A stretch of 64,000 nt of DNA, from assembly GCA_031269945.1 (NCBI GenBank), contig JAISYK010000002.1:1-64000 (forward strand), in the 5' to 3' direction. Every line of letters begins with the position of its first letter. Position 1 is the first letter of the stretch. This document shows, in pieces, positions 1 through 64,000 of the stretch. The notes under the pieces are model-generated. The model ran no database searches and was not told the DNA's origin. It was given only the letters and a program-made list of their open reading frames with translations. Made by a program: the position numbers and the translations under genes. Source of the DNA: Candidatus Endomicrobiellum calonymphae (GTDB lineage: Bacteria; Elusimicrobiota; Endomicrobiia; Endomicrobiales; Endomicrobiaceae).

Positions 1-1263
1 AGAAAAAAAGTTGACATGACTGAAATTATAGATAATTTTGTACTTAATAAATATCTCGGTATTCCTATTTTTGTGGTTGTAATGTACATAATTTTTAAAT
101 TTACGTTCGTTTTTTCAGAACCTATTATGAATATTTTAGAAGTGTTTTTTGAACAACTTGGGAATGTTGTTGGAAACACTATTACAGAAGAATCGATTAG
201 GTCTTTAATTATCGATGGAATTATCGGTGGAGTAGGTGGGATATTGGAATTTTTTCCATTGATACTGTTCATGTTTTTTGCGATTGCGTTTTTTGAAGAT
301 TTTGGATATATGGCTAGAGCTGCTTTTATAATGGATAAAGTTATGAGCAAATTTGGTCTTCATGGAAAATCCTTTTTGCCATTGATGATTGCAACTAATG
401 GGTGTGCCGTACCGGGTATTCTTGCTACTAGAACCTTAGATTCTAAACGTGACAGACTTATAACCATGCTTGTTGTGCCATTTATGATATGCGGTGCTAA
501 ACTTCCAGTATTTGTTTTGATTACAGAAGCTTTCTTTTCATCAAAAAGTCGAGTGAATGTTATGTCTTTTATATATATTTTAAGCGTTATTATTGCTTTT
601 ATCGCCGCTAAATTATTAAGTACAACGCTTTTGAAAGTCGAACAAGCTCATCATTTCGTTATGGAGCTTCCTCCTTATCATATGCCTAAAATTAAAGGCT
701 TGCTTTTGAAAATGTGGGAAAGGAGCTGGCTTTACCTGCGAAAAGCCGGAACTGTTATTATCTTTATATCAGTTTTGATGTGGGCAGCATTTGCCTACCC
801 TAGAGCCCATGTAAATAAAAATCTTACAAAAACTGAAAAAGGTGTGATACAATTAAGATATAGTTTAGCTGGGAGAGCTGGGAAAATCTTAGAACCTTTA
901 TTTAAGCCTATAGGTATGGACGCTAACACAGTAGTTGCTTTAATAGCTGGTCTTGCGGCAAAAGAAGTTATTGTGAGTACTTTAGGTACGGTTTATTCTA
1001 TTGAAAAATCTGATTCTTGTAATGCTAAATCTTTGAAAAAAAAAATTGCTTGCGATAAAGATTGGTCTTTTTTAAAAGGTTTAACTTTTCTTGTTTTTTG
1101 TTTGATTTATACGCCGTGTGCGGCGTGCGTAGCATGTTTTTTTAAAGAGAGTGGTTCAAGTTATAAATGGCTTGCATTTGTTGTTATAGGAAATTCAGTT
1201 TTTGCGTGGATAGTTTCATTTATTGTTTTTCAGGTCGGAACGTTGTTTAAGATAGGTGTGTAG
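1..1263 (+). CDS. feoB: Ferrous iron transport protein B, C-terminal part (5' truncated by window)
   Basis: Inner-membrane Fe(II) transporter. The reading frame is open from base 1, so the cytoplasmic G domain lies outside the window and the first visible Met (base 16) is not the start. Seen: the characteristic hydrophobic FeoB core with a Gate motif around GYMARAAFIMDKVMSKFGLH, followed by GCAVPGILATRT, then a second half with GLAAKEVIVSTLG and a Cys-containing helix YTPCAACVACF. These are typical of the FeoB permease repeats. About 420 residues are visible and the C-terminus is complete. There is an A10 run inside the gene (1036-1045). No feoA or feoC is recognisable downstream. Family assignment is certain. 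Confidence 0.95.
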   Translation, partial: RKKVDMTEIIDNFVLNKYLGIPIFVVVMYIIFKFTFVFSEPIMNILEVFFEQLGNVVGNTITEESIRSLIIDGIIGGVGGILEFFPLILFMFFAIAFFEDFGYMARAAFIMDKVMSKFGLHGKSFLPLMIATNGCAVPGILATRTLDSKRDRLITMLVVPFMICGAKLPVFVLITEAFFSSKSRVNVMSFIYILSVIIAFIAAKLLSTTLLKVEQAHHFVMELPPYHMPKIKGLLLKMWERSWLYLRKAGTVIIFISVLMWAAFAYPRAHVNKNLTKTEKGVIQLRYSLAGRAGKILEPLFKPIGMDANTVVALIAGLAAKEVIVSTLGTVYSIEKSDSCNAKSLKKKIACDKDWSFLKGLTFLVFCLIYTPCAACVACFFKESGSSYKWLAFVVIGNSVFAWIVSFIVFQVGTLFKIGV

Positions 1264-1733
1264 ATTAAAAAATAATAATACAAAGAGGGAAAAATGACGT
1301 TTTGTTATCTGTTGTTGTTTCTTGATTGGGCACGTGCACTGAGTCGTATTTTGGCTGCCTTTTGATTTAAGCTGGTTATTTTGGTGGAAGGAAGATTTGT
1401 AAATATGCTGTGTGCAATAATGTACAACGTCAATTTTATCTTTAATAATTATCGTTGTAGTTTTATTAAGATGATTAATAAAAATTGTTGTTACTGCGAT
1501 AGGAAAAACAAAGAAAAGAAGAACAGTTCATCATATGCTGTGAGAATAATTTAAAAAATAAGCAATGAGTAAAAGACCTTCGTACGAAGACTCAGAGTAC
1601 AATTTAAAAACTGAAAAGGACTTCATGCGTCAAAGAAGATACAAGCACTTTTAGATCGTTTACGCTGTCACAATACATAAACAAGCTCCATAAAATAACT
1701 AAGAAGCGTAGGGCCGTAGGTAAAGCATAAAAT
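1264..1733. other. Gene-poor spacer, no recognisable gene
   Basis: About 470 bases between feoB and the minus-strand tRNA. Only very short reading frames are present, for example 29 codons starting at 1566 and 27 codons around 1470 with a CCYC motif; neither resembles a family I know. A 12-base palindrome (CTTCGTACGAAG) lies at 1578-1589. The stretch may be a decayed gene, but I could not assign one. Confidence 0.4.
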
Positions 1734-1806
1734 TGGAGCCAGCGGGACTTGAACCCGCATTTTATCGTTGCGAACGATATGTTTTACCTTGTTTAACTAT
1801 GGCCCC
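1734..1806 (-). tRNA. tRNA-Ala (anticodon CGC)
   Basis: Read on the minus strand from 1806 to 1734 (73 nt). The acceptor GGGGCCA pairs with TGGCTCC and includes a G3:U70 wobble, the alanine identity element. The anticodon stem TATCG/CGATA encloses loop TTCGCAA, giving anticodon CGC. The T arm is GCGGG-TTCAAGT-CCCGC and the discriminator is A73; CCA is not encoded. The D stem is weak (GTTA/AAAC, one A-A mismatch). A -10-like TATAAT lies upstream (minus strand, 1826-1831). The body (GGGGCCATAGTTAAAC...) looks more like Cys or Gln tRNAs than a usual tRNA-Ala, so the identity rests on the anticodon and G3:U70. Confidence 0.8.
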
Positions 1807-1972
1807 TTGTAATCTCTAGATTGGTATTATAACAATATTTTGATTTTTTTATACCAAATGACGTGGTGCTGGATTAAGGTAAAAATTATTGTTAGCATGA
1901 TTGTAATGCAATTTGTATATTTGTTAAAATCAGTGAGGCGGGGAGTGTCGTTTTTATGAATGGAGTTGTTTT

Positions 1973-3595
1973 ATGCCGTATCTTGTTTTATCTAGAAAAT
2001 TTAGACCTCAAAATTTTAATGAAGTTATAGGCCAGGGGCATATTTCACAGACTCTTAAAAATGCAATTTCTGCGAAACGTGTTGCTCATGCTTATTTGTT
2101 TAGCGGACCTAGAGGTTGTGGCAAAACTACTATGGCTAGGATCCTTGCTAAAGCTCTAAATTGCAAAAATGGTCCAACGACTGAACCATGCGGTATATGT
2201 GAAAATTGTTTAGCAATTTCAAAGAGTTCGAGTATAGATGTTTTGGAAATTGACGGGGCATCAAATAACGGTATAGATGAGATAAGAGCTTTGAGGGAAA
2301 ATGTAAAGTTTTCAAGCGTAAATTCGAAATATAAAATTTATATAATAGATGAAGCTCATCAAATAACTATGCAGGCGTTTAATGCTCTACTCAAAACGCT
2401 TGAAGAGCCACCTGATTATGTTGTTTTTATTATGGCTACGACTGAGCAACATAAAATTCCTGTCACTATTCTTTCAAGATGTCAAAAATACAAATTTAAG
2501 CTCATGTCAAATGCTGAGATTTCCTTTGCCGTAAAAAATATAGGTAAAAAAGAAGGTTTTGAAATAGATGATGAGGCTATAGATATAATAGCTTCGGCAT
2601 CTGATGGCTCCATGCGGGATGCTTTAAGTTTGTTAGAGCAAGCTGTTTCTTCAAATTCTAGCAAAATAACAGGTTCATATATGCGAGAATTACTTGGATT
2701 TTTGCCAAGAGATGTTTTAGCTGCTGCTGCCGAAAGTATCTCAATGGGCGATACGCAAAAGATTTTAAAAATTGTTAAAGAAATTTTTGAGCAAGGGTAT
2801 AGCATTTTACAATTTACAAGAGATCTAAGAGATTATTTTAGAAAAATTATGATTTATTCTATAAATCCATCAATTATTGAAATTTCGTCTAATGATAAAG
2901 AACTTTTTGACGTCCAAAAAACTTTGTTTTCTGTTTCGTGCCATGTCCGTATGAATAATCTTTTGTCAAAAGCTCTTGAAGAAATGCGTTGGCATGATCA
3001 GCCCAGAATTCTTCTTGAAATTTATCTACTAAAAATATCAGAACCATATTATAATGTTGGCGAGCTCATAGATAGAATTGTTGATCTTGAAAAGAATGTT
3101 AACATTAATAATAAAATAAGCCCTGTTTTAAAAAATCGATATAAACAAGATGAGAAATTTAATGTAAAGAAATCTTCAGGTTCTACAGATTTGATAAGCA
3201 TATGGAATGAGATTGTTTCTGAAATAGTAAAGGAACATCCGCTTACTGGGAAATCTTTAGAAAACGTGCTAGTTGAAACGGTTGGCATTTCGTCTATACA
3301 ATTGACAGTTTCAAAACAATTTGATTATGATGGGGTTTTGAAATTTAGGGAGCGTATTTTAGAGTTTTTCCAAAAAAAAACGGGTTTGAACATAGAGATG
3401 AAAGTATCTATTATAAAAAGCACAGGTCAAAATGAAGTGATAAGTCAAAAAGATGTGCTTGCTAGCGAAAAAAATCTTTTGCCAAATACAATTTGTGATA
3501 TAATAAAGAACGTTGACAAAGGTGAAAAAAGCTTAATACCTAGACATATAAAAGAAATAGCGAAAAGTTTTAGTGCTGTTGCTAAAAAAATTTAG
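1973..3595 (+). CDS. dnaX: DNA polymerase III subunit gamma/tau
   Basis: Clamp-loader ATPase of the replicative polymerase. Start chosen at ATG 1973 with GGAG 7 bases upstream. Seen in order: Walker A GPRGCGKTT (about residue 45), four zinc Cys (CKNG..CGICENC), Walker B IDEAH, a sensor region with SRCQKYKFK, then the gamma/tau oligomerisation domain and a divergent C-terminal tail. Length 540 residues, a tau-sized protein. An A9 run at 3372-3380 (about codon 467) lies in the C-terminal domain; a one-base slip either way would stop translation within about 25 codons, giving a shorter form. recR follows, a common arrangement, but the usual ybaB/ebfC between them is absent. Confidence 0.97.
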   Translation: MPYLVLSRKFRPQNFNEVIGQGHISQTLKNAISAKRVAHAYLFSGPRGCGKTTMARILAKALNCKNGPTTEPCGICENCLAISKSSSIDVLEIDGASNNGIDEIRALRENVKFSSVNSKYKIYIIDEAHQITMQAFNALLKTLEEPPDYVVFIMATTEQHKIPVTILSRCQKYKFKLMSNAEISFAVKNIGKKEGFEIDDEAIDIIASASDGSMRDALSLLEQAVSSNSSKITGSYMRELLGFLPRDVLAAAAESISMGDTQKILKIVKEIFEQGYSILQFTRDLRDYFRKIMIYSINPSIIEISSNDKELFDVQKTLFSVSCHVRMNNLLSKALEEMRWHDQPRILLEIYLLKISEPYYNVGELIDRIVDLEKNVNINNKISPVLKNRYKQDEKFNVKKSSGSTDLISIWNEIVSEIVKEHPLTGKSLENVLVETVGISSIQLTVSKQFDYDGVLKFRERILEFFQKKTGLNIEMKVSIIKSTGQNEVISQKDVLASEKNLLPNTICDIIKNVDKGEKSLIPRHIKEIAKSFSAVAKKI

Positions 3596-3694
3596 GGTTT
3601 TTGTTTACCAAGATTGTTCTGTGTTGTTTTTTTAATTTTTTATATTTACGTTTGAACCCATAAAACAATTGATATTGTAGGGATTTTATTTGTT

Positions 3695-4291
3695 ATGAAT
3701 AGACCTCAACCTGTAGAGAAAATGATTGAAGAAATAAAAAAACTACCCGGCGTGGGACCTAAAATGGCGGAGCGTTTGAGTTACCATATATTGAAAATGT
3801 GTCAAAATGAGATTGACAGACTTATAGATTCTATACAAAAAGCCAGACAAACAACGATATGTTGTAGTATCTGTTACAATTTGAGTGACCATGACCCTTG
3901 TTTTATATGTTCTGATGTTACGAGAGAACAGGATATTATATGTGTTGTGGAAACATCTCAGGATTTAATAGCTGTTAGTAAAGTTAAAAATTATAGGGGA
4001 CTTTATTTTGTACTGGGAGGTGCTTTGTCGCCTCTTGATGCTATTGGCCCCGATGATATAAGAATTGATAAATTGATGGAAAGATTAAAAAATAGTAGCA
4101 TAAACGAGGTTATAATTGCGACTGATACGGATTCTAAAGGCGAGATGACTGCCGTTTGTATTGCTGAGGTTATAAAAAAATTAGGTACTAAGGTTACAAG
4201 GTTGGGGTATGGTTTGCCAGTGGGTGGCGACATTGAGTATGCTGATGAGGTAACTATCTCTCGTGCTATTGCAGGTCGCACAGAGATGTGA
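3695..4291 (+). CDS. recR: Recombination protein RecR
   Basis: Ring-forming recombination mediator that works with RecF/RecO to load RecA on gapped DNA. Seen: N-terminal helix-hairpin-helix (LPGVGPKMAERLSYH, about residues 18-32), four-Cys zinc finger (CCSICYN...CFICSD, about residues 55-73), then a Toprim domain (ICVVETSQDL; TDTDSKGEMTA) and a Walker-B-like C-terminal region ending GLPVGGDIEYADEVT. At 198 residues it has the standard family length. It follows dnaX by 99 bases and is probably co-transcribed with it. Confidence 0.97.
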   Translation: MNRPQPVEKMIEEIKKLPGVGPKMAERLSYHILKMCQNEIDRLIDSIQKARQTTICCSICYNLSDHDPCFICSDVTREQDIICVVETSQDLIAVSKVKNYRGLYFVLGGALSPLDAIGPDDIRIDKLMERLKNSSINEVIIATDTDSKGEMTAVCIAEVIKKLGTKVTRLGYGLPVGGDIEYADEVTISRAIAGRTEM

Positions 4292-4423
4292 GGGTGGGGG
4301 GTGCTTCAGAAATACAAAAAAATCCTTATTAAATAGTCAACTCTGCGTTTATTGCTCTTCGTGTTTTAAAATTGGCTATGTTGATGTGTGTGTAGTGTGT
4401 TAAATGCGTAAAGGAGCAGAATA

Positions 4424-5002
4424 ATGTCAGCAGGAATGATTGAGATTCGTTGGCATGGGCGCGGCGGGCAAGGTGCAAAAACTGCTGCACTATTGTTTGC
4501 CGAAGCGGTTATGGCAACAGGCATGTATATTCAGGCTTTCCCTGAATATGGACCGGAAAGAATGGGTGCTCCTGTGAAATCTTTTAACAGGGTAAGTGAA
4601 GATCCTATTGTAATTCATTCTGGGATTAAAAATCCAAATTATGTAGTTATTTTAGATTCATCTCTTATGAAATCGGTTCCGATAACGGACGGGATAGGTA
4701 AAACTGGAAAAGTTATAGCGAATACTTCTTTAAGTGCATCTGAAATTGCAAAAGAACTTGACATAGATATAAACCAAATTTATGTAGTAAACGCAAGTCG
4801 AATTGCTTTAAAAACAATAGGGAAAGATATACCTAATACTCCCATGCTTGGTGCTTTGGTGAAAGTTATAGGGACATTAGATATCGATGATGTTTTGAAA
4901 AATATAAAAGCTAAACTCACAGCAAAGTTTAGACATGAACCTGGAATTGTAGAAGGCAACCTTGCATCTATAAAGATGGCTTTTGATGAAGTAAGAAACT
5001 AA
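4424..5002 (+). CDS. porG: Pyruvate:ferredoxin oxidoreductase, gamma subunit
   Basis: Gamma subunit of the four-subunit 2-oxoacid:ferredoxin oxidoreductase that converts pyruvate and CoA to acetyl-CoA, CO2 and reduced ferredoxin in the cytoplasm. Seen: the diagnostic N-terminus IRWHGRGGQGAKTAA and the conserved FPEYGPERMGAPVKSF segment; 192 residues, normal for the gamma subunit. Start at ATG 4424 behind an AAAGGAG ribosome-binding site. First gene of the order G-D-A-B, typical of pyruvate (rather than 2-oxoglutarate) enzymes, so pyruvate is the likely substrate. Confidence 0.93.
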   Translation: MSAGMIEIRWHGRGGQGAKTAALLFAEAVMATGMYIQAFPEYGPERMGAPVKSFNRVSEDPIVIHSGIKNPNYVVILDSSLMKSVPITDGIGKTGKVIANTSLSASEIAKELDIDINQIYVVNASRIALKTIGKDIPNTPMLGALVKVIGTLDIDDVLKNIKAKLTAKFRHEPGIVEGNLASIKMAFDEVRN

Positions 5003-5113
5003 TTTCTATGGTGCGTTTTCTATTCACGAGTTTGAGTATCTTGAAATTCGTGCGTTATGCTGGAATTGAAATGAATTAGAGGAAAGAACTGAAGCTTTTC
5101 GAAGGGTTGGTGA

Positions 5114-5123
5114 GGGGGGGGGG
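5114..5123 (+). repeat. G10 homopolymer in the porD ribosome-binding region
   Basis: Ten consecutive G, six bases before the GTG start of porD, so it occupies or replaces the Shine-Dalgarno sequence. Such a tract is out of place in AT-rich DNA and could change length by slippage. Identical G10 tracts occur at 11405-11414 and 13675-13684. Confidence 0.9.
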
Positions 5124-5129
5124 TGTATA

Positions 5130-5444
5130 GTGAAGAAAGAAGAAAGCAAAAAATTGACGGTTGCTGAGCTTCCTGTAGGCGGTGTAGTTGAAGCAGGTAC
5201 GGCAGTTAATTTTCATACAGGAAGTTGGCGCTCTAGAAGACCTGTGTGGAGCAAAGACAAATGTATTAGCTGTTTGGTATGTTGGGTATCGTGTCCTGAC
5301 GGTTCTATCAGACTTGTTCCAGATGAAAAAAGGATTAACATTGTTGATGGTATAGATTACGATCATTGTAAAGGTTGTGGGATTTGTGAGAAAGAATGTC
5401 CAACTGCGATTGGTGCTATTACAATGGAAGAGGAAAAAAAATAG
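5130..5444 (+). CDS. porD: Pyruvate:ferredoxin oxidoreductase, delta subunit (2x[4Fe-4S])
   Basis: Ferredoxin-like electron-transfer subunit of the same complex. Seen: two [4Fe-4S] motifs, CISCLVCWVSCP (about residues 47-58) and CKGCGICEKECP (about residues 77-88), after an N-terminal extension with the GSWR segment typical of PorD. 104 residues. The start is a GTG at 5130; a G10 run directly upstream overlaps the ribosome-binding site. Lies between porG and porA. Confidence 0.93.
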   Translation: MKKEESKKLTVAELPVGGVVEAGTAVNFHTGSWRSRRPVWSKDKCISCLVCWVSCPDGSIRLVPDEKRINIVDGIDYDHCKGCGICEKECPTAIGAITMEEEKK

Positions 5445-5473
5445 ATATATAAAAATAATATACTTTCAAGATT

Positions 5474-5494
5474 TTGACTCTCAGTTTGAGTCAA
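5474..5494 (+). promoter_or_regulatory. Perfect inverted repeat between porD and porA
   Basis: TTGACTC, 7-base loop, GAGTCAA. It lies in the 107-base gap between porD and porA. It could be a protein-binding operator, an mRNA-processing hairpin or a weak terminator; the following sequence (TTTGTG) is a poor U-run, so strong termination is unlikely. Confidence 0.5.
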
Positions 5495-5551
5495 TTTGTG
5501 TTAAAAGAATATTTCTTGGAATAATGAGGTGTGGTTTGGTAAGAGGAGCTA

Positions 5552-6763
5552 ATGAAAATGATAAAGTCAATGTATTCAAAAGGCAGTCTTGTTGCAAAAA
5601 CTGGCAATGAGATTATGGCTGAAGCATTGCGTCAAATAGAACCAGACGTAGTGGCTGCGTATCCTATAACTCCAGCTACGGAGATAGTGCAAATTTTTTC
5701 ACAATTTGTTGCAGATGGAGTAGTAAAGAGCGAATACGTGGCAGTGGAAAGTGAGCATTCTGCTATGTCGGCTACAATCGCGGCATCAGCTGCTGGTGCA
5801 AGAGCTGCGACGAGCACTTCTTCACAGGGATTGTGTCTCATGTGGGAGATGCTTTATATAGCTTCAGGATTAAGACTTCCGATAGTTATGGCAGAAGTTA
5901 ATAGAGCGATTTCTGCACCTATTAATATTAATGCTGACCATTCGGATACAATGGGTGCGAGAGATACAGGCTGGATTCAAATATATTCGGAAGATTCTCA
6001 GGAAGCTTACGATAATATGATCCAGGCTACAAAAATAGCAGAGAAAGCTAAACTCCCAACGCTTGTGGCTATGGATGGGTTTATAACTTCTCACTGTATG
6101 GAAGTTGTAGAAGCTTATTCTGATACCGACGTAAAGGCTTTTGTTGGCGAATATAAACCAGAAAGGTATCTTTTAGATGTTAAAAACCCTTATACACTGG
6201 GTTCAATTGATTTGCAAGATTACTATTTTGAGCATAGATACCAACTTGCCCAGGCTATGAGGGATGCGAAAAGTATAATTTTAGACGTAGCGGAAGAGTT
6301 TAAGAGAACTTTTTGGCGAGAATATGGCTTTTACGAGAAATATATGCTTGACGACGCAGAAGTTGCGATAGTGGTTATAGGGTCAACAGCTGGGAATGTG
6401 AAAGTCGTAGTGAAAGAGTTAAGAGAAAAAGGAGTCAAGGCTGGACTTTTGAAGATAAGAGTTTATAGACCTTTTCCCAAAGAGCAGATAGCAAAAGATT
6501 TAGCACATGTTAAAGCAGTTGCGGTCATAGATAGATCAGATTCTTGTTCTGGAGCATTTCCTCCTCTTTATTGCGATGTTGTTACATCATTGTACTCTGC
6601 GGGAATTTTAAATCCAAAAATTTTAAGTTATATTTACGGCATAGGAGGGAGAGAATTTTGCGGCGAACAAATTATCAAAGTTTATGAGACGCTTGGTAAA
6701 GTTGCATTTGGTCTGGAAAAACCTTCTGGCGAAGTTGAGTATATAAACGTGAGAATAAAGTGA
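5552..6763 (+). CDS. porA: Pyruvate:ferredoxin oxidoreductase, alpha subunit
   Basis: Pyrimidine-binding (domain I/II) subunit of the enzyme. Seen: GNEIMAEALRQIEPDVVAAY followed by PITPATEI (the TPP/pyruvate-binding motif), ESEHSAMSATIAASAAGARA, TSSQGLCLMWEML, and a C-terminal domain ending with the GIGGREF segment. 403 residues, typical for PorA. Start at ATG 5552 preceded by AAGAGGAG. porB follows about 120 bases later. Confidence 0.95.
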   Translation: MKMIKSMYSKGSLVAKTGNEIMAEALRQIEPDVVAAYPITPATEIVQIFSQFVADGVVKSEYVAVESEHSAMSATIAASAAGARAATSTSSQGLCLMWEMLYIASGLRLPIVMAEVNRAISAPININADHSDTMGARDTGWIQIYSEDSQEAYDNMIQATKIAEKAKLPTLVAMDGFITSHCMEVVEAYSDTDVKAFVGEYKPERYLLDVKNPYTLGSIDLQDYYFEHRYQLAQAMRDAKSIILDVAEEFKRTFWREYGFYEKYMLDDAEVAIVVIGSTAGNVKVVVKELREKGVKAGLLKIRVYRPFPKEQIAKDLAHVKAVAVIDRSDSCSGAFPPLYCDVVTSLYSAGILNPKILSYIYGIGGREFCGEQIIKVYETLGKVAFGLEKPSGEVEYINVRIK

Positions 6764-6825
6764 TCTGAAATATTGAAAGTAGATATTGAAAATAACAGTT
6801 TTTTCTATCATTAAATTTGAATGAC

Positions 6826-6853
6826 TTGTACTGTGTGTAAATGTCGGTATAAT
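6826..6853 (+). promoter_or_regulatory. Possible internal promoter before porB
   Basis: A perfect -10 TATAAT at 6848-6853 lies 16 bases after a partial -35 (TTGTAC, 6826-6831), about 30 bases upstream of the porB start. It may let porB be transcribed independently of the upstream por genes. Motif match only. Confidence 0.4.
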
Positions 6854-6884
6854 GTAAGGTTTGGCTCTTTAGGAGAAAAATAAA

Positions 6885-7820
6885 ATGGTAAATTTAAGAG
6901 AGTTAAGCAAGAACCCTGTCCGTATAACAGGTGGGCATCGTCTTTGTGCTGGTTGCGGTGCAGGAATAGTAGCAAGGCAGACCTTGGTAGCTGCTGGTAA
7001 TGCGTTGGTTGTTGTTGTGAACGCTACGGGATGTTTGGAAGTTTCAACTACAATTTTCCCTTATAGTGCATGGGAAAGTCCGTATTTTCACAGTGCATTT
7101 GAAAATGCTGCAGCAACTTGCAGTGGTGTTGAAGCTGCGTATAGGAGTTTAAAATTTCAAGGCAAGGTTAAGGAAGACATCAAGTTTATAACTTTTGGTG
7201 GTGATGGCGGAACTTATGATATAGGTCTACAATCTTTATCGGGTGCGATGGAGAGAGGACATAAGATGCTTTATATTTGCTACAACAATGAAGCGTACAT
7301 GAATACTGGAATTCAAAGGTCTGGAGCAACTCCTAAATGGGCACATACGACGACTGCTCCTGCAGGAAAAAAATCTCAAGGGAAGGTGCAAAATAAAAAA
7401 GATTTGACGCAGATTATGATAGCACATGATATTCCTTATGTAGCACAATCTTATGTTGGGAACTGGAACGATTTTATGACTAAAGTTCAAAAAGCTTTGG
7501 CTGTTAATGGCCCGTCTTTTATAAATGTTTTGACGCCTTGCAGATTGGGCTGGGGTTATAAACCAGAGTATACAATGAAGGTTGCAAGACTTGCAGTCGA
7601 AACTTGTATGTGGCCTTCTTACGAGGTTGAAGATGGTGTATACAAAATAAACGTTGAACCTAAAGCGAAAAAACCCGTAACTGAATTTTTAAAATTGCAA
7701 GCAAGATTCAAGCACTTATTCAAGCCCGATAATGCTTATATTCTTGAAGAAATACAAGGAAATGTGGACAAGAAGTGGGCTTTTTTGCAAAATAGAGCAA
7801 AATCTGCCTTCGGAGCGTAG
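6885..7820 (+). CDS. porB: Pyruvate:ferredoxin oxidoreductase, beta subunit
   Basis: TPP-binding subunit that also carries a [4Fe-4S] cluster. Seen: GGHRLCAGCGAGI (cluster Cys and TPP contacts), ATGCLEVSTT, the TPP motif FGGDGGTYDIGLQ and CYNNEAYMNTGIQRSGATP, all typical of PorB. 311 residues, normal length. Ribosome-binding site TTTAGGAG. Last gene of the por cluster; an intrinsic terminator follows, so the operon ends here. Confidence 0.96.
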   Translation: MVNLRELSKNPVRITGGHRLCAGCGAGIVARQTLVAAGNALVVVVNATGCLEVSTTIFPYSAWESPYFHSAFENAAATCSGVEAAYRSLKFQGKVKEDIKFITFGGDGGTYDIGLQSLSGAMERGHKMLYICYNNEAYMNTGIQRSGATPKWAHTTTAPAGKKSQGKVQNKKDLTQIMIAHDIPYVAQSYVGNWNDFMTKVQKALAVNGPSFINVLTPCRLGWGYKPEYTMKVARLAVETCMWPSYEVEDGVYKINVEPKAKKPVTEFLKLQARFKHLFKPDNAYILEEIQGNVDKKWAFLQNRAKSAFGA

Positions 7821-7846
7821 ATTTTTTAGTAAACTATAAATAATAG

Positions 7847-7882
7847 GGAGCAGATAAAATTTTAATCTGTTCCTCTTTTTTT
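7847..7882 (+). terminator. Rho-independent terminator after porB
   Basis: GGAGCAGAT (7847-7855) pairs with ATCTGTTCC (7865-7873), nine pairs including one G-U, around a nine-base loop of A and T, followed by CTCTTTTTTT. It sits 27 bases after the porB stop. Confidence 0.85.
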
Positions 7883-7932
7883 GTGTTCTTATTTCTGTTA
7901 ATATGTAGTTGCATTATTTTTGGAGTGAAGTT

Positions 7933-9090
7933 ATGATTAGGTTTACTACGGCAGGTGAATCTCATGGAGAAGGAATTTTTGTTATTCTTGAAGGAATTCC
8001 TGCAGGGCTTACTGTAAACTCTAAAGATATAGATTTAGAGCTTGCAAGGAGACAGAAAGGCTATGGCAGAGGCCAGAGAATGAATATAGAGACAGATTGT
8101 GTCAAAATTCTCTCAGGCGTAAGATACGCAAAGACAGTAGGTTCTCCGATAACTATGTATATTTTAAATAGAGATTTTAAAAATTGGATGCATATAATGC
8201 CTACGGGCCTTGTTGATTTGGATGAAATGAGTCTTTTGAAACCTCGTCCTGGACACGCTGATTTGACTGGACTTATGAAATTTGGCTTAAGCGATTTTAG
8301 AGATATACTGGAAAGAGCATCAGCGAGAGAGACTGCAACAAGGGTGGCCGCAGGGGCTGTTTGTAAGTTACTTTTGAAAGCATTTGAAATAAGCGTAATG
8401 TCTTATACTGTGCAGATAGGGAATGTTTTTGCTAATATGTCTTCTATAAAAGAAAGTGAGGTACTGTGTAAAACAGAAGCTTCTCATGTTAGGTGTCCTG
8501 ACTTAAGTGCAAGTGAAAAAATGGTTAAATTAATAAAAAATGTTGGACGTAAAGGTGATACTTTGGGTGGTAAAATTACTATTGTAGTTAATAATGTTCC
8601 AGTGGGACTTGGAAGTCATACGCAGTGGGATTTGAAACTTGATGGTCGTCTTGCACAGAGTTTAGTTTCAATTCAAGCTATAAAAGCTGTTGAGTTTGGA
8701 GCTGGAACAGGTCTTGCTGCACTTTTAGGTTCTTTTTCACATGATGAAATTTTTTACAATAAATTGAAGGGGTTTTACAGAAACACGAATATGGCGGGAG
8801 GTATAGAAGGAGGTATTAGTAACGGAGAGCCTATTGTTATTACATGTACTATGAAAGCTATTCCTTCTCTTGGCAAACCGTTGCGTTCTGTAAATCTTGC
8901 CACGAAACAATCTGCTAAGAGTGAGATTATAAGGAGTGATGTGTGTGCAGTTCCGGCTGCAGGTATCGTAGCGGAGGCCGCGATCGCTATTGAATTGGCA
9001 AAAGCTTTGAAAGAAAAATTTGGTGGTGATTGTCTTGAAGATATGAAAAAGAATGTAAATATATATAAAGAGAGATTGAAAGCGTTATAA
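7933..9090 (+). CDS. aroC: Chorismate synthase
   Basis: Last step of the shikimate pathway (EPSP to chorismate; needs reduced flavin). Start set at ATG 7933 (MIRFTTAGESHG) because GGAGTGAAG precedes it and family members begin this way; a TTG 24 bases earlier is unlikely. Seen: TAGESHGEG, RRQKGYGRGQRM, LKPRPGHADLTG, RASARETATRVAAGA, and a C-terminal half with AVPAAGIVAEAAIAIELA. 385 residues. Overlaps aroK by one base, so the two are translationally coupled. Confidence 0.96.
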   Translation: MIRFTTAGESHGEGIFVILEGIPAGLTVNSKDIDLELARRQKGYGRGQRMNIETDCVKILSGVRYAKTVGSPITMYILNRDFKNWMHIMPTGLVDLDEMSLLKPRPGHADLTGLMKFGLSDFRDILERASARETATRVAAGAVCKLLLKAFEISVMSYTVQIGNVFANMSSIKESEVLCKTEASHVRCPDLSASEKMVKLIKNVGRKGDTLGGKITIVVNNVPVGLGSHTQWDLKLDGRLAQSLVSIQAIKAVEFGAGTGLAALLGSFSHDEIFYNKLKGFYRNTNMAGGIEGGISNGEPIVITCTMKAIPSLGKPLRSVNLATKQSAKSEIIRSDVCAVPAAGIVAEAAIAIELAKALKEKFGGDCLEDMKKNVNIYKERLKAL

Positions 9091-9611
9091 TGAACCTGGT
9101 ATTTATTGGTTTTATGAGTACAGGGAAATCAAAGACTGGGGAGATTGTATCAAGAAGTCTGAACCGCAGTTTTTTTGATACCGATGCGTTGATAGAGGAG
9201 AGGTTTTGCCTTTCGATAGTTGATATTTTTAAAAATTTAGGTGAGGTCAGTTTCAGGCAACTTGAAGCTGAAATTGTAAAGGAAGTTTCAGAAAAGGATT
9301 CAGTTGTAATTTCATGTGGCGGAGGTGTGGTTTTAAATTTTGAAAATATTGTATTTTTAAGAAAAAAAGGAATAATAATCAATCTTTACGCTTCTGCAGA
9401 AGTTATATATGAGAGGGCAAAAAGGGAGGATAAAAGGCCGCTCCTTAAATGTAGAGATCCTTTGAAAAAAATAAGGAGTCTCTTAAATTTTAGAAAAAAA
9501 TTTTACTCTGATTATTGCGATTTTTCTTTAAATACAGATGATTTAGCACCTAATGAAGTTGCAGATGGAATATTAAAAAACGATGTTGTGATGAGAAGTT
9601 TGCTTAGTTGA
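9090..9611 (+). CDS. aroK: Shikimate kinase
   Basis: Phosphorylates shikimate at the 3-hydroxyl with ATP. Seen: P-loop FMSTGKSKTG (about residues 8-17), the DTD motif (FFDTDALIEERF), SFRQLEAEIV, SCGGGVVLN (substrate binding) and the lid region with REDKRPLL. 173 residues, standard length. Shares the A of its ATG with the aroC stop codon. Confidence 0.95.
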   Translation: MNLVFIGFMSTGKSKTGEIVSRSLNRSFFDTDALIEERFCLSIVDIFKNLGEVSFRQLEAEIVKEVSEKDSVVISCGGGVVLNFENIVFLRKKGIIINLYASAEVIYERAKREDKRPLLKCRDPLKKIRSLLNFRKKFYSDYCDFSLNTDDLAPNEVADGILKNDVVMRSLLS

Positions 9612-9636
9612 TGTATTTTGTTTTTGCGGTGGGTAA

Positions 9637-10353
9637 ATGTTAAAAAAGATGTTAGGTTTGCTAATAATGATTTTTGTTTTTAGTTCTTTGTCATTTGCAA
9701 ATAAAGGCTATTTAATAGATACTCCTACCGTGGATATACTGGATTGTGATTTTTGTGATTTTGGATTTAAATTTTTTTCAAATGGGAATCTTCTCTCTAG
9801 AGCTAATTTCGGGTTTTTAAGGTGTCTTAATGTTGGCTTATCTTGGGAATTGTCTAGGTTTGTTGGAAAAAGTAGTAATGGATTGAATGTTGCAATTCCG
9901 GCTTTGCAAGTTAAATTCAAAGTTTACGATGGAAATATGGATTACCCCGAAATAGCAGTTGGTTATGATGGTCAAGGTTGTTTTTTTTCCAGAAAGTATG
10001 CCGGCAATTATTTACAAAGAGGTCTTGGATTTTATCTTGTTGTGGGTAGGGAGTTTTTTATTGAAAATTTAATGATTAACATTGGTGTTAATTTTAACAA
10101 TAGAGTTTGTTGGTTTATAAATTCGGGAATTCTTTTATATAAAGAAATAGTGTATTTGATGGCGGAGTATGATAATATAAATCATTTGCCGGATGCTAGA
10201 CTCAATTTTGGTTTTAGATTTGCTTTGACTGAATGTGTGAGTATAAATTATGTTGTCAGAGATTGTTGCTTTTGGAAAAAAGGCTATGAAAAAATAAACG
10301 ATAAGATTTTTAATGAGAGAATATTTAAGATATGTTATACCATTAAATTTTAG
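9637..10353 (+). CDS. Secreted beta-barrel-like outer membrane protein, unknown function
   Basis: 238 residues. A signal peptide is clear: MLKKMLGLLIMIFVFSSLSFANK, probable cleavage near residue 21. The mature part is rich in alternating aromatic/Gly strands and ends in Phe, as outer-membrane barrels do. It resembles YjbH-like or generic porin-like proteins in character, but I cannot name a family. It sits between aroK and accA, 25 and 12 bases apart, so it is probably in the same transcription unit. A double-membraned cell is implied if it is a true barrel. Confidence 0.65.
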   Translation: MLKKMLGLLIMIFVFSSLSFANKGYLIDTPTVDILDCDFCDFGFKFFSNGNLLSRANFGFLRCLNVGLSWELSRFVGKSSNGLNVAIPALQVKFKVYDGNMDYPEIAVGYDGQGCFFSRKYAGNYLQRGLGFYLVVGREFFIENLMINIGVNFNNRVCWFINSGILLYKEIVYLMAEYDNINHLPDARLNFGFRFALTECVSINYVVRDCCFWKKGYEKINDKIFNERIFKICYTIKF

Positions 10354-10365
10354 GTGTGAGGATGA

Positions 10366-11373
10366 ATGGAAAAATCTTTTGATTTTGAGCAACCTATTGT
10401 TGAAATTGACAAAAGAATTGATGATTTGAAAAGATCATTTGAAAGCGGTAATGTAGATTTATCTGCACAAATTAGAAATTTTGAAAAAATGAGAGATGAA
10501 CTAAAACAAAAAATTTATGGTTCTTTGACACCTTGGCAAAGAATGCAAATAGCTAGACATCCTAAAAGGCCTTACTTTTCAGATTACATTGAGTTTATTT
10601 TTAAAGATTTTTTAGAACTTCACGGCGATAGGGTTTTTGGCGATGATCAAGCAATTTTGTGTGGTATTGCTATAATTGACGGAGAATCAGTTGTTATTGT
10701 CGGCCATCAAAAAGGTAGAAGTCTTGAAGAAAATATGAGTAGAAATTTTGGCATGGCACATCCGGAAGGTTATAGAAAGGCGTTAAGGGTAATGAATCTT
10801 GCTGAAAAATTTAACAGGCCTATAATAACATTTATAGACACGTCTGGTGCATATCCCGGTATTGCAGCTGAAGAAAGAGGACAGGCCGAGGCTATTGCAA
10901 GGAATTTAAGAGATATGTCAAACTTAAAAGTTCCTATCATAACGGTTGTTATTGGCGAGGGCGGTTCTGGAGGAGCTTTAGGAATAGGAGTATCAAACAA
11001 AATTTTATGTCTTGAAAATGCCTATTATTCTGTTATTTCTCCGGAAGGTTGTGCGGCTATACTTTTCAAGGACGTTTCTAAAGCTTCTGAAGCCGCAAAA
11101 GCTATGAAAATAACTGCTAAAGATTTGCTAAGTTTGAATGTTATAGATGAAATTATAAAAGAGCCGTTAGGCGGAGCTCATTATGATCCATCAAGGACTG
11201 CGACGAATGTAAAAATTGCTTTAAATAAATATTTGCGTTATTACAAATCTAAGAGTTATAAAGAAATTGTAGATGAAAGATATTATAAATTTAGAAATAT
11301 AGGCATTTATAAGGAAGGAGATGTTAAAAAGGGTTATAAAATTAGTCGTAATAAATCTAGCAAAAAACTCTAA
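10366..11373 (+). CDS. accA: Acetyl-CoA carboxylase carboxyltransferase, alpha subunit
   Basis: Half of the carboxyltransferase that makes malonyl-CoA for fatty acid synthesis. Start at ATG 10366; an overlapping ATG at 10362 reads only to a nearby stop. Seen: [58 protein letters not shown] and [12 protein letters not shown], all hallmarks of AccA. 335 residues with a basic C-terminal tail. accD is not in the window. Confidence 0.96.
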
Positions 11374-11404
11374 AGTTGTGTTAAAATAAACGGAGATGGG
11401 TTGT

Positions 11405-11414
11405 GGGGGGGGGG
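11405..11414 (+). repeat. G10 homopolymer upstream of fba
   Basis: Ten consecutive G ending 13 bases before the aldolase start and just before a separate GAAGGGA ribosome-binding site. Same length as the tracts at 5114 and 13675; a candidate slippage site in the 5' untranslated region. Confidence 0.9.
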
Positions 11415-11427
11415 AGAAGGGAGACAA

Positions 11428-12420
11428 ATGCCATTAGTGTCGACAAAGCAAATTTTAGAAGAAGCGAGAAAAAAAAGTTATGGTGTGGGTGCTTACAATG
11501 TTAATAATATGGAGCAAGTGCAGGCGATTATGGCTGCTGCAAAAGAGACGCAATCTCCTGTGATAATACAAGCAAGCAGAGGAGCTTTGAGATATTCTAA
11601 TTTTACATATTTAGGTTATTTGATGAAAGCAGCTGTTATTGAAGGCTTCGATATTCCCGTTGCAATGCATTTGGACCACGGAAACTCTTTAGAATCAGCT
11701 GTTGAAGCAATAAATCTTGGGTTTTCATCGGTTATGATAGACGGTTCTTTACTCGAGGATGGGAAGACGGTTTCCACTTATGATTATAATGTGAAAGTGA
11801 CCAATTTAGTTGTAGAGTATGCACACGCAAGAGGTGTTTCAGTGGAAGCCGAAATTGGAACTCTTAGTGGTATAGAAGATGGAGTGGGTTCTGGGAAAAT
11901 ACACTTGACGGATCCTTATGAAGCAAAAAAATTCGTATCCGAAACGGGTATTGATTCACTAGCTATTGCAGTGGGGACTTCGCATGGGGCATATAAATTT
12001 AAGGGCAGCGTCAATCTTGATTTTAATGTATTGAAAAAAATAAGGTCGTTGATAGATATTCCTATTGTGTTGCATGGGGCATCATCAGTTCCTAAAGAGT
12101 TGATTAATGAGGTGAATAAATACGGCGGAAGGATGATGGGAACGTCAGGAGTGCCTATTTCGAGTCTTCAGGAGGCAATTAAGCTTGGGGTTTCAAAAAT
12201 AAATGTTGATACTGATGGAAGGCTTGCGATTACGGCTGCAATAAGAAAAGTTTTTACGGAAGCACCTGACAAGTTTGATCCTAGAGATTATTTAGGTCCT
12301 GCAAGAACTGCTCTTACAAATCTCATCATTACAAAGATGAAAGATTTTGGAACTGCTGGACATGCAAAAGATTATTTTCCTTTATCTCTTGAAGATATAA
12401 AGAGGCAATACAACTTTTAG
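11428..12420 (+). CDS. fba: Fructose-bisphosphate aldolase, class II
   Basis: Zn-dependent aldolase of glycolysis/gluconeogenesis (FBP to DHAP and GAP). Start set at ATG 11428 (MPLVSTKQ), behind GAAGGGAGAC; an upstream TTG would translate the G10 tract. Seen: GVGAYNVNNMEQVQAIM, the Zn/substrate motif AMHLDHG, SVMIDGS, EAEIGTLSG, AIAVGTSHG, VLHGASSVP and KINVDTDGRLA. 330 residues, standard. Its presence next to a broken pgi (20.6 kb) bears on how hexose phosphates enter lower glycolysis. Confidence 0.95.
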   Translation: MPLVSTKQILEEARKKSYGVGAYNVNNMEQVQAIMAAAKETQSPVIIQASRGALRYSNFTYLGYLMKAAVIEGFDIPVAMHLDHGNSLESAVEAINLGFSSVMIDGSLLEDGKTVSTYDYNVKVTNLVVEYAHARGVSVEAEIGTLSGIEDGVGSGKIHLTDPYEAKKFVSETGIDSLAIAVGTSHGAYKFKGSVNLDFNVLKKIRSLIDIPIVLHGASSVPKELINEVNKYGGRMMGTSGVPISSLQEAIKLGVSKINVDTDGRLAITAAIRKVFTEAPDKFDPRDYLGPARTALTNLIITKMKDFGTAGHAKDYFPLSLEDIKRQYNF

Positions 12421-12553
12421 GTAGCGTTATGGTAATCAATATAGATAAAAAACGGTGTTTTGGTTTTTCTCTTTCTTTTAACTAATAGAAAGGAGATGTT
12501 GTTGTTGCGTGTATAAAAATTTATATAAATTAGAAATTAAGAGGAATTTTTAA

Positions 12554-12874
12554 ATGTCGTTTTACAACATAAAAAGGATACAATTTTCTTCAAGTGTTAA
12601 GGTATTTTCTGTTGTTTTTACAATTTCTGGTATTATACTGGGGATTGTGTTGTTTTTGTTTAATAGTTTAACTACAAATCATAATTTTAATTTAAGATTT
12701 TTATCATCTCTTAGTTTTGTGTTGATCTATATCGTTTTTATGATGCTTTCTAGCATTATTATAGTATGCGCTTATAATTTTGTTTCCGAAAAGTTGAACT
12801 TCAATATTATTATTTCTTTTGGATCAAAGTCTGTTGGCAATTCTATTGATGGTTTTGATGACGATAAAGAATAA
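12554..12874 (+). CDS. Small two-TM membrane protein, unknown
   Basis: 106 residues, ribosome-binding site AAGAGGAA. After a short N-terminus with IKRIQFSSSVKVFS come two hydrophobic helices (about residues 16-38 and 50-75) and an acidic tail ending DGFDDDKE. The layout resembles DUF3566-type transmembrane proteins; this is a guess from character, not a firm match. It stands alone after fba. Confidence 0.55.
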   Translation: MSFYNIKRIQFSSSVKVFSVVFTISGIILGIVLFLFNSLTTNHNFNLRFLSSLSFVLIYIVFMMLSSIIIVCAYNFVSEKLNFNIIISFGSKSVGNSIDGFDDDKE

Positions 12875-13914
12875 ATAAAATTGTAAAATTGATATATATG
12901 ACTATTTCTTTACAGAATTTTTCAACAAAGTAGATTTTAAAATTTTAGGAACATTATAAACTTTAAATTTTTATAGAGTTCATTTCTGGTGTTTGTGTAT
13001 TTTCTCATAGTCTAAGTATGATTTAAGATGAATGATTAATAAATTGATTAAAGTTGTGAGTTTCCAAGCTACATGTTTGAGTATTTTGTGGTATTTGTTT
13101 TATGTTGCCATAAAGATCATGTCATTTAATTCAATCTATATTAGGTGTAAACTATCACATTATATATTTGACAACTACTTCTTCTTATAGGAGTAGCTGT
13201 TAGTATAATGTATGAACAATTTTTAGCGTGAAAGCTGTGTGAAATTACGTGTATTCAGAAGCTCCTTGAAAAGAACTTCACGAAAATATGGCATGTCGTT
13301 GCTCCAGAAAAAAAAATGGAAGAGTTCTTTTGTGAATAAAATTGAGAAAAACATAAACCGAAAATTGAACATCAGAGTACTGGTGTGGATATAGAAAGAA
13401 GGTTCAAGGTAAATGAGGATAAATTGTCTTCTGCATTTTATTTTGGGAGAGTATATATTATATGCCTTAAGGTTGAAGGGCTGGAGAGAAGAGAAGGGAA
13501 GTAGTATTTATAACTCTAATTTATAAATTATGTGGGACAAACATGGGGAGTTATAAGCAAAAGTCATAGGTAATTGTTGGGTATAAAAAGTATGTTTGCT
13601 TATGTGGGTTATCAAGAAAAAAGGTATTTATAAGTTTTTAAATTCAGGTGTGGGAGGAGAATTTCAGAGCTTATGGGGGGGGGGAGAGAGAATGTGATGT
13701 ATTTTGTACCGTTCCTACAGATATGGGGAGATGCGGTGCATATTAACTGTAATTAGATTTGCATTAAGAAATTTATTCCGTTTTTTATCAATTCTTTATC
13801 TCTTTCTTATGTATTCAAATTTTCATTCGTGTTGTGGAATTTGTTGCAAAAAAGATCAAAAAATTATAGATTCACTATGAAGGAAGTTGTTGTTGTTGGC
13901 ATAGGGAGGGTTTT
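12875..13914. other. Gene-free 1-kb stretch, probably decayed coding DNA
   Basis: No intact gene. A frame broken by stops around 13280-13500 reads KIWHVVAPEKKMEEFF and, after stops, DIERRFKVNEDKLSSAFYFG, which looks like former coding sequence, but I could not identify the parent. A G10 tract is at 13675-13684. A TTGACA at 13169 has no properly spaced -10. Confidence 0.4.
13675..13684 (+). repeat. G10 homopolymer in decayed region
   Basis: Ten consecutive G about 230 bases upstream of the rubredoxin gene. Third tract of exactly this length in the window. Confidence 0.9.
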
Positions 13915-14073
13915 ATGGGAGAATGGAAGTGTCCGGTATGTGGTTATGTTTACAATGTGAGTTTAGGTATTTCTAATGACGGAATTGCTCCCGGGACTTC
14001 TTTTGAACAGCTTCCTGGTGACTGGGTATGTCCGCTGTGCGGTGTTCCTAAAGAAGATTTTAGGAAGGAGTAA
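13915..14073 (+). CDS. Rubredoxin
   Basis: A 52-residue electron carrier with one Fe(Cys)4 centre. Seen: WKCPVCGYVYN and WVCPLCGVPKEDF, the two paired-Cys knuckles, with the usual GDG-like middle (SNDGIAPGTSFEQLPGDW). Start ATG 13915; AGGGAGG precedes it. Likely donor to the flavodiiron protein, superoxide reductase and rubrerythrin a few kb downstream. nifS starts 10 bases after its stop. Confidence 0.95.
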   Translation: MGEWKCPVCGYVYNVSLGISNDGIAPGTSFEQLPGDWVCPLCGVPKEDFRKE

Positions 14074-14083
14074 ATATGAGTTT

Positions 14084-15337
14084 ATGAAACAAATATATCT
14101 AGATAATCAATCGAATACCAAGCTTGATGAAAGGGTGTTTAATAGTATGAAGCCGTTTTTTACTGAGTATTACGGAAATCCTCAAAGCATTTATTCGTTA
14201 GGGAGTGTTTCTAAAGATGCTCTTGAATCTGCGAGGTGTAAAGTTGCGGGTTTAATTAATGCAGATGTGAGAGAAATCATTTTTACCTCGTGTGGTACAG
14301 AATCAAATAATTTGGCAATAAAAGGAATTGCTGATGCTCTAAAAACTAATGGCAGACATATTATCGTCTCTTCAATTGAGCATTTTTCTATTTTAAACTC
14401 TGTAAGAAGACTTGAGAAAGATGGTTTTGAAGTGAGTTTTGTTCCTGTTGACAACAAAGGCAACGTAAATGAGTTAAAATTAAAAGAAATGTTGCGAAAA
14501 GATACTGTTTTAGTATCTGTGCAGTATGCCAATCCCGAAATTGGTACGATACAAAATATAAAAAGATTAGTGTCTATTGTTAAACAGAACCAAGGTAATG
14601 GCAATTTTGTCGCTTTTCATACAGATGCCGTTAGTGCTTGTGGAGAAATTTTAGTTGATGTTAAAGATTTGGGTGTAGACTCTTTAACTTTTTCGGCTTC
14701 AGCTGTCCATGGGCCTGTGGGTGCTGCCGCTTTGTATATTAAAAAAAGCTTAAAAATTAATCCACAGATGGATGGTGGGGTTCAAGAAAACTCTAAGCGT
14801 TCTGGGACTGAGAATATTCCGGCTATTGTGGGGTTTGGAAAAGCCTGTGAAATAGCTAAAGAAGGGATTGTAGACAGGAGTAAATTTGTTCGTAAGTTGC
14901 GTAATAGACTTGTTAGCGGACTTCTCAACAAAATTGAGTATATTTACTTAAATGGACCTCAATTTCAAGAAAATCGCTTACCGGGCAATATAAATTTTTC
15001 GATAGAATTTGTCGAGGGTGAGGCATTATTTTTGCTTTTAGATGCTAAGGGTATTATGGTAGCTAGCGGTTCTGCGTGTGCTAACAAAGATCTTAAGCTT
15101 TCACACGTTTTAAGGGCTATAAATGTTGATATTGCAATTGGGCAAGGCTCAATTATATTCACTTTATCAAAATTTAATACGGAAAAAGAGATAGAATATG
15201 TTTTAAAGGAATTACCGAATATCGTTAAACAATTGAGAGATATGTCTCCGTTGTATTCGCATTTTGCGAAGACTGGCGAGAAAAAGGTTGCTGGGTCGGG
15301 GACAAATTTTGGTGAACATTGTCATTTTGATGTGTAA
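14084..15337 (+). CDS. nifS: NifS/IscS-type cysteine desulfurase homologue lacking the PLP lysine
   Basis: Family: PLP enzymes that pass cysteine sulfur to IscU for Fe-S assembly. Start at ATG 14084 (MKQIYLDNQSNTKL); a 3-codon ORF at 14076 overlaps it by ATGA. Fold and length (417 residues) are complete. Retained: GTESNN, EH at the PLP-stacking His (IEHFSIL), GTENIPAIVGFG and the catalytic loop ASGSACANKD with Cys332. Lost: the Schiff-base motif SGHK.yGPKG reads SASAVHGPVG, so the Lys is Ala207; the PLP-contacting Gln of DAVQ is Ser184; the NNE motif is NPE. It is probably inactive as a desulfurase unless rescued by another residue. An intact iscU follows. Confidence 0.92.
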   Translation: MKQIYLDNQSNTKLDERVFNSMKPFFTEYYGNPQSIYSLGSVSKDALESARCKVAGLINADVREIIFTSCGTESNNLAIKGIADALKTNGRHIIVSSIEHFSILNSVRRLEKDGFEVSFVPVDNKGNVNELKLKEMLRKDTVLVSVQYANPEIGTIQNIKRLVSIVKQNQGNGNFVAFHTDAVSACGEILVDVKDLGVDSLTFSASAVHGPVGAAALYIKKSLKINPQMDGGVQENSKRSGTENIPAIVGFGKACEIAKEGIVDRSKFVRKLRNRLVSGLLNKIEYIYLNGPQFQENRLPGNINFSIEFVEGEALFLLLDAKGIMVASGSACANKDLKLSHVLRAINVDIAIGQGSIIFTLSKFNTEKEIEYVLKELPNIVKQLRDMSPLYSHFAKTGEKKVAGSGTNFGEHCHFDV

Positions 15338-15413
15338 GGAAAATTTTTGTTGCATTATTTTTGAGTGTTTTTGATTTATTTACGTTGTCTGGTTTTAGTT
15401 TCGGAGGATATTG

Positions 15414-15791
15414 ATGGCGTTCTATTCAAAAGAAGTTATGGATCATTTTGTAAATCCGCGGAATGTTGGGGAGATAAAAGATGCCGATGGCATTGGAGAG
15501 GTTGGGAACCCTGTATGTGGTGATATGATGACTTTTTACATAAAAGTTAGTGATAATAAAATTGAAAGTGTAAAGTTTAAAACATTTGGATGCGGTGCAG
15601 CAATAGCAGTTTCTTCTATGGTTTCTGAGATGGCTTTTGGTAAAACGATTGAAGAAGTAATGGTTCTTGCAAATGCAGATGTTGCAAAAGCTCTAGGCGG
15701 ACTTCCACCGAATAAAATGCATTGTTCTAATTTAGGTGTAGATGCATTACACAAAGCTGTTGCGAACTATAAGAGTAAAAAAAAGTTATAA
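15414..15791 (+). CDS. iscU: Fe-S cluster scaffold protein, IscU/NifU N-terminal type
   Basis: Scaffold on which [2Fe-2S]/[4Fe-4S] clusters are built. Start at ATG 15414 after CGGAGGA. Seen: the three cluster cysteines in GNPVCGDMM (with the conserved Asp), FGCGAAIAVSSM and MHCSNLGVDAL, and the LPPNK motif (a variant of the HscA-binding LPPVK). 125 residues, as for stand-alone scaffolds. Unlike its partner nifS upstream, all key residues are present, so this scaffold should work and needs a sulfur donor. Confidence 0.94.
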   Translation: MAFYSKEVMDHFVNPRNVGEIKDADGIGEVGNPVCGDMMTFYIKVSDNKIESVKFKTFGCGAAIAVSSMVSEMAFGKTIEEVMVLANADVAKALGGLPPNKMHCSNLGVDALHKAVANYKSKKKL

Positions 15792-15899
15792 AGAAGAGAA
15801 CGCATTATTTAGTTATGTTGAGATAATATATGTTTAAGCGTTAAGTGTGAGTTTCACGAACTAAATTTAAATGTGAATTGTTTTGCGTAAGGAAATAAT

Positions 15900-16106
15900 A
15901 TGAAAAATAACACATTTAGTTATCAAAATTGCTGCTGTCCGCATTGTGAAACAGAATTAAAAATGGGCTGTTTTAGTCCTGACTTTTGCAAACCTTGTCA
16001 TATTGATAAGAGAAATAGGGTTATTAAGGCATGTCCTATTTGTAAATCTGAATATGCGTATGAATATACTGAATGTCCTGCTTGTAGCATGCCGAAGAAA
16101 AGATAA
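15900..16106 (+). CDS. Small cysteine-rich zinc-ribbon protein, unknown
   Basis: 68 residues with ten Cys, in pairs: CCCPHCE, CFSPDFCKPC, CPICKSEY and CPACSMP. Ribosome-binding site TAAGGAAA. The paired CxxC motifs suggest one or two structural zinc ribbons (or a rubredoxin-like iron site). Not a family I can name. It stands between iscU and the flavodiiron protein, so a role in metal/redox handling is plausible but only by context. Confidence 0.75.
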   Translation: MKNNTFSYQNCCCPHCETELKMGCFSPDFCKPCHIDKRNRVIKACPICKSEYAYEYTECPACSMPKKR

Positions 16107-16265
16107 TTCGTTCCTAAAATTGAGAGAAAAGTTCAAGTTGTTAAAATAAAAATGGTAGAAAGGTTAAAGAAGTAAATGATGGAGTTTTAGTTACTAAAGA
16201 TGGAAACAATTTGTTAATTGTGTTTTTTGTTTTTTTTTAACTGAAGAGGGGGGTGGTTTTATTTT

Positions 16266-17459
16266 ATGTCGGCAAGGCTGTTGAAAGAGGGGGTTTACGC
16301 AGTAGGGGTTGTTGATTGGAATGAAAGGAATTTTCATGGTCATACTTATGTAACAAGAAGAGGTGTTACTTATAATTCTTATCTAATTGTGGATGATAAA
16401 GTTGTTTTAATTGATACCTTGCGTAAAGGTTTTGAAGAAGAGTTGGTGAAAAATATAAGGGATGTTGTGATAGATGTCTCTAAAATAGATGTAATAGTGG
16501 TTAATCATATTGAACCGGATCATTCTGGTGCGTTTCCTGAAATATTAAAATTGTGTCCAAATGCGAAAGTTTATGGAACTGAAAGAGCTAGAGAGGGAAT
16601 TTTAAAATATTACGGTGTAAGCGGTAATTGGAATGTCGTCAAATCTGGGCAGAGTTTATGTATTGGCAAAAGGACTTTAAATTTTATAGGTACGCCTATG
16701 ATACATTGGCCCGATAGTATGTTCACGTATTCGATTTACGATAAAATTTTGTTTTCAAACGATGCGTTTGGGCAACACTATGCGACAAGCAATGTGTTTG
16801 ACGATGAAGTCGATTTTGCTCTTTTGATGAATGAAGCTCAGAAGTATTATGCGAATATACTTTGGCCTTTTAACTCAGTTATTGCTGCTGAGCTTTCCAC
16901 AATAAATAAGTTGGGTATTGATATTAAGCTTATAGCTCCTAGTCATGGACTTGTCTGGCGTAAGCATATACTTGAAATTATGCGGAAATATTTTTATTGG
17001 TCACTACATTCTTGCAAAAATAGGGTTGCTGTTGTTTATGAAACAATGTGGAAGTCTACTGAAAAAATGGCTAGAAAAATTGTTGAAGGTATAGTTTCGG
17101 AAGATATAGAGGTCGCTTTGTTTGACGTGACAAAAGATGACAGGACCGATATTGCCTCGTATATGCTCGATGCTAAAAGTTGGATTTTTGGTTCATCTAC
17201 CCACGATAGCGAGATGCTCCCTGTTATTGCGAGTTTTTTGCATTTTATTAAAGGGTCAAAAGCCATAGGAAGGATGTCTTTTGCTTTCGGTTCTTATGGA
17301 TGGAGTGGAGAGGCGGTTAAATGTATAGAGGATGTTGTTTCGTGCGTCAGTACGTTGTACCCATCTTTGAGAGTTATTTTTAATCCAACAGGTGTGGAGC
17401 TTGATAAATGTTTTGAATTTGGGAAAGCTTTTGCTTTAAAGATGAAAAACGAAATGTAG
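16266..17459 (+). CDS. fprA: Flavodiiron protein (rubredoxin:oxygen/NO oxidoreductase)
   Basis: Reduces O2 to water (or NO to N2O) in anaerobes. N-terminal metallo-beta-lactamase domain with the diiron ligands HIEPDHSG, MIHWPDS, NDAFGQH and APSHGLVW; then a flavodoxin domain from about residue 255 with an FMN loop YETMWKSTEKM. 397 residues, the standard two-domain class A form without a fused rubredoxin; a separate rubredoxin gene lies upstream. Start at ATG 16266 behind a G6-containing ribosome-binding site. Cytoplasmic. Confidence 0.95.
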   Translation: MSARLLKEGVYAVGVVDWNERNFHGHTYVTRRGVTYNSYLIVDDKVVLIDTLRKGFEEELVKNIRDVVIDVSKIDVIVVNHIEPDHSGAFPEILKLCPNAKVYGTERAREGILKYYGVSGNWNVVKSGQSLCIGKRTLNFIGTPMIHWPDSMFTYSIYDKILFSNDAFGQHYATSNVFDDEVDFALLMNEAQKYYANILWPFNSVIAAELSTINKLGIDIKLIAPSHGLVWRKHILEIMRKYFYWSLHSCKNRVAVVYETMWKSTEKMARKIVEGIVSEDIEVALFDVTKDDRTDIASYMLDAKSWIFGSSTHDSEMLPVIASFLHFIKGSKAIGRMSFAFGSYGWSGEAVKCIEDVVSCVSTLYPSLRVIFNPTGVELDKCFEFGKAFALKMKNEM

Positions 17460-17545
17460 TGTGAGGATGACTAAAGTATTGCAGAGATAATATTTCCTAA
17501 AAGTGTAGAATGTTCGTTTGAAATAATTAAAAAAGGGGGGAATAT

Positions 17546-17989
17546 ATGAGGGGGGTGGTGTGTAAGGTATGTGGTTATGTTTCTTTGAGTGAAAATGATG
17601 TGAAATGCCCTGTTTGCAGATCTAGAAATGTGTTTGGAATAAAAGAAAACGCTTATAAAATGTTGGATGTCGAAGCACCTATAGGCGAATTAGAAAAAAA
17701 ACATATACCTGTTTTTACAATAGTTGAAGAGTGTGGATTGATTTCTGGATCTGTATGCTTAGATGTTCATGTAAAAATCGGAGAGGTTACTCATTCTATG
17801 TTCCCCGAACATTTTATATCTGAAATAACCTTTTACATTAATAATAGGTTTGTGGAAAATGTTATGCTTACGTCAAATGTAAATCCTGCTGCTGTTGTTC
17901 ACTTAAAAGATAGTATGAGAGGTAAAATTCAAGTCATAGAGAGCTGTAATTTGCACGGGAGATGGTTTAGTGAAGTTGATATAAAATAA
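17546..17989 (+). CDS. dfx: Superoxide reductase (desulfoferrodoxin type)
   Basis: Reduces superoxide to peroxide without making O2. N-terminal desulforedoxin-like metal site (CKVCGY...CPVC, residues about 6-25) and the SOR domain with the catalytic Fe(His)4Cys ligands: KKHIPVF, THSMFPEHF and CNLHGRW. 147 residues. The family's catalytic Glu/Lys region (EKKH) is present. Lies between the flavodiiron protein and rubrerythrin, as part of an oxidative-stress island. Confidence 0.93.
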   Translation: MRGVVCKVCGYVSLSENDVKCPVCRSRNVFGIKENAYKMLDVEAPIGELEKKHIPVFTIVEECGLISGSVCLDVHVKIGEVTHSMFPEHFISEITFYINNRFVENVMLTSNVNPAAVVHLKDSMRGKIQVIESCNLHGRWFSEVDIK

Positions 17990-18160
17990 TATTGGAGTTT
18001 TGCAAACATTTGGTTTTATAAATAAAATGGTGGATAATAAAGAAAGAGTATTTAGAAGTTTGAGTTTTGTTGGCGTGTGTAGTTAAATGATTTTGTTGCT
18101 TTATAATTAGCTGTCATGAGTTATCATTATGTATAAGAGTATAGGGGAGGTGTGGGATTT

Positions 18161-18739
18161 ATGTCTAGATCAGTTAGGGGTACAGGTACAGAGAAAAATT
18201 TGTTAAAATCATTCGCAGGCGAATCTCAAGCGAGAATGAGGTATACTTATTTTGCTTCAAGGGCAAAAAAAGAAGGCTTTGAACAAATTTCTGCAGTTTT
18301 TACAGATACTGCAAATAACGAAAAAGAACATGCTGAAAGATTTTTTGGATTTTTGGAAGGTGGTGCCCTTGAAATTTCTGCTGTTTTTCCGGCGGGAAGT
18401 GTGAAGGATACAGCTGAAAATTTGAGGTTTGCGGCGGCAGGGGAGAATGAAGAGCATTCAAAAGTGTATCTGCAAGCTGCCAGGATTGCTGACAATGAAG
18501 GGTTTCCTGAAATAGCAGAATGCTTTAGAAATGTTGCTGTTGCCGAAAAATATCATGAAGCTAGATATTTAAAGTTTTTAAACGATATTGAAAACGATAG
18601 AGTTTTTAAAAGAGACATTACTATAAAATGGAGATGTCGCAATTGTGGTTACGTTTACGAAAGCAAGGGGGCCCTGGATGAATGTCCGTCATGCTTACAT
18701 CCTAGAGCGTACATGGAAAAACTAGTTGATGATTTTTGA
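18161..18739 (+). CDS. rbr: Rubrerythrin
   Basis: NADH/rubredoxin-linked peroxidase that removes H2O2. Start set at ATG 18161 (MSRSVRGTGTEKN) with GGGGAGG upstream; a GTG nine bases earlier is possible. Seen: the diiron four-helix bundle ligands in FAGESQARMRY, NEKEHAERF, GENEEHSKVY and AEKYHEARY, then a C-terminal rubredoxin domain CRNCGYVYESKGALDECPSC. 192 residues. Completes a flavodiiron/SOR/rubrerythrin set that converts O2, superoxide and peroxide to water. Confidence 0.96.
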   Translation: MSRSVRGTGTEKNLLKSFAGESQARMRYTYFASRAKKEGFEQISAVFTDTANNEKEHAERFFGFLEGGALEISAVFPAGSVKDTAENLRFAAAGENEEHSKVYLQAARIADNEGFPEIAECFRNVAVAEKYHEARYLKFLNDIENDRVFKRDITIKWRCRNCGYVYESKGALDECPSCLHPRAYMEKLVDDF

Positions 18740-19157
18740 TGTGATTAATAAAGTTTCATTTCATATTTAGAACAAATAATTTGGGTAATTGTGTCTAAAT
18801 CCCAGATTTTAGTCGCAAGTATGAAAGAGATGCATGTTTAAGAGTTTGTTTAGTTGCAGAATAGTTAAATATTAGTGCGTGTTGTAACAGAAAATTTATG
18901 CGAAACATAAGATAAATTGAGTAAGGCGAGTGTAAGAAGAAATTAGAAGTTGGTTTGATAAGGATGTTGAGGGGTTTTTAAGTCTTGTTTTTTGTTGAAA
19001 TTCGGTAATTGATGTTAAATTTTCTTTAAGTCTCGTTGCGGAAATTAGAAAAACGAATTGTGCCTGCGGTGCAAGTAATTGTGCGTTAGCTGTGTTTTTA
19101 AAGAATGCCAGATCACATATTACACCACATATTAAGAGTGGTAGATATTAGGAGTTG
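18740..19157. other. Gene-free spacer after rubrerythrin
   Basis: About 420 bases with no gene I can support. One broken frame around 19020-19130 reads RKTNCACGASNCALAVFLKN, suggesting former coding sequence of unknown origin. Confidence 0.35.
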
Positions 19158-19395
19158 ATGTTAAATAAAAGGCGTTTGAAAGAGTTTCAAATTTGGTGGG
19201 CTGATCTGTATAGTTTTTTTTTCTTAGAATTGGCAAATTGGTTTGGTAGTTTCAGACTTTGTAGTTCATGATAGTGATTTGCTAACTTGAATGTATAAGA
19301 GAAAAGTATATTAATTATTTAGAAAAACTCGGAGATAAAAAGGGTGCTCTCGAGAAATGTCTGGTTGCGTTGAAAATGATGATAGTCCTAGATAG
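19158..19395 (+). pseudogene. Possible MazF/PemK-like toxin remnant
   Basis: After a TAGGAG ribosome-binding site, an ATG at 19158 begins MLNKRRLKEFQIWWADL, which resembles the N-terminus of MazF/PemK toxins (..kRGdIWWADL). The frame then breaks; a later frame reads EKLGDKKGALEKCLVALK, similar in pattern to the family's C-terminal helix. The match rests on short motifs only and could be chance. Confidence 0.3.
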
Positions 19396-19515
19396 ATTAT
19401 GCATCAGTTGGACCTCATGAAGAGTGTGGAGTTTAGGAATATTGAAGTTTTATATAAAAATGTCTGTTTTGGAATTCTTTGTGCAATAAAATAAAAATCT
19501 TTGTATTCTATGTTC

Positions 19516-20286
19516 TTATTTTTTTGACATTTCATATTTTTTTGACATTTCATACATGATAAGTGAAGCTGCGACGGCAGCATTCAGAGATTTGGTTTTC
19601 CCGGTCATGTATATCTTGACTAACGCGTCTGCTAAATTTTCTGTTTCGTTTCTAATGCCGTGTGATTCGTTGCCTATTATGAAGGCACTTTTGTTTTCAA
19701 ATCTAATTTCGCTTAGGTATTTTTTTCCTTTTAGCGATGCGGCGAATATGGTGATTTTTTCGTTTTTCATTGAATTTAAGACGTCTTCGATTTCAATATT
19801 ATCTATTACTGGTAAATGAAATATTGATCCCATAGTTGCTCTTAAAGTTTTATCAGAATATGTATCTGCACTTTCACTTGATACGAACACGGCTTTCACT
19901 CCAAAGGCATCAGCGGAGCGTATAATTGCTCCTAGATTCCCTGGATCTTGTATATTTTCCAAAATTATAAACTTTCCATGGTTTTTTATAATCTTTTTGG
20001 GATCGTAATGTTTTTTCTCAACAAGTGCCATTATTCCTTGAGGAGATTTAGTCGCTGATAATTTGTCAAACAAACGATTTGAGAGGACCGTAATGTTTTT
20101 AAAGTCGGAAATAATGTCTTTGTATCTCTCAGATACAAAAATTTGCTTTATATTCCAGCTTTTAGGTATGTCTTCAACTTGTTTTTTACCTTCTATAAAA
20201 AATAATCTGCTTTTGTCACGGAATTTTTTATCTTGAAATTTTAAAGCATATTTAAAAATTTTATTTTTTGTACTTTTAATTATCAT
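19516..20286 (-). CDS. TrmH/SpoU-family RNA 2'-O-methyltransferase
   Basis: SAM-dependent RNA ribose methyltransferase (SPOUT fold), probably acting on 23S rRNA. Start set at ATG 20286 (MIIKSTKNKIFKY), the usual family opening; a TTG 12 bases earlier is less likely. Seen: substrate-binding N-domain, then motif 1 LENIQDPGNLGAIIRSADAFG, motif 2 IIGNESHGI and motif 3 SLNAAVAASLIMYEM. 256 residues. The C-terminus ends in an exact duplication of six residues (YEMSKK twice). The only protein gene on the minus strand in this window. Confidence 0.93.
   Translation of the reverse strand: MIIKSTKNKIFKYALKFQDKKFRDKSRLFFIEGKKQVEDIPKSWNIKQIFVSERYKDIISDFKNITVLSNRLFDKLSATKSPQGIMALVEKKHYDPKKIIKNHGKFIILENIQDPGNLGAIIRSADAFGVKAVFVSSESADTYSDKTLRATMGSIFHLPVIDNIEIEDVLNSMKNEKITIFAASLKGKKYLSEIRFENKSAFIIGNESHGIRNETENLADALVKIYMTGKTKSLNAAVAASLIMYEMSKKYEMSKK
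19519..19554 (-). repeat. 18-bp tandem duplication at the 3' end of the SpoU gene
   Basis: Two perfect 18-base copies (19519-19536 and 19537-19554), in frame, encoding YEMSKK twice immediately before the stop codon. A recent slippage or duplication event. Confidence 0.95.
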
Positions 20287-20568
20287 ATGTCTGCTCAAGA
20301 TTCTATAAAATTTTTGCGTAATTAAGATATGAATTTACATTTAAAATATTAATGAAGTTTAGGCTTGTGGCGAATATGGCAAATGATTTTTTTATTAGGT
20401 GAATGTATGTTTTAAAATTTGACAACTTATATCAAAAAAGATATACCGATGTATCCTTGATTTTTTGGCAAGTGTACTTATGAATTAATATATGGTTGTT
20501 GTTTGTGTTAGAATATTTAAGTACCCTAAGTAATGATAAGTTTAAGTTTTTTAGTTAAAGATAAACAA

Positions 20569-21770
20569 ATGAACAGTTTGAAGTTTAAAATCACACCTCA
20601 GTGGCGAAATCTTAAAAAAATTATGAGGAATTGAAAAAAGTTTATTTAAAAGATTTATTTGAAAATAAAAATATGGTTTATGAATTCTCTATATGCGGCA
20701 ATAATTCAGACTTAATTTTTGATTATTTAAAAAAATATAATAAATTCAGAAACTTTTAGGATATTGGTAGGTTTTGTAGCAGTATGAGTAGTAAATAAAT
20801 GCGTGAGAAGAATGTTTTCGGGTAAAAAACAAACTGGACAGAACAGAGAGCTGTTTCGCATGCAGCTCTTAGAAATAACAAGCCCATTTATATTTTATGT
20901 TGATGAAAAAATGTCATGCATGAAATCAATGCGGTTTTTGGAAAGATGTAGAGGTTCAATAACAATTTAAAAAACAAGAAGTGGCGTATCGGTGTGTAAT
21001 ATAGGTAAAAAAAATTACAGATATTTGTGAATATATGGAAGCATAAGATTACGGTGAGGAGGGATTTGGGGTATGTTTCAAGATGTGTGGTGTGTGAAGC
21101 GTTAAAATATTATGCTGATGATCCGAATGTTTGTGACTCGTACATAAAAGTTGATGAACCGGATGTTATATATGTAATATTCTAAATAAATTAAATCAAG
21201 AAATGACTCTTTATAGCCAATATTTATATAGATTCCTGGAGTATTTACAGAAAGGAGATATGGGAAATAGTGACAAAACTGTAAATTTTGGAAGAAATAG
21301 AGTTAATTATGAAACGGATCCTATAATCTGTGATGGGAGATCGGTGCAAATGGCCAACATTCTTTTTATCAGCTTAATTCTCATCATCAATGAATGAAAT
21401 TTATTCCGTGCGATTTTATATATAGGTTTTATGGGCTATTTTGAAAAAGTTGGAGATCATTCTGAAGTGTTAGCTTTTAGTTTTACCGTGGAAAAAGTTG
21501 TTATAGGTTTAGAAAAGTGGCTGTTTCTTCGTTAGATATAGAATTTTTAAATCTTCATAAAAAGCTTGGTACTTTGATAGCTTTATAATGGTGAATATTT
21601 ACTCAAAAAAGTTATGTTACAAATGAATATTTTTGATAAATGGAGAGTTGAGCTTGGAAAAGTTTTTAGCAAATGATAATATTTTGACTGATCTTAAAGA
21701 AGAAACCGACAGTAAACATTGTAGTTCTACAAAAAGTTCAATAAAAACTTTTAAATCTAATAGTAAAGAT
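20569..21770 (+). pseudogene. pgi: Glucose-6-phosphate isomerase pseudogene
   Basis: Read through several frames the parent is clear. ATG 20569 opens MNSLKFKITPQWRNLKK; then ELKKVYLKDLFENKNM; MFSGKKQTGQNRE; SHAALRNNKPIYI and NVMHEINAVFGKM; DLG...VCEALKYYADD; YSQYLYRFLEYLQKGDM, NRVNYETDPI, then after a frameshift WEIGANGQHSFYQLN (active-site region) and FIPCDFI; GDHSEVL; LGTLIAL; FDKWRVELGKVF; and a final SST motif near 21700. There are at least five frameshifts, several stops, and a large deletion: roughly residues 240-390 of the family are missing near 21180. Certainly non-functional as Pgi. Confidence 0.92.
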
Positions 21771-21778
21771 AGTCATAT

Positions 21779-22810
21779 ATGAGAAACTATGTATTAGATA
21801 TGACTGATAATCAGTTTAAAACGGCTGCAAAGTCTATAATTGATAAAGATTATAGGTTAGATCAGGTTACAAAGTGGATTTACGAAAAAAAAATGAGTTC
21901 TTTTGAGAATTTTATAAATTTGCCGAAAGGACTTAGAAAAAAATTTGCCGAAAGATTTTTACTAAGGATTTTAAAAATAGTAAACAAAGAAAAATCTATA
22001 ATTGATGACACGATAAGATATACTTTTAGAACTTTAGATAAAAAATATTTTTTTGCTGTTTTTCTTTCTACAAATGGTAGAAATTCTGTTTGTGTTTCGT
22101 CTCAAATAGGATGTCCGGTAATGTGTGCTTTTTGTCATTCTGGAAAAGTTAAATTTACGAGAAATTTAAGCAGAGGTGAAATAATAGAACAGATTTTTCA
22201 GATTGAAAATGATACGGGGAAAAGAATTTCAGGTGTTTTATTTATGGGTATGGGTGAACCAATGCTCAATTTTAACAACACTGTTTTTGTTTTAGATTTT
22301 CTTTTGTCAAGTAAGAAGTTTGGCATAAGCAAAAGACATATAACAGTTTCAAGCGTTGGCATTGTTCCAGCTGTAAAAAAACTTGCGGATAAAAATTTTG
22401 GCATTCGTCTCGTCTTGTCTTTACACAGTGTCGATGAGAAACTAAGAAGAAGATTAATTCTAAATAATTTGGGTTTTGGAATTGAAGAGATTTTAAATGC
22501 GGGGAAATATTATATTAAAAAAACAAATTCGCGTCTTACGATAGAGTACACTCTTATCGAAGGAGTTAATGATTCTACGGCAGATGCACATAAATTTGCA
22601 AGGTTATTAAAGCGGCATGGACTTATAAATTCTAACGTTAACGTTAATCTAATCCCTTTTAATTCTCTAGCAAATGAAGAATTTCGGGTTCCTGGGTATG
22701 AATCAATTCAAAAATTTAGAGATATATTGAAATTTAGTAGAGTAACGGTTAATATAAGACAAGGGAAAGGTGTTGATGTTAATGCCGCTTGTGGACAACT
22801 TGGATATTGA
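21779..22810 (+). CDS. rlmN: Dual-specificity 23S rRNA/tRNA adenine C2-methyltransferase
   Basis: Radical-SAM enzyme that makes m2A2503 in 23S rRNA and m2A37 in tRNAs. Seen: radical-SAM cluster CPVMCAFC (about residues 116-123), GMGEPMLN, SSVGIVP, LVLSLHS, TIEYTLIEGVND, and near the C-terminus NAACGQLG with the Cys that carries the methyl intermediate. 343 residues, standard. No strong ribosome-binding site; the start ATG lies a few bases after the pgi remnant ends. Confidence 0.95.
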   Translation: MRNYVLDMTDNQFKTAAKSIIDKDYRLDQVTKWIYEKKMSSFENFINLPKGLRKKFAERFLLRILKIVNKEKSIIDDTIRYTFRTLDKKYFFAVFLSTNGRNSVCVSSQIGCPVMCAFCHSGKVKFTRNLSRGEIIEQIFQIENDTGKRISGVLFMGMGEPMLNFNNTVFVLDFLLSSKKFGISKRHITVSSVGIVPAVKKLADKNFGIRLVLSLHSVDEKLRRRLILNNLGFGIEEILNAGKYYIKKTNSRLTIEYTLIEGVNDSTADAHKFARLLKRHGLINSNVNVNLIPFNSLANEEFRVPGYESIQKFRDILKFSRVTVNIRQGKGVDVNAACGQLGY

Positions 22811-22866
22811 ATGCATTTTATGATTTTTATAAAATTTTAGTCGGTATGACGTGTTTATAATTAATT

Positions 22867-23286
22867 ATGAGTACTCGTAGAAAATCAAGAGAATGTTCTT
22901 TAAAAATGCTTTATACGGTCGATAACTGTAAATTGTCAGTTGAAAGTGTTTGTAAGTTTTTTGATGATCGCTACTTTCCTAATGGTAAAGTTTACAAAGC
23001 GTTCGCGATGAATTTATTTAAAGGAGTTTGCAAAAACAAAGAAAAAATAGATTCTTTTATCAATCAATATGCAAAAAACTGGGAGCTTGACAGGATGCCG
23101 GCCGTCGATCGCAACATTATACGCCTTGCGATTTATGAAATTATGGTTGATAAAGATACTCCGATAAGCGTTATAATAGATGAAGCTATTGAGATTTCAA
23201 AGAAATATTCTACAAAGGATTCAGGTAAATTTATTAACGGTATTTTAGACAAACTTAAGTTTGTAAGAACACATAGAGATTTGTAA
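22867..23286 (+). CDS. nusB: Transcription antitermination factor NusB
   Basis: RNA-binding antitermination factor for rRNA operons. Seen: RKSRECSLKMLYTVD (N-terminal helix) and the C-terminal helical core with DRMPAVDRNIIRLAIYE and TPISVIIDEAIEISKKYS, GKFINGILDK. 139 residues, standard. Probably co-transcribed with rlmN (56-base gap) and ligA (61-base gap). Confidence 0.95.
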   Translation: MSTRRKSRECSLKMLYTVDNCKLSVESVCKFFDDRYFPNGKVYKAFAMNLFKGVCKNKEKIDSFINQYAKNWELDRMPAVDRNIIRLAIYEIMVDKDTPISVIIDEAIEISKKYSTKDSGKFINGILDKLKFVRTHRDL

Positions 23287-23302
23287 AGATATATATAGTT
23301 GA

Positions 23303-25348
<2,046 letters not shown>

Positions 25349-25479
25349 TAGATTAATGGGTAAGTAATATTAAATGAATAGTGTTTTGTTATTTTCAAAG
25401 TTTTGCCATCGGCGTGCTTTTGAAATTAAGTGGAATTTAGTTATTCAACTATGGGTTTAATATTTGGAGTGTGTAATTA

Positions 25480-26526
25480 ATGTTTAGCAAAGTATATTTC
25501 CTTCCATGGAATAGGAAAAATGAACTTTGTGATTTTTTAAAAGTTGCAGGTGTGGTTAATCATGTAAAAGCAAGAGATTTTTTGGCTATAAAAATACATT
25601 TTGGCGAAGATGGTAACGATGGATATATTAGATCTGAGTATGTTTTGCCTGTTGTGAAGATAGTTAAGGAAAGGACTGCCTATCCATTTTTGACTGACGC
25701 TAGCACGATTTATGTCGGCAAGAGATCTGATGCATATCATCACCTTCTTATTGCGAACAAGCATGGATTCACTATTGAAAAATGTGGTTGTCCTGTTGTT
25801 ATTGCAGACGGAATGAGAGGAAATGCGGAGAAGAAAGTTGAAGTTAATTTGAAATATTTTAAAAATGTTTACATAGCTCATGAAATATATAACGCTGACG
25901 GCTTTGTTTTTATGAGCCATTTTAAAGGGCATGAGATAACAGGATTTGGTGGAGCATTAAAAAATATAGGTATGGGTTGTGGGAGCAAGTCTGGCAAGTA
26001 TGCTATGCATCATTCATCAAAGCCTTTAGTAAGGCAAGAGCTTTGTATAGGCTGCGGAACTTGTGTGAAAAATTGTTATCAAAAAGCATTGTATCTTGTA
26101 GATAAAAGAATTGTTATGAATAAAGAGAAATGTACTGGATGCGGGCAATGCATGGTTAGTTGTGTGTTGAAGGTTTTTAAATTGAATTGGAACGAAGGCC
26201 CTGCTACGGTTCAAGAGAAGATAGTTGAATATGCGGTAGGAGTTTTGAAAAACAAAAATGGGTCTTACATAAACTTTTTAAATCATATAAGTAAATACTG
26301 CGATTGTTTTAGTCTTGAAAAAAATGGTCCTCTTATGTATGACGTTGGAATTGTTGCCGGAGTTGATCCCGTTGCGGTAGATCAAGCTAGTTATGATGTT
26401 GTAAATAAGGCTTTTGGTAAAGATTTCTTTAAAAGTATCTATCCTGAAATTGATCCTACTATTCAGTTGAATTATGCTGAAAAACTTGGACTTGGAAATA
26501 AAAAGTATATTTTAGTTAAATATTAG
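25480..26526 (+). CDS. DUF362 domain protein with two [4Fe-4S] ferredoxin motifs
   Basis: 348 residues, cytoplasmic by appearance. DUF362 domain (about residues 1-180 and 245-348; FLAIKIHFGEDGNDGYI, FVFMSHFKGHEITGFGGALK, GVDPVAVDQ) split by a ferredoxin insert with CIGCGTCVKNC and CTGCGQCMVSC. Proteins of this layout are common in anaerobes; the reaction is not established. Ribosome-binding site TTTGGAG. Stands alone between ligA and the recX remnant. Confidence 0.85.
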   Translation: MFSKVYFLPWNRKNELCDFLKVAGVVNHVKARDFLAIKIHFGEDGNDGYIRSEYVLPVVKIVKERTAYPFLTDASTIYVGKRSDAYHHLLIANKHGFTIEKCGCPVVIADGMRGNAEKKVEVNLKYFKNVYIAHEIYNADGFVFMSHFKGHEITGFGGALKNIGMGCGSKSGKYAMHHSSKPLVRQELCIGCGTCVKNCYQKALYLVDKRIVMNKEKCTGCGQCMVSCVLKVFKLNWNEGPATVQEKIVEYAVGVLKNKNGSYINFLNHISKYCDCFSLEKNGPLMYDVGIVAGVDPVAVDQASYDVVNKAFGKDFFKSIYPEIDPTIQLNYAEKLGLGNKKYILVKY

Positions 26527-26598
26527 CCGGAGATTTATTTGAATGATTCGCCATGTTGCATAAATTTTAGTAGATTGTAGTAGTTTGAATTTAATAAA

Positions 26599-27190
26599 TT
26601 GAAGATTTTAATATACTCTAAATCTAGTTGTGAGAATGTTAAAAATAAAAAAGTGAAGTTTAATGAGGAAGTGTTTAAAATATCCTTTGAAGATAGTAAG
26701 AGGAGTTTGACGGTTTCTGCCGATGGTGTTGTCAAGTTCGCCATTAAAAGGTGGTTTAGTATTTGGGAGGATGGTTTATAAAGGAATTTTATTTTATGAC
26801 AAATCAAAAAAAATGGAGTTCCATGAAAATTGAGTTTAGTATCAAATCAATTAATTTCATATACAGTGTTAAAAATCAACAAAAAAACATTTTTAAAGAG
26901 CTTACGATCATGAAAACGCGGTAAATAGTTATTAAAAGGACTTGAGAAATTAAATTATTTCAGTGATGAGGTGTGGTGGTGAGGAACATGCTAAAAATTA
27001 TATAGCTTGTTTGTTTATCGAAGAAGGGTAAAGGAAAGTTTTTAATAAAATTCGAACTTAAAAAACAAGGAATTGAAAGAAATTTAACACTGCTCTTAAA
27101 ACTATTGAGGTAAGTGGAAAAATTTTCGAACAGTTCGAACAGATTGTAAAAATATTGGAGCAAAAGTTTAAAAATTTTAATAGAGAAAGT
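26599..27190 (+). pseudogene. recX: RecX regulatory protein pseudogene
   Basis: Fragments in different frames give the RecX order. N-terminal KKVKFNEEVFKISFED and SADGVVKFAIKRW; then VIKRLEKLNYFSDE-like text spanning a frame change; GGEEHAKNYIACLFIEEG, the D-x-x-x-A-x-x-[WY] region; and, after a shift, KFELKKQGIERNLTLLLKLL, the second-repeat signature (EL..KGI). Several stops and frameshifts. RecX normally inhibits RecA filaments. The parent is inferred from motif order, not from alignment. Confidence 0.72.
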
Positions 27191-27225
27191 AAAAATGAAG
27201 TAAGAGAGTGGCTTCATTTTTTTTT
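27191..27225 (+). terminator. Rho-independent terminator after the recX remnant
   Basis: AAAATGAAG (27192-27200) pairs with CTTCATTTT (27212-27220) across an 11-base loop, followed by a run of T. It lies about 95 bases upstream of purH, so purH probably has its own promoter. The terminator is intact although the gene before it is broken. Confidence 0.8.
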
Positions 27226-27319
27226 GAAGATTGGTGAGGGTCAATCTGTATGACATAGTTGGAGCTTTTGAAATATTGTTGTGACCGCATTGATATACTA
27301 AATGATCAAGGGGGGATTT

Positions 27320-28876
27320 ATGCCGACAGTGTTACTTAGTGTCTCAGATAAAACCGATGTTGTAGATTTTGCTAAAGAGTTAAAATATCTTGGATGGAAT
27401 ATAATTTCTAGCGGTGGAACTGCGAAAATTTTAAAAGAAAATTTTATTCAATGTCGGGAAATATCTGAAATTACTGGATTTCCTGAAATTTTAGACGGGA
27501 GAGTTAAAACGTTAAATCCTAAAATCCATGGAGGAATACTCGCTATAAGAAGCAACTCTGACCATAACAAGCAATTAAATTGCCACGGAATAGAGACTAT
27601 AGATATGGTAGTTGTGAATTTGTATCCTTTTGAAGCTACTATAAAGAAAATACCAAAATCTGAAGACAAAAGAATAAATCAGGATGTTATAGAGAATATT
27701 GATATTGGTGGAGTTGCTCTTTTAAGGGCTGCTGCCAAAAATTACAAAGATGTTGTCGTTGTATGCGATGTAAATGATTATAAAATTATTATTGAAAACT
27801 TAAAGAGTGGTTCTGTTCCAGAAAGATTGAAACTTGATTTGGCTGCAAAAGTTTTCCGCCATACGGCATATTACGATTCTTTAATTTCAAATTATTTGAC
27901 TTATGAAAAATTTCCGACACAGATGACGATTCCTCTTAAGAAGCTTTCAAAATTAAGATATGGAGAAAACTATCATCAAGATGCCGCTTTATATTTTAAT
28001 GGCATAGAAGGCAAGCCTGTTGTCATATCTGCAAAACAGCTTCATGGCAAGGAGTTATCTTATAATAATTATCTTGATTTAGAGGCAGCGTGGTGTCTAG
28101 TCCATGAATTTGATAACCCAGCATGTGTAATTATCAAGCACAATAATCCTTGTGGTTGTGCGGAAGACGCGACCATAAAAGACGCTTATTTAAAAGCTTT
28201 GGCCTGTGATCCAGTAAGTGCTTTTGGTGGAATAATAGCGTTTAATAAACTTGTTGAGGAAAACACTGCCGTTGAAATAAGCAAATTATTTGTTGAATGC
28301 GTTATAGGCCCTGGTTATTCTAAAGAAGCTTTAGATGTTTTGGTACAAAAAAAGAATATCAGACTTTTGGTACAAGAAATTCCTTATGGAGAGAAAAAAA
28401 AATCTGTTGAATTTAGAACGATATCTCATGGTATGCTTGTGCAGGATAGAGATAATGAGCTTTTGAGCGAAATAAAGTTTATGACGAGTCGCCGCCAACC
28501 TAATAAAACAGAGTGCGAGGCTTTGAATTTTGCATGGAAAGTTTCCAAATATGTCAAGTCAAACGCTATTGTTCTTGCAAGAAGAACGCAGACTGTTGGT
28601 ATAGGAGCTGGGCAAATGAGTCGTGTTGATTCACTTAAAATAGCTGCTGAAAAAATGAAATACGTTAAGCACGGATTAGATGAGGGCCTGTTTTCGCTTG
28701 TTCTTGCTTCTGATGCTTTCTTTCCGTTTCCAGATATTGTTGAGCAAGCAGCTAAAATTGGTGTTACTGCAATAATGCAGCCTGGAGGTTCGGTAAAAGA
28801 CAATGAATCTATTAAAGCTGCTGAGAAATTAAATATAACTATGATTGCTACAAGCATGAGACACTTTAGGCATTAA
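27320..28876 (+). CDS. purH: Bifunctional AICAR transformylase/IMP cyclohydrolase
   Basis: Last two steps of IMP synthesis. Start set at ATG 27320 (MPTVLLSVSDKT) behind AAGGGGGGA; an upstream in-frame codon at 27302 is less likely. N-terminal MGS-like cyclohydrolase domain (ISSGGTAK, VDGRVKTLNPKIHGGIL-type motif at about residues 60-75) and C-terminal AICARFT domain with KHNNPCG (about residue 273), ACDPVSAFGG and RTQTVGIGAGQMSRVDS. 518 residues, full length. Separated from the other pur genes by about 12 kb. Confidence 0.96.
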   Translation: MPTVLLSVSDKTDVVDFAKELKYLGWNIISSGGTAKILKENFIQCREISEITGFPEILDGRVKTLNPKIHGGILAIRSNSDHNKQLNCHGIETIDMVVVNLYPFEATIKKIPKSEDKRINQDVIENIDIGGVALLRAAAKNYKDVVVVCDVNDYKIIIENLKSGSVPERLKLDLAAKVFRHTAYYDSLISNYLTYEKFPTQMTIPLKKLSKLRYGENYHQDAALYFNGIEGKPVVISAKQLHGKELSYNNYLDLEAAWCLVHEFDNPACVIIKHNNPCGCAEDATIKDAYLKALACDPVSAFGGIIAFNKLVEENTAVEISKLFVECVIGPGYSKEALDVLVQKKNIRLLVQEIPYGEKKKSVEFRTISHGMLVQDRDNELLSEIKFMTSRRQPNKTECEALNFAWKVSKYVKSNAIVLARRTQTVGIGAGQMSRVDSLKIAAEKMKYVKHGLDEGLFSLVLASDAFFPFPDIVEQAAKIGVTAIMQPGGSVKDNESIKAAEKLNITMIATSMRHFRH

Positions 28877-29016
28877 ACAGTCAAATGTGTTTTAAAAATC
28901 TGTGACTTTATTTAATAAAAATGGTTAAATTAAGTGTTCTTTTCAGGTACTTTTGAGGTGAACCTTGATATATGTAAAGTAAGTGATTTTAACTTGTCAT
29001 CGATTGAATAAATGGT

Positions 29017-29847
29017 ATGAAACAAAGAAAAAAAAGAATTAACCTAGCACAGATAATAGAATTTAAAAAGAATTTTGAATCTAAGGCCCTGAACACGGTG
29101 TGTCAAAGTGCTAAGTGTCCTAATATTGGCGAATGTTACAGGAATAAAATTGCAACCTTTATGATATTGGGGGAATATTGCACTAGAGAGTGTAGTTTTT
29201 GTGCTGTGGGAAAATATGATACTGAATTTATAGATGTAAGTGAACCTACAAAAGTTGCAAAGGCAATTAAGGATCTCAGACTTTCATACAGTGTTATAAC
29301 TTCGGTAACAAGGGATGATTTGCCCGATGGTGGAGCGGAGCATTTTGCAAAAACAATTAATGAGATAAAAACTTTGCTTCCTGGTAATAAAGTTGAAGTT
29401 CTTGTCCCTGACTTTTTGGGAAATACTAACTCCATAGATATTGTTTTGAATGCAAAACCTGATGTTTTCTCTCATAACTTGGAAACAGTTCCTACTCTTT
29501 ATGATGTAGTGAGAAAAGGATCTGATTATTACCGTTCTCTCAGTGTCTTGGAGCATGCCAAGTCCAAAGATTTTAGAGTTAAAACTGGTATAATGCTCGG
29601 ATTGGGTGAAACTAAAGCACAGATTTTTGAAACAATTAAGGACATAAAAAATATAAATGTTGACGCTCTCATAATAGGCCAGTACCTTGCTCCTACACTA
29701 AAACATTTTTCTGTGATCAAGGAATATACTAAAGAGGAATTTAAAATGTTTGAAAACTTTGCAATATCGTTAAAAATAAAACAAGTTATCTCTGGCAGAT
29801 ATGCCCGGAGCTCATATCTCGCAGAAGCGAATTTTAAAAAGTTTTGA
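29017..29847 (+). CDS. lipA: Lipoyl synthase
   Basis: Radical-SAM enzyme that inserts two sulfurs into octanoyl chains to make lipoyl cofactor. Seen: auxiliary cluster CQSAKCPNIGEC (about residues 29-40), radical-SAM cluster CTRECSFC (about residues 60-67), DLPDGGAEHF, HNLETVP, GLGET, and the C-terminal ARSSYLA with the conserved Ser that ligates the auxiliary cluster. 276 residues, on the short side of the family. It implies a lipoyl-dependent complex somewhere in the genome, even though pyruvate oxidation here is by ferredoxin oxidoreductase. Confidence 0.95.
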   Translation: MKQRKKRINLAQIIEFKKNFESKALNTVCQSAKCPNIGECYRNKIATFMILGEYCTRECSFCAVGKYDTEFIDVSEPTKVAKAIKDLRLSYSVITSVTRDDLPDGGAEHFAKTINEIKTLLPGNKVEVLVPDFLGNTNSIDIVLNAKPDVFSHNLETVPTLYDVVRKGSDYYRSLSVLEHAKSKDFRVKTGIMLGLGETKAQIFETIKDIKNINVDALIIGQYLAPTLKHFSVIKEYTKEEFKMFENFAISLKIKQVISGRYARSSYLAEANFKKF

Positions 29848-29984
29848 ATTTTACAAATTAATTTAAAGATCTGTAATTTGAGCAAGCCAAAGCGGCAGGT
29901 GGTATTTGGGCACATTTCTAAGATGCAAACAAATGTAAGTGATTGCTAGGAAGTTTATGATTTGTGCGTTTTTGTTTTTTGCTC

Positions 29985-30010
29985 AAGGATGAGGAACAAG
30001 GATGAGGAAC
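29985..30010 (+). repeat. 13-bp tandem repeat
   Basis: Two perfect copies of AAGGATGAGGAAC followed by a third, degenerate copy, in the spacer after lipA. No function evident. Confidence 0.85.
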
Positions 30011-30144
30011 AATGATGAAGAATTGAATTATTTTTATGACAATTCGAGCTCTTTTTAGATTCTTCACCTTGTGTATTGTTGTCTCTGTTGCAGATGTATT
30101 TTATTTGTGCTTTCTTCTTGGCGGATGTGTATAAGAGTATAAGA

Positions 30145-31958
30145 ATGGCGATAGACTTTACTGTCCATCCTGAAGATAAGTGCTATAAAAAAAGTATTTT
30201 GGGTTTTGAAGGTGTGTTAAAACTTTAAATTGTATTTAAATGGATGTAGGGGGGGCGAAACCCTTTGAAAAAGTAAAATTGACGGTGCGTGAATCAGCAT
30301 CAAGGTTCTCAAAGGAGTTTCTAAAGTTTTATCTGCAAAGAAAAATTATGATTGTAAATCTTTTAGATGGGAAGAATTGCATAGAAAAACGTTCCGTTTA
30401 CGATGAAACTTCTGATCAGCTGAAGGGGTGAGTGAGAGCATAAAAAACAGTTTTATAAAAATATTATCTAGTTGAGAGGGATTTGTTTATGGAGATGTTT
30501 TGGCTATGGTAAAACCGAAATCGCTGTGCGTACAGCAAAAGCATAATAATGTGGTCTTCAGGTTGCTTTATTAGTTTCTACTGTACAGTATAGGCTTTCT
30601 CTTTTTTCAACAAAATGCTATGAAGTGATTAGCAGACTTCGATTCAAAACAAAGTGTAAAGAAATAATGGGCGATTTGTAAAGAGGATTTGTTGGTATTA
30701 TATTGATACTTATAGACTTTTTCGGAAAGTCGTGAAGTTTAAAAACTTGGGCTTGTTGTTAATTGATGAAAAACACATAAATTTAGAGTTAAGTAGTTAA
30801 ATCAGTAAAAAAGTGTAGATATTTTAGTGCTTTCGGGAATTTCTATTTCTAGAACTTTATTTTCGTATTTGCCTGGTTTTAAAGATTTGTCAATAATAGA
30901 AACTCAGCTATTTGGAGGACTACCAACTAAAGCACATCTTTTCTTTCATTATACAATGAGAATTTTGTTAAGAATATTAATTGAATCGTGGTTTACAAAG
31001 AAGTGTCAGATTTTTATGTTCATGATACTAACTAGAGATAGTTATTACGAAAGCCGCAGCAAATGTCAGAAGTCTTGTCCCCTAATGTTAAATTAGGTAT
31101 TTGTTTGTAGTTAGACGAAGGTAAGAGATATTTATGACGTTATGTGAAAATTTTTAAATATGAAATTGAGTGTTTTGCTAGCTGCAAAAATAATAGAGTT
31201 TGGATTAGGTGTTCCTTATGTTAGCACAATAATAGTTGAATAAACGGAGAATTTTTTAATTCTCGCAGCTTTATCAGTTAAAAATAGAGATAGAAAAAAA
31301 ATCGTATTGTTTTATAAAAATAAGGACTTGAAGCAATGAAAGAATTTAACGAATTAGGTTCTAGCTTTAGATTTGATCTTAAAAATTTAGAAATAAGGGG
31401 AGCTTGAGGCTGGGATATACTTTATGTATGGCTTTGATATGGACGATATGTATGCTAAGCTTTTTGGAGAAAGGCGAAAAATTAAAAGGGAATACCATCA
31501 TATCAGGTAAAGTAAAAAAAGAAGAAAGTACTGCGATAGATTTGAAGATAGATGCATTAATTCTAAACAAATATATTAAACAAATATATTGAAAATGGAA
31601 ATACAAGAATTTTATTTTACAAAAAACTCGATTTTGAAAAAGATGCGAAAGTATTAGATTAAAATTAGAGCTTTTTGATTGTTCTGAGAAAATTCCAGAA
31701 GAAACGCAAATGTTATGCGAAATAGTATGTTTGTTTAGTGCTTGGAAACTTAGAATAGAAAAATATCTGAAGATAGTAAGTTGTACATAGTCACATTGAT
31801 AGCACAAAATTCGTGCCATACAGATGTTATGCGATCAGAAAAAAAACAAACAACCGACAAAAGCACAGGTTGAATATCTTAAAGAACTTCTGCATGGTAT
31901 TAATTTTTATGGATCTAAACAACAGAAATTGGTATTTTGGGAACTATGTAAGTGTTAA
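30145..31958 (+). pseudogene. mfd: Transcription-repair coupling factor (Mfd) pseudogene
   Basis: Order of fragments matches Mfd from the CarD-like domain on. VHPEDKCYKKSILGFEG; GGAKPFEKVKLTVRESA; YDETSDQLKG; Walker A GYGKTEIAVRTAKA, QVALLVSTV; FKNLGLLLIDEKH (motif II); LSGISISRTLFSYLPGFKDL and SIIET (motif III, SATPIPRT in the parent); IIEFGLGVPYVSTIIVE (motif V); LEIRGA; AIDLKIDALILNKYI; and IPEETQMLCEI from the C-terminal domain. Many stops and frameshifts. The N-terminal UvrB-like half is missing. The last ~150 bases are assigned less surely. Confidence 0.9.
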
Positions 31959-32685
31959 TCATCATACATAGTCCAAGATAAATTTTTCAAGACTTTTCTG
32001 ATGTTACAAATATTAGTTGACACAGTACTTATCCATAGGTTAAACGCTTCTTCAAACTTTATTTTTGAGCTTCTGTACGTTGTAAGTTCTAAAATTGAGT
32101 GTTCCGTGATAAATAAAACGTATTTTAACCTTCTTTAAAGGCAAAAAACACAACACTTACCCAGATATGCTTACTTACTTGGCACTTTTAACAAGCATTT
32201 TGCTTGTTTTTATATAATATTTCTTTAATTGCAATAAAATTTTCAATAATTTTGTCCTGCAGCTCTGTTTTATCATATTTTTTAAACTTAAAATATGCGA
32301 AGCAACATTTTTAATGATCTTATCGGATTGTGTATATAATTTACTGGCCTGCAACGTACTAGGCTTTTTGATCTGGTTATGCTATAACTAAAAAGTAAAA
32401 AAAAAGTTTGGTGGTTTTGAGGTTCCGAAGCACAATATTTGTGTCTTATTTTGGTAAGATAGTCGTAGCGTTATTTACTTTTTTTATTTAGTACTACAAT
32501 TATTTGTTAATTCATAGTAATTCGTTGTAGAATATCCTGTATGTTCGGTTTTTTTATGCTGATGCTTTAATATCTGTCAATTAAGATATACTTTTAAAAA
32601 ATAAATAAATTTGCTTACATAAACGGATTACAAGACTAGGTCACTTAAAAAATTACGTCGGCAAATGGAATAATAAGAGGTTAGT
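31959..32685. other. Gene-free region between the mfd remnant and clpB
   Basis: About 730 bases without an intact gene. On the minus strand a frame of about 67 codons is open across roughly 32170-32375 (STLQASKLYTQSDK..., no start codon or family recognised). A terminator-like hairpin lies inside (32190-32208). I saw no CIRCE or other heat-shock operator before clpB. Confidence 0.4.
32190..32216 (+). terminator. Rho-independent terminator-like hairpin
   Basis: AACAAGC (32190-32196) and GCTTGTT (32202-32208) form a seven-pair stem with a five-base loop, followed by TTTATATAATATTT. Oriented to end transcription from the mfd remnant side. Confidence 0.6.
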
Positions 32686-35313
32686 ATGAACATTTCTAAG
32701 TTTACGGTTAAATCGCGAGAGGTCTTGATAGATGCACAAAATATAGCTTCTGAATACGGTAATCAAGAAATTACTTGTGAGCATGTTTTGTACGCTTTGA
32801 TGAAACAACAAGATGGAATAGTCGAGGTTATAATGAAGAAAATGGCACTGTCTACTGGCCAAGAAATTAATCTAGCTGCGGATATTTCGAAAGATTTGGT
32901 TTCAGAAATTGAAAAAAAACCTAAAGTTTCAGGTGGAAATTTGTTTTTATCACAGAGTTTGAATAAAATTTTAAGCGATTCAGAAAAGGTGGCAAAAAGT
33001 TTAAAAGATGATTTTATATCTACAGAGCACATTCTTATTGCTATAGCCGAAGATAATTTTGATAATGCATCAAAAATATTAAAAAAATACGGAATTAGTA
33101 AGGATGTTATTTTGAAAGTTCTTGTAAGTATAAGGGGAGGGCAGAGAGTTGTAGATCAAAACCCTGAAGATAAATATCAAGCTTTAGAGAAATACGGGAG
33201 AAATTTAACTGATTTGGCAAAACTTGGAAAACTTGATCCTGTTATAGGAAGAGATAGCGAAATTCGCAGATGCGTTCAAGTTTTATCTAGAAGGACAAAA
33301 AACAATCCTGTTATTATCGGTGAACCTGGTGTAGGCAAAACAGCGATAGTAGAAGGGTTGGCACAACGCATAATTTCTAAAGATGTTCCTGAAAGTTTAA
33401 AAAATAAGAAGGTTATAGCCTTGGATTTAGGAGCGTTAATAGCTGGTGCAAAATACAGAGGTGAATTTGAGGATAGACTTAAAGCTGTACTTAAAGAAAT
33501 TCTCTCAGCTCAAGGAATGGTTATTCTTTTTGTTGACGAATTGCATACGATAATCGGTGCTGGATCGGCCGAAGGTGCAGTTGACGCCGCGAATATGTTA
33601 AAGCCTATGCTTGCACGTGGTGAACTTAAACTTGTAGGAGCGACTACTATTAGCGAATACAGAAAGTATGTAGAGAAGGATGCTGCTTTGGAAAGACGCT
33701 TACAACCTGTTTTTGCTGGCGAACCGTCAGTTGAGGACACAATTGCGATTTTAAGAGGCATAAAAGAAAAATATGAAGTGCACCACGGTGTAAAAATAAA
33801 AGATTCAGCGTTAGTTGCTGCCTCAACGTTGAGTACAAGATATATAACGGACAGGTATCTACCGGACAAAGCCATAGATTTAGTTGATGAGTCAGCGAGT
33901 AAATTGAGAATAGAAATAGATTCTATGCCTACTGAGCTTGACATCATAGAGCGAAAAATCAGGCAGCTTGAAATTGAAAAACAAGCCGTGAAAAAAGAAA
34001 CCGACACCGATTCCAAAAACCGCCTTGCTAATATGAAAATAGAGATAGATAAGTTAAAACAAGATTCTGCAGAAATGAAAGTTCATTGGGAAAAGGAAAA
34101 AGAAGCCATATCCAATATAAGAAATTTAAAAGCATCTCTTGAAGATATGAAAACTGAGGAGCAAAAAGCTGAAAGAGTTGGAGATTTGAGTACTGTCGCT
34201 AAAATTCGTTACGGAAAAATTCCGGATGTGCACAAGAATCTTGAAGATGAAAATAAAAAACTTTTTGAACTGCAGAAAAAAAAGAAAATGTTGAAAGAAG
34301 AAGTTGACGAGGAAGATATTGCTGAGGTAGTAAGCAAGTGGACTGGCATACCAGTTAGTCGTATGATGGAAGACGAAGTGCAGAAACTCCTTAAAATGGA
34401 AGATAAACTACATGAAAGGGTTGTCGGTCAAAATGAAGCAATATCTGCAATATCGGCTGCGGTGCGTCGTTCCCGTTCTGGACTTTCGGATCCTGGTAAA
34501 CCTATAGGTTCGTTTTTGTTTTTGGGTCCTACTGGTGTTGGGAAAACTGAATTGGCAAAAGCACTTGCTGAGTTGTTATTTGATGATGAGAAAAATATAG
34601 TGAGAATTGATATGTCAGAATATATGGAAAAACATAGTGTTTCTCGTCTCATAGGGGCCCCTCCGGGATATGTTGGTTTTGAAGATGGGGGACAATTAAC
34701 TGAGGTTGTAAGAAGGCGACCATACTGCGTGGTTTTGTTCGACGAAATTGAAAAAGCGAGCCCTGAAGTATTTAATATCATGTTACAGATATTTGACGAT
34801 GGGAGACTTACGGATGGACATGGAAGAACTGTTGATTTTAAGAATACTGTTATTATAATGACTTCAAATATAGGATCGCAATATATTCAAAATTATGACG
34901 ACTATAATAAAATAAAAAATAAAGTTGCGCAGAAGCTTCATAATTACTTTAAGCCTGAATTTTTAAATAGGATAGACGAAATAGTAATATTTCAAAATTT
35001 AACAGAACAGGAATTGAATAAAATTATTGACATACAAATCAAATCCTTTGAGTGTCGCCTCGCTGAGAAAAATATCTGTGTGGAACTTACTAATAAAGCG
35101 AAAGATTTTATATCACTGAAGGGATATGATCCCGCTTTTGGAGCGAGACCATTAAAGAGAGCTATACAAGTGTATTTGTTAAATCCTCTTTCTTCTCAAC
35201 TTATTTCAGGAAAATTTAAGGAAGGCGATAACATAATTGTAGATGCGACAAAGTTAAATTTAATAAGTAAAGAGATAGATGGCTTGGATTTTAAAAAAAA
35301 GTATTTAAATTAA
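32686..35313 (+). CDS. clpB: Disaggregase ClpB (Hsp100)
   Basis: AAA+ chaperone that pulls proteins out of aggregates with DnaK. N-terminal Clp repeats (about 1-145); first AAA module with Walker [14 protein letters not shown] (about residue 210) and [12 protein letters not shown]; long coiled-coil M domain (about 400-525), the feature separating ClpB from ClpA/C; second AAA module with [16 protein letters not shown] (about residue 612), [20 protein letters not shown] and [16 protein letters not shown]. 875 residues, full length. Ribosome-binding site AAGAGG. Confidence 0.97.
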
Positions 35314-35436
35314 TTTGTAGTTTTTAAAGTTTTGTGTTTAGTTATAAGACAATTAATATAGAAGATATACAATTATGATGATATGTTCACTAAATTGTTT
35401 TTGTTTTAAAATTTGTATACTTTAGCGTCCAGTTTG

Positions 35437-35465
35437 TTGACATAATACAACCTATTTTGTTAAAA
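35437..35465 (+). promoter_or_regulatory. Promoter for the tRNA-Arg/tRNA-His pair
   Basis: Consensus -35 TTGACA (35437-35442), a 17-base spacer, and a weaker -10 TTAAAA (35460-35465). Transcription would begin about ten bases before the tRNA-Arg 5' end. Confidence 0.55.
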
Positions 35466-35481
35466 CCTCGTAGTTATAGTT

Positions 35482-35555
35482 GTCTCCGTAGCTCAATTGG
35501 ATAGAGCGACTGCCTTCTAAGCAGTAGGTTGCGTGTTCAACTCACGCCGGGGGCG
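35482..35555 (+). tRNA. tRNA-Arg (anticodon TCT)
   Basis: 74 nt. Acceptor GTCTCCG pairs with CGGGGGC (two U-G wobbles). D arm GCTC...GAGC. Anticodon stem ACTGC/GCAGT with loop CTTCTAA gives TCT, reading AGA. T arm GCGTG-TTCAACT-CACGC. Discriminator G73; CCA not encoded; a T-run follows. tRNA-His begins 14 bases later. Confidence 0.95.
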
Positions 35556-35568
35556 TTTTTCCTGTTTG

Positions 35569-35642
35569 GTGGTTGTAGCTCAACTGGTTAGAGCGTCGGT
35601 TTGTGGAGCCGAAGGTTGCGGGTTCAATTCCCGTCAGCCACC
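35569..35642 (+). tRNA. tRNA-His (anticodon GTG)
   Basis: 74 nt. Acceptor GTGGTTG pairs with CAGCCAC; the G at 35568 opposite C73 supplies the G-1 identity base. Anticodon stem TCGGT/GCCGA with loop TTGTGGA gives GTG. T arm GCGGG-TTCAATT-CCCGT. Paired with tRNA-Arg in one transcript. Confidence 0.96.
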
Positions 35643-35779
35643 CCTCTCGATAATAATACTTTTGTCGATTGCATTTTGCAGAGCGTATAAAATTATGTTA
35701 AAGAAAGAATATGAATTTTTAACAAAAATATGATAAACATTCAATTCTTGAAAATCTAATCGAGATATCATAGATATTT

Positions 35780-37056
35780 TGTGGGATTTAATGTTTGCAA
35801 ATTAGGCAGTGGACTTCTTACTGGGAAATTGGGCATTAATGCTATGTCCTATTATAGAAGTTTACGGTTTTTTGCGTCATGACTTAAATTGGGGTCTTCC
35901 ATTGATGTCGACGAAAGAAGACAAGATTTACACAAGATCTTAAAAATTTTAAAAAAAAGTGATGTCGTTGTTGCTGCCTGTTGACTATGTCCGCATTTGA
36001 CGATATGATTGTTGTGCAGCAGTACAGAGCAGAGTATTTAAATCTTGATATTTAATATTTATTTTGATAGAAAAAATCTTGGAATTTATAAAAAGGATAC
36101 TTTTTAGAATACTTAACTTCGTCAATTTCTAAAATTACCGAGGAGTAAGAAAATGTAGTTAGTGGCGTTAAAGTTTTTGGAAATAGTTTTGGGAAAATGC
36201 TGAACAGATGTTACATTTTGAATTTAAAATAGACGAAAAAAGTTCTAGTAAAACTTTATTTTTGTTCCCATGTTCACCTATAAAGAATGAATCCGATGTT
36301 TGAGAAAAATGTTTTATTTTTTTTAAAAAATTATTCTAAAAACGCAAAAAAAATATAGTTTTACGTGCGTTTGGCGTTACAAAATTTGTTGTTGAAGGAA
36401 CGGTAGAGTCAGTCATAAAAAAGAAATTTCTTTAACAATTCAGTGCCCGTGGGGTTTGATATTTTTGCAAGTAAATTTTTAATTTTCGCTTCAAGTGGAA
36501 TTTTTGTCGATGAAACAATGAAGTGATTTAAAGTTTAAATTTATCGATATTTTGGAGGCAATATTTTTGGTTATGGGAAGAGAATATAACTTGATCTGTC
36601 ACAGAATTGTTTTTTATTTGGAAGTAAAGAAAAAAAAATCTATGAATAGAGGAGGCGATGATGGTGCAGCGGTTGCGAACATTCCATGTAATTCTTTATA
36701 TTTTAAAGATTCTGTTATTTTGTGTATTCAAACGATTTAGAAATGAAAATTTTGCCTAGCGTAAGAAGAGAAACTTTGGCTGATTGTAAAATTGTAAACA
36801 GTAAAACTATCAGAGAAATAGCAGATAGTATTTTGAAATTTTTAAGTGATGTGATTATTCTTTTCAATAACTGGCTGAGGCAGATGTGGCATTTCTTAAA
36901 TTTCATAGAAGTACAAAGAAAAAGTTAGTAGATTTTGCTGATGAGAATAAAATAGAGAGCTTTAAATTTAATTTTGATGGACAAGGACGAAAATAATAGA
37001 AAGTTGTTAATACCGTTTCTGACTTGTTGAGAAAGAAATTAATTGCAAAATATTGA
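35780..37056 (+). pseudogene. cinA: CinA (competence/damage-inducible protein, NMN deamidase) pseudogene
   Basis: The whole gene is recognisable across frames. SGLLTGKLGINA (parent GTELL.G...NTNA); DERRQDLHKIL; SDVVVAAC then FDDMIVVQQ (parent TTGGLGPT.DD.T); KTLFLFPCSP (parent PGPP) and ESDV*EK; VLRAFGVTKFVVEGTVESVI; then the C-terminal deamidase domain: SLYFKDSVI, YSNDLEMKILPSVRRETLAD, IVNSKTIREIADSI, and FNFDGQGRK (parent F.GdR). About ten stops or frameshifts. The PGPP loop reads PCSP, and the AESCTGG motif is not visible. Ends at 37056, before the NUDIX gene. Confidence 0.87.
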
Positions 37057-37180
37057 ATAAAATGAGATAATCATGAAGATGGTAGAGGCCGAATAACTTA
37101 GTTAGATTGAGTAGTTGGTAGTTAGTATGGTTAGCATGTGCTTCAAATTTTAACAGTAAAAGTGAGAAATAAAATAGCAA

Positions 37181-37624
37181 ATGTTTAAAGATCTTTCCTG
37201 TGGCGCGATAGTTTATAAAATCCAGAAAAGTAAGCCTATGTTTTTGCTTGTAAATTCAAAAAATAATCGATCATGGGGATTTCCAAAAGGTCATATAGAG
37301 AAAGGTGAAAATGAGCTAGAGGCAGCGAATAGAGAAGTTTTTGAGGAAACTGGAATCAGAAAAGTTAAATTTGTCGAGGATTTTAGGCAAGAGGATGTTT
37401 ACATAATTGATGATCTTTTTAGCGGTCTAAAAGAAGGTAGAGTTGAAAAACACTCTGTATATTTTCTTGCTCTTGCATTAGAAGATGTTTCAGATTTTGA
37501 TAAAAATGAGATATCAAAATTGAGATGGGTTGATTTAAAGCAGGCGCTGGGTCTACTTTGTTTTACAAATCAAAGAAAGTTTATTAGTTTAGCTTATAAT
37601 TTAATTAAAGGAGAGCAAAAATGA
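37181..37624 (+). CDS. NUDIX hydrolase, probable bis(5'-nucleosyl)-tetraphosphatase
   Basis: 147 residues. A perfect Nudix box: GHIEKGENELEAANREVFEE then TGI (G-x5-E-x7-RE-U-x-EE-x-G-U, about residues 41-63). The N-terminus (SCGAIVYKI) and WGFPKGH are typical of the asymmetrical Ap4A hydrolase subfamily, which removes alarmones or damaged nucleotides. The stop overlaps the next start (ATGA), so it is coupled to the membrane protein downstream. Confidence 0.85.
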   Translation: MFKDLSCGAIVYKIQKSKPMFLLVNSKNNRSWGFPKGHIEKGENELEAANREVFEETGIRKVKFVEDFRQEDVYIIDDLFSGLKEGRVEKHSVYFLALALEDVSDFDKNEISKLRWVDLKQALGLLCFTNQRKFISLAYNLIKGEQK

Positions 37625-38331
37625 GCAATCCATTTTTAAAAGATAGTCTTCTTCGTGTGTCTGCACAAGATCATGATGTTATGACGTTGTCCGGTACGAT
37701 AAATAAAAGTATAATCTTGTGGATTTTTCTTGCAGCAGGTGCGTTTTATTCTTGGACAAATTTTGATGTTGTGACACCCTTATTGCTTCCGATATTAATC
37801 GGAGCTTTCGGTTTAGTTACTGTTTCAACATTGAAAAAAACATTGGCCCCATATTTGTCTCCGCTCTATGCAATATGCGAAGGACTTGCACTAGGGATAG
37901 TTTCCTTGTATTTTGAAAGATCGTGTCCAGGTCTTGTAGTAAAATCTGTTCTTTTAACAATTTGCGTTTTATTTTGTATGCTTGCTTCGTATAAAGCTGG
38001 CATACTCAAAACTACTTCTAGGTTTAAGAAAGTTATGATGTTTTCGACGTTTGCTATACTTTTAGTTTATGTTGCTGATTTTGTTTTAAATGCTTTTGGA
38101 ATTGGGAATTTTTCGTATATTCGCAGTTCGTCAAGTTTAGGTGTTATTATGAGTTTTGCGATTGCTGTTGTTGCATCATTTAATCTTGTTATTGATTTTG
38201 ATTTAATCGAAAGTGCTGTAACTTATAGTTCTCCTAAATACATGGAGTGGTATTGTGCTTTTTCTCTTATGATAACGCTTGTTTGGCTTTATCTTGAAGT
38301 GTTAAGATTTCTTTCAAAGTTAAGAGATTAA
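37621..38331 (+). CDS. Bax inhibitor-1/YccA-family membrane protein
   Basis: 236 residues with about seven hydrophobic helices and the family opening NPFLKDSLL...VMTLSGTINKS. The conserved C-terminal acidic positions (IDFDLIESAV, YMEWYCAFSLM) are present. Family members are pH-sensitive Ca2+ leak channels or membrane-protein quality-control partners; the role here is unknown. Translationally coupled to the NUDIX gene (4-base overlap); engB follows after nine bases. Confidence 0.85.
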   Translation: MSNPFLKDSLLRVSAQDHDVMTLSGTINKSIILWIFLAAGAFYSWTNFDVVTPLLLPILIGAFGLVTVSTLKKTLAPYLSPLYAICEGLALGIVSLYFERSCPGLVVKSVLLTICVLFCMLASYKAGILKTTSRFKKVMMFSTFAILLVYVADFVLNAFGIGNFSYIRSSSSLGVIMSFAIAVVASFNLVIDFDLIESAVTYSSPKYMEWYCAFSLMITLVWLYLEVLRFLSKLRD

Positions 38332-38340
38332 AACTGAAAC

Positions 38341-38928
38341 ATGTTAGAAAAAACTGTGTTTTTTATAAATGCTGTGAAGATGTCTTCTTTACCTCAAAGT
38401 TTTGCAGAAGTTGTTATTTCTGGAAGGTCTAATGTTGGGAAAAGCAGTATTATAAATGCTTTGTGTTTGCAAAAAAATTTGGCGAGGACATCAAAAACTC
38501 CAGGTAGAACAAGAAGTATAAATATTTATAGCGTTTTTGCAGGCAGATGGATAGTTGATTTGCCGGGATATGGCTTCGCAAAAATAGGTAGATATGAAAA
38601 AGAACTTTGGAATAAGATGATAGAAGACTATTTAATCAAAAGAAAGAGCAAAAAAGTGGTTTATGTAGTTATGGATGCCTTCGTAGGACCTACTGAATTA
38701 GATTTTAATATGATCGATTGGCTTAGTAAGTGGGGTGTTCCCTTTAAAATTGTCGCAAATAAATATGATAAAGTACCTCAAAATATTAGCGGAAATGTGG
38801 TACAAGCCAAAACGGCTGATTGTTTTGATACTGATAAATCAAAAGTATTTGTAGTAAGTGCAAAAAAGAAAAACGGATTTGCCAAACTAACGGATCATAC
38901 TGTTAAGTTTTTAACTAATCAAATTTAG
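38341..38928 (+). CDS. engB: Ribosome biogenesis GTP-binding protein EngB/YsxC
   Basis: GTPase needed for 50S subunit assembly and division in many bacteria. Seen: G1 GRSNVGKSS (about residue 28), G2 region TSKTPGRTRSIN, G3 DLPGYGFAK, G4 ANKYDK and G5 VSAKK. 195 residues, standard. No strong ribosome-binding site (ACTGAAAC); translation is probably coupled to the gene upstream. Confidence 0.95.
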   Translation: MLEKTVFFINAVKMSSLPQSFAEVVISGRSNVGKSSIINALCLQKNLARTSKTPGRTRSINIYSVFAGRWIVDLPGYGFAKIGRYEKELWNKMIEDYLIKRKSKKVVYVVMDAFVGPTELDFNMIDWLSKWGVPFKIVANKYDKVPQNISGNVVQAKTADCFDTDKSKVFVVSAKKKNGFAKLTDHTVKFLTNQI

Positions 38929-38937
38929 ATAAAAATA

Positions 38938-39408
38938 ATGAGAAAATCGTTGTTAGTAGTATTAATGGGCATATTAATTGTGGGTGTGTCTTTTGCGGAT
39001 GTTACACCGACTTCGTTTAAGTTTTCCCTATGGGATACGATAGCTGTGCCTGAAAACAGTAACGTTGTAAATGGGGTTGAGATAGGAATAAATTCTTACA
39101 CTCATAAATTAAAGGGTTTGTCGTGGAATTTTATTTTTTCAAGGACCGATGAGGCTTTAGGAGTACAAGAAAGTTTTATAACGCTTACAAAATTGTTTAT
39201 AGGACTTCAATCTGGAGTGATAAATTTTAATTTAGATGAAATTTGTGGTTTGCAATGTGGATTTTTTAACAAAGCAAAGTTAGTTAGAGGATTTCAAATA
39301 GGTCTTGTGAATATGACTGAAAATTTGTATGGAGTGCAAATCGGACTTATAAATTTTATTAAAACTGGTTATTTTCCAGCAATGGTAATTGCAAATGCAA
39401 AATTTTAA
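38938..39408 (+). CDS. Secreted surface-repeat protein (LA_2272-like)
   Basis: 156 residues with a signal peptide (MRKSLLVVLMGILIVGVSFA, cleavage about residue 20). The mature part carries short repeats with the pattern G-[LFV]-Q-x-G-[FL]-[IV]-N: IGLQSGVINF, GLQCGFFNK, GFQIGLVNM and GVQIGLINF. That is the signature of the LA_2272-type surface repeats, which are predicted to form beta structure at the outer membrane. It ends in Phe. Nine bases after engB. Confidence 0.7.
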   Translation: MRKSLLVVLMGILIVGVSFADVTPTSFKFSLWDTIAVPENSNVVNGVEIGINSYTHKLKGLSWNFIFSRTDEALGVQESFITLTKLFIGLQSGVINFNLDEICGLQCGFFNKAKLVRGFQIGLVNMTENLYGVQIGLINFIKTGYFPAMVIANAKF

Positions 39409-39679
39409 AATATTATGTACATAAAAGTAGGCGTGGGTAGGTTAAAGTAGATTAGTTTAGTAAAGAAAAAGAAAGTGGCAACTAATTTAGAAGAGGTCGT
39501 AAGATACTATAAGATGCGGTTGCTGTTAATTTTATGATGTAATTGTCAAGAGGTGTGGGGGGATAGTGGTAAGAATTTTTTGGTGGAATAAAGTAATAAG
39601 TACGAGGATTTAGTGTAATTCTTAGCCGGAGGATGAGTTGATTGTGTAACCAGATGTTCTTGTTTGGGAAAGGTTTTAA

Positions 39680-40435
39680 ATGAAAATAGTTTCGTGGAAT
39701 GTAAACGGGGTAAGAGCGATATGCAGAAAAGATTTTGTCGATTGGCTTAAAAATAACGGTGCCGATGTTGTGTGTATTCAAGAGACGAAAGCCGACGAGT
39801 CACAGTTCCCAGAAGTTGTTAAAGAAATTGATGGTTATAATTTTTACTGTTCTTCTGCAGTTAGAAAAGGTTATAGTGGTGTTGCTGTATGGTCTAAGAT
39901 TAAACCTAAGTCTACACATACAAGTGTCGGAAATTTTGTTTTTGACAATGAAGGTAGAGTGATATATCTTGACTTTGATGATTTTATCCTTTTTAATATC
40001 TATTTTCCTAATGGTGGAGCTTCGCAAGCACGTCTTAAGTATAAATTGGATTTTTATGATTATTTAATCGAGTATTTTAAATGTTTTAAAAATAAGACAC
40101 TAATTATATGCGGGGATTGCAATACAGCACACTTCCCGGTAGATTTAGCAAGGCCTAAAGAAAACGAGAAAGTTTCTGGCTTTATGTTGAAAGAAAGAGA
40201 AAAACTTGATGATATTGTTTCAATGGGTTTTATCGATACTTTCAGATATTTTAATGACAAGCCTAACAATTATACGTGGTGGGATTATAAAACTGCCGCA
40301 AGATCAAGGAATATAGGTTGGCGCATTGATTACTTTTTCATATCAAAACATTCTCTAAATCACTTGCAATCTGCGGATATAGAAAATTTAGTTTTAGGTT
40401 CAGATCATTGTCCGGTTTCAATAACTGTTTTTTAA
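39680..40435 (+). CDS. xthA: Exodeoxyribonuclease III
   Basis: AP endonuclease and 3'-5' exonuclease of base-excision repair. Seen: MKIVSWNVNGVRAI, CIQETKAD with the metal-binding Glu, YFPNGG, GDCNTAHF, RIDYFFIS and the catalytic GSDHCPV near the C-terminus. 251 residues, standard. Ribosome-binding site GGGAAAGG. The preceding 270 bases show no gene. Confidence 0.95.
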   Translation: MKIVSWNVNGVRAICRKDFVDWLKNNGADVVCIQETKADESQFPEVVKEIDGYNFYCSSAVRKGYSGVAVWSKIKPKSTHTSVGNFVFDNEGRVIYLDFDDFILFNIYFPNGGASQARLKYKLDFYDYLIEYFKCFKNKTLIICGDCNTAHFPVDLARPKENEKVSGFMLKEREKLDDIVSMGFIDTFRYFNDKPNNYTWWDYKTAARSRNIGWRIDYFFISKHSLNHLQSADIENLVLGSDHCPVSITVF

Positions 40436-40806
40436 GGCTTACTACGTAATAGAAGTATTTACTTTAACTTTATTTGTTTTATACCTAGCGTAAGTAAGAT
40501 GAATAGAACGAGTAGTTAAGAGTAGTTTATTTATTATATGCGGCTTGTTGGTTTCGATTGGATGGTCCCTGGTATATATACAATTTGACAAAATTAAAAA
40601 CTGAAGTGTTTATTTTTGCTTGCATACGAACTGTGTTTCTAGATTGGATAATTAAGAAAAACCAAAGATTTCTAGTGAGAATTAAAGTAGTATGTGTGAG
40701 GTGTTTTAGTTTTATGAGTGAGTAGTGGTGAACTTGTTGATAGTAAGGGTTTAATCTATGTGGTTTGGGTAGAAAATATATGACAATCTTTGAGAAGGAA
40801 AGTAAA
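40436..40806. other. Intergenic region before purC
   Basis: About 370 bases without a gene. A promoter-like TTGACA (40585-40590) with TTTATT 18 bases later is the only regulatory candidate. I saw no purine riboswitch core or PurR-like box. Confidence 0.4.
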
Positions 40807-41685
40807 ATGAGTAATCGAAAAGATATCATAAATCTCCCTTTGGTACGTGAGGGTAAGGTTAGAGATGTCTACGACTTAGGTCAAAGTTATTTGATTGTCG
40901 CATCTGATAGGATTTCGGCTTTTGATTGTGTTATTCCTACAATAATTCCTAATAAGGGGAAAGTCCTTCACAAACTTTCAATGTTTTGGTTTGACTTTAT
41001 TCAGAGTGTGGTTCCTAATCATGTTATTACAGGAAATTTCGAAAGTTTCCCGACGATGCTTAAACAATACAAATGGTTGCGCGATAGGGCAATGATAGTA
41101 AAAAAAGCCAATAGAGTAGATATAGAGTGTATTGTTAGAGGATATCTTGCAGGTTCCAGCTGGAAGGAATATAAAAAATCTCAAACTGTATGCAATATAG
41201 AGTTTCCTGCGGGCTTTAAAGAATCTTCAAAACTTCCAGAGCCTATTTTTACTCCATCAAGTAAAGATGGTGATGGAAAACATGATAAAAATATTTCTTT
41301 TGAAGAAACAATAAAAATGCTGGGAAAAGACGTGGCTAATAGTTTGAGGAAAATTTCGCTTGAATTATATGGTAAGGTAAGTGAATATTCTCTTTCAAAA
41401 GGTATAATAGTTGCGGATACGAAATTGGAATTTGGTTTCTATGACGATCAGCTAATATTGATAGATGAAGTTTTTACTCCTGATTCGTCAAGGTTTTGGG
41501 AAACGGATAAATATGAAGAGGGAAAATCTCAGGACAGTTTAGATAAGCAATATGTGAGAGACTACTTTGAACATGTAAATTGGGATAAATCTTCTCCAGC
41601 TCCGGAGCTTCCAAAAGATGTTGTTGAAAAAACTATGAAAAAATATATTAGTGCGTATGAAAAGTTGACCGGGAGAAATTTATAG
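40807..41685 (+). CDS. purC: SAICAR synthetase
   Basis: Joins CAIR and aspartate with ATP in purine synthesis. Start set at ATG 40807 (MSNRKDIINLPLV), eight bases after GAAGGA; ATG 40780 would add nine residues. Seen: REGKVRDVYDLG, VASDRISAFDCVIP, RDRAMIVKKANRVDIECIVR, GYLAGSSWKEY, FTPSSKDGDGKHDKNISF and LIDEVFTPDSSRFW. 292 residues, the longer class of the family (as in yeast) rather than the 240-residue Bacillus type. Its stop overlaps purS by one base. Confidence 0.95.
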   Translation: MSNRKDIINLPLVREGKVRDVYDLGQSYLIVASDRISAFDCVIPTIIPNKGKVLHKLSMFWFDFIQSVVPNHVITGNFESFPTMLKQYKWLRDRAMIVKKANRVDIECIVRGYLAGSSWKEYKKSQTVCNIEFPAGFKESSKLPEPIFTPSSKDGDGKHDKNISFEETIKMLGKDVANSLRKISLELYGKVSEYSLSKGIIVADTKLEFGFYDDQLILIDEVFTPDSSRFWETDKYEEGKSQDSLDKQYVRDYFEHVNWDKSSPAPELPKDVVEKTMKKYISAYEKLTGRNL

Positions 41686-42194
41686 TGTTTGAGATAGAAG
41701 TTCTTACGAAAGAAGGTTTTAAAAATTCGCGTGGGGAACACGTTTTATCTGATATTTACGGGCTTGGTATAGAAGATATAACTAATGTTGAATATTCTAC
41801 ATTGTATGTTGTCGAGGGAGATATAAGTTTCGGTGAAATTGAGACGATAGCTTCAGAATTATTGACTGATAAAGTTGCGGAAAGTTATCTGATACGTCGT
41901 CGCGATGCAGAAGGTAACTCTGAGGTTATTTCAAAATTTTCTGACACAAAGGAGACTGGTAGATTAAATCATAATTTTTCTGTTATAGAAGTTTGGTATA
42001 AAAAAGGTGTAACGGACACAGTGTCTGAAAGCGTGATAAAAGCCGTTAAAGATTTGGGGATTGCAAAGAAAATTAAAGTTAAGACTGGACACAAATACCA
42101 TTTGTATGGGAAAATTTTACAAAAGACTTTATTAAATACTGTTGCAAAGAAATTGTTGGCAAATACATTAATACAGAAGTATAAAATACACTAA
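41685..42194 (+). CDS. purS: Tandem-duplicated PurS, FGAM synthase subunit
   Basis: PurS bridges PurL and PurQ in the three-part FGAM synthase. GTG start at 41685 shares one base with the purC stop. At 169 residues it is twice the usual ~80. Residues ~1-72 (FEIEVLTKEGFKNSRGEHVL ... DKVAESYLI) and ~98-169 (IEVWYKKGVTDTVSESVIKA ... ANTLIQKYKI) each read as a PurS unit: strand, K-x-G-V-x-D, long helix, and LL.N..I..Y. The second copy is closer to the family consensus. A pair of PurS domains in one chain recalls the N-terminal domain of large-type PurL. Confidence 0.85.
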   Translation: MFEIEVLTKEGFKNSRGEHVLSDIYGLGIEDITNVEYSTLYVVEGDISFGEIETIASELLTDKVAESYLIRRRDAEGNSEVISKFSDTKETGRLNHNFSVIEVWYKKGVTDTVSESVIKAVKDLGIAKKIKVKTGHKYHLYGKILQKTLLNTVAKKLLANTLIQKYKIH

Positions 42195-42321
42195 TTTGCA
42201 AAAATAAATGCTAAAGTGAGAGCAAATAAAAAGAAAATTAATAGAATGTTAAATTGATAATTTAGTGAGTAGCTTTGGTTTTGAAAGTTGTTTATGGCAA
42301 AATTAGTGTGTTCACAATAAA

Positions 42322-44766
42322 ATGAAATATACAACTAAATGTGAAACTATTAAGATTTTGAATTTATCAAATGAACAATTGCTTGAGCTAAGTAAAAAAA
42401 ATCTTCTTTCGTTGTCTCTTGAAGAAATGAAAGTAGTTCGAAATTATTTTAAAAAACTTAAAAGAAATCCTACGGATATTGAAATGGAAACTATAGCTCA
42501 AACATGGAGTGAGCATTGTAAACATAAGACGCTTACAGGACTGATAGAGTATACTGAAGAAGAAAACGGGAAGAAAACAAGGAGAATATATAATAACCTC
42601 TTAAAAGAAACTATTTTTAAAGCCTCGATTGAATTAAATAAAACGTGGTGTTTATCTATTTTTAAAGATAATGCTGGAATTATTGAATTTGATTCTAAAA
42701 ATGGAGTTGCTTTTAAAGTAGAAACTCATAATCATCCCTCTGCACTTGAACCCTATGGTGGTTCTGCAACAGGAATAGGTGGTGTTATAAGAGATATTTT
42801 AGGGGTTGGCCTTGGGGCAAAGCCTTTGGCTAATACTGATGTATTTTGTTTAGGAGATCCAAATATGGAAGCTTCTAAAATTCCAAAAGGAGTACATCAT
42901 CCTAAAAGGATAATGAAAGGTGTTGTCTCGGGTGTTAGAGATTACGGAAATAAAATGGGAATACCTACCGTAAACGGTACGACTTATTTTGACGACGGTT
43001 ATATAGTAAATCCACTCGTTTACTGTGGAACTATGGGTATAATACCTAAAAATAAAATAAATAAAAAGGTTGAGTTCGGTGATTTGATTTTAGTCGTAGG
43101 AGGAAGGACAGGCAGAGATGGTATTCATGGTGCGACGTTTTCTTCTATACAACTTGATAAAAAGTCTGCCGTGAGTGCAGTTCAAATAGGTAACCCTATA
43201 ATTGAGAAAAAAGTATTGGATGCAATGCTTAAAGCAAGAGACTTAAATCTTTATAGGGCCGTTACTGATTGTGGAGCTGGTGGTTTGTCCAGTGCTGTAG
43301 GTGAACTTGGAAAAAAGATTGGAGCCGTCGTTTATTTAGATAAAGTCCCGTTAAAGTATGATGGACTTCGCCCGTGGGAAATATGGATTTCTGAGGCACA
43401 AGAGAGAATGGTTTTTACCGTTTCTCCTAAAAATATAGAGAAAATTATTGAGGTATTTGAAAAAGAAGATGTCGAGGCTGTATGCATAGGCAAATTTACA
43501 AATGATAAAAAACTTACTCTTACGTACGATGGCAATGTTGTAGCGAATATGGATATGAAATTTCTACACAATGGAATTCCTAAGCCTACTAAGCGTGCGT
43601 TTTATAAAGTAAGTGAAGAAAAAATACAAAAACCTATTGAGATGGATTCTTCTGAAATTTCTAGTTCTTTGGCTTCATTACTTGCTGATTTGAATATTTG
43701 CTCTAAAGAATGGATTATCAGACAATATGACCATGAAGTGCAAGGACAAACTGTTGTAAAACCATTGCAAGGAAATAATATTGAAATTTCAGGTCCTGGT
43801 GACGCAGCTGTTATTTTTCCTTATACTGTCATTAAAGGTACTAAGAAAGGTATTGTTTTATCTAATGGATTAAATCCTCAATATGGGAAAATAAACTCTT
43901 ATAAGATGGCCGCCTCTGCTATAGAAGAAGCCTTGAGAAATGCGGTTGCGGTAGGTGCTGATGTTAGGAGAATATCGATATTGGATAATTTTTGTTTTGG
44001 AAATCCTAATGATCCGGAAATTTTGGGAAGTTTGGTAAGAGCAACAAAAGCTTGTTATGATGTGTCAAAAGCTTTTGAAGTTCCTTTTATTTCAGGAAAA
44101 GATAGTTTGCACAATGAATATTTTATAAATGGAAAAAGGTATTCAATACCTTCAGTGCTTTTAATCTCTGCTATGGGCGTTATTGAAAATGTGGAAAATA
44201 CAGTTACGATGCCTTTTAAAAAAAATGGAAATAAAATATTTGTTTTGGGTATTACAAGAAATGAACTTGGCGGTTCCGTGTTTTCAAAAATAAGTAATAT
44301 GAAAGGTGGCGCGGTACCTAATGTTTTTCCTAGTGAGTCTAAGGATATAATGAAAAAGATTTATAGTGCAATAAGTGAAAATTTGATAGAAGCTTGTCAC
44401 GATTGTTCTGAAGGCGGGATTGCAGTCGCGGTAAGCGAAATGGCTTTTTCGGCAAATAAGGGTGTAAAAATAGATATAGATGCTGTAAATATTTATTCTC
44501 ATCTAGAATGCGAAAGTGAGGGAGGGATTAGGATTATGACGCCTGCTGAAATACTGTTTTCTGAATCAAATGGCAGATTTATCGTTGAAATAAAGCCTAA
44601 TAATGAAGAAAAATTTAAGAAAATTTTAGGTGGGGCGGTTTTCTCTGAAATTGGTTATGTAAGTGATGATAAAGAAGTGATTTTTGAAAGTAAAAGAAGT
44701 AATGTAAAAATACAGCAAAATTCTGAATTTCTTTTAAATTCTTGGCACAATACTATTAATTTGTAG
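42322..44766 (+). CDS. purL: Phosphoribosylformylglycinamidine synthase, large subunit
   Basis: ATP-dependent synthase domain of FGAM synthase. Seen: linker region TWSEHCKHKT, ETHNHPSALEPYGGSATGIG then GVIRDILGVG, CGTMGIIPK, GRTGRDGIHGATFSS, DCGAGGLSSAVGE, KPLQGNN, SGKDSLHNEY and a C-terminal DCSEGGIAVAVSEMAF. 814 residues, longer than the ~740 of small PurL. No glutaminase domain; purQ follows. 127 bases separate it from purS. Confidence 0.95.
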   Translation: MKYTTKCETIKILNLSNEQLLELSKKNLLSLSLEEMKVVRNYFKKLKRNPTDIEMETIAQTWSEHCKHKTLTGLIEYTEEENGKKTRRIYNNLLKETIFKASIELNKTWCLSIFKDNAGIIEFDSKNGVAFKVETHNHPSALEPYGGSATGIGGVIRDILGVGLGAKPLANTDVFCLGDPNMEASKIPKGVHHPKRIMKGVVSGVRDYGNKMGIPTVNGTTYFDDGYIVNPLVYCGTMGIIPKNKINKKVEFGDLILVVGGRTGRDGIHGATFSSIQLDKKSAVSAVQIGNPIIEKKVLDAMLKARDLNLYRAVTDCGAGGLSSAVGELGKKIGAVVYLDKVPLKYDGLRPWEIWISEAQERMVFTVSPKNIEKIIEVFEKEDVEAVCIGKFTNDKKLTLTYDGNVVANMDMKFLHNGIPKPTKRAFYKVSEEKIQKPIEMDSSEISSSLASLLADLNICSKEWIIRQYDHEVQGQTVVKPLQGNNIEISGPGDAAVIFPYTVIKGTKKGIVLSNGLNPQYGKINSYKMAASAIEEALRNAVAVGADVRRISILDNFCFGNPNDPEILGSLVRATKACYDVSKAFEVPFISGKDSLHNEYFINGKRYSIPSVLLISAMGVIENVENTVTMPFKKNGNKIFVLGITRNELGGSVFSKISNMKGGAVPNVFPSESKDIMKKIYSAISENLIEACHDCSEGGIAVAVSEMAFSANKGVKIDIDAVNIYSHLECESEGGIRIMTPAEILFSESNGRFIVEIKPNNEEKFKKILGGAVFSEIGYVSDDKEVIFESKRSNVKIQQNSEFLLNSWHNTINL

Positions 44767-44880
44767 TTTTCTAATCATTAAAAACATTATTTGATTATAT
44801 GTAAGATTTCAAGGAAGTTTGTTACGGTAGGTATAATTTTCGTAATCAGAGGTTTGTGTGTTATGTTGTGAGGAAAACAT

Positions 44881-45666
44881 ATGAAAAAAGTTAAAACGTT
44901 AATTTTAAGAACCGCAGGGACAAATTGTGATTATGAAACTCAAAGTGCTTTTGAATTGTGTGGGGCTGTTGCGGATCGTGTTCACATCAACACTCTTATT
45001 GAAAAAAAGAATAAAATTTTTGAGTACGATATTTTAGTTTTTCCTGGAGGATTTTCTTACGGTGACGATATAGCTTCAGGAAAAATATTATCAAATGAAA
45101 TTAAAAATAAACTTGGCGATGAAATTAAAAAGTATGCTTTAAGCGGTAGACCAATTGTAGGGATATGCAATGGTTTCCAAGTTTTAGTTAAAATCGGCCT
45201 GCTTCCTGACCCAAAATTTTTTAAACAAATCTTTACTCTTTCTTGTAATGATTCTGATAAATTTGAATGTCGTTGGGTTTATTTGAAAGTGGAAAAGAAA
45301 GTTAGAAGGGAATCTAACTGTATTTGGACAAAAAATTTGCCAGATGTTATAAGTTTGCCTGTAGCCCATGGAGAGGGGAAATTTGTTTCTGGCAACGAAA
45401 AATTTTTAGATAATTTAAATAAAAATAGTCAAATTGTTTTTAGATATTCTTTGAAAGATGGTAGTGAACCGGAATATCCTTTAGTTCCGAACGGATCCAT
45501 AGGACATGTAGCTGGAATATGTAACAAAAAAGGGAATATTTTTGGACTTATGCCTCATCCAGAAAGATATGTTTTTACATTGCAGCATCCAGCGAGAGAA
45601 GGTTTTAATGACAGATATGGGTGGGGAAAAGTGATTTTTCAAAATGCTGTTGATTTTGTAATCTAA
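44881..45666 (+). CDS. purQ: FGAM synthase, glutaminase subunit PurQ
   Basis: Class I glutamine amidotransferase that supplies ammonia to PurL. Seen: RTAGTNCDYET, FPGGFSYGDDIASGKI, the nucleophile GICNGFQ (about residues 98-104), PVAHGEGKF and the catalytic MPHPER. 261 residues. Ribosome-binding site GTGAGGAAA. Confidence 0.95.
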   Translation: MKKVKTLILRTAGTNCDYETQSAFELCGAVADRVHINTLIEKKNKIFEYDILVFPGGFSYGDDIASGKILSNEIKNKLGDEIKKYALSGRPIVGICNGFQVLVKIGLLPDPKFFKQIFTLSCNDSDKFECRWVYLKVEKKVRRESNCIWTKNLPDVISLPVAHGEGKFVSGNEKFLDNLNKNSQIVFRYSLKDGSEPEYPLVPNGSIGHVAGICNKKGNIFGLMPHPERYVFTLQHPAREGFNDRYGWGKVIFQNAVDFVI

Positions 45667-46988
45667 GTCGGCAAAGAATAGTTGTATAAGTGGGAAAATC
45701 TTTTTATTGGTATAATTTTCTACGAAGAGCAGTCTTCTACGTATTTAAAAATTTTGTTTCCTAGCAATTATAAAATAATTTTTTAATTAAGAGGAAATGA
45801 TTTAAAAAATTTCGAACTGTTGTTTTTAGAAATAGTGCTATTAAGTTTTTTTTGTGCCACATAGCGGTAAGGCTTGTGAAATTGTTTTTATATATGGTGG
45901 CAGTAATAGTTGAAAAAATTTGTGTAATTTTATGCCAAGTTTATGTTTTGACAATGTTTTAGGAAAAAGTAATATGGACAAAGAGTTATTCTTATGGTAT
46001 TTGTGAAGTTTATGACTAGGCTCTTTTGGTTGTTTAAGATTTTAAGTAAAAATGATACAATCAGGAGTTTGTTTGCGTCCTGTCTACGACTTACGACTAA
46101 TCAAATCATTATTCGTATTTTTGCTTTGAGCGATTATAAAGGATTTTCGCTTAGTATGCCAGAACATTTGAAGAAGAATATCATAGAAAGAAGTTTAGCT
46201 GAAAAGAAATTTGTCACTTGTTAATATTCGAATATGTGCTTGGCAGGTTTATAACAAAAATAAAAAAATTTAAAATCAGCAGACGATATTTTTTTGTTTA
46301 TTGCTGTCACAGGGGGGTAGTGGTTTTAGTAATATTTTGGCTTATTCAAATGAAAAATATTAGACTTTCTAAGCATTCTTTTCTAATTTATATATTTCGA
46401 AATTGCTAAGGCCTGCAAACGTTGGTAGGTTTGCCTTTTGTTCTCGTCTAGGTATGGTGCCAGCTCTTTGCGTGATTTTTCTGTTTTAAATCCTAAAATG
46501 TAACTATGGAAAGGAATATTTTGTCTAAGAAAGCAAAAGATAATATTATTTTCTTTGACCGCGTGGTGATAATGAGTAAAGAAGACGTTGTGGAGTATGT
46601 TTTTTTTGAAGGATACATTTATATTATATTCTCGAATAAAAGCGATAATAGAAAAGCAAAGTATTTCTGTGGATTATAGACAATAGTAAAAGTTTAATTA
46701 AGTACTTGCTATATTTATCTGTCATAACAGTTCCCGAATATTTGATTAAAAATACCGACAGAAAGAATATAGTGTGACAAAAATATAGGGAGTTTGTTTG
46801 GCAGAAAATAGTAATTGTTAATATCTGGTATAAATTAAAATTTAGTTTTTAAATATTTGAATAATTTCCAATTGTGTAATTGCGGTTAAAAGTAAATAAA
46901 TATTAACATGTTGTAAAATAAATGTAATATGTGAGCTTTTATTAATGATATCGTGGAAGAGTTTAATTTACTTTAGGTAGGGGACCAA
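45667..46988. other. 1.3-kb gene-free region between purQ and purD, probably decayed genes
   Basis: No intact gene. Broken frames include VPHSGKACEIVFIYGGSN (about 45860), SDYKGFSLSMPEHLKKN (about 46130) and DNIIFFDRVVIMSKEDVVEY (about 46540); none matches a family I recognise. A purF remnant would make sense here, but I found no PurF motif (CGVFGI, VDDSIVRGTT). A weak hairpin GCAAAC/GTTTGC lies at 46415-46434. Confidence 0.45.
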
Positions 46989-48266
46989 ATGAAAGTATTG
47001 GTTGTAGGATCTGGTGGAAGAGAACATGCAATATGTCAACAATTTTTAAAAAGTTCTAAAATTGGTGAGATATATTGTGCTTCAGGCAACGGTGGTATAT
47101 CTCAAATTGCGACAAATGTGAATATTCCAGTTAATAAAATAGATGATTTTAGTAAACTTGCCAATTTTGCTAGAAAAAATAAAATAGATTTCACATTTGT
47201 AGGGCCAGAAATTCCTTTATCTTTGGGAATAGTTGATTATTTTGAAGCTAATGGTTTAGAAATAATTGGACCATCAAGGAATGGAGCAAGACTAGAGTCG
47301 AGTAAGATATACTCAAAAGAATTTATGAGGAAATATGGTATACCCACCGCTAAACACAATTCTTTTTCGAATATTAGTGAAGCCTTAAAGTTTTTAGATA
47401 ATTATGAGAAAGGGCAAGAGGTTGTGATTAAAGCTGATGGACTTGCTGCTGGGAAAGGGGTTTATATTTGCAATAATATAGAGGAAGCTAAAAATGTTGT
47501 CAATCAAATTATGAATTATAAAATTTTTGGTTCCGCAGGGAGGAGTATAGTTATAGAAGAGTACATAGATGGTCCCGAATTGTCATATTTAATATTTACA
47601 GATGGTGTGTCTTATTCAATAATGCCTACTTCGCAAGATCATAAAAGGGTAAATGATAATGACCAAGGACTTAACACTGGTGGTATGGGCGCTTATGCTC
47701 CTGCATCCTTAGAAATGGCAAATGATTTAAATAAAAAAGCTGAAGTTATAATTCGAAAGATTATTAACGGCATAAAAACTGAGAAGATAAAATATAAGGG
47801 TGTTTTATATGCAGGGTTAATTATTAAAGATTATTGCCCTTATGTTTTGGAGTTTAACTGCCGTTTTGGAGATCCTGAAACTCAGGCGATTTTGCCTTTG
47901 CTTAACACAGATTTAACAGATATTTGTGTTGCGATTTTAAATAAAAATCTTGAAACTTTAAAGATTGACTGGAAAAAAGAATTTTCAGTATCAGTGGTGC
48001 TTTCCTCGGATGGATATCCAGGAGAATTTGAGACAGGATTTGAAATTAGCGGCTTGGAAAGTATTACTGATAAGGATACGGCAGTATTTCACTCTGGAAC
48101 AAAGTTTGAGTCTGGAAAATTTTTTACTTGTGGCGGAAGGGTTTTGAGTATTACTTCAAGAGCTGATAACGTGAAAGCTGCTATAGATAAGGTTTATTCA
48201 AATGTTAAAAGTGTATATTTTAAAAATATGCACTATCGGAAAGATATAGCCTGGAGGGCACTATAA
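46989..48266 (+). CDS. purD: Phosphoribosylamine-glycine ligase
   Basis: Second step of purine synthesis (PRA + Gly to GAR), ATP-grasp fold. Seen: VVGSGGREHAI, FVGPEIPLSLGI, KYGIPTAKH, VIKADGLAAGKGVYI, EEYIDGPELSYL, TSQDHKRVNDNDQG then LNTGGMGAYAP, and EFNCRFGDPETQAILP. 425 residues, standard. Ribosome-binding site AGGTAGGGG. Its stop shares a base with purE. Confidence 0.96.
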   Translation: MKVLVVGSGGREHAICQQFLKSSKIGEIYCASGNGGISQIATNVNIPVNKIDDFSKLANFARKNKIDFTFVGPEIPLSLGIVDYFEANGLEIIGPSRNGARLESSKIYSKEFMRKYGIPTAKHNSFSNISEALKFLDNYEKGQEVVIKADGLAAGKGVYICNNIEEAKNVVNQIMNYKIFGSAGRSIVIEEYIDGPELSYLIFTDGVSYSIMPTSQDHKRVNDNDQGLNTGGMGAYAPASLEMANDLNKKAEVIIRKIINGIKTEKIKYKGVLYAGLIIKDYCPYVLEFNCRFGDPETQAILPLLNTDLTDICVAILNKNLETLKIDWKKEFSVSVVLSSDGYPGEFETGFEISGLESITDKDTAVFHSGTKFESGKFFTCGGRVLSITSRADNVKAAIDKVYSNVKSVYFKNMHYRKDIAWRAL

Positions 48267-48808
48267 TGATGAGCGATGTTGCTGATGTGGATGTAGCTAT
48301 TATTGTGGGTTCTAAATCGGATTTATCCTTGGTAAAGGGATCTATTGGAATTTTAGAGAAATTTGGATTATCTTACATTTTGAATATTGCTTCAGCTCAC
48401 AGGACTACTCAACATTTGAAACAATGTGTTAGAAGTGCAGAAAGTTTAAATGTAAAAGTTTTTATAGCAGTTGCTGGAATGGCTGCTGCACTTCCAGGTG
48501 TTATAGCTTCTGAAACTATTTCCCCTGTAATAGGAGTTCCGGTAGATAGTAAAAGCTTTTCGGGTTTAGATGCTTTATTTTCGATAGTTCAAATGCCTAA
48601 AGGTGTGCCTGTTGCAACAGTTGCAATAGGGGAAACAGGTGTTATAAATGCTGCAATCTTAGCTGTTCAAATAATAGCTGTTACAAATAGAAGTTTAAAA
48701 GAGAAGCTTAAAACGTACAAAAATAAAATGTCAGAAGATGCTATCAAAGATGATTTTGAACTCCAAAAAAATGGAGTAGAAAAGTATCTTAGAGAATTGA
48801 GAAAATAA
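48266..48808 (+). CDS. purE: PurE, AIR carboxylation enzyme (mutase or carboxylase)
   Basis: Makes CAIR. Seen: IIVGSKSDLSLVKG, ASAHRTTQHLKQ (catalytic His), AVAGMAAALPGVIASET, PVIGVPVDSKSFSGLDA and IVQMPKGVPVATVAIG. 180 residues. The SKSDLS and GMAAALPG variants differ from E. coli-type class I (SDW, GAAHLPG) and there is no purK beside it, so it may be a CO2-using class II carboxylase; this is not settled from the sequence alone. Translationally coupled to purD (TAATG-type overlap). Confidence 0.92.
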   Translation: MMSDVADVDVAIIVGSKSDLSLVKGSIGILEKFGLSYILNIASAHRTTQHLKQCVRSAESLNVKVFIAVAGMAAALPGVIASETISPVIGVPVDSKSFSGLDALFSIVQMPKGVPVATVAIGETGVINAAILAVQIIAVTNRSLKEKLKTYKNKMSEDAIKDDFELQKNGVEKYLRELRK

Positions 48809-48989
48809 TCTTTATAAGTGTTTTTTTTATGTTGTAAAGTATATTTTATGGAAAAATGATTCGAATGCTTTATGAGTTATTCGCATAACAATAGATTTTA
48901 TATAAAAATAAATTTAAGAAAAATTAAAATAGTAGAAAGAAGGTGAAAATTGTATTGCATATAAAAGTATATGTGAAGGATAATAGTAA

Positions 48990-49922
48990 ATGTTTCTAAA
49001 ATTTAAAGATTTACTTGGCCTTGAACATTTAGACAAGAAAGACTTGCAAACAATTTTGGATTCCGTAAAACCATTTAAAGATCTTTTTAAAAAATCTGAT
49101 AAAGCTTCAACACTTCGTGGCAAAACGGTAGTAACACTTTTTTATGAACCTTCTACCCGTACAAGAACTTCGTTTGAGATTGCTGCCAAAAGACTTTCTG
49201 CTGATGTGGTAAATATTACGGTGAGTAATTCAAGTATTGTCAAGGGAGAAAGCCTTATAGATACTGGGAAAACTCTTGAAGCTATGGGTGCTGATTACAT
49301 AATTATAAGGCACACGTTGGCCGGAACGCCTGACATACTTGCTAAAAATTTAAATGTGTCTATAATAAATGCCGGTGATGGGTTTCATGAACACCCTACC
49401 CAAGGATTGCTTGATTTATATACTATATATGAAAGAAAGAAAAGAATTGAGGGATTGAAAGTTTTACTTGTTGGTGATGTTTTACACTCTCGGGTGGCAA
49501 AATCGAACATGTGGGCATTAACGAAAATGGGTGCAGAGGTTTTGGTCTCAGGCCCATCGACTTTAGTTCCTGCAGGTATTGAAAATTTAGGTGTGAAAGT
49601 ATTTTATAATTTAGATGAAGCTGTTAAAATAGCCGATGTTTTGAATATTTTACGAGTGCAGTTTGAACGTCAACAAGAAAATTTATTTCCGTCAATTCGT
49701 GAATATATTAGTCTTTATCAGTTAACAAAAGAGAGATTGACTCTGGCGAAATCTGACGTTTTAATTATGCATCCCGGTCCAGTGAATAGAGGTATTGAAA
49801 TAACTTCTGAAGTTGCTGATGCCCCTAATACTGCAATTAACGAGCAGATTATCAATGGGATAGCGGTAAGGATGACGGTCTTATGTCTTTTGGAGCTTAT
49901 AAAGAGAGAAAATGCGTCTTAA
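48990..49922 (+). CDS. pyrB: Aspartate carbamoyltransferase, catalytic subunit
   Basis: Committed step of pyrimidine synthesis. Seen: carbamoyl-phosphate motif YEPSTRTRTSFE, SSIVKGESLIDT, IIRHTLAGTPD, GDGFHEHPTQGLLDLYTI, LLVGDVLHSRVAKSN and MHPGPVNRGIEI. 310 residues, standard catalytic chain. No pyrI regulatory subunit is seen. Overlaps pyrC by 11 bases. Confidence 0.96.
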   Translation: MFLKFKDLLGLEHLDKKDLQTILDSVKPFKDLFKKSDKASTLRGKTVVTLFYEPSTRTRTSFEIAAKRLSADVVNITVSNSSIVKGESLIDTGKTLEAMGADYIIIRHTLAGTPDILAKNLNVSIINAGDGFHEHPTQGLLDLYTIYERKKRIEGLKVLLVGDVLHSRVAKSNMWALTKMGAEVLVSGPSTLVPAGIENLGVKVFYNLDEAVKIADVLNILRVQFERQQENLFPSIREYISLYQLTKERLTLAKSDVLIMHPGPVNRGIEITSEVADAPNTAINEQIINGIAVRMTVLCLLELIKRENAS

Positions 49923-51198
49923 AATTAAAAATATCAAAATAGTTGATCCTTCTTTACAAAACGAAAATTTAATTAGCGACATTTTTATTGAGGATGAGAA
50001 AATTGTGCCAAAATTTTTAAGCGACGCTGATAGAATTATTAACGGAGAAGGGAAGATTGCTGTTCCTGGACTTATTGATATCCATGCTCACTTAAGAGAA
50101 CCGGGGCATGAAGTGAAGGAAACTATTTACACGGGAACGCGTTCTGCTGCAAAAGGTGGGGTAACGACTATTTTTTGCATGCCAAATACAGAACCTGTTA
50201 TTGATAGTGCTTCAACGGTTGAATTTATATTACATAAGGTACGCAAAGAAGGATGCGTAAATGTTTTTCCCATAGGTTGTGCGACTAAAGGATCACGGGG
50301 TTTTGAACTTTCTGAAATAGGACTTCTTAAAGAGGCAGGGGTCGTTGCAATAAGTGATGATGGCTTCCCCATATCAAGCTCGAGAGTTATGCGGCATGTT
50401 TTAGAATATTCTAAAATGTTTAAACTTCCGGTTATCTCTCATGGAGAGGATAAAGAGTTAAGTAGAAGTGGCGTCATGAATGAAGGGAAAAATTCTACAT
50501 TTTTGGGTCTTAGAGGAATTCCAAAACAGGCTGAAGAAGTTATGGTAAGTCGTGATATAATGCTTGCAGAACTCACTGGTGCTTATCTGCATATTGCTCA
50601 TGTTTCTACTGCGGGTTCTGTTGATTTGATAAGACAAGCAAAAAGAAAGAATATAAGAGTTACTGCCGAAACTTGTCCACATTATTTTGCTTTAACCGAT
50701 AATGATGTGAAAGTTTATGACGCGAATACTAAAATAAATCCTCCTCTAAGAGAAAAGGAAGATATCGATGCAATAAAACGTGGTCTTGCGGATGGAACGA
50801 TAGATTGTATAGCGACGGATCATGCTCCGCATACTCAAGAAGAAAAGAACAAGGAATTCGATCTAGCTCCTTTTGGAATTATAGGATTTGAGACGTTATT
50901 GAGTCTTGTTTTAAGTGAGCTTGTCTATACTGGCGTTTTAAGCTTTTATGAGGCTATATCAAAGATGACTTCCAATCCCGCCAGGATTTTTAATCTTGAA
51001 GGCAGAGGCACTCTTAAAGAGGGAAGTATTGCTGACATTACAATAATCGATACAGAGTATTTCTATAAGTTTGAGAAAAAAGAAATAGTTTCTAAAAGCA
51101 AAAATTCACCTTTTATAGGAAGGAAGTTTAAAGGTGGAGCAGTGATGACAATTGTTGGAGGGAATATAGTTTGGGATCTGAATAACAAATTTAACTAG
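49912..51198 (+). CDS. pyrC: Dihydroorotase, class I
   Basis: Zn amidohydrolase that cyclises carbamoyl-aspartate. Seen: metal-binding DIHAHLREPGHE (about residues 59-70), a downstream His in LPVISHGED, LHIAHVSTAGS, TAETCPHYFALTD and the catalytic Asp in ATDHAPHT. 428 residues, typical of the stand-alone bacterial type. Start ATG 49912 lies inside the end of pyrB, so translation is coupled. Confidence 0.95.
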   Translation: MRLKIKNIKIVDPSLQNENLISDIFIEDEKIVPKFLSDADRIINGEGKIAVPGLIDIHAHLREPGHEVKETIYTGTRSAAKGGVTTIFCMPNTEPVIDSASTVEFILHKVRKEGCVNVFPIGCATKGSRGFELSEIGLLKEAGVVAISDDGFPISSSRVMRHVLEYSKMFKLPVISHGEDKELSRSGVMNEGKNSTFLGLRGIPKQAEEVMVSRDIMLAELTGAYLHIAHVSTAGSVDLIRQAKRKNIRVTAETCPHYFALTDNDVKVYDANTKINPPLREKEDIDAIKRGLADGTIDCIATDHAPHTQEEKNKEFDLAPFGIIGFETLLSLVLSELVYTGVLSFYEAISKMTSNPARIFNLEGRGTLKEGSIADITIIDTEYFYKFEKKEIVSKSKNSPFIGRKFKGGAVMTIVGGNIVWDLNNKFN

Positions 51199-51222
51199 AA
51201 GAAGATAGAAATTAAATTTGTT

Positions 51223-52032
51223 ATGTCATTTCTGCTACGTATGTATAAAAGGGTTGATAAAAATTATAGGATAGTTTACAACAAGAAAGTGCAGTCTCAC
51301 TATTTTGAATTAAAAATCAAAGTAGGTGATGTTTATAAGTCTTGTTCCCCGGGGCAGTTTTTTATGATTGGTGTCCCAGGTGTTTTTTTGCGTCGTCCTT
51401 TTGGAATATGTGATGCGGATGATGGAGAGGGAGGATGCGTGAGTTTTTTATATAAGGTTGTCGGTAAGGGTACAAAAATTTTGTCGAATATTAAATCTGG
51501 AATGCTTCAACTTTTAGGTCCACTCGGAAAAGGTTATGATTTAGAACCGTTGGTTAATATTATTGTATGTGATAATGATGCGTGCGACAATTCTAATAAT
51601 GTTATCGTTGCGGGTGGTACAGGTATTGCTTCAATTCATTTTCTTGCCTCACGACTTAAAAACAAAAGTACTTTGTATTATGGGGCAAAATCAGAATCTG
51701 ACTTGTTGTATTTAGATAATTTTCGAAAATTAGGATGGAAAGTTGTTTTGTCTACTGAAGATGGGTCAAAGGGGTATAAAGGTTATATCACTGATATATT
51801 GTCAAAACAGCTAAAGAAAAGAGATACTCTTTTTGCTTGTGGACCTACTCCAATGCTCAAAGAAATTTTAGAGATTGCTAGGAAAAAAAATGTGCTAGGT
51901 TTTGCTTCTCTTGAAGAAAAAATGGCATGTGGGTTGGGAAATTGCCAAGGCTGTGCTGTAAAAATAAATAGACAAAATAAAATGATTTGTAAAGATGGGC
52001 CTGTCTTTAAAGTTGAGGATATTGAGTTATAA
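51223..52032 (+). CDS. pyrK: Dihydroorotate dehydrogenase electron transfer subunit
   Basis: FAD/[2Fe-2S] subunit that lets type 1B PyrD use NAD. Seen: FAD motif RRPFGICDAD, NAD-binding VAGGTGIASIHFLASRL, FACGPTPML, and the cluster cysteines in ACGLGNCQGCAVKI and MICKDGPVF. 269 residues; an acidic insertion with CDNDACDN (about residues 115-125) is unusual. An alternative start is ATG 51241. Confidence 0.93.
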   Translation: MSFLLRMYKRVDKNYRIVYNKKVQSHYFELKIKVGDVYKSCSPGQFFMIGVPGVFLRRPFGICDADDGEGGCVSFLYKVVGKGTKILSNIKSGMLQLLGPLGKGYDLEPLVNIIVCDNDACDNSNNVIVAGGTGIASIHFLASRLKNKSTLYYGAKSESDLLYLDNFRKLGWKVVLSTEDGSKGYKGYITDILSKQLKKRDTLFACGPTPMLKEILEIARKKNVLGFASLEEKMACGLGNCQGCAVKINRQNKMICKDGPVFKVEDIEL

Positions 52033-52490
52033 GTGTGACTATAAGAAAACAAATAATAGAGAAGATATTTTAAGAATTAAGGTTAGTGGTAATTTTGTGT
52101 TTAATAATGAAAGAGTGAAATTAATCGTTAAAGAATGTTGCTCAACCATCAGCCCGTATGGGGGATTATAACTAAAATGAACAATCCGTCCAAATTGGCG
52201 AAAAGTGTTATTGAAGATGATTATCTTACATTATTTACTCGAAAAATATTAGGCATAGATTTGTCAAGGGTTTAATAATATATTTCATGATTTTGAAAAT
52301 ATAGAAAATTGTGAAATTAGTGAATGCAAGTATCCTGAAAATATGCTGGAGGCTCATGTCAGAATTCAGCAATAAAAATAATAAACAAAAAAAATAAAAT
52401 TAAAGAATAATATGTAACGTATAGTATGTACACGTAGATTTTACTGTTTGTTGTGTTCGTTTTCTGTATAAAATGAAATGAGTAGAATAG
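52033..52490. other. Gene-free spacer between pyrK and pyrD, probable remnant
   Basis: 458 bases with broken frames such as REDILRIKVSGNFVFNNERV (about 52070), PSKLAKSVIEDDYLTLFTR (about 52190) and ENCEISECKYPENMLEAHVR (about 52310). The text looks coding-derived but I cannot name the parent. It interrupts an otherwise tight pyr gene order. Confidence 0.4.
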
Positions 52491-53408
52491 ATGAAAACTG
52501 ATCTAAATGTAAATTTTGCCGGAATTAAGCTGAAAAATCCTGTACTTACAGCATCAGGAACTTTTGGTTATGGTTACGAACTTGCAGATTTAATTTCCTT
52601 GAATGAGCTAGGTGCTATTGTGACTAAGACAATCACTTTAGAGTCATGCGATGGGAATTTACAGCCCAGAATTGCGGAAGTTGAGTCTGGAATATTAAAT
52701 ACGATAGGCTTGCAAAACATTGGAGTTAGAGCTTTTATTGAAGGGCCTCTTGAGAAATTGAGTAAAATAGGAGTGCCCGTAATTGTAAGTGTCGCTGGGT
52801 CTAGCCCAAGCGAATACATTGAAACAGCAGAAATATTGAGTATGAAGAATGGTATCTCAGCTATAGAACTTAATTTATCTTGTCCTAATTTGAAAAAGAG
52901 AATAATTTGTCACGATTTGCGTTTGGTCAGTGAAATAGTAAGAGGAGTAAAAAATGTGTCGAAATTGCCAATTATTGCAAAATTTTCCCCACTAGTGACT
53001 GATATTGTTGAGATTGTGGTGGTGGCGCAAGATTCAGGAGTCGATGGAGTAACACTAGCAAATACTTATCCAGCAATGGCCATAGATATTGAAACGTTTA
53101 AGCCCAAACTTTCCACATTTAAGGGAGGTGTTTCAGGTGCTTGTATAAGGCCGATGTCAGTGCGCTGCGTGTATGATGCTTACCAGAGTATAAAAGTGCC
53201 GATTATTGGTTGCGGTGGAATAATGACGGGAGAAGATGCTATTGAATTTATTCTCGCTGGGGCTACAGCTGTCAGCGTTGGAAGTTCAAGTTTGGTCTCT
53301 CCCAAAAATTTAATAAAAATTATTTGTGAAATTAAAGATATATTGGAAAGAAAAAATATAAAGTCAGTAAAAGACATAATTGGCATTGTAAATAAAAGTT
53401 TAGGATAA
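52491..53408 (+). CDS. pyrD: Dihydroorotate dehydrogenase, type 1B catalytic subunit
   Basis: FMN enzyme oxidising dihydroorotate to orotate. Seen: VNFAGIKLKNPVLTASGTFG, NTIGLQNIG, ELNLSCPN with the class 1 catalytic Cys, AKFSP, GCGGIMTGEDAIEFI and GATAVSVGSSSL. 305 residues. Cys as catalytic base and the neighbouring pyrK mark it as the NAD-linked 1B form, suited to an anaerobe. Confidence 0.95.
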   Translation: MKTDLNVNFAGIKLKNPVLTASGTFGYGYELADLISLNELGAIVTKTITLESCDGNLQPRIAEVESGILNTIGLQNIGVRAFIEGPLEKLSKIGVPVIVSVAGSSPSEYIETAEILSMKNGISAIELNLSCPNLKKRIICHDLRLVSEIVRGVKNVSKLPIIAKFSPLVTDIVEIVVVAQDSGVDGVTLANTYPAMAIDIETFKPKLSTFKGGVSGACIRPMSVRCVYDAYQSIKVPIIGCGGIMTGEDAIEFILAGATAVSVGSSSLVSPKNLIKIICEIKDILERKNIKSVKDIIGIVNKSLG

Positions 53409-53463
53409 ATTTTAATTTAGAACTTATTTTGATAGTTAACAAATAAACGTTATAAAGGGAGAA

Positions 53464-54102
53464 ATGAAAAAAATAATACTTGCTCTTGATGTTTATGATT
53501 TTAATAAAGCTGAAAAACTTGTAAAAGAAACTGTTACCTATGTTGATGTTTATAAAGTGGGGCCAATGCTGTTTTTACGATGTGGCGGAAGAATAATGAG
53601 AACTATAAAAGACAACGGGAAAGAGATATTTTTAGATTTAAAGTTTCACGACATACCTGCTATTGTTAAGCTTTCTGTTGAATCTGCTAAAGAGCTAGGA
53701 GTTTTTAGTTTAACTGTCCATTCTGTCGGTGGGAAAGATATGCTTGTGGCCGCTACGTCTGTAAAAAATAGGCCTAAAATTTGGGCAGTGACAGTCTTAA
53801 CGAGTCAGGTATCGAGTGAAGAAGAAGTTATTAAAATGGCAAAACTTGCAAGAGACTGTGGAGTGGATGGTGTAATATCATCGCCTCTTGAAATAGCACT
53901 TATAAGAAAAGAGTGTGGCGAAGAATTTAATGTGGTGACTCCTGGAATTAGACTAAAAAAGGTTGATGATGACCAAAAGAGAGTGGCAACACCAGAGATT
54001 GCAATTAAAGAAGGTGCGGATTTTATAATTATTGGTAGACCTATATTGAACACTGTAAATCCTGTTGAAACTTTAAAAAATATTTATGACAAAATAGGAT
54101 AA
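53464..54102 (+). CDS. pyrF: Orotidine 5'-phosphate decarboxylase
   Basis: Makes UMP from OMP. Seen: ALDVYDFNKAEKLV, VYKVGPMLF, the catalytic DLKFHDIPAIV (Asp-Lys-x-x-Asp; about residues 59-69), TVHSVGG, TPGIRL and FIIIGRPIL. 212 residues, the short bacterial group. Ribosome-binding site AAAGGGAG. Followed 27 bases later by the transporter-PyrE fusion. Confidence 0.95.
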   Translation: MKKIILALDVYDFNKAEKLVKETVTYVDVYKVGPMLFLRCGGRIMRTIKDNGKEIFLDLKFHDIPAIVKLSVESAKELGVFSLTVHSVGGKDMLVAATSVKNRPKIWAVTVLTSQVSSEEEVIKMAKLARDCGVDGVISSPLEIALIRKECGEEFNVVTPGIRLKKVDDDQKRVATPEIAIKEGADFIIIGRPILNTVNPVETLKNIYDKIG

Positions 54103-54129
54103 TAAGAAGGTGATAAAGGTGGAATGAAA

Positions 54130-55422
54130 ATGAATATCATGAAAAATAAGAATAACATTTTTTTGTTTGATGGATTAAAATTTGGACTTATGCTGCAAGT
54201 CGGTGGCATTGGACCTGTTTCCATGTTAGTTTTTACTTTGTCATTGTCCATACCAGTTACTGAAATGCTCATAGGTATTTTAGGTTTATCAATTGTCGAT
54301 TTAACATATGTTAGCTTAGCTGTTTTTTCAATATCTGCTCTTGTGAAAAAAATACAACGATATCAACGAGTTTTCGATATTGTCATTGGTATTGTATTAA
54401 TGGCATTTGGAGTATTTTTTATAACAACTGGAATATTGTTTTTGAAAATGTTTTTAATGACAGGACAAATAGGATACGATTTTATTAACCCTGAGAGTAT
54501 TAAAGGGAAAACTTTATTTTTTGGCTTAATGGGATTGGATATGGCAAATCCAATTACTATTTTGTTTATTATGGGAATATTTTCACTTGAAGTAAGTAAG
54601 CGCGATATGAAATTTAAAGAAACGAGTATTTTTGCAGCTGGTTTTATACTGGCAACGCCGGTGTTTATGTCTTTTATAATTTTAGTTGGCCATTTTATAG
54701 GCACATTTTTACCAATTTGGGCTGTAAAGACACTTAACATTATTGTTGGTCTTGTTTTAGGATACTGGGGGGTAAAAAATATATTTTTTAAAAAAGCAAA
54801 TTCAGATGAAAAAAGGATAAAAGAAATAGAGGCAGAAGAGCTTATTGGGCTTCAAGAGCTATTTAAAAAAAACAAAGCTCTTTTGATCGGGCATTTTAAG
54901 CTTGCTAGCGGGCTTCATTCAGATACGTATTTTCAATCTGCATTGATTTTGCAAAACCCTAAGGATACCGCAAAATTGGCAAAAGAGCTTGCTAACAAAA
55001 TCAAAGAAAACAATATAAAAGTTAACGCCGTTGTCTCTCCTGCTGTTGGCGGTATTGTTATAGGATACGAAGTTGCAAGGGCTTTAGGAGTTCGCTCTAT
55101 ATTTACTGAGAGAGTTGATGGCAAAGTTGGGTTGAGGAGAAGTTTTTCAGTAGATAGAGACGAGAAAGTTTTAGTGGTTGAGGATGTTATAACGACAGGA
55201 CTTTCTAGTATAGAAGTTATAAACTCTGTCAAATCTATGGGTTCCGTAGTAGTAGCTGTTGCTTCTCTTGTTGATAGAAGTGCTGGAAAAGTTGATTTTG
55301 GAGTTCCAAAGTTTTCTATTTTAACTCTTGAAGTTAAAAACTATGATAAAGATAGTTGCCCTATGTGTAAGTCAGGAAGCGTTGCCATAAAGCCTGGCAG
55401 AGTATATAGTATAAGTATATAG
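54130..55422 (+). CDS. pyrE: LysE-family transporter fused to orotate phosphoribosyltransferase (PyrE)
   Basis: One uninterrupted frame. Residues about 1-220: LysE/RhtB-type translocator with about six TM helices, the family's GL.L..GGIGPVS opening, a second-half FFGLMGLDMANPITILF echo, and a membrane-anchored end near GYWGVKN. Residues about 238-430: complete OPRT with GHFKLASGLHSDTYFQ, SPAVGGIVIGYEVARALG, the PRPP loop VLVVEDVITTG and C-terminal CPMCKSGSVAIKPG. A charged linker (SDEKRIKEIEAEELIG) joins them; no internal Met or ribosome-binding site suggests a separate PyrE. Start ATG 54130, seven bases after AGGTGG; ATG 54124 is possible. OPRT would be tethered to the inner membrane. Confidence 0.9.
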   Translation: MNIMKNKNNIFLFDGLKFGLMLQVGGIGPVSMLVFTLSLSIPVTEMLIGILGLSIVDLTYVSLAVFSISALVKKIQRYQRVFDIVIGIVLMAFGVFFITTGILFLKMFLMTGQIGYDFINPESIKGKTLFFGLMGLDMANPITILFIMGIFSLEVSKRDMKFKETSIFAAGFILATPVFMSFIILVGHFIGTFLPIWAVKTLNIIVGLVLGYWGVKNIFFKKANSDEKRIKEIEAEELIGLQELFKKNKALLIGHFKLASGLHSDTYFQSALILQNPKDTAKLAKELANKIKENNIKVNAVVSPAVGGIVIGYEVARALGVRSIFTERVDGKVGLRRSFSVDRDEKVLVVEDVITTGLSSIEVINSVKSMGSVVVAVASLVDRSAGKVDFGVPKFSILTLEVKNYDKDSCPMCKSGSVAIKPGRVYSISI

Positions 55423-55550
55423 ACCGGTAATACGTTGTATATTTTTTGCATTTAGAGGTTTTTTAAATTTTAACTCAAAATTGGTGTTTATTGCTGTTAT
55501 TGTTTGAGGTATAAATCACAATTTATGTACGTCTTTTATAATAGGAGATA

Positions 55551-56525
55551 ATGAGTATGTCTATCACGTACAAGGAAGCTGGTGTGAATATTGAAGCTGG
55601 GAATGAACTTGTGAAACGGCTTAAAAAAAAATTTCCAAAAATTGGCGGTTTTGGGGGACTGTTCCCTATTGTAGGAACAAAATATAATCTTGTAAGCTCA
55701 ACCGATGGGGTAGGGACAAAATTAAAACTTGCTTTTTTAATGAAAAAATATAATACTGTCGGGATAGATTTGGTTGCAATGAATGTCAATGACATAGTAT
55801 GTGTAGGAGCGAAACCCCTTTTTTTTTTAGATTATTTTGCTTGCGGAAAACTAGATGTAGGGCAAGCAGAACAAGTTGTTGAGGGCATAGCTAGAGGATG
55901 TGAATTGTCAGGTTCGCAACTTATTGGCGGTGAGACTGCCGAAATGCCAGGATTTTACAAAGATGGAGAATACGATTTAGCTGGTTTTTCGGTAGGCATA
56001 GTTGAAAAAGGAAAGGAAATTAATGGAAGTAAAATAAAGACGGGAAACGTTGTGATAGGATTGCCGTCAAGTGGTCTTCATTCGAATGGGTATTCTCTTG
56101 TAAGAAAAATTTTTTCGGATAACGAATTGGAAAAATACTCAAAACAGCTACTTATGCCTACAAGAATTTATGTTAAGGAAATTCTTTTAGCTATTGCGAA
56201 ATTCAATTCAGTTGAACAAAATATAGTTGGTATCACTCATATCACCGGCGGGAGTTTTTATGATAAAATAGGCAGAATTTTGCCTAAAAAAAAAGATATC
56301 AGGGTTGTTATCGAAAAAAAAACATGGAAAATTCCTGATATTTTTAAAATTGTCCAAATCAAAGGAAATGTTTCAGAAACGGATATTTATAGAACTTTAA
56401 ATATGGGAATAGGTATGGTTTTGGTAGTGCGTTCTGAAGCGGCTTTAAAAATTGAAAAGTTTTTTAGGGACGCTAAGGTAATAGGTCGTGTCAAAAAAGG
56501 CGAAAGAGGTGTTGAGCTTGTATGA
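55551..56525 (+). CDS. purM: Phosphoribosylformylglycinamidine cyclo-ligase (AIR synthase)
   Basis: Makes AIR. Seen: SITYKEAGVNIEAGNELV, SSTDGVGTKLKLAF, VGIDLVAMNVNDIVCVGAKP, LIGGETAEMPG, GLPSSGLHSNGYSLVRKI and GITHITGGSF. 324 residues, standard. Ribosome-binding site ATAGGAGA. Its 3' end overlaps purN. Confidence 0.96.
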   Translation: MSMSITYKEAGVNIEAGNELVKRLKKKFPKIGGFGGLFPIVGTKYNLVSSTDGVGTKLKLAFLMKKYNTVGIDLVAMNVNDIVCVGAKPLFFLDYFACGKLDVGQAEQVVEGIARGCELSGSQLIGGETAEMPGFYKDGEYDLAGFSVGIVEKGKEINGSKIKTGNVVIGLPSSGLHSNGYSLVRKIFSDNELEKYSKQLLMPTRIYVKEILLAIAKFNSVEQNIVGITHITGGSFYDKIGRILPKKKDIRVVIEKKTWKIPDIFKIVQIKGNVSETDIYRTLNMGIGMVLVVRSEAALKIEKFFRDAKVIGRVKKGERGVELV

Positions 56526-57129
56526 TGTGAAATGTCTTGGGGTTTTAGTATCTGGTAGCGGGGCAAATTTACAATCTATAATAGATTCTACTAATGATGG
56601 GATTTTAAAAGGATTTGCAAAAGTTGTTTTAGTTGTTTCAAATAATCCTAATGCTTACGCACTTGAAAGAGCAAAAAAAGGAAATATAAAATCTGTTTGT
56701 GTAGAAAGAAGAAATTTTGAGGATGAAGAATCTTTTAACGATGTCATATTTTCGGAGCTTCAAAATATGAAAGTAGATGTTGTCTGTCTTGCTGGTTATT
56801 TAAGACTTATCGGGCAAAAAATAGTAGAGAATTATCGTAATAAGATTTTGAATATACATCCAGCTCTTTTGCCTAAGTTTGGCGGCAAGGGTATGTATGG
56901 TTATCATATTCACGAAGCTGTTGTAAAATCAAGAGATATGATATCTGGGGCAACAGTGCATCTTGTGGATGAAAATTATGATACTGGAAAGATAGTAATA
57001 CAAAAAAAAATTAGAATTTTTTCAAACTATACACCACAGGATGTAGCAGAAAAAGTTTCAAATATAGAACACAAGATATATCCTGAAGCCATAAAAATTT
57101 TAGTAGACGGCTTAAGTAAAAATCTTTAA
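56518..57129 (+). CDS. purN: Phosphoribosylglycinamide formyltransferase
   Basis: 10-formyl-THF-dependent GAR formylation. Seen: GVLVSGSGANLQSIID, VVSNNPNAYALERA, AGYLRLIG, catalytic NIHPALLPKFGGKGMYG then HIHEAV, SGATVHLVDENYDTG. 203 residues from the TTG at 56518, chosen because GAGG lies eight bases upstream and the family begins just before GVLVSG; GTG 56509 or 56488 are alternatives. No ATG is available. Overlaps the end of purM, so it is coupled. Confidence 0.92.
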   Translation: MYDVKCLGVLVSGSGANLQSIIDSTNDGILKGFAKVVLVVSNNPNAYALERAKKGNIKSVCVERRNFEDEESFNDVIFSELQNMKVDVVCLAGYLRLIGQKIVENYRNKILNIHPALLPKFGGKGMYGYHIHEAVVKSRDMISGATVHLVDENYDTGKIVIQKKIRIFSNYTPQDVAEKVSNIEHKIYPEAIKILVDGLSKNL

Positions 57130-57230
57130 AGTTGTTTAATGCGTTGCACTGCTGTAGCGTGTAAATATTTGAGCATGATAATTGAAGTAGGAAGTTTAAA
57201 GCTAAAGATGGGGAAAGAGGTAGAAAAAAA

Positions 57231-58523
57231 ATGATACCGCGTTATAGTAAGCCTGAGATGTCTGAAATTTGGGCGGATGAGAATAGGTTCAAAAAAATGC
57301 TTGAAGTTGAGATTTTTGCTGCTGAGGCTATGTCAAAACTGGGTGCAATTCCTCAAGAAGCTGTGGAGACAATAAAACGTAAAGCTAGGGTTGATGTTAA
57401 GAGAATTAATGAAATTGAATTTACTGTTAAACACGATGTAATATCTTTTTTGACTGCTATTTCTGAGACTGTAGGACCTGATGCTAGATTTTTGCATCTT
57501 GGTATGACGTCTTCTGATGTTTTAGATACTGCTACTGGAGCACAACTTAAACAAGCTATAAATTTACTTATTGATGAAACAAAAAAGCTAGTTGTTATAG
57601 TTTACGACTTGGCCAATAAGTATAAAATGACTCCTATAATTGGAAGAACGCATGGTGTTCATGCGGAACCTACTACGTTTGGATTAAAGGCGGCTTCTTG
57701 GTATTGTGAAGTTTTGAGATCTGTAGATAAACTTAGTTTTGCTCTTGAAACTGTGAGTTATGGTAAAATTTCTGGCGTTGTTGGTACTATGGCACATTTG
57801 GATCCAAAAATTGAAGAATATGTATGTCGAAAAATGGGTTTGAAGGCAGAACCTGTATCAACGCAAATTATTCCGCGTGATAGACATTCAATTTATTTTA
57901 CTATGCTTGCTCATGTAGGTGCTGCTCTTGAGAGAATTGCTACGGAAATAAGACATTTGCAAAGAACCGAAGTTTCAGAAGTCGAAGAGCCTTTTACGAA
58001 AGGACAAAAAGGTTCATCGGCAATGCCTCATAAGAGAAATCCGATAATCTCTGAAAATATATGTGGATTGTCAAGAGTTCTTAGAGGATATGCCTTAACT
58101 GCGATGGAGAATATTGCATTATGGCACGAGCGTGACATAAGTCACTCTTCTACGGAAAGAATCATGCTTCCAGACGCTTCAATAATTTTGCATTATATGC
58201 TTGTTAGAATGCAAACTTTATTATCAGGACTTAACGTTTATCCTGAAAATATGCAAATAAATTTGGATAAAACAAAAGACGTTATTTCCTCAGGTACATT
58301 GTTACTTTCTCTTGTTGATAAGGGAATTTTGAGAGAGAATGCTTATGGTATAGTTCAAGCTGTGGCTTTTAATGCGAGAGATAATAAAATAACTATGGAA
58401 GAAGCGTGTCTAAAAAATCAAGATATAAAGAAATATTTAACAGTAGAAGATATAAGAAGAGATTGTGATGCTAGCTCGCAATTTAAAAATGTTGATTATA
58501 TTTTTAAGCGAGTTTTTAAATAG
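57231..58523 (+). CDS. purB: Adenylosuccinate lyase
   Basis: Acts twice: SAICAR to AICAR, and adenylosuccinate to AMP. Seen: IPRYSKPEMSEIWADENRF, HDVISFLTAIS, LHLGMTSSDVLDTA, GRTHGVHAEPTTFGLK, and the fumarase-superfamily signature GSSAMPHKRNP (about residues 262-272). 430 residues, standard. Ribosome-binding site AGAGGTAG. Last pur gene in the window. Confidence 0.97.
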   Translation: MIPRYSKPEMSEIWADENRFKKMLEVEIFAAEAMSKLGAIPQEAVETIKRKARVDVKRINEIEFTVKHDVISFLTAISETVGPDARFLHLGMTSSDVLDTATGAQLKQAINLLIDETKKLVVIVYDLANKYKMTPIIGRTHGVHAEPTTFGLKAASWYCEVLRSVDKLSFALETVSYGKISGVVGTMAHLDPKIEEYVCRKMGLKAEPVSTQIIPRDRHSIYFTMLAHVGAALERIATEIRHLQRTEVSEVEEPFTKGQKGSSAMPHKRNPIISENICGLSRVLRGYALTAMENIALWHERDISHSSTERIMLPDASIILHYMLVRMQTLLSGLNVYPENMQINLDKTKDVISSGTLLLSLVDKGILRENAYGIVQAVAFNARDNKITMEEACLKNQDIKKYLTVEDIRRDCDASSQFKNVDYIFKRVFK

Positions 58524-58729
58524 ATGATTTTAAAATAAAATATGAAAAATTTAGATATTTGATATAAAATGATTCGAAGTTGCTTTTTAAATGGTAGTTA
58601 AAAGATTATAAAAATTGAATTTTGGTCAAAGAATGAGTAGATTTTTTTATTTTTTTCTCCGTGTCTGTGTGGTTGGGTCAGAGGTTGAGTGGTGTTTTTT
58701 TGATGTTATTTTTTTCTGTAAATATAAGT

Positions 58730-58802
58730 AGGCAGTTAGCTCAGCTGGAAGAGCATTTCTCTTACAAAGAAAAGGTCGCAGGTTCAAATCCTGCACTGCC
58801 TA
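58730..58802 (+). tRNA. tRNA-Val (anticodon TAC)
   Basis: 73 nt. Acceptor AGGCAGT/ACTGCCT perfectly paired; D arm GCTC/GAGC; anticodon stem TTTCT/AGAAA with loop CTTACAA gives TAC; T arm GCAGG-TTCAAAT-CCTGC; discriminator A. CCA not encoded. The flanks (58524-58729, 58803-59092) hold no gene. Confidence 0.97.
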
Positions 58803-58960
58803 GTGTGAAGTATTGATATGTGTCTGCGGTTTAAAGTTTTGAGTTATTAACAAGTACGATTTAATTTTTGTTGTGATTGTTGGAAGTGGTTATTAATATA
58901 TTTCGATATCGTAAAAAATCGAAAATTTATTAATCGCTGATTATAGTTAGATGATTTAAC

Positions 58961-58984
58961 AAGGAGCTCAATAAGGAGCTCACG
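58961..58984 (+). repeat. 12-bp tandem repeat
   Basis: AAGGAGCTCA occurs twice with a period of 12 bases, about 110 bases upstream of def. Each copy contains a Shine-Dalgarno-like AAGGAG with no start codon behind it. Confidence 0.7.
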
Positions 58985-59092
58985 AAAAGGAGTAATAGTT
59001 GTTCGACTTTGTTTTTTGTATATTTTTTTATCTTTAGTTTTTAGTGTAGAGGGGATTTTATATTTTAAGATAATTTACTTGATGTTTATGTC

Positions 59093-59602
59093 ATGGCAAT
59101 ACTCAAAATAAAAAAATATGATGATTCTGTTTTAAGGGAAAAAGCAAAAATCGTTTTGAAAGTTGATGATGATGTAAAAAAACTTGCTTACGATATGTTG
59201 GAAACTATGTATTTAGCTTTAGGTGTTGGTTTAGCTGCTCCACAGGTTGGGGTTTCAGTAAGGCTTTGTGTTATTGATGTGAATTTAAGTAAAAAGTCGC
59301 CGATTATCATGGTGAATCCTATTATTATTTCGTGCGATGTAAAAAAAATATTTGAGAGGGAGGGCTGTTTGTCTTTCCCTGGTTTTTACGAAAATGTAAA
59401 GCGTTATGAGAAGGTTGTTGTTAGATATACAGATTTAAATAGCGAAGAAAGAGAAATTGAAACGCGGGACTTGTTGTCAAGAGCTATTCAACATGAAGTA
59501 GATCATTTGGATGCAAAACTTTTTATAGATTACCTCCCTAAGTGGAAAAGAAGATTTGTTGAAAAAAAAGCAAAAAAAAATAGGAATGTGAACAATTGGT
59601 GA
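59093..59602 (+). CDS. def: Peptide deformylase
   Basis: Removes the formyl group from nascent proteins. The three motifs are intact: GVGLAAPQVG, EGCLSFPG (metal Cys) and QHEVDHLDA (metal His and catalytic Glu). 169 residues. No clear ribosome-binding site before ATG 59093. The basic C-terminus overlaps the fmt start by four bases (GTGA). Confidence 0.95.
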   Translation: MAILKIKKYDDSVLREKAKIVLKVDDDVKKLAYDMLETMYLALGVGLAAPQVGVSVRLCVIDVNLSKKSPIIMVNPIIISCDVKKIFEREGCLSFPGFYENVKRYEKVVVRYTDLNSEEREIETRDLLSRAIQHEVDHLDAKLFIDYLPKWKRRFVEKKAKKNRNVNNW

Positions 59603-60552
59603 AAGTATTGTTTTTCGGTACATCTATTGTTTCGAGATATTATCTTGAAAAGTTGTATAAAAGTAATTATGAAATTTTAGTTATTACAAAACTTGATAAG
59701 CCTGCATTTAGAGGTCAAAGGTTTGTTGCCCCCGAAGTAAAAATTTACGCCATAAGAAATAATATTGATTTTATACAAGTTAGAGAATTTACTACTGATA
59801 TTATTGAAAAAATAAAAAGTTTTGATGCAGATGTGGGTGTTGTTGTATCTTATGGCAAGCTTATTCCAAGAAGTGTTTTTAACCTCCCTAAATATAAAAC
59901 TTTTAATATACATTTTTCGCTTCTTCCCAAGCTGAGGGGGTCATCTCCAGTTCAATACGCTTTATGTAATGGAGAAACTGAGACAGGCATATCTTCTTTT
60001 TACATCAAGGATGATCTCGATAGTGGAGATATAATAGTTCAAGAAAAACTTGTCATAGATGCGGAAGATACTGCTGAAGGTTTATTTAATAAACTTATTC
60101 CTTTAGGCATAATGGTTATGAATAAGACCCTTGAGTTTTTTAAAAACGGGAAATATAATGCGATTCCTCAAACCGGAATACCAAGTTTTGCTCCATCTTT
60201 AAAAAAAGAAAATGGTTTAATTAACTGGAATAATGGTGCTGGCATTGTGTATAATAAATTTAGGGGCTTGTGTCTTTGGCCCGGAGTGTACTCGATAGTC
60301 TCTTCTGGTAAACTTGTAGGCAAGAAAATTAAGTTTGCTGAGGTAGAAATATTTGATGATAGTTTTTTAAATGATGAATTTGGTGTTGTATGTTCTATAG
60401 AAAAGAATAGAGGTTTTACAGTGTCGTGTGCTGTTGGAAGGATCTTAGTTGTAAAAATAAAACTCGAAAGTAAATCTGTCGTGTCTGCTTGGGATTTTAT
60501 TCAGGGTGGTCAGCTTTCTGTGGGTGATCGTTTCGTTGATGGCGAGTTGTAA
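59599..60552 (+). CDS. fmt: Methionyl-tRNA formyltransferase
   Basis: Formylates initiator Met-tRNA. Start set at GTG 59599, which overlaps the def stop as GTGA; TTG 59596 is an alternative. Seen: VLFFGTSIVSRYYLEKL, VVSYGKLIPRSVF, FNIHFSLLPKLRGSSPVQ (catalytic His region), DDLDSGDIIVQE, and a C-terminal tRNA-binding domain with FRGLCLWPGVYS. 317 residues, standard. Coupled to def, so the formylation/deformylation cycle is one unit. Confidence 0.95.
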   Translation: MKVLFFGTSIVSRYYLEKLYKSNYEILVITKLDKPAFRGQRFVAPEVKIYAIRNNIDFIQVREFTTDIIEKIKSFDADVGVVVSYGKLIPRSVFNLPKYKTFNIHFSLLPKLRGSSPVQYALCNGETETGISSFYIKDDLDSGDIIVQEKLVIDAEDTAEGLFNKLIPLGIMVMNKTLEFFKNGKYNAIPQTGIPSFAPSLKKENGLINWNNGAGIVYNKFRGLCLWPGVYSIVSSGKLVGKKIKFAEVEIFDDSFLNDEFGVVCSIEKNRGFTVSCAVGRILVVKIKLESKSVVSAWDFIQGGQLSVGDRFVDGEL

Positions 60553-60576
60553 ATTTACGATTAATGGAGGAATTTT

Positions 60577-60894
60577 ATGATGATTGAAGTTAATGAATGT
60601 GATTTTTCACAGGAGGTTTTATTGTCGGATAGGCCGGTATTGGTTGATTTTTGGGCTCAATGGTGCGGTCCGTGCAAAATGCTGGCTCCGATTATTGAAG
60701 AGCTTTCTGATGAATATGAAAATATAGTAAAAATAGTTAAATTAAATATTGATAAAAATATGCCTTTGTCGACAAAATTTCACATTACATCAATACCATG
60801 TTTGATTTTGTTTAAAAATGGCTCTCCCCTGCAAAAAGTAGTTGGATTAAAACCTAAAAATGAGATAAAAAAAATTATTGATGGTGCTCTTTGA
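60577..60894 (+). CDS. trxA: Thioredoxin
   Basis: Disulfide reductant, 105 residues. Seen: VLVDFWAQWCGPCKMLAPII with the WCGPC active site, and the cis-Pro loop as SIPCLILFKNG. The residue after the cis-Pro is Cys where Thr is usual, placing a third Cys next to the active site. Ribosome-binding site TGGAGGAA. Thioredoxin reductase follows at once. Confidence 0.95.
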   Translation: MMIEVNECDFSQEVLLSDRPVLVDFWAQWCGPCKMLAPIIEELSDEYENIVKIVKLNIDKNMPLSTKFHITSIPCLILFKNGSPLQKVVGLKPKNEIKKIIDGAL

Positions 60895-60930
60895 TTCTTG
60901 TCGATTATGGAGGGGATATTATATGATATT

Positions 60931-61854
60931 ATGATTTACGACGTTGTTGTTATTGGAGGAGGCCCTAGCGGATTGTCAGCGGCGATTTATGCTTTAAGAG
61001 CAAGATTGAAAACGGTGCTTGTAGAAAAAAATGTTTGTGGCGGTCAAATGCTACTGACTGGTTCTATTGATAATTATCCGGGATTCGATGGTGGAATTAG
61101 CGGTTTTGATCTTGCTGTAAAACTTGAAAAGCAGGTAAGAGACCTTAATGCAGAATTATTTTATGATGAGGTGGTCTCTATTGAGTCAACCTGTTTTTTA
61201 AAAAAAGTAATTGCCAAAAACTCAATTTATGAAACTAAAACTGTTATTATCGCTACTGGAACTCTTGCAAGAAAAATGAATATACCTGGAGAATCAAAAT
61301 TTATCGGTAGGGGAATATCTTTTTGCAGTGTATGCGATGCTCCTTTTTATAGAGATAAGAGTGTGTTGGTTGTTGGAGGCGGTGACTCTGCGGTTAATGA
61401 GTCTGTCTACTTATCTAAGTTTGCAAAAAAAGTAACTGTTATCTATAGAGGGAATGATTTGAGAGCTACGAAGATTTTTCGGGAAAGGTTGACTTTATGT
61501 CAAAATATATCAGTGTTGTATAACAGTGTGATGAAAGAAATTTTGGGTGAGGATTATGTTGAAAAAGTGATAATAACCAATGTAAAAACTCATGAAGATA
61601 AATATTTAGATACAAATGGTATTTTTGTTTTTATAGGATCAATTCCGAATACTTTATTCCTTCCAAGCGTTGTAGTTGATGAGACGAAGTACGTCATTGT
61701 AAATGAAAATATGAGTACTTCTATTCCTGGGGTTTTCGCATGCGGCGATGTAAGGAAAAAGCGGTTGAGGCAAATTGTAACGGCTGCATCAGATGGAGCC
61801 CAAGCTGCCATAAGTGCACAAAATTATATAGAAACCCAAGTAGAAATTAGTTGA
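60931..61854 (+). CDS. trxB: Thioredoxin reductase-like flavoprotein
   Basis: FAD enzyme expected to reduce the adjacent thioredoxin. Start set at ATG 60931 (MIYDVVVIGGGPSG); a 3-codon ORF at 60923 overlaps it by ATGA. Seen: GGGPSGLSAAIYALRA, redox CSVCDAPF (CxxC), VVGGGDSAVNESVYL, and FACGDVRKKRLRQIVTAASD. 307 residues. The NADPH phosphate-binding HRR...FRA segment reads YRGNDLRAT, so one Arg is Gly and the His is Tyr; the electron donor may not be NADPH. Confidence 0.9.
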   Translation: MIYDVVVIGGGPSGLSAAIYALRARLKTVLVEKNVCGGQMLLTGSIDNYPGFDGGISGFDLAVKLEKQVRDLNAELFYDEVVSIESTCFLKKVIAKNSIYETKTVIIATGTLARKMNIPGESKFIGRGISFCSVCDAPFYRDKSVLVVGGGDSAVNESVYLSKFAKKVTVIYRGNDLRATKIFRERLTLCQNISVLYNSVMKEILGEDYVEKVIITNVKTHEDKYLDTNGIFVFIGSIPNTLFLPSVVVDETKYVIVNENMSTSIPGVFACGDVRKKRLRQIVTAASDGAQAAISAQNYIETQVEIS

Positions 61855-61973
61855 TTATGTTTAGAATTATAGACAGATGGATGATAATAAAGTAAATTGT
61901 TTTTGAAATGGTTTTCATCATTTTTCTTATTGTGAACATGGACAGCTAGTGATAAAGTTTCAGTTTGAAATAT

Positions 61974-64000
61974 ATGAAAAAATTTTTTGTTATAGACGGA
62001 AATGCTTACATTCACAGAGCTTATCATGCTCTCCCGCCACTTTCTACCTCAAATGGTCAACAGATAAATGCAGTTTATGGTTTTATAAAGCTATTGCTTA
62101 AGATTAAAAACAATTTTACATTTGAATATATTGTAGTTTGTTTTGACTATCCATCGAAAAATTTCAGGTACGAAATGTTTGAAGATTATAAGGCCAATAG
62201 ATGTTCGCTTGAGGAAGCTCTTGTAAGTCAGATGCCTATTGCAAAAGAAGCTGTAGAGGCTTTATCTATGGCAAAAATAGAAATAAAAGGTTATGAGGCA
62301 GATGATTTAATTGCCACAATAGTTGAAAATAATAAGAAAATTAGTGTACAGACTGTTATTGTGACTGCTGATAAAGATATTTTTCAATTAGTGGAGGAAA
62401 AAAATGTATTAATTTGGAACGATTCTAAAAATATTATGTATGATGCAGAGAAAGTAGAGAAAATATATGGAGTTATGCCTAAACAGCTTGTGGATGTATT
62501 CGCTTTGATGGGAGATGTTATAGATAATGTTCCTGGAATAAAAGGTATTGGAAAAAAAACCGCAATTATGCTTGTTAAAAGATTCGGAACTCTTGAAAAT
62601 ATTTTGCAAAATTCAGATTCTATAAAAGGCAATGTAGGAAGATTGGTTGAATGTGGTAAAGACAAAGCATTAATAAGTAAGAAGCTAGTAAATTTAAATA
62701 GGGAGGTTCCTTTAGGTTTTGAGCTTGAAAAATTTAAAAGCAAAGATTTAGATTTAAATAAAGCTATTCCTTTTTTTAAAAAATGTGAATTTAAAAGTCT
62801 TCTTAAAAAATACGCATATACATTTGGCAAAGTTATAAAAGATGACAATTGTAATAGTTCCCATTCAATTGTTAAGAGTACGAATGTTGAGAATTGTGGA
62901 ATAGATTTTTTTAATTTTGGAAGTAAAGTACCGCTTAATTCAAAAGCAATAGGAATACCATTTAATTTTAATAGCGAGATTGTAAACACTAAGAAAAAGG
63001 CTATTCAAATTGCAAAGTTGATAGAGCGTTCAGGTATTTTTGCAATGAGAACAATAAAATCTTTGCCTGGTTTCTTGGGAGGGCATGTTGTTGGTATATC
63101 TCTATGTATTGAGAAAAATGCTTTTTATTTTCCTATTGGGCATAACGATTTGAATTCCTTCCAAATGGCTAGCGATGAATTTAGAAATATCTTTGCCCTG
63201 TTGTTTTCTTCAAGTAGGGTAAAAAAAATAGGAGCAGATTTAAAACGAGAGAGAAATATTTGTAGAATTTTGAAAATTGAATTAAATGGCATGTATTTTG
63301 ATGTGATGCTTGCCTCATATTGCTTAAATCCTACAAAACCCCACGACATAAGTTATATCGCAACAGAGTATTTAAATTTTAAAGCAGGTGATGATAGTTA
63401 CTTAAGAAAAGGAACGAAAAAAATCACATTTGCAAATTCTTCAATAGAAGACAGTGCAAAATATGCGAATTCAATCTCTGCAGCATCTTTTGCCGTGTAT
63501 AAAGTATTAATAAAGGAGAAAAAACTTTCATCGATTTTTTTTGATGTAGAGATGCCTTTAATTGAAATTCTTTCAGAAATGGAGATTTCTGGTATAAAAA
63601 TAGATTTATCTTTTTTGGATAAATTTAATGATAAAATAATTTCCGAACTAGAGAAAATTGAATACAGTATTTATAAAATTGCAGATGCAAAATTCAATAT
63701 TAATTCAACTAGACAACTTTCGCATATAATGTTTGGTAAACTTAATCTTCCTGTAATTAAGAAGACTAGGACTGGTTACTCCACAAATGAAGAAGTGTTG
63801 AGTGAATTGGCGTCTCATGAGTTTCCAGCTATGGTGTCAAAATACAGAGGACTCAAAAAATTAAAAAATACTTATATATCTTCAATAATGAGCTACTGTG
63901 CTTGTGGCAGAGATAGGATTCATACAGTTTTTAATCAAGCTGTGACTGCTACGGGACGGTTGTCATCAACAGAACCAAATTTACAAAATATACCTATAAA
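61974..64000 (+). CDS. polA: DNA polymerase I (3' end beyond window)
   Basis: Runs open from ATG 61974 to the window end (about 675 codons). N-terminal 5' nuclease domain (FFVIDGNAYIHRAYHALPPL, VCFDYPSKNFR, GYEADDLIATI, GDVIDNVPGIKGIGKKTA). The middle domain keeps the 3'-5' exonuclease fold but not its acidic residues: the DTET motif reads MRTI, N.kyD reads DLKRE, and YaaeDA reads YANSISA, so proofreading is probably lost. The polymerase domain has begun (QAVTATGRLSSTEPNLQN). The opposite strand carries only a shadow frame. Confidence 0.95.
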   Translation, partial: MKKFFVIDGNAYIHRAYHALPPLSTSNGQQINAVYGFIKLLLKIKNNFTFEYIVVCFDYPSKNFRYEMFEDYKANRCSLEEALVSQMPIAKEAVEALSMAKIEIKGYEADDLIATIVENNKKISVQTVIVTADKDIFQLVEEKNVLIWNDSKNIMYDAEKVEKIYGVMPKQLVDVFALMGDVIDNVPGIKGIGKKTAIMLVKRFGTLENILQNSDSIKGNVGRLVECGKDKALISKKLVNLNREVPLGFELEKFKSKDLDLNKAIPFFKKCEFKSLLKKYAYTFGKVIKDDNCNSSHSIVKSTNVENCGIDFFNFGSKVPLNSKAIGIPFNFNSEIVNTKKKAIQIAKLIERSGIFAMRTIKSLPGFLGGHVVGISLCIEKNAFYFPIGHNDLNSFQMASDEFRNIFALLFSSSRVKKIGADLKRERNICRILKIELNGMYFDVMLASYCLNPTKPHDISYIATEYLNFKAGDDSYLRKGTKKITFANSSIEDSAKYANSISAASFAVYKVLIKEKKLSSIFFDVEMPLIEILSEMEISGIKIDLSFLDKFNDKIISELEKIEYSIYKIADAKFNINSTRQLSHIMFGKLNLPVIKKTRTGYSTNEEVLSELASHEFPAMVSKYRGLKKLKNTYISSIMSYCACGRDRIHTVFNQAVTATGRLSSTEPNLQNIPI

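Follow-up and report, generated by a model that had tools for sequence, protein, structure and literature searches.

Described systems closest to the fusion protein

Export is the function described for the LysE superfamily, with amino acids as the solutes exported by its LysE and RhtB families (PMC4608589). Exporters of these two families (PF01810; TC 2.A.75/2.A.76) possess six transmembrane (TM) helices within about 220 residues, an N-in/C-in topology and invariant G, P, D and N residues, and all of these properties recur in the protein described here, which, however, bears a cytoplasmic enzyme at its C-terminus. This enzyme resembles orotate phosphoribosyltransferase (OPRT) of the pyrE_Therm type (TIGR01367; PDB 4paw, HP1257) in its full-length domain, its PRPP motif, its conserved loop and its location within the pyr operon, but it possesses no start of its own, is attached to a six-TM protein and ends in GRVYSISI instead of GSRK. 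PyrE joined to another protein is represented by the bifunctional UMP synthase and by other PyrE-PyrF fusions (e.g., PRK05500), yet in the present case the partner of PyrE is a transporter; identity with the bifunctional UMP synthase was rejected, as PyrE and PyrF do not form one chain and pyrF is a separate open reading frame (53464-54102). Finally, a transporter physically linked to a modifying transferase characterizes the group-translocation systems, for which the PTS and the old proposals of vectorial phosphoribosylation serve as comparators. The fusion shares this linkage, but differs in that its transporter half belongs to an exporter family, that the enzyme's substrate is apparently made internally and that nothing points to coupling or uptake.

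The genome that contains the window belongs to Endomicrobiellum. This genus comprises flagellate endosymbionts of the family Endomicrobiaceae, whose host group includes parabasalids (PMC11257099), and the endosymbiont setting assumed in the original prediction thus corresponds to that of termite-flagellate endosymbionts. The main text of this Endomicrobia genome paper mentions neither LysE nor orotate nor pyrimidine, and the literature search yielded no paper on a LysE-PyrE protein or on an orotate-exporting LysE. Likewise, no LysE-PyrE fusion was found in plasmid records, the nearest LysE (34%) being that of Cetobacterium. Both parts of the protein belong to known families; their combination and its stepwise origin appear to be new as judged from the literature searched and from architectures compared within the phylum and the plasmid records.

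The fusion gene and its two domains

Within the window, i.e., the whole analysed stretch of 64,000 nucleotides, an uninterrupted open frame of 432 codons (54124-55422, plus strand) was read from the sequence. Of its two in-frame ATG codons (54124 and 54130) the second, at which the original prediction also began, is favoured as the start, because the alignment of relatives begins there and a Shine-Dalgarno-like AGGTGG (54117-54122, plus strand) lies 7 nt upstream. The fusion gene thus spans 54130-55422 (plus strand) and encodes 430 residues with a predicted mass of 47.4 kDa, in which six LysE/RhtB-type membrane helices are followed by a linker of about 20 residues and a complete OPRT. It had been claimed from the letters alone that a single frame joins a LysE-type part to PyrE directly after pyrF, and this reading holds: both domains score above their profile cut-offs and pyrF adjoins upstream. 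In the 808-kb genome of the window (G000; other G-numbers denote compared genomes), no pyrE match and no LysE-family match was obtained outside this gene. As judged from its sequence, the gene genuinely encodes one protein whose two domains derive from adjacent genes.

The transporter domain (54130-54789, plus strand) was identified by the Pfam profile LysE (PF01810; 39.4 bits versus a cut-off of 25.6, covering about residues 46-218), which each of the 21 sequences in the LysE alignment also matches at E-values of 0.01 or below. Each half of the domain matches the C-terminal half of PF01810, which bears on a 3+3 arrangement of the TM helices. The estimate of about six helices made at the outset was corroborated by this profile match, by hydropathy, by the charges of the loops and by an AlphaFold2 model, and invariant transporter residues (e.g., P31, D59, N142-P143 and P179) are common to fused and separate LysE copies; among solved structures, none with sequence similarity to the LysE half was found. 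By family, the transporter half most likely still exports a small, amino-acid-like solute. Between TM3 and TM4, about 15 extra residues (54430-54500) are common to the window, G001, G015 and G136, and are missing in G006 and in the separate LysE copies.

The linker KKANSDEKRIKEIEAEELIG (54790-54849, plus strand) is charged, contains homopolymer runs of A and T and is predicted, with low to medium confidence, to be largely helical. It is followed by the OPRT domain (54850-55419, plus strand), which matches the equivalog profile pyrE_Therm (NCBIfam TIGR01367) over residues 243-425 with 216.4 bits (cut-off 150.25) and Pribosyltran (PF00156) with 39.5 bits (cut-off 26.3). The PRPP-binding motif VLVVEDVITTG (residues 349-359; 55168-55200, plus strand) and the loop ERVDGKVGLRR (55108-55140, plus strand), which we take to be the counterpart of the OPRT catalytic loop, were located by motif position and conserved columns. 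Their residues are conserved across 34 aligned PyrE sequences, in agreement with the intact PRPP and substrate motifs that had been noted earlier. A Foldseek search with the model returned OPRT structures as its first matches, the best PDB entry being 4paw (44% identity, E 1e-18, TM-score 0.86 when normalised by target). The OPRT half is most likely functional. The last codons of the gene (55393-55422) encode the ending KPGRVYSISI, replacing the KPGSR-type ending (usually GSRK) of other aligned PyrE sequences, while a GSRE ending is kept in G001, G015, G136 and G006.

The AlphaFold2 model, based on an alignment of 47 rows, shows the six-helix membrane part, the helical linker and the PyrE domain with a mean pLDDT of 83.7 (PyrE mostly 90-98, LysE mostly 70-95); given a pTM of 0.52, the placement of the two domains relative to each other is not fixed by the model. 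The positive charges of the loops alternate according to the positive-inside rule, yielding an N-in/C-in topology and consequently placing PyrE on the cytoplasmic side. The suggested tethering of OPRT to the inner membrane is supported by this predicted topology, and the fusion would accordingly be a membrane protein with PyrE at the cytoplasmic face, for which both activities, i.e., transport and OPRT, are expected.

Distribution and origin of the fusion

The state of lysE and pyrE was followed in 42 genomes of the genus, and lysE was sought in 199 genomes of the phylum. An intact-looking lysE was found in 27 genomes of the genus, being fused to pyrE in seven (G000, G001, G015, G136, G006, G016 and G069) and separate from it in the other 20, hence the two genes are not always separate in relatives. 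In G019 lysE is interrupted by stops, short apparent remnants are present in G032, G033, G010 and G013, and several further genomes of the genus possess pyrE without lysE. Among the 199 genomes, the lysE of the fusion type is confined to the genus, bar one weak match in G187, and the loci examined outside the genus but within its family and order show pyrF followed by pyrE without lysE in between. This distribution places the arrival of lysE in the operon at or close to the root of the endosymbiont genus, with several losses thereafter. A donor of the gene was not found within the phylum.

Of the 20 genomes with separate genes, 14 show an overlap of 14-52 nt between lysE and pyrE, and in the others the distance between the two genes does not exceed 11 nt. 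Since the separate genes mostly overlap, their joining has a simple, non-adaptive origin, which is probably the one that applies here. In G002, lysE and pyrE already share one frame and are split by a single TAA, with pyrE starting at a TTG. In a tree built from both domains, three changes of the fused state were needed in all bootstraps and the grouping of the fused genomes in one clade was rejected (p-AU 7e-91), so that in-frame joining appears to have occurred at least three times: in the clade of G000, G001, G015, G136 and G006, in G016 beside the separate pairs of G011 and G027, and in G069 beside the separate pair of G143, whereby the second and third origins are each represented by one genome.

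Within the clade of the window, the fused frame is also open in the separately assembled G001 (86% identity), G015 (85%) and G006 (71%), and G136 carries the fusion too (84% over the LysE part). Among G000, G001 and G015, synonymous divergence amounts to 0.44-0.74 with dN far lower, and the resulting dN/dS values (0.11-0.125 for the LysE part, 0.15-0.16 for the PyrE part) indicate that both halves have been under purifying selection while fused.

Based on these findings, the locus is best explained, with a probability of roughly 0.6, by a functional membrane-tethered OPRT and an independently working exporter whose overlapping genes became fused in frame. Initially, a LysE/RhtB exporter gene would have been inserted between pyrF and pyrE in the ancestor of Endomicrobiellum, and the end of lysE would have come to overlap the start of pyrE. 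Next, a small insertion or deletion in the lineage of the window would have brought both genes into one frame, and the later loss of the former pyrE start would have left OPRT to be made solely as the C-terminal part of a membrane protein. The transporter half would then span the inner membrane with its two termini facing the cytoplasm, where the OPRT half would convert internal orotate into OMP, the two halves being active side by side and presumably uncoupled. Chance could account for three origins, given that overlapping pairs abound in the genus, whereas the persistence of the fusion in five species is compatible with a neutral as well as with an advantageous view; together, this persistence and the at least three joinings may leave room for an advantage of tethering.

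A housekeeping enzyme that is otherwise soluble thus seems to have been turned into a membrane protein, which is uncommon. The stages are visible in living relatives as separate overlapping genes, as joins in which an internal start persists and as a join without one. The case also suggests that, in reduced genomes, overlapping genes can give rise by chance to transporter-enzyme fusions, which then become locked in.

The pyrimidine gene cluster

The fusion gene is preceded on the same strand by pyrB (aspartate carbamoyltransferase, 48990-49922), pyrC (dihydroorotase, 49912-51198), pyrK (Fe-S/flavin subunit of class 1B DHODH, 51223-52032), pyrD (dihydroorotate dehydrogenase, 52491-53408) and, directly upstream, pyrF (OMP decarboxylase, 53464-54102), which catalyses the pathway step following that of PyrE. 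Of the de novo pathway, carB, pyrB, pyrC, pyrK, pyrD and pyrF were sought and identified in G000. Since the whole de novo pathway is apparently encoded, orotate would be made internally, its uptake would be needless and the substrate of PyrE would be at hand. In a wider region (42322-58523), purL, purQ, purD, purE, purM, purN and purB are grouped with the pyrimidine genes on one strand, and gaps therein (e.g., 45666-46989) may contain decayed genes. Four open reading frames that are missing in the window lie between pyrE and purM in G026 (L054 5043-8377).

Alternative explanations

A tentative but serious proposal is that the transporter exports amino acids for the host, that it came to lie in the pyr operon by an accident of insertion and that the fusion is a neutral by-product which, once PyrE had lost its own start, shields the transporter from loss. 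This is a sub-case of the preferred reading, hence its probability is contained in that given above and does not add to it. It agrees with the amino acid export described for the LysE and RhtB families (PMC4608589), and a nonsense mutation within the transporter part would now abolish PyrE too. Two biosynthetic markers, lysA (above the cut-off in 36 of 42 genomes) and argH (31 of 42), are both present in G000, but they occur in genomes with and without lysE and hence do not predict the transporter; their co-occurrence is consequently uninformative as to the substrate, which the sequence itself does not reveal.

It is unlikely that free PyrE is still made, either through proteolysis of the linker or from a non-standard start, in which case the fusion would hardly matter. 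The charged linker and its low model confidence speak for such a product, as do the in-frame ATGs retained in the linkers of the fused genomes G006 and G016 and the GGAGGT and ATG that persist at the former pyrE start of G069; owing to these ATGs, both products may be formed in the latter three genomes. In the window, G001, G015 and G136, however, the linker holds no in-frame ATG, GTG or TTG. The fusion frame of the window is devoid of these codons between about codon 183 and codon 254, the latter being a TTG within the core of PyrE, and a further in-frame TTG, inside the first PyrE helix of G001, G015 and G136, is missing in it. An internal start yielding free PyrE had been named earlier as an objection to the fusion; with no standard start near the former pyrE start, such a product is improbable in the genome of the window, even if release by proteolysis or initiation at ATT or ATA may occur. 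The linker of G015 contains a GGAGGT that is not followed by a standard start at the usual distance.

Rather improbable is the provisioning of the flagellate host, according to which a pyrimidine (orotate, uracil or a nucleoside) is exported and the operon place and the fusion keep the transporter in step with the pathway. This idea draws on the entry of lysE into the pyr operon solely in the endosymbiont genus and on the parabasalids among the hosts, as parabasalids such as Trichomonas and Tritrichomonas are without de novo pyrimidine synthesis (PMC3591441). Yet the coupling of orotate export to an orotate-consuming enzyme would be self-defeating, and several endosymbionts without lysE still have pyrE. 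Moreover, we know of no pyrimidine substrate of LysE/RhtB proteins, nor was one found in the literature searched. Quite improbable is also the broader version, in which a tethered OPRT is combined with an exporter that moves a pyrimidine or a precursor between the bacterium and a pyrimidine-dependent protist host, and in which the two steps are coupled or channelled through the fusion. If the transporter did move pyrimidines, this would constitute a testable route of nucleotide provisioning in the termite-flagellate symbiosis.

The original prediction went further and suggested that transport might be coupled to phosphoribosylation, i.e., a group translocation in which orotate or a base, once imported by the transporter, is captured as a nucleotide by the tethered PyrE. 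The physical joining of a transporter to a phosphoribosyltransferase and the positive-inside topology, which would have PyrE sit where an importer releases its substrate, are compatible with this idea. However, the LysE superfamily exports (PMC4608589), orotate is made inside the cell by the encoded de novo pathway and relatives that have dropped the transporter retain pyrE, all of which argues against uptake coupled to phosphoribosylation; as frame fusion of overlapping genes suffices to explain the joining, group translocation is considered very improbable and the suggested coupling was not borne out.

That the fusion merely reflects a sequencing or assembly error, which the A and T homopolymer runs in the linker might suggest, is already refuted for the clade of the window by sequence comparison, as the four other genomes of this clade share its open frame, with the synonymous divergence and far lower dN given above for the three closest genomes; chance is likewise excluded as a source of the open frame. 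The single-genome fusions of G016 and G069 may be due to sequencing error, the join in G069 lying beside a run of G.

Further observations at pyrE loci

Frames of 958-965 residues containing pyrE in G056 and G059 were considered as further fusions. In G056 (L051 3864-3866), pyrE follows in frame an AsmA-like open reading frame of 758 residues with one TAG between them, and this candidate was rejected, as the TAG parts the two; G059 exhibits the same layout. The 1.6-Mb single-contig Endomicrobiaceae genome G075 has no close pyrE of this type, just a 30% match at 23.7 bits, and may use another OPRT. In G032, a second pyrE-like gene (C22, 9512-10072; 41% identical) is located beside the normal pyrE.
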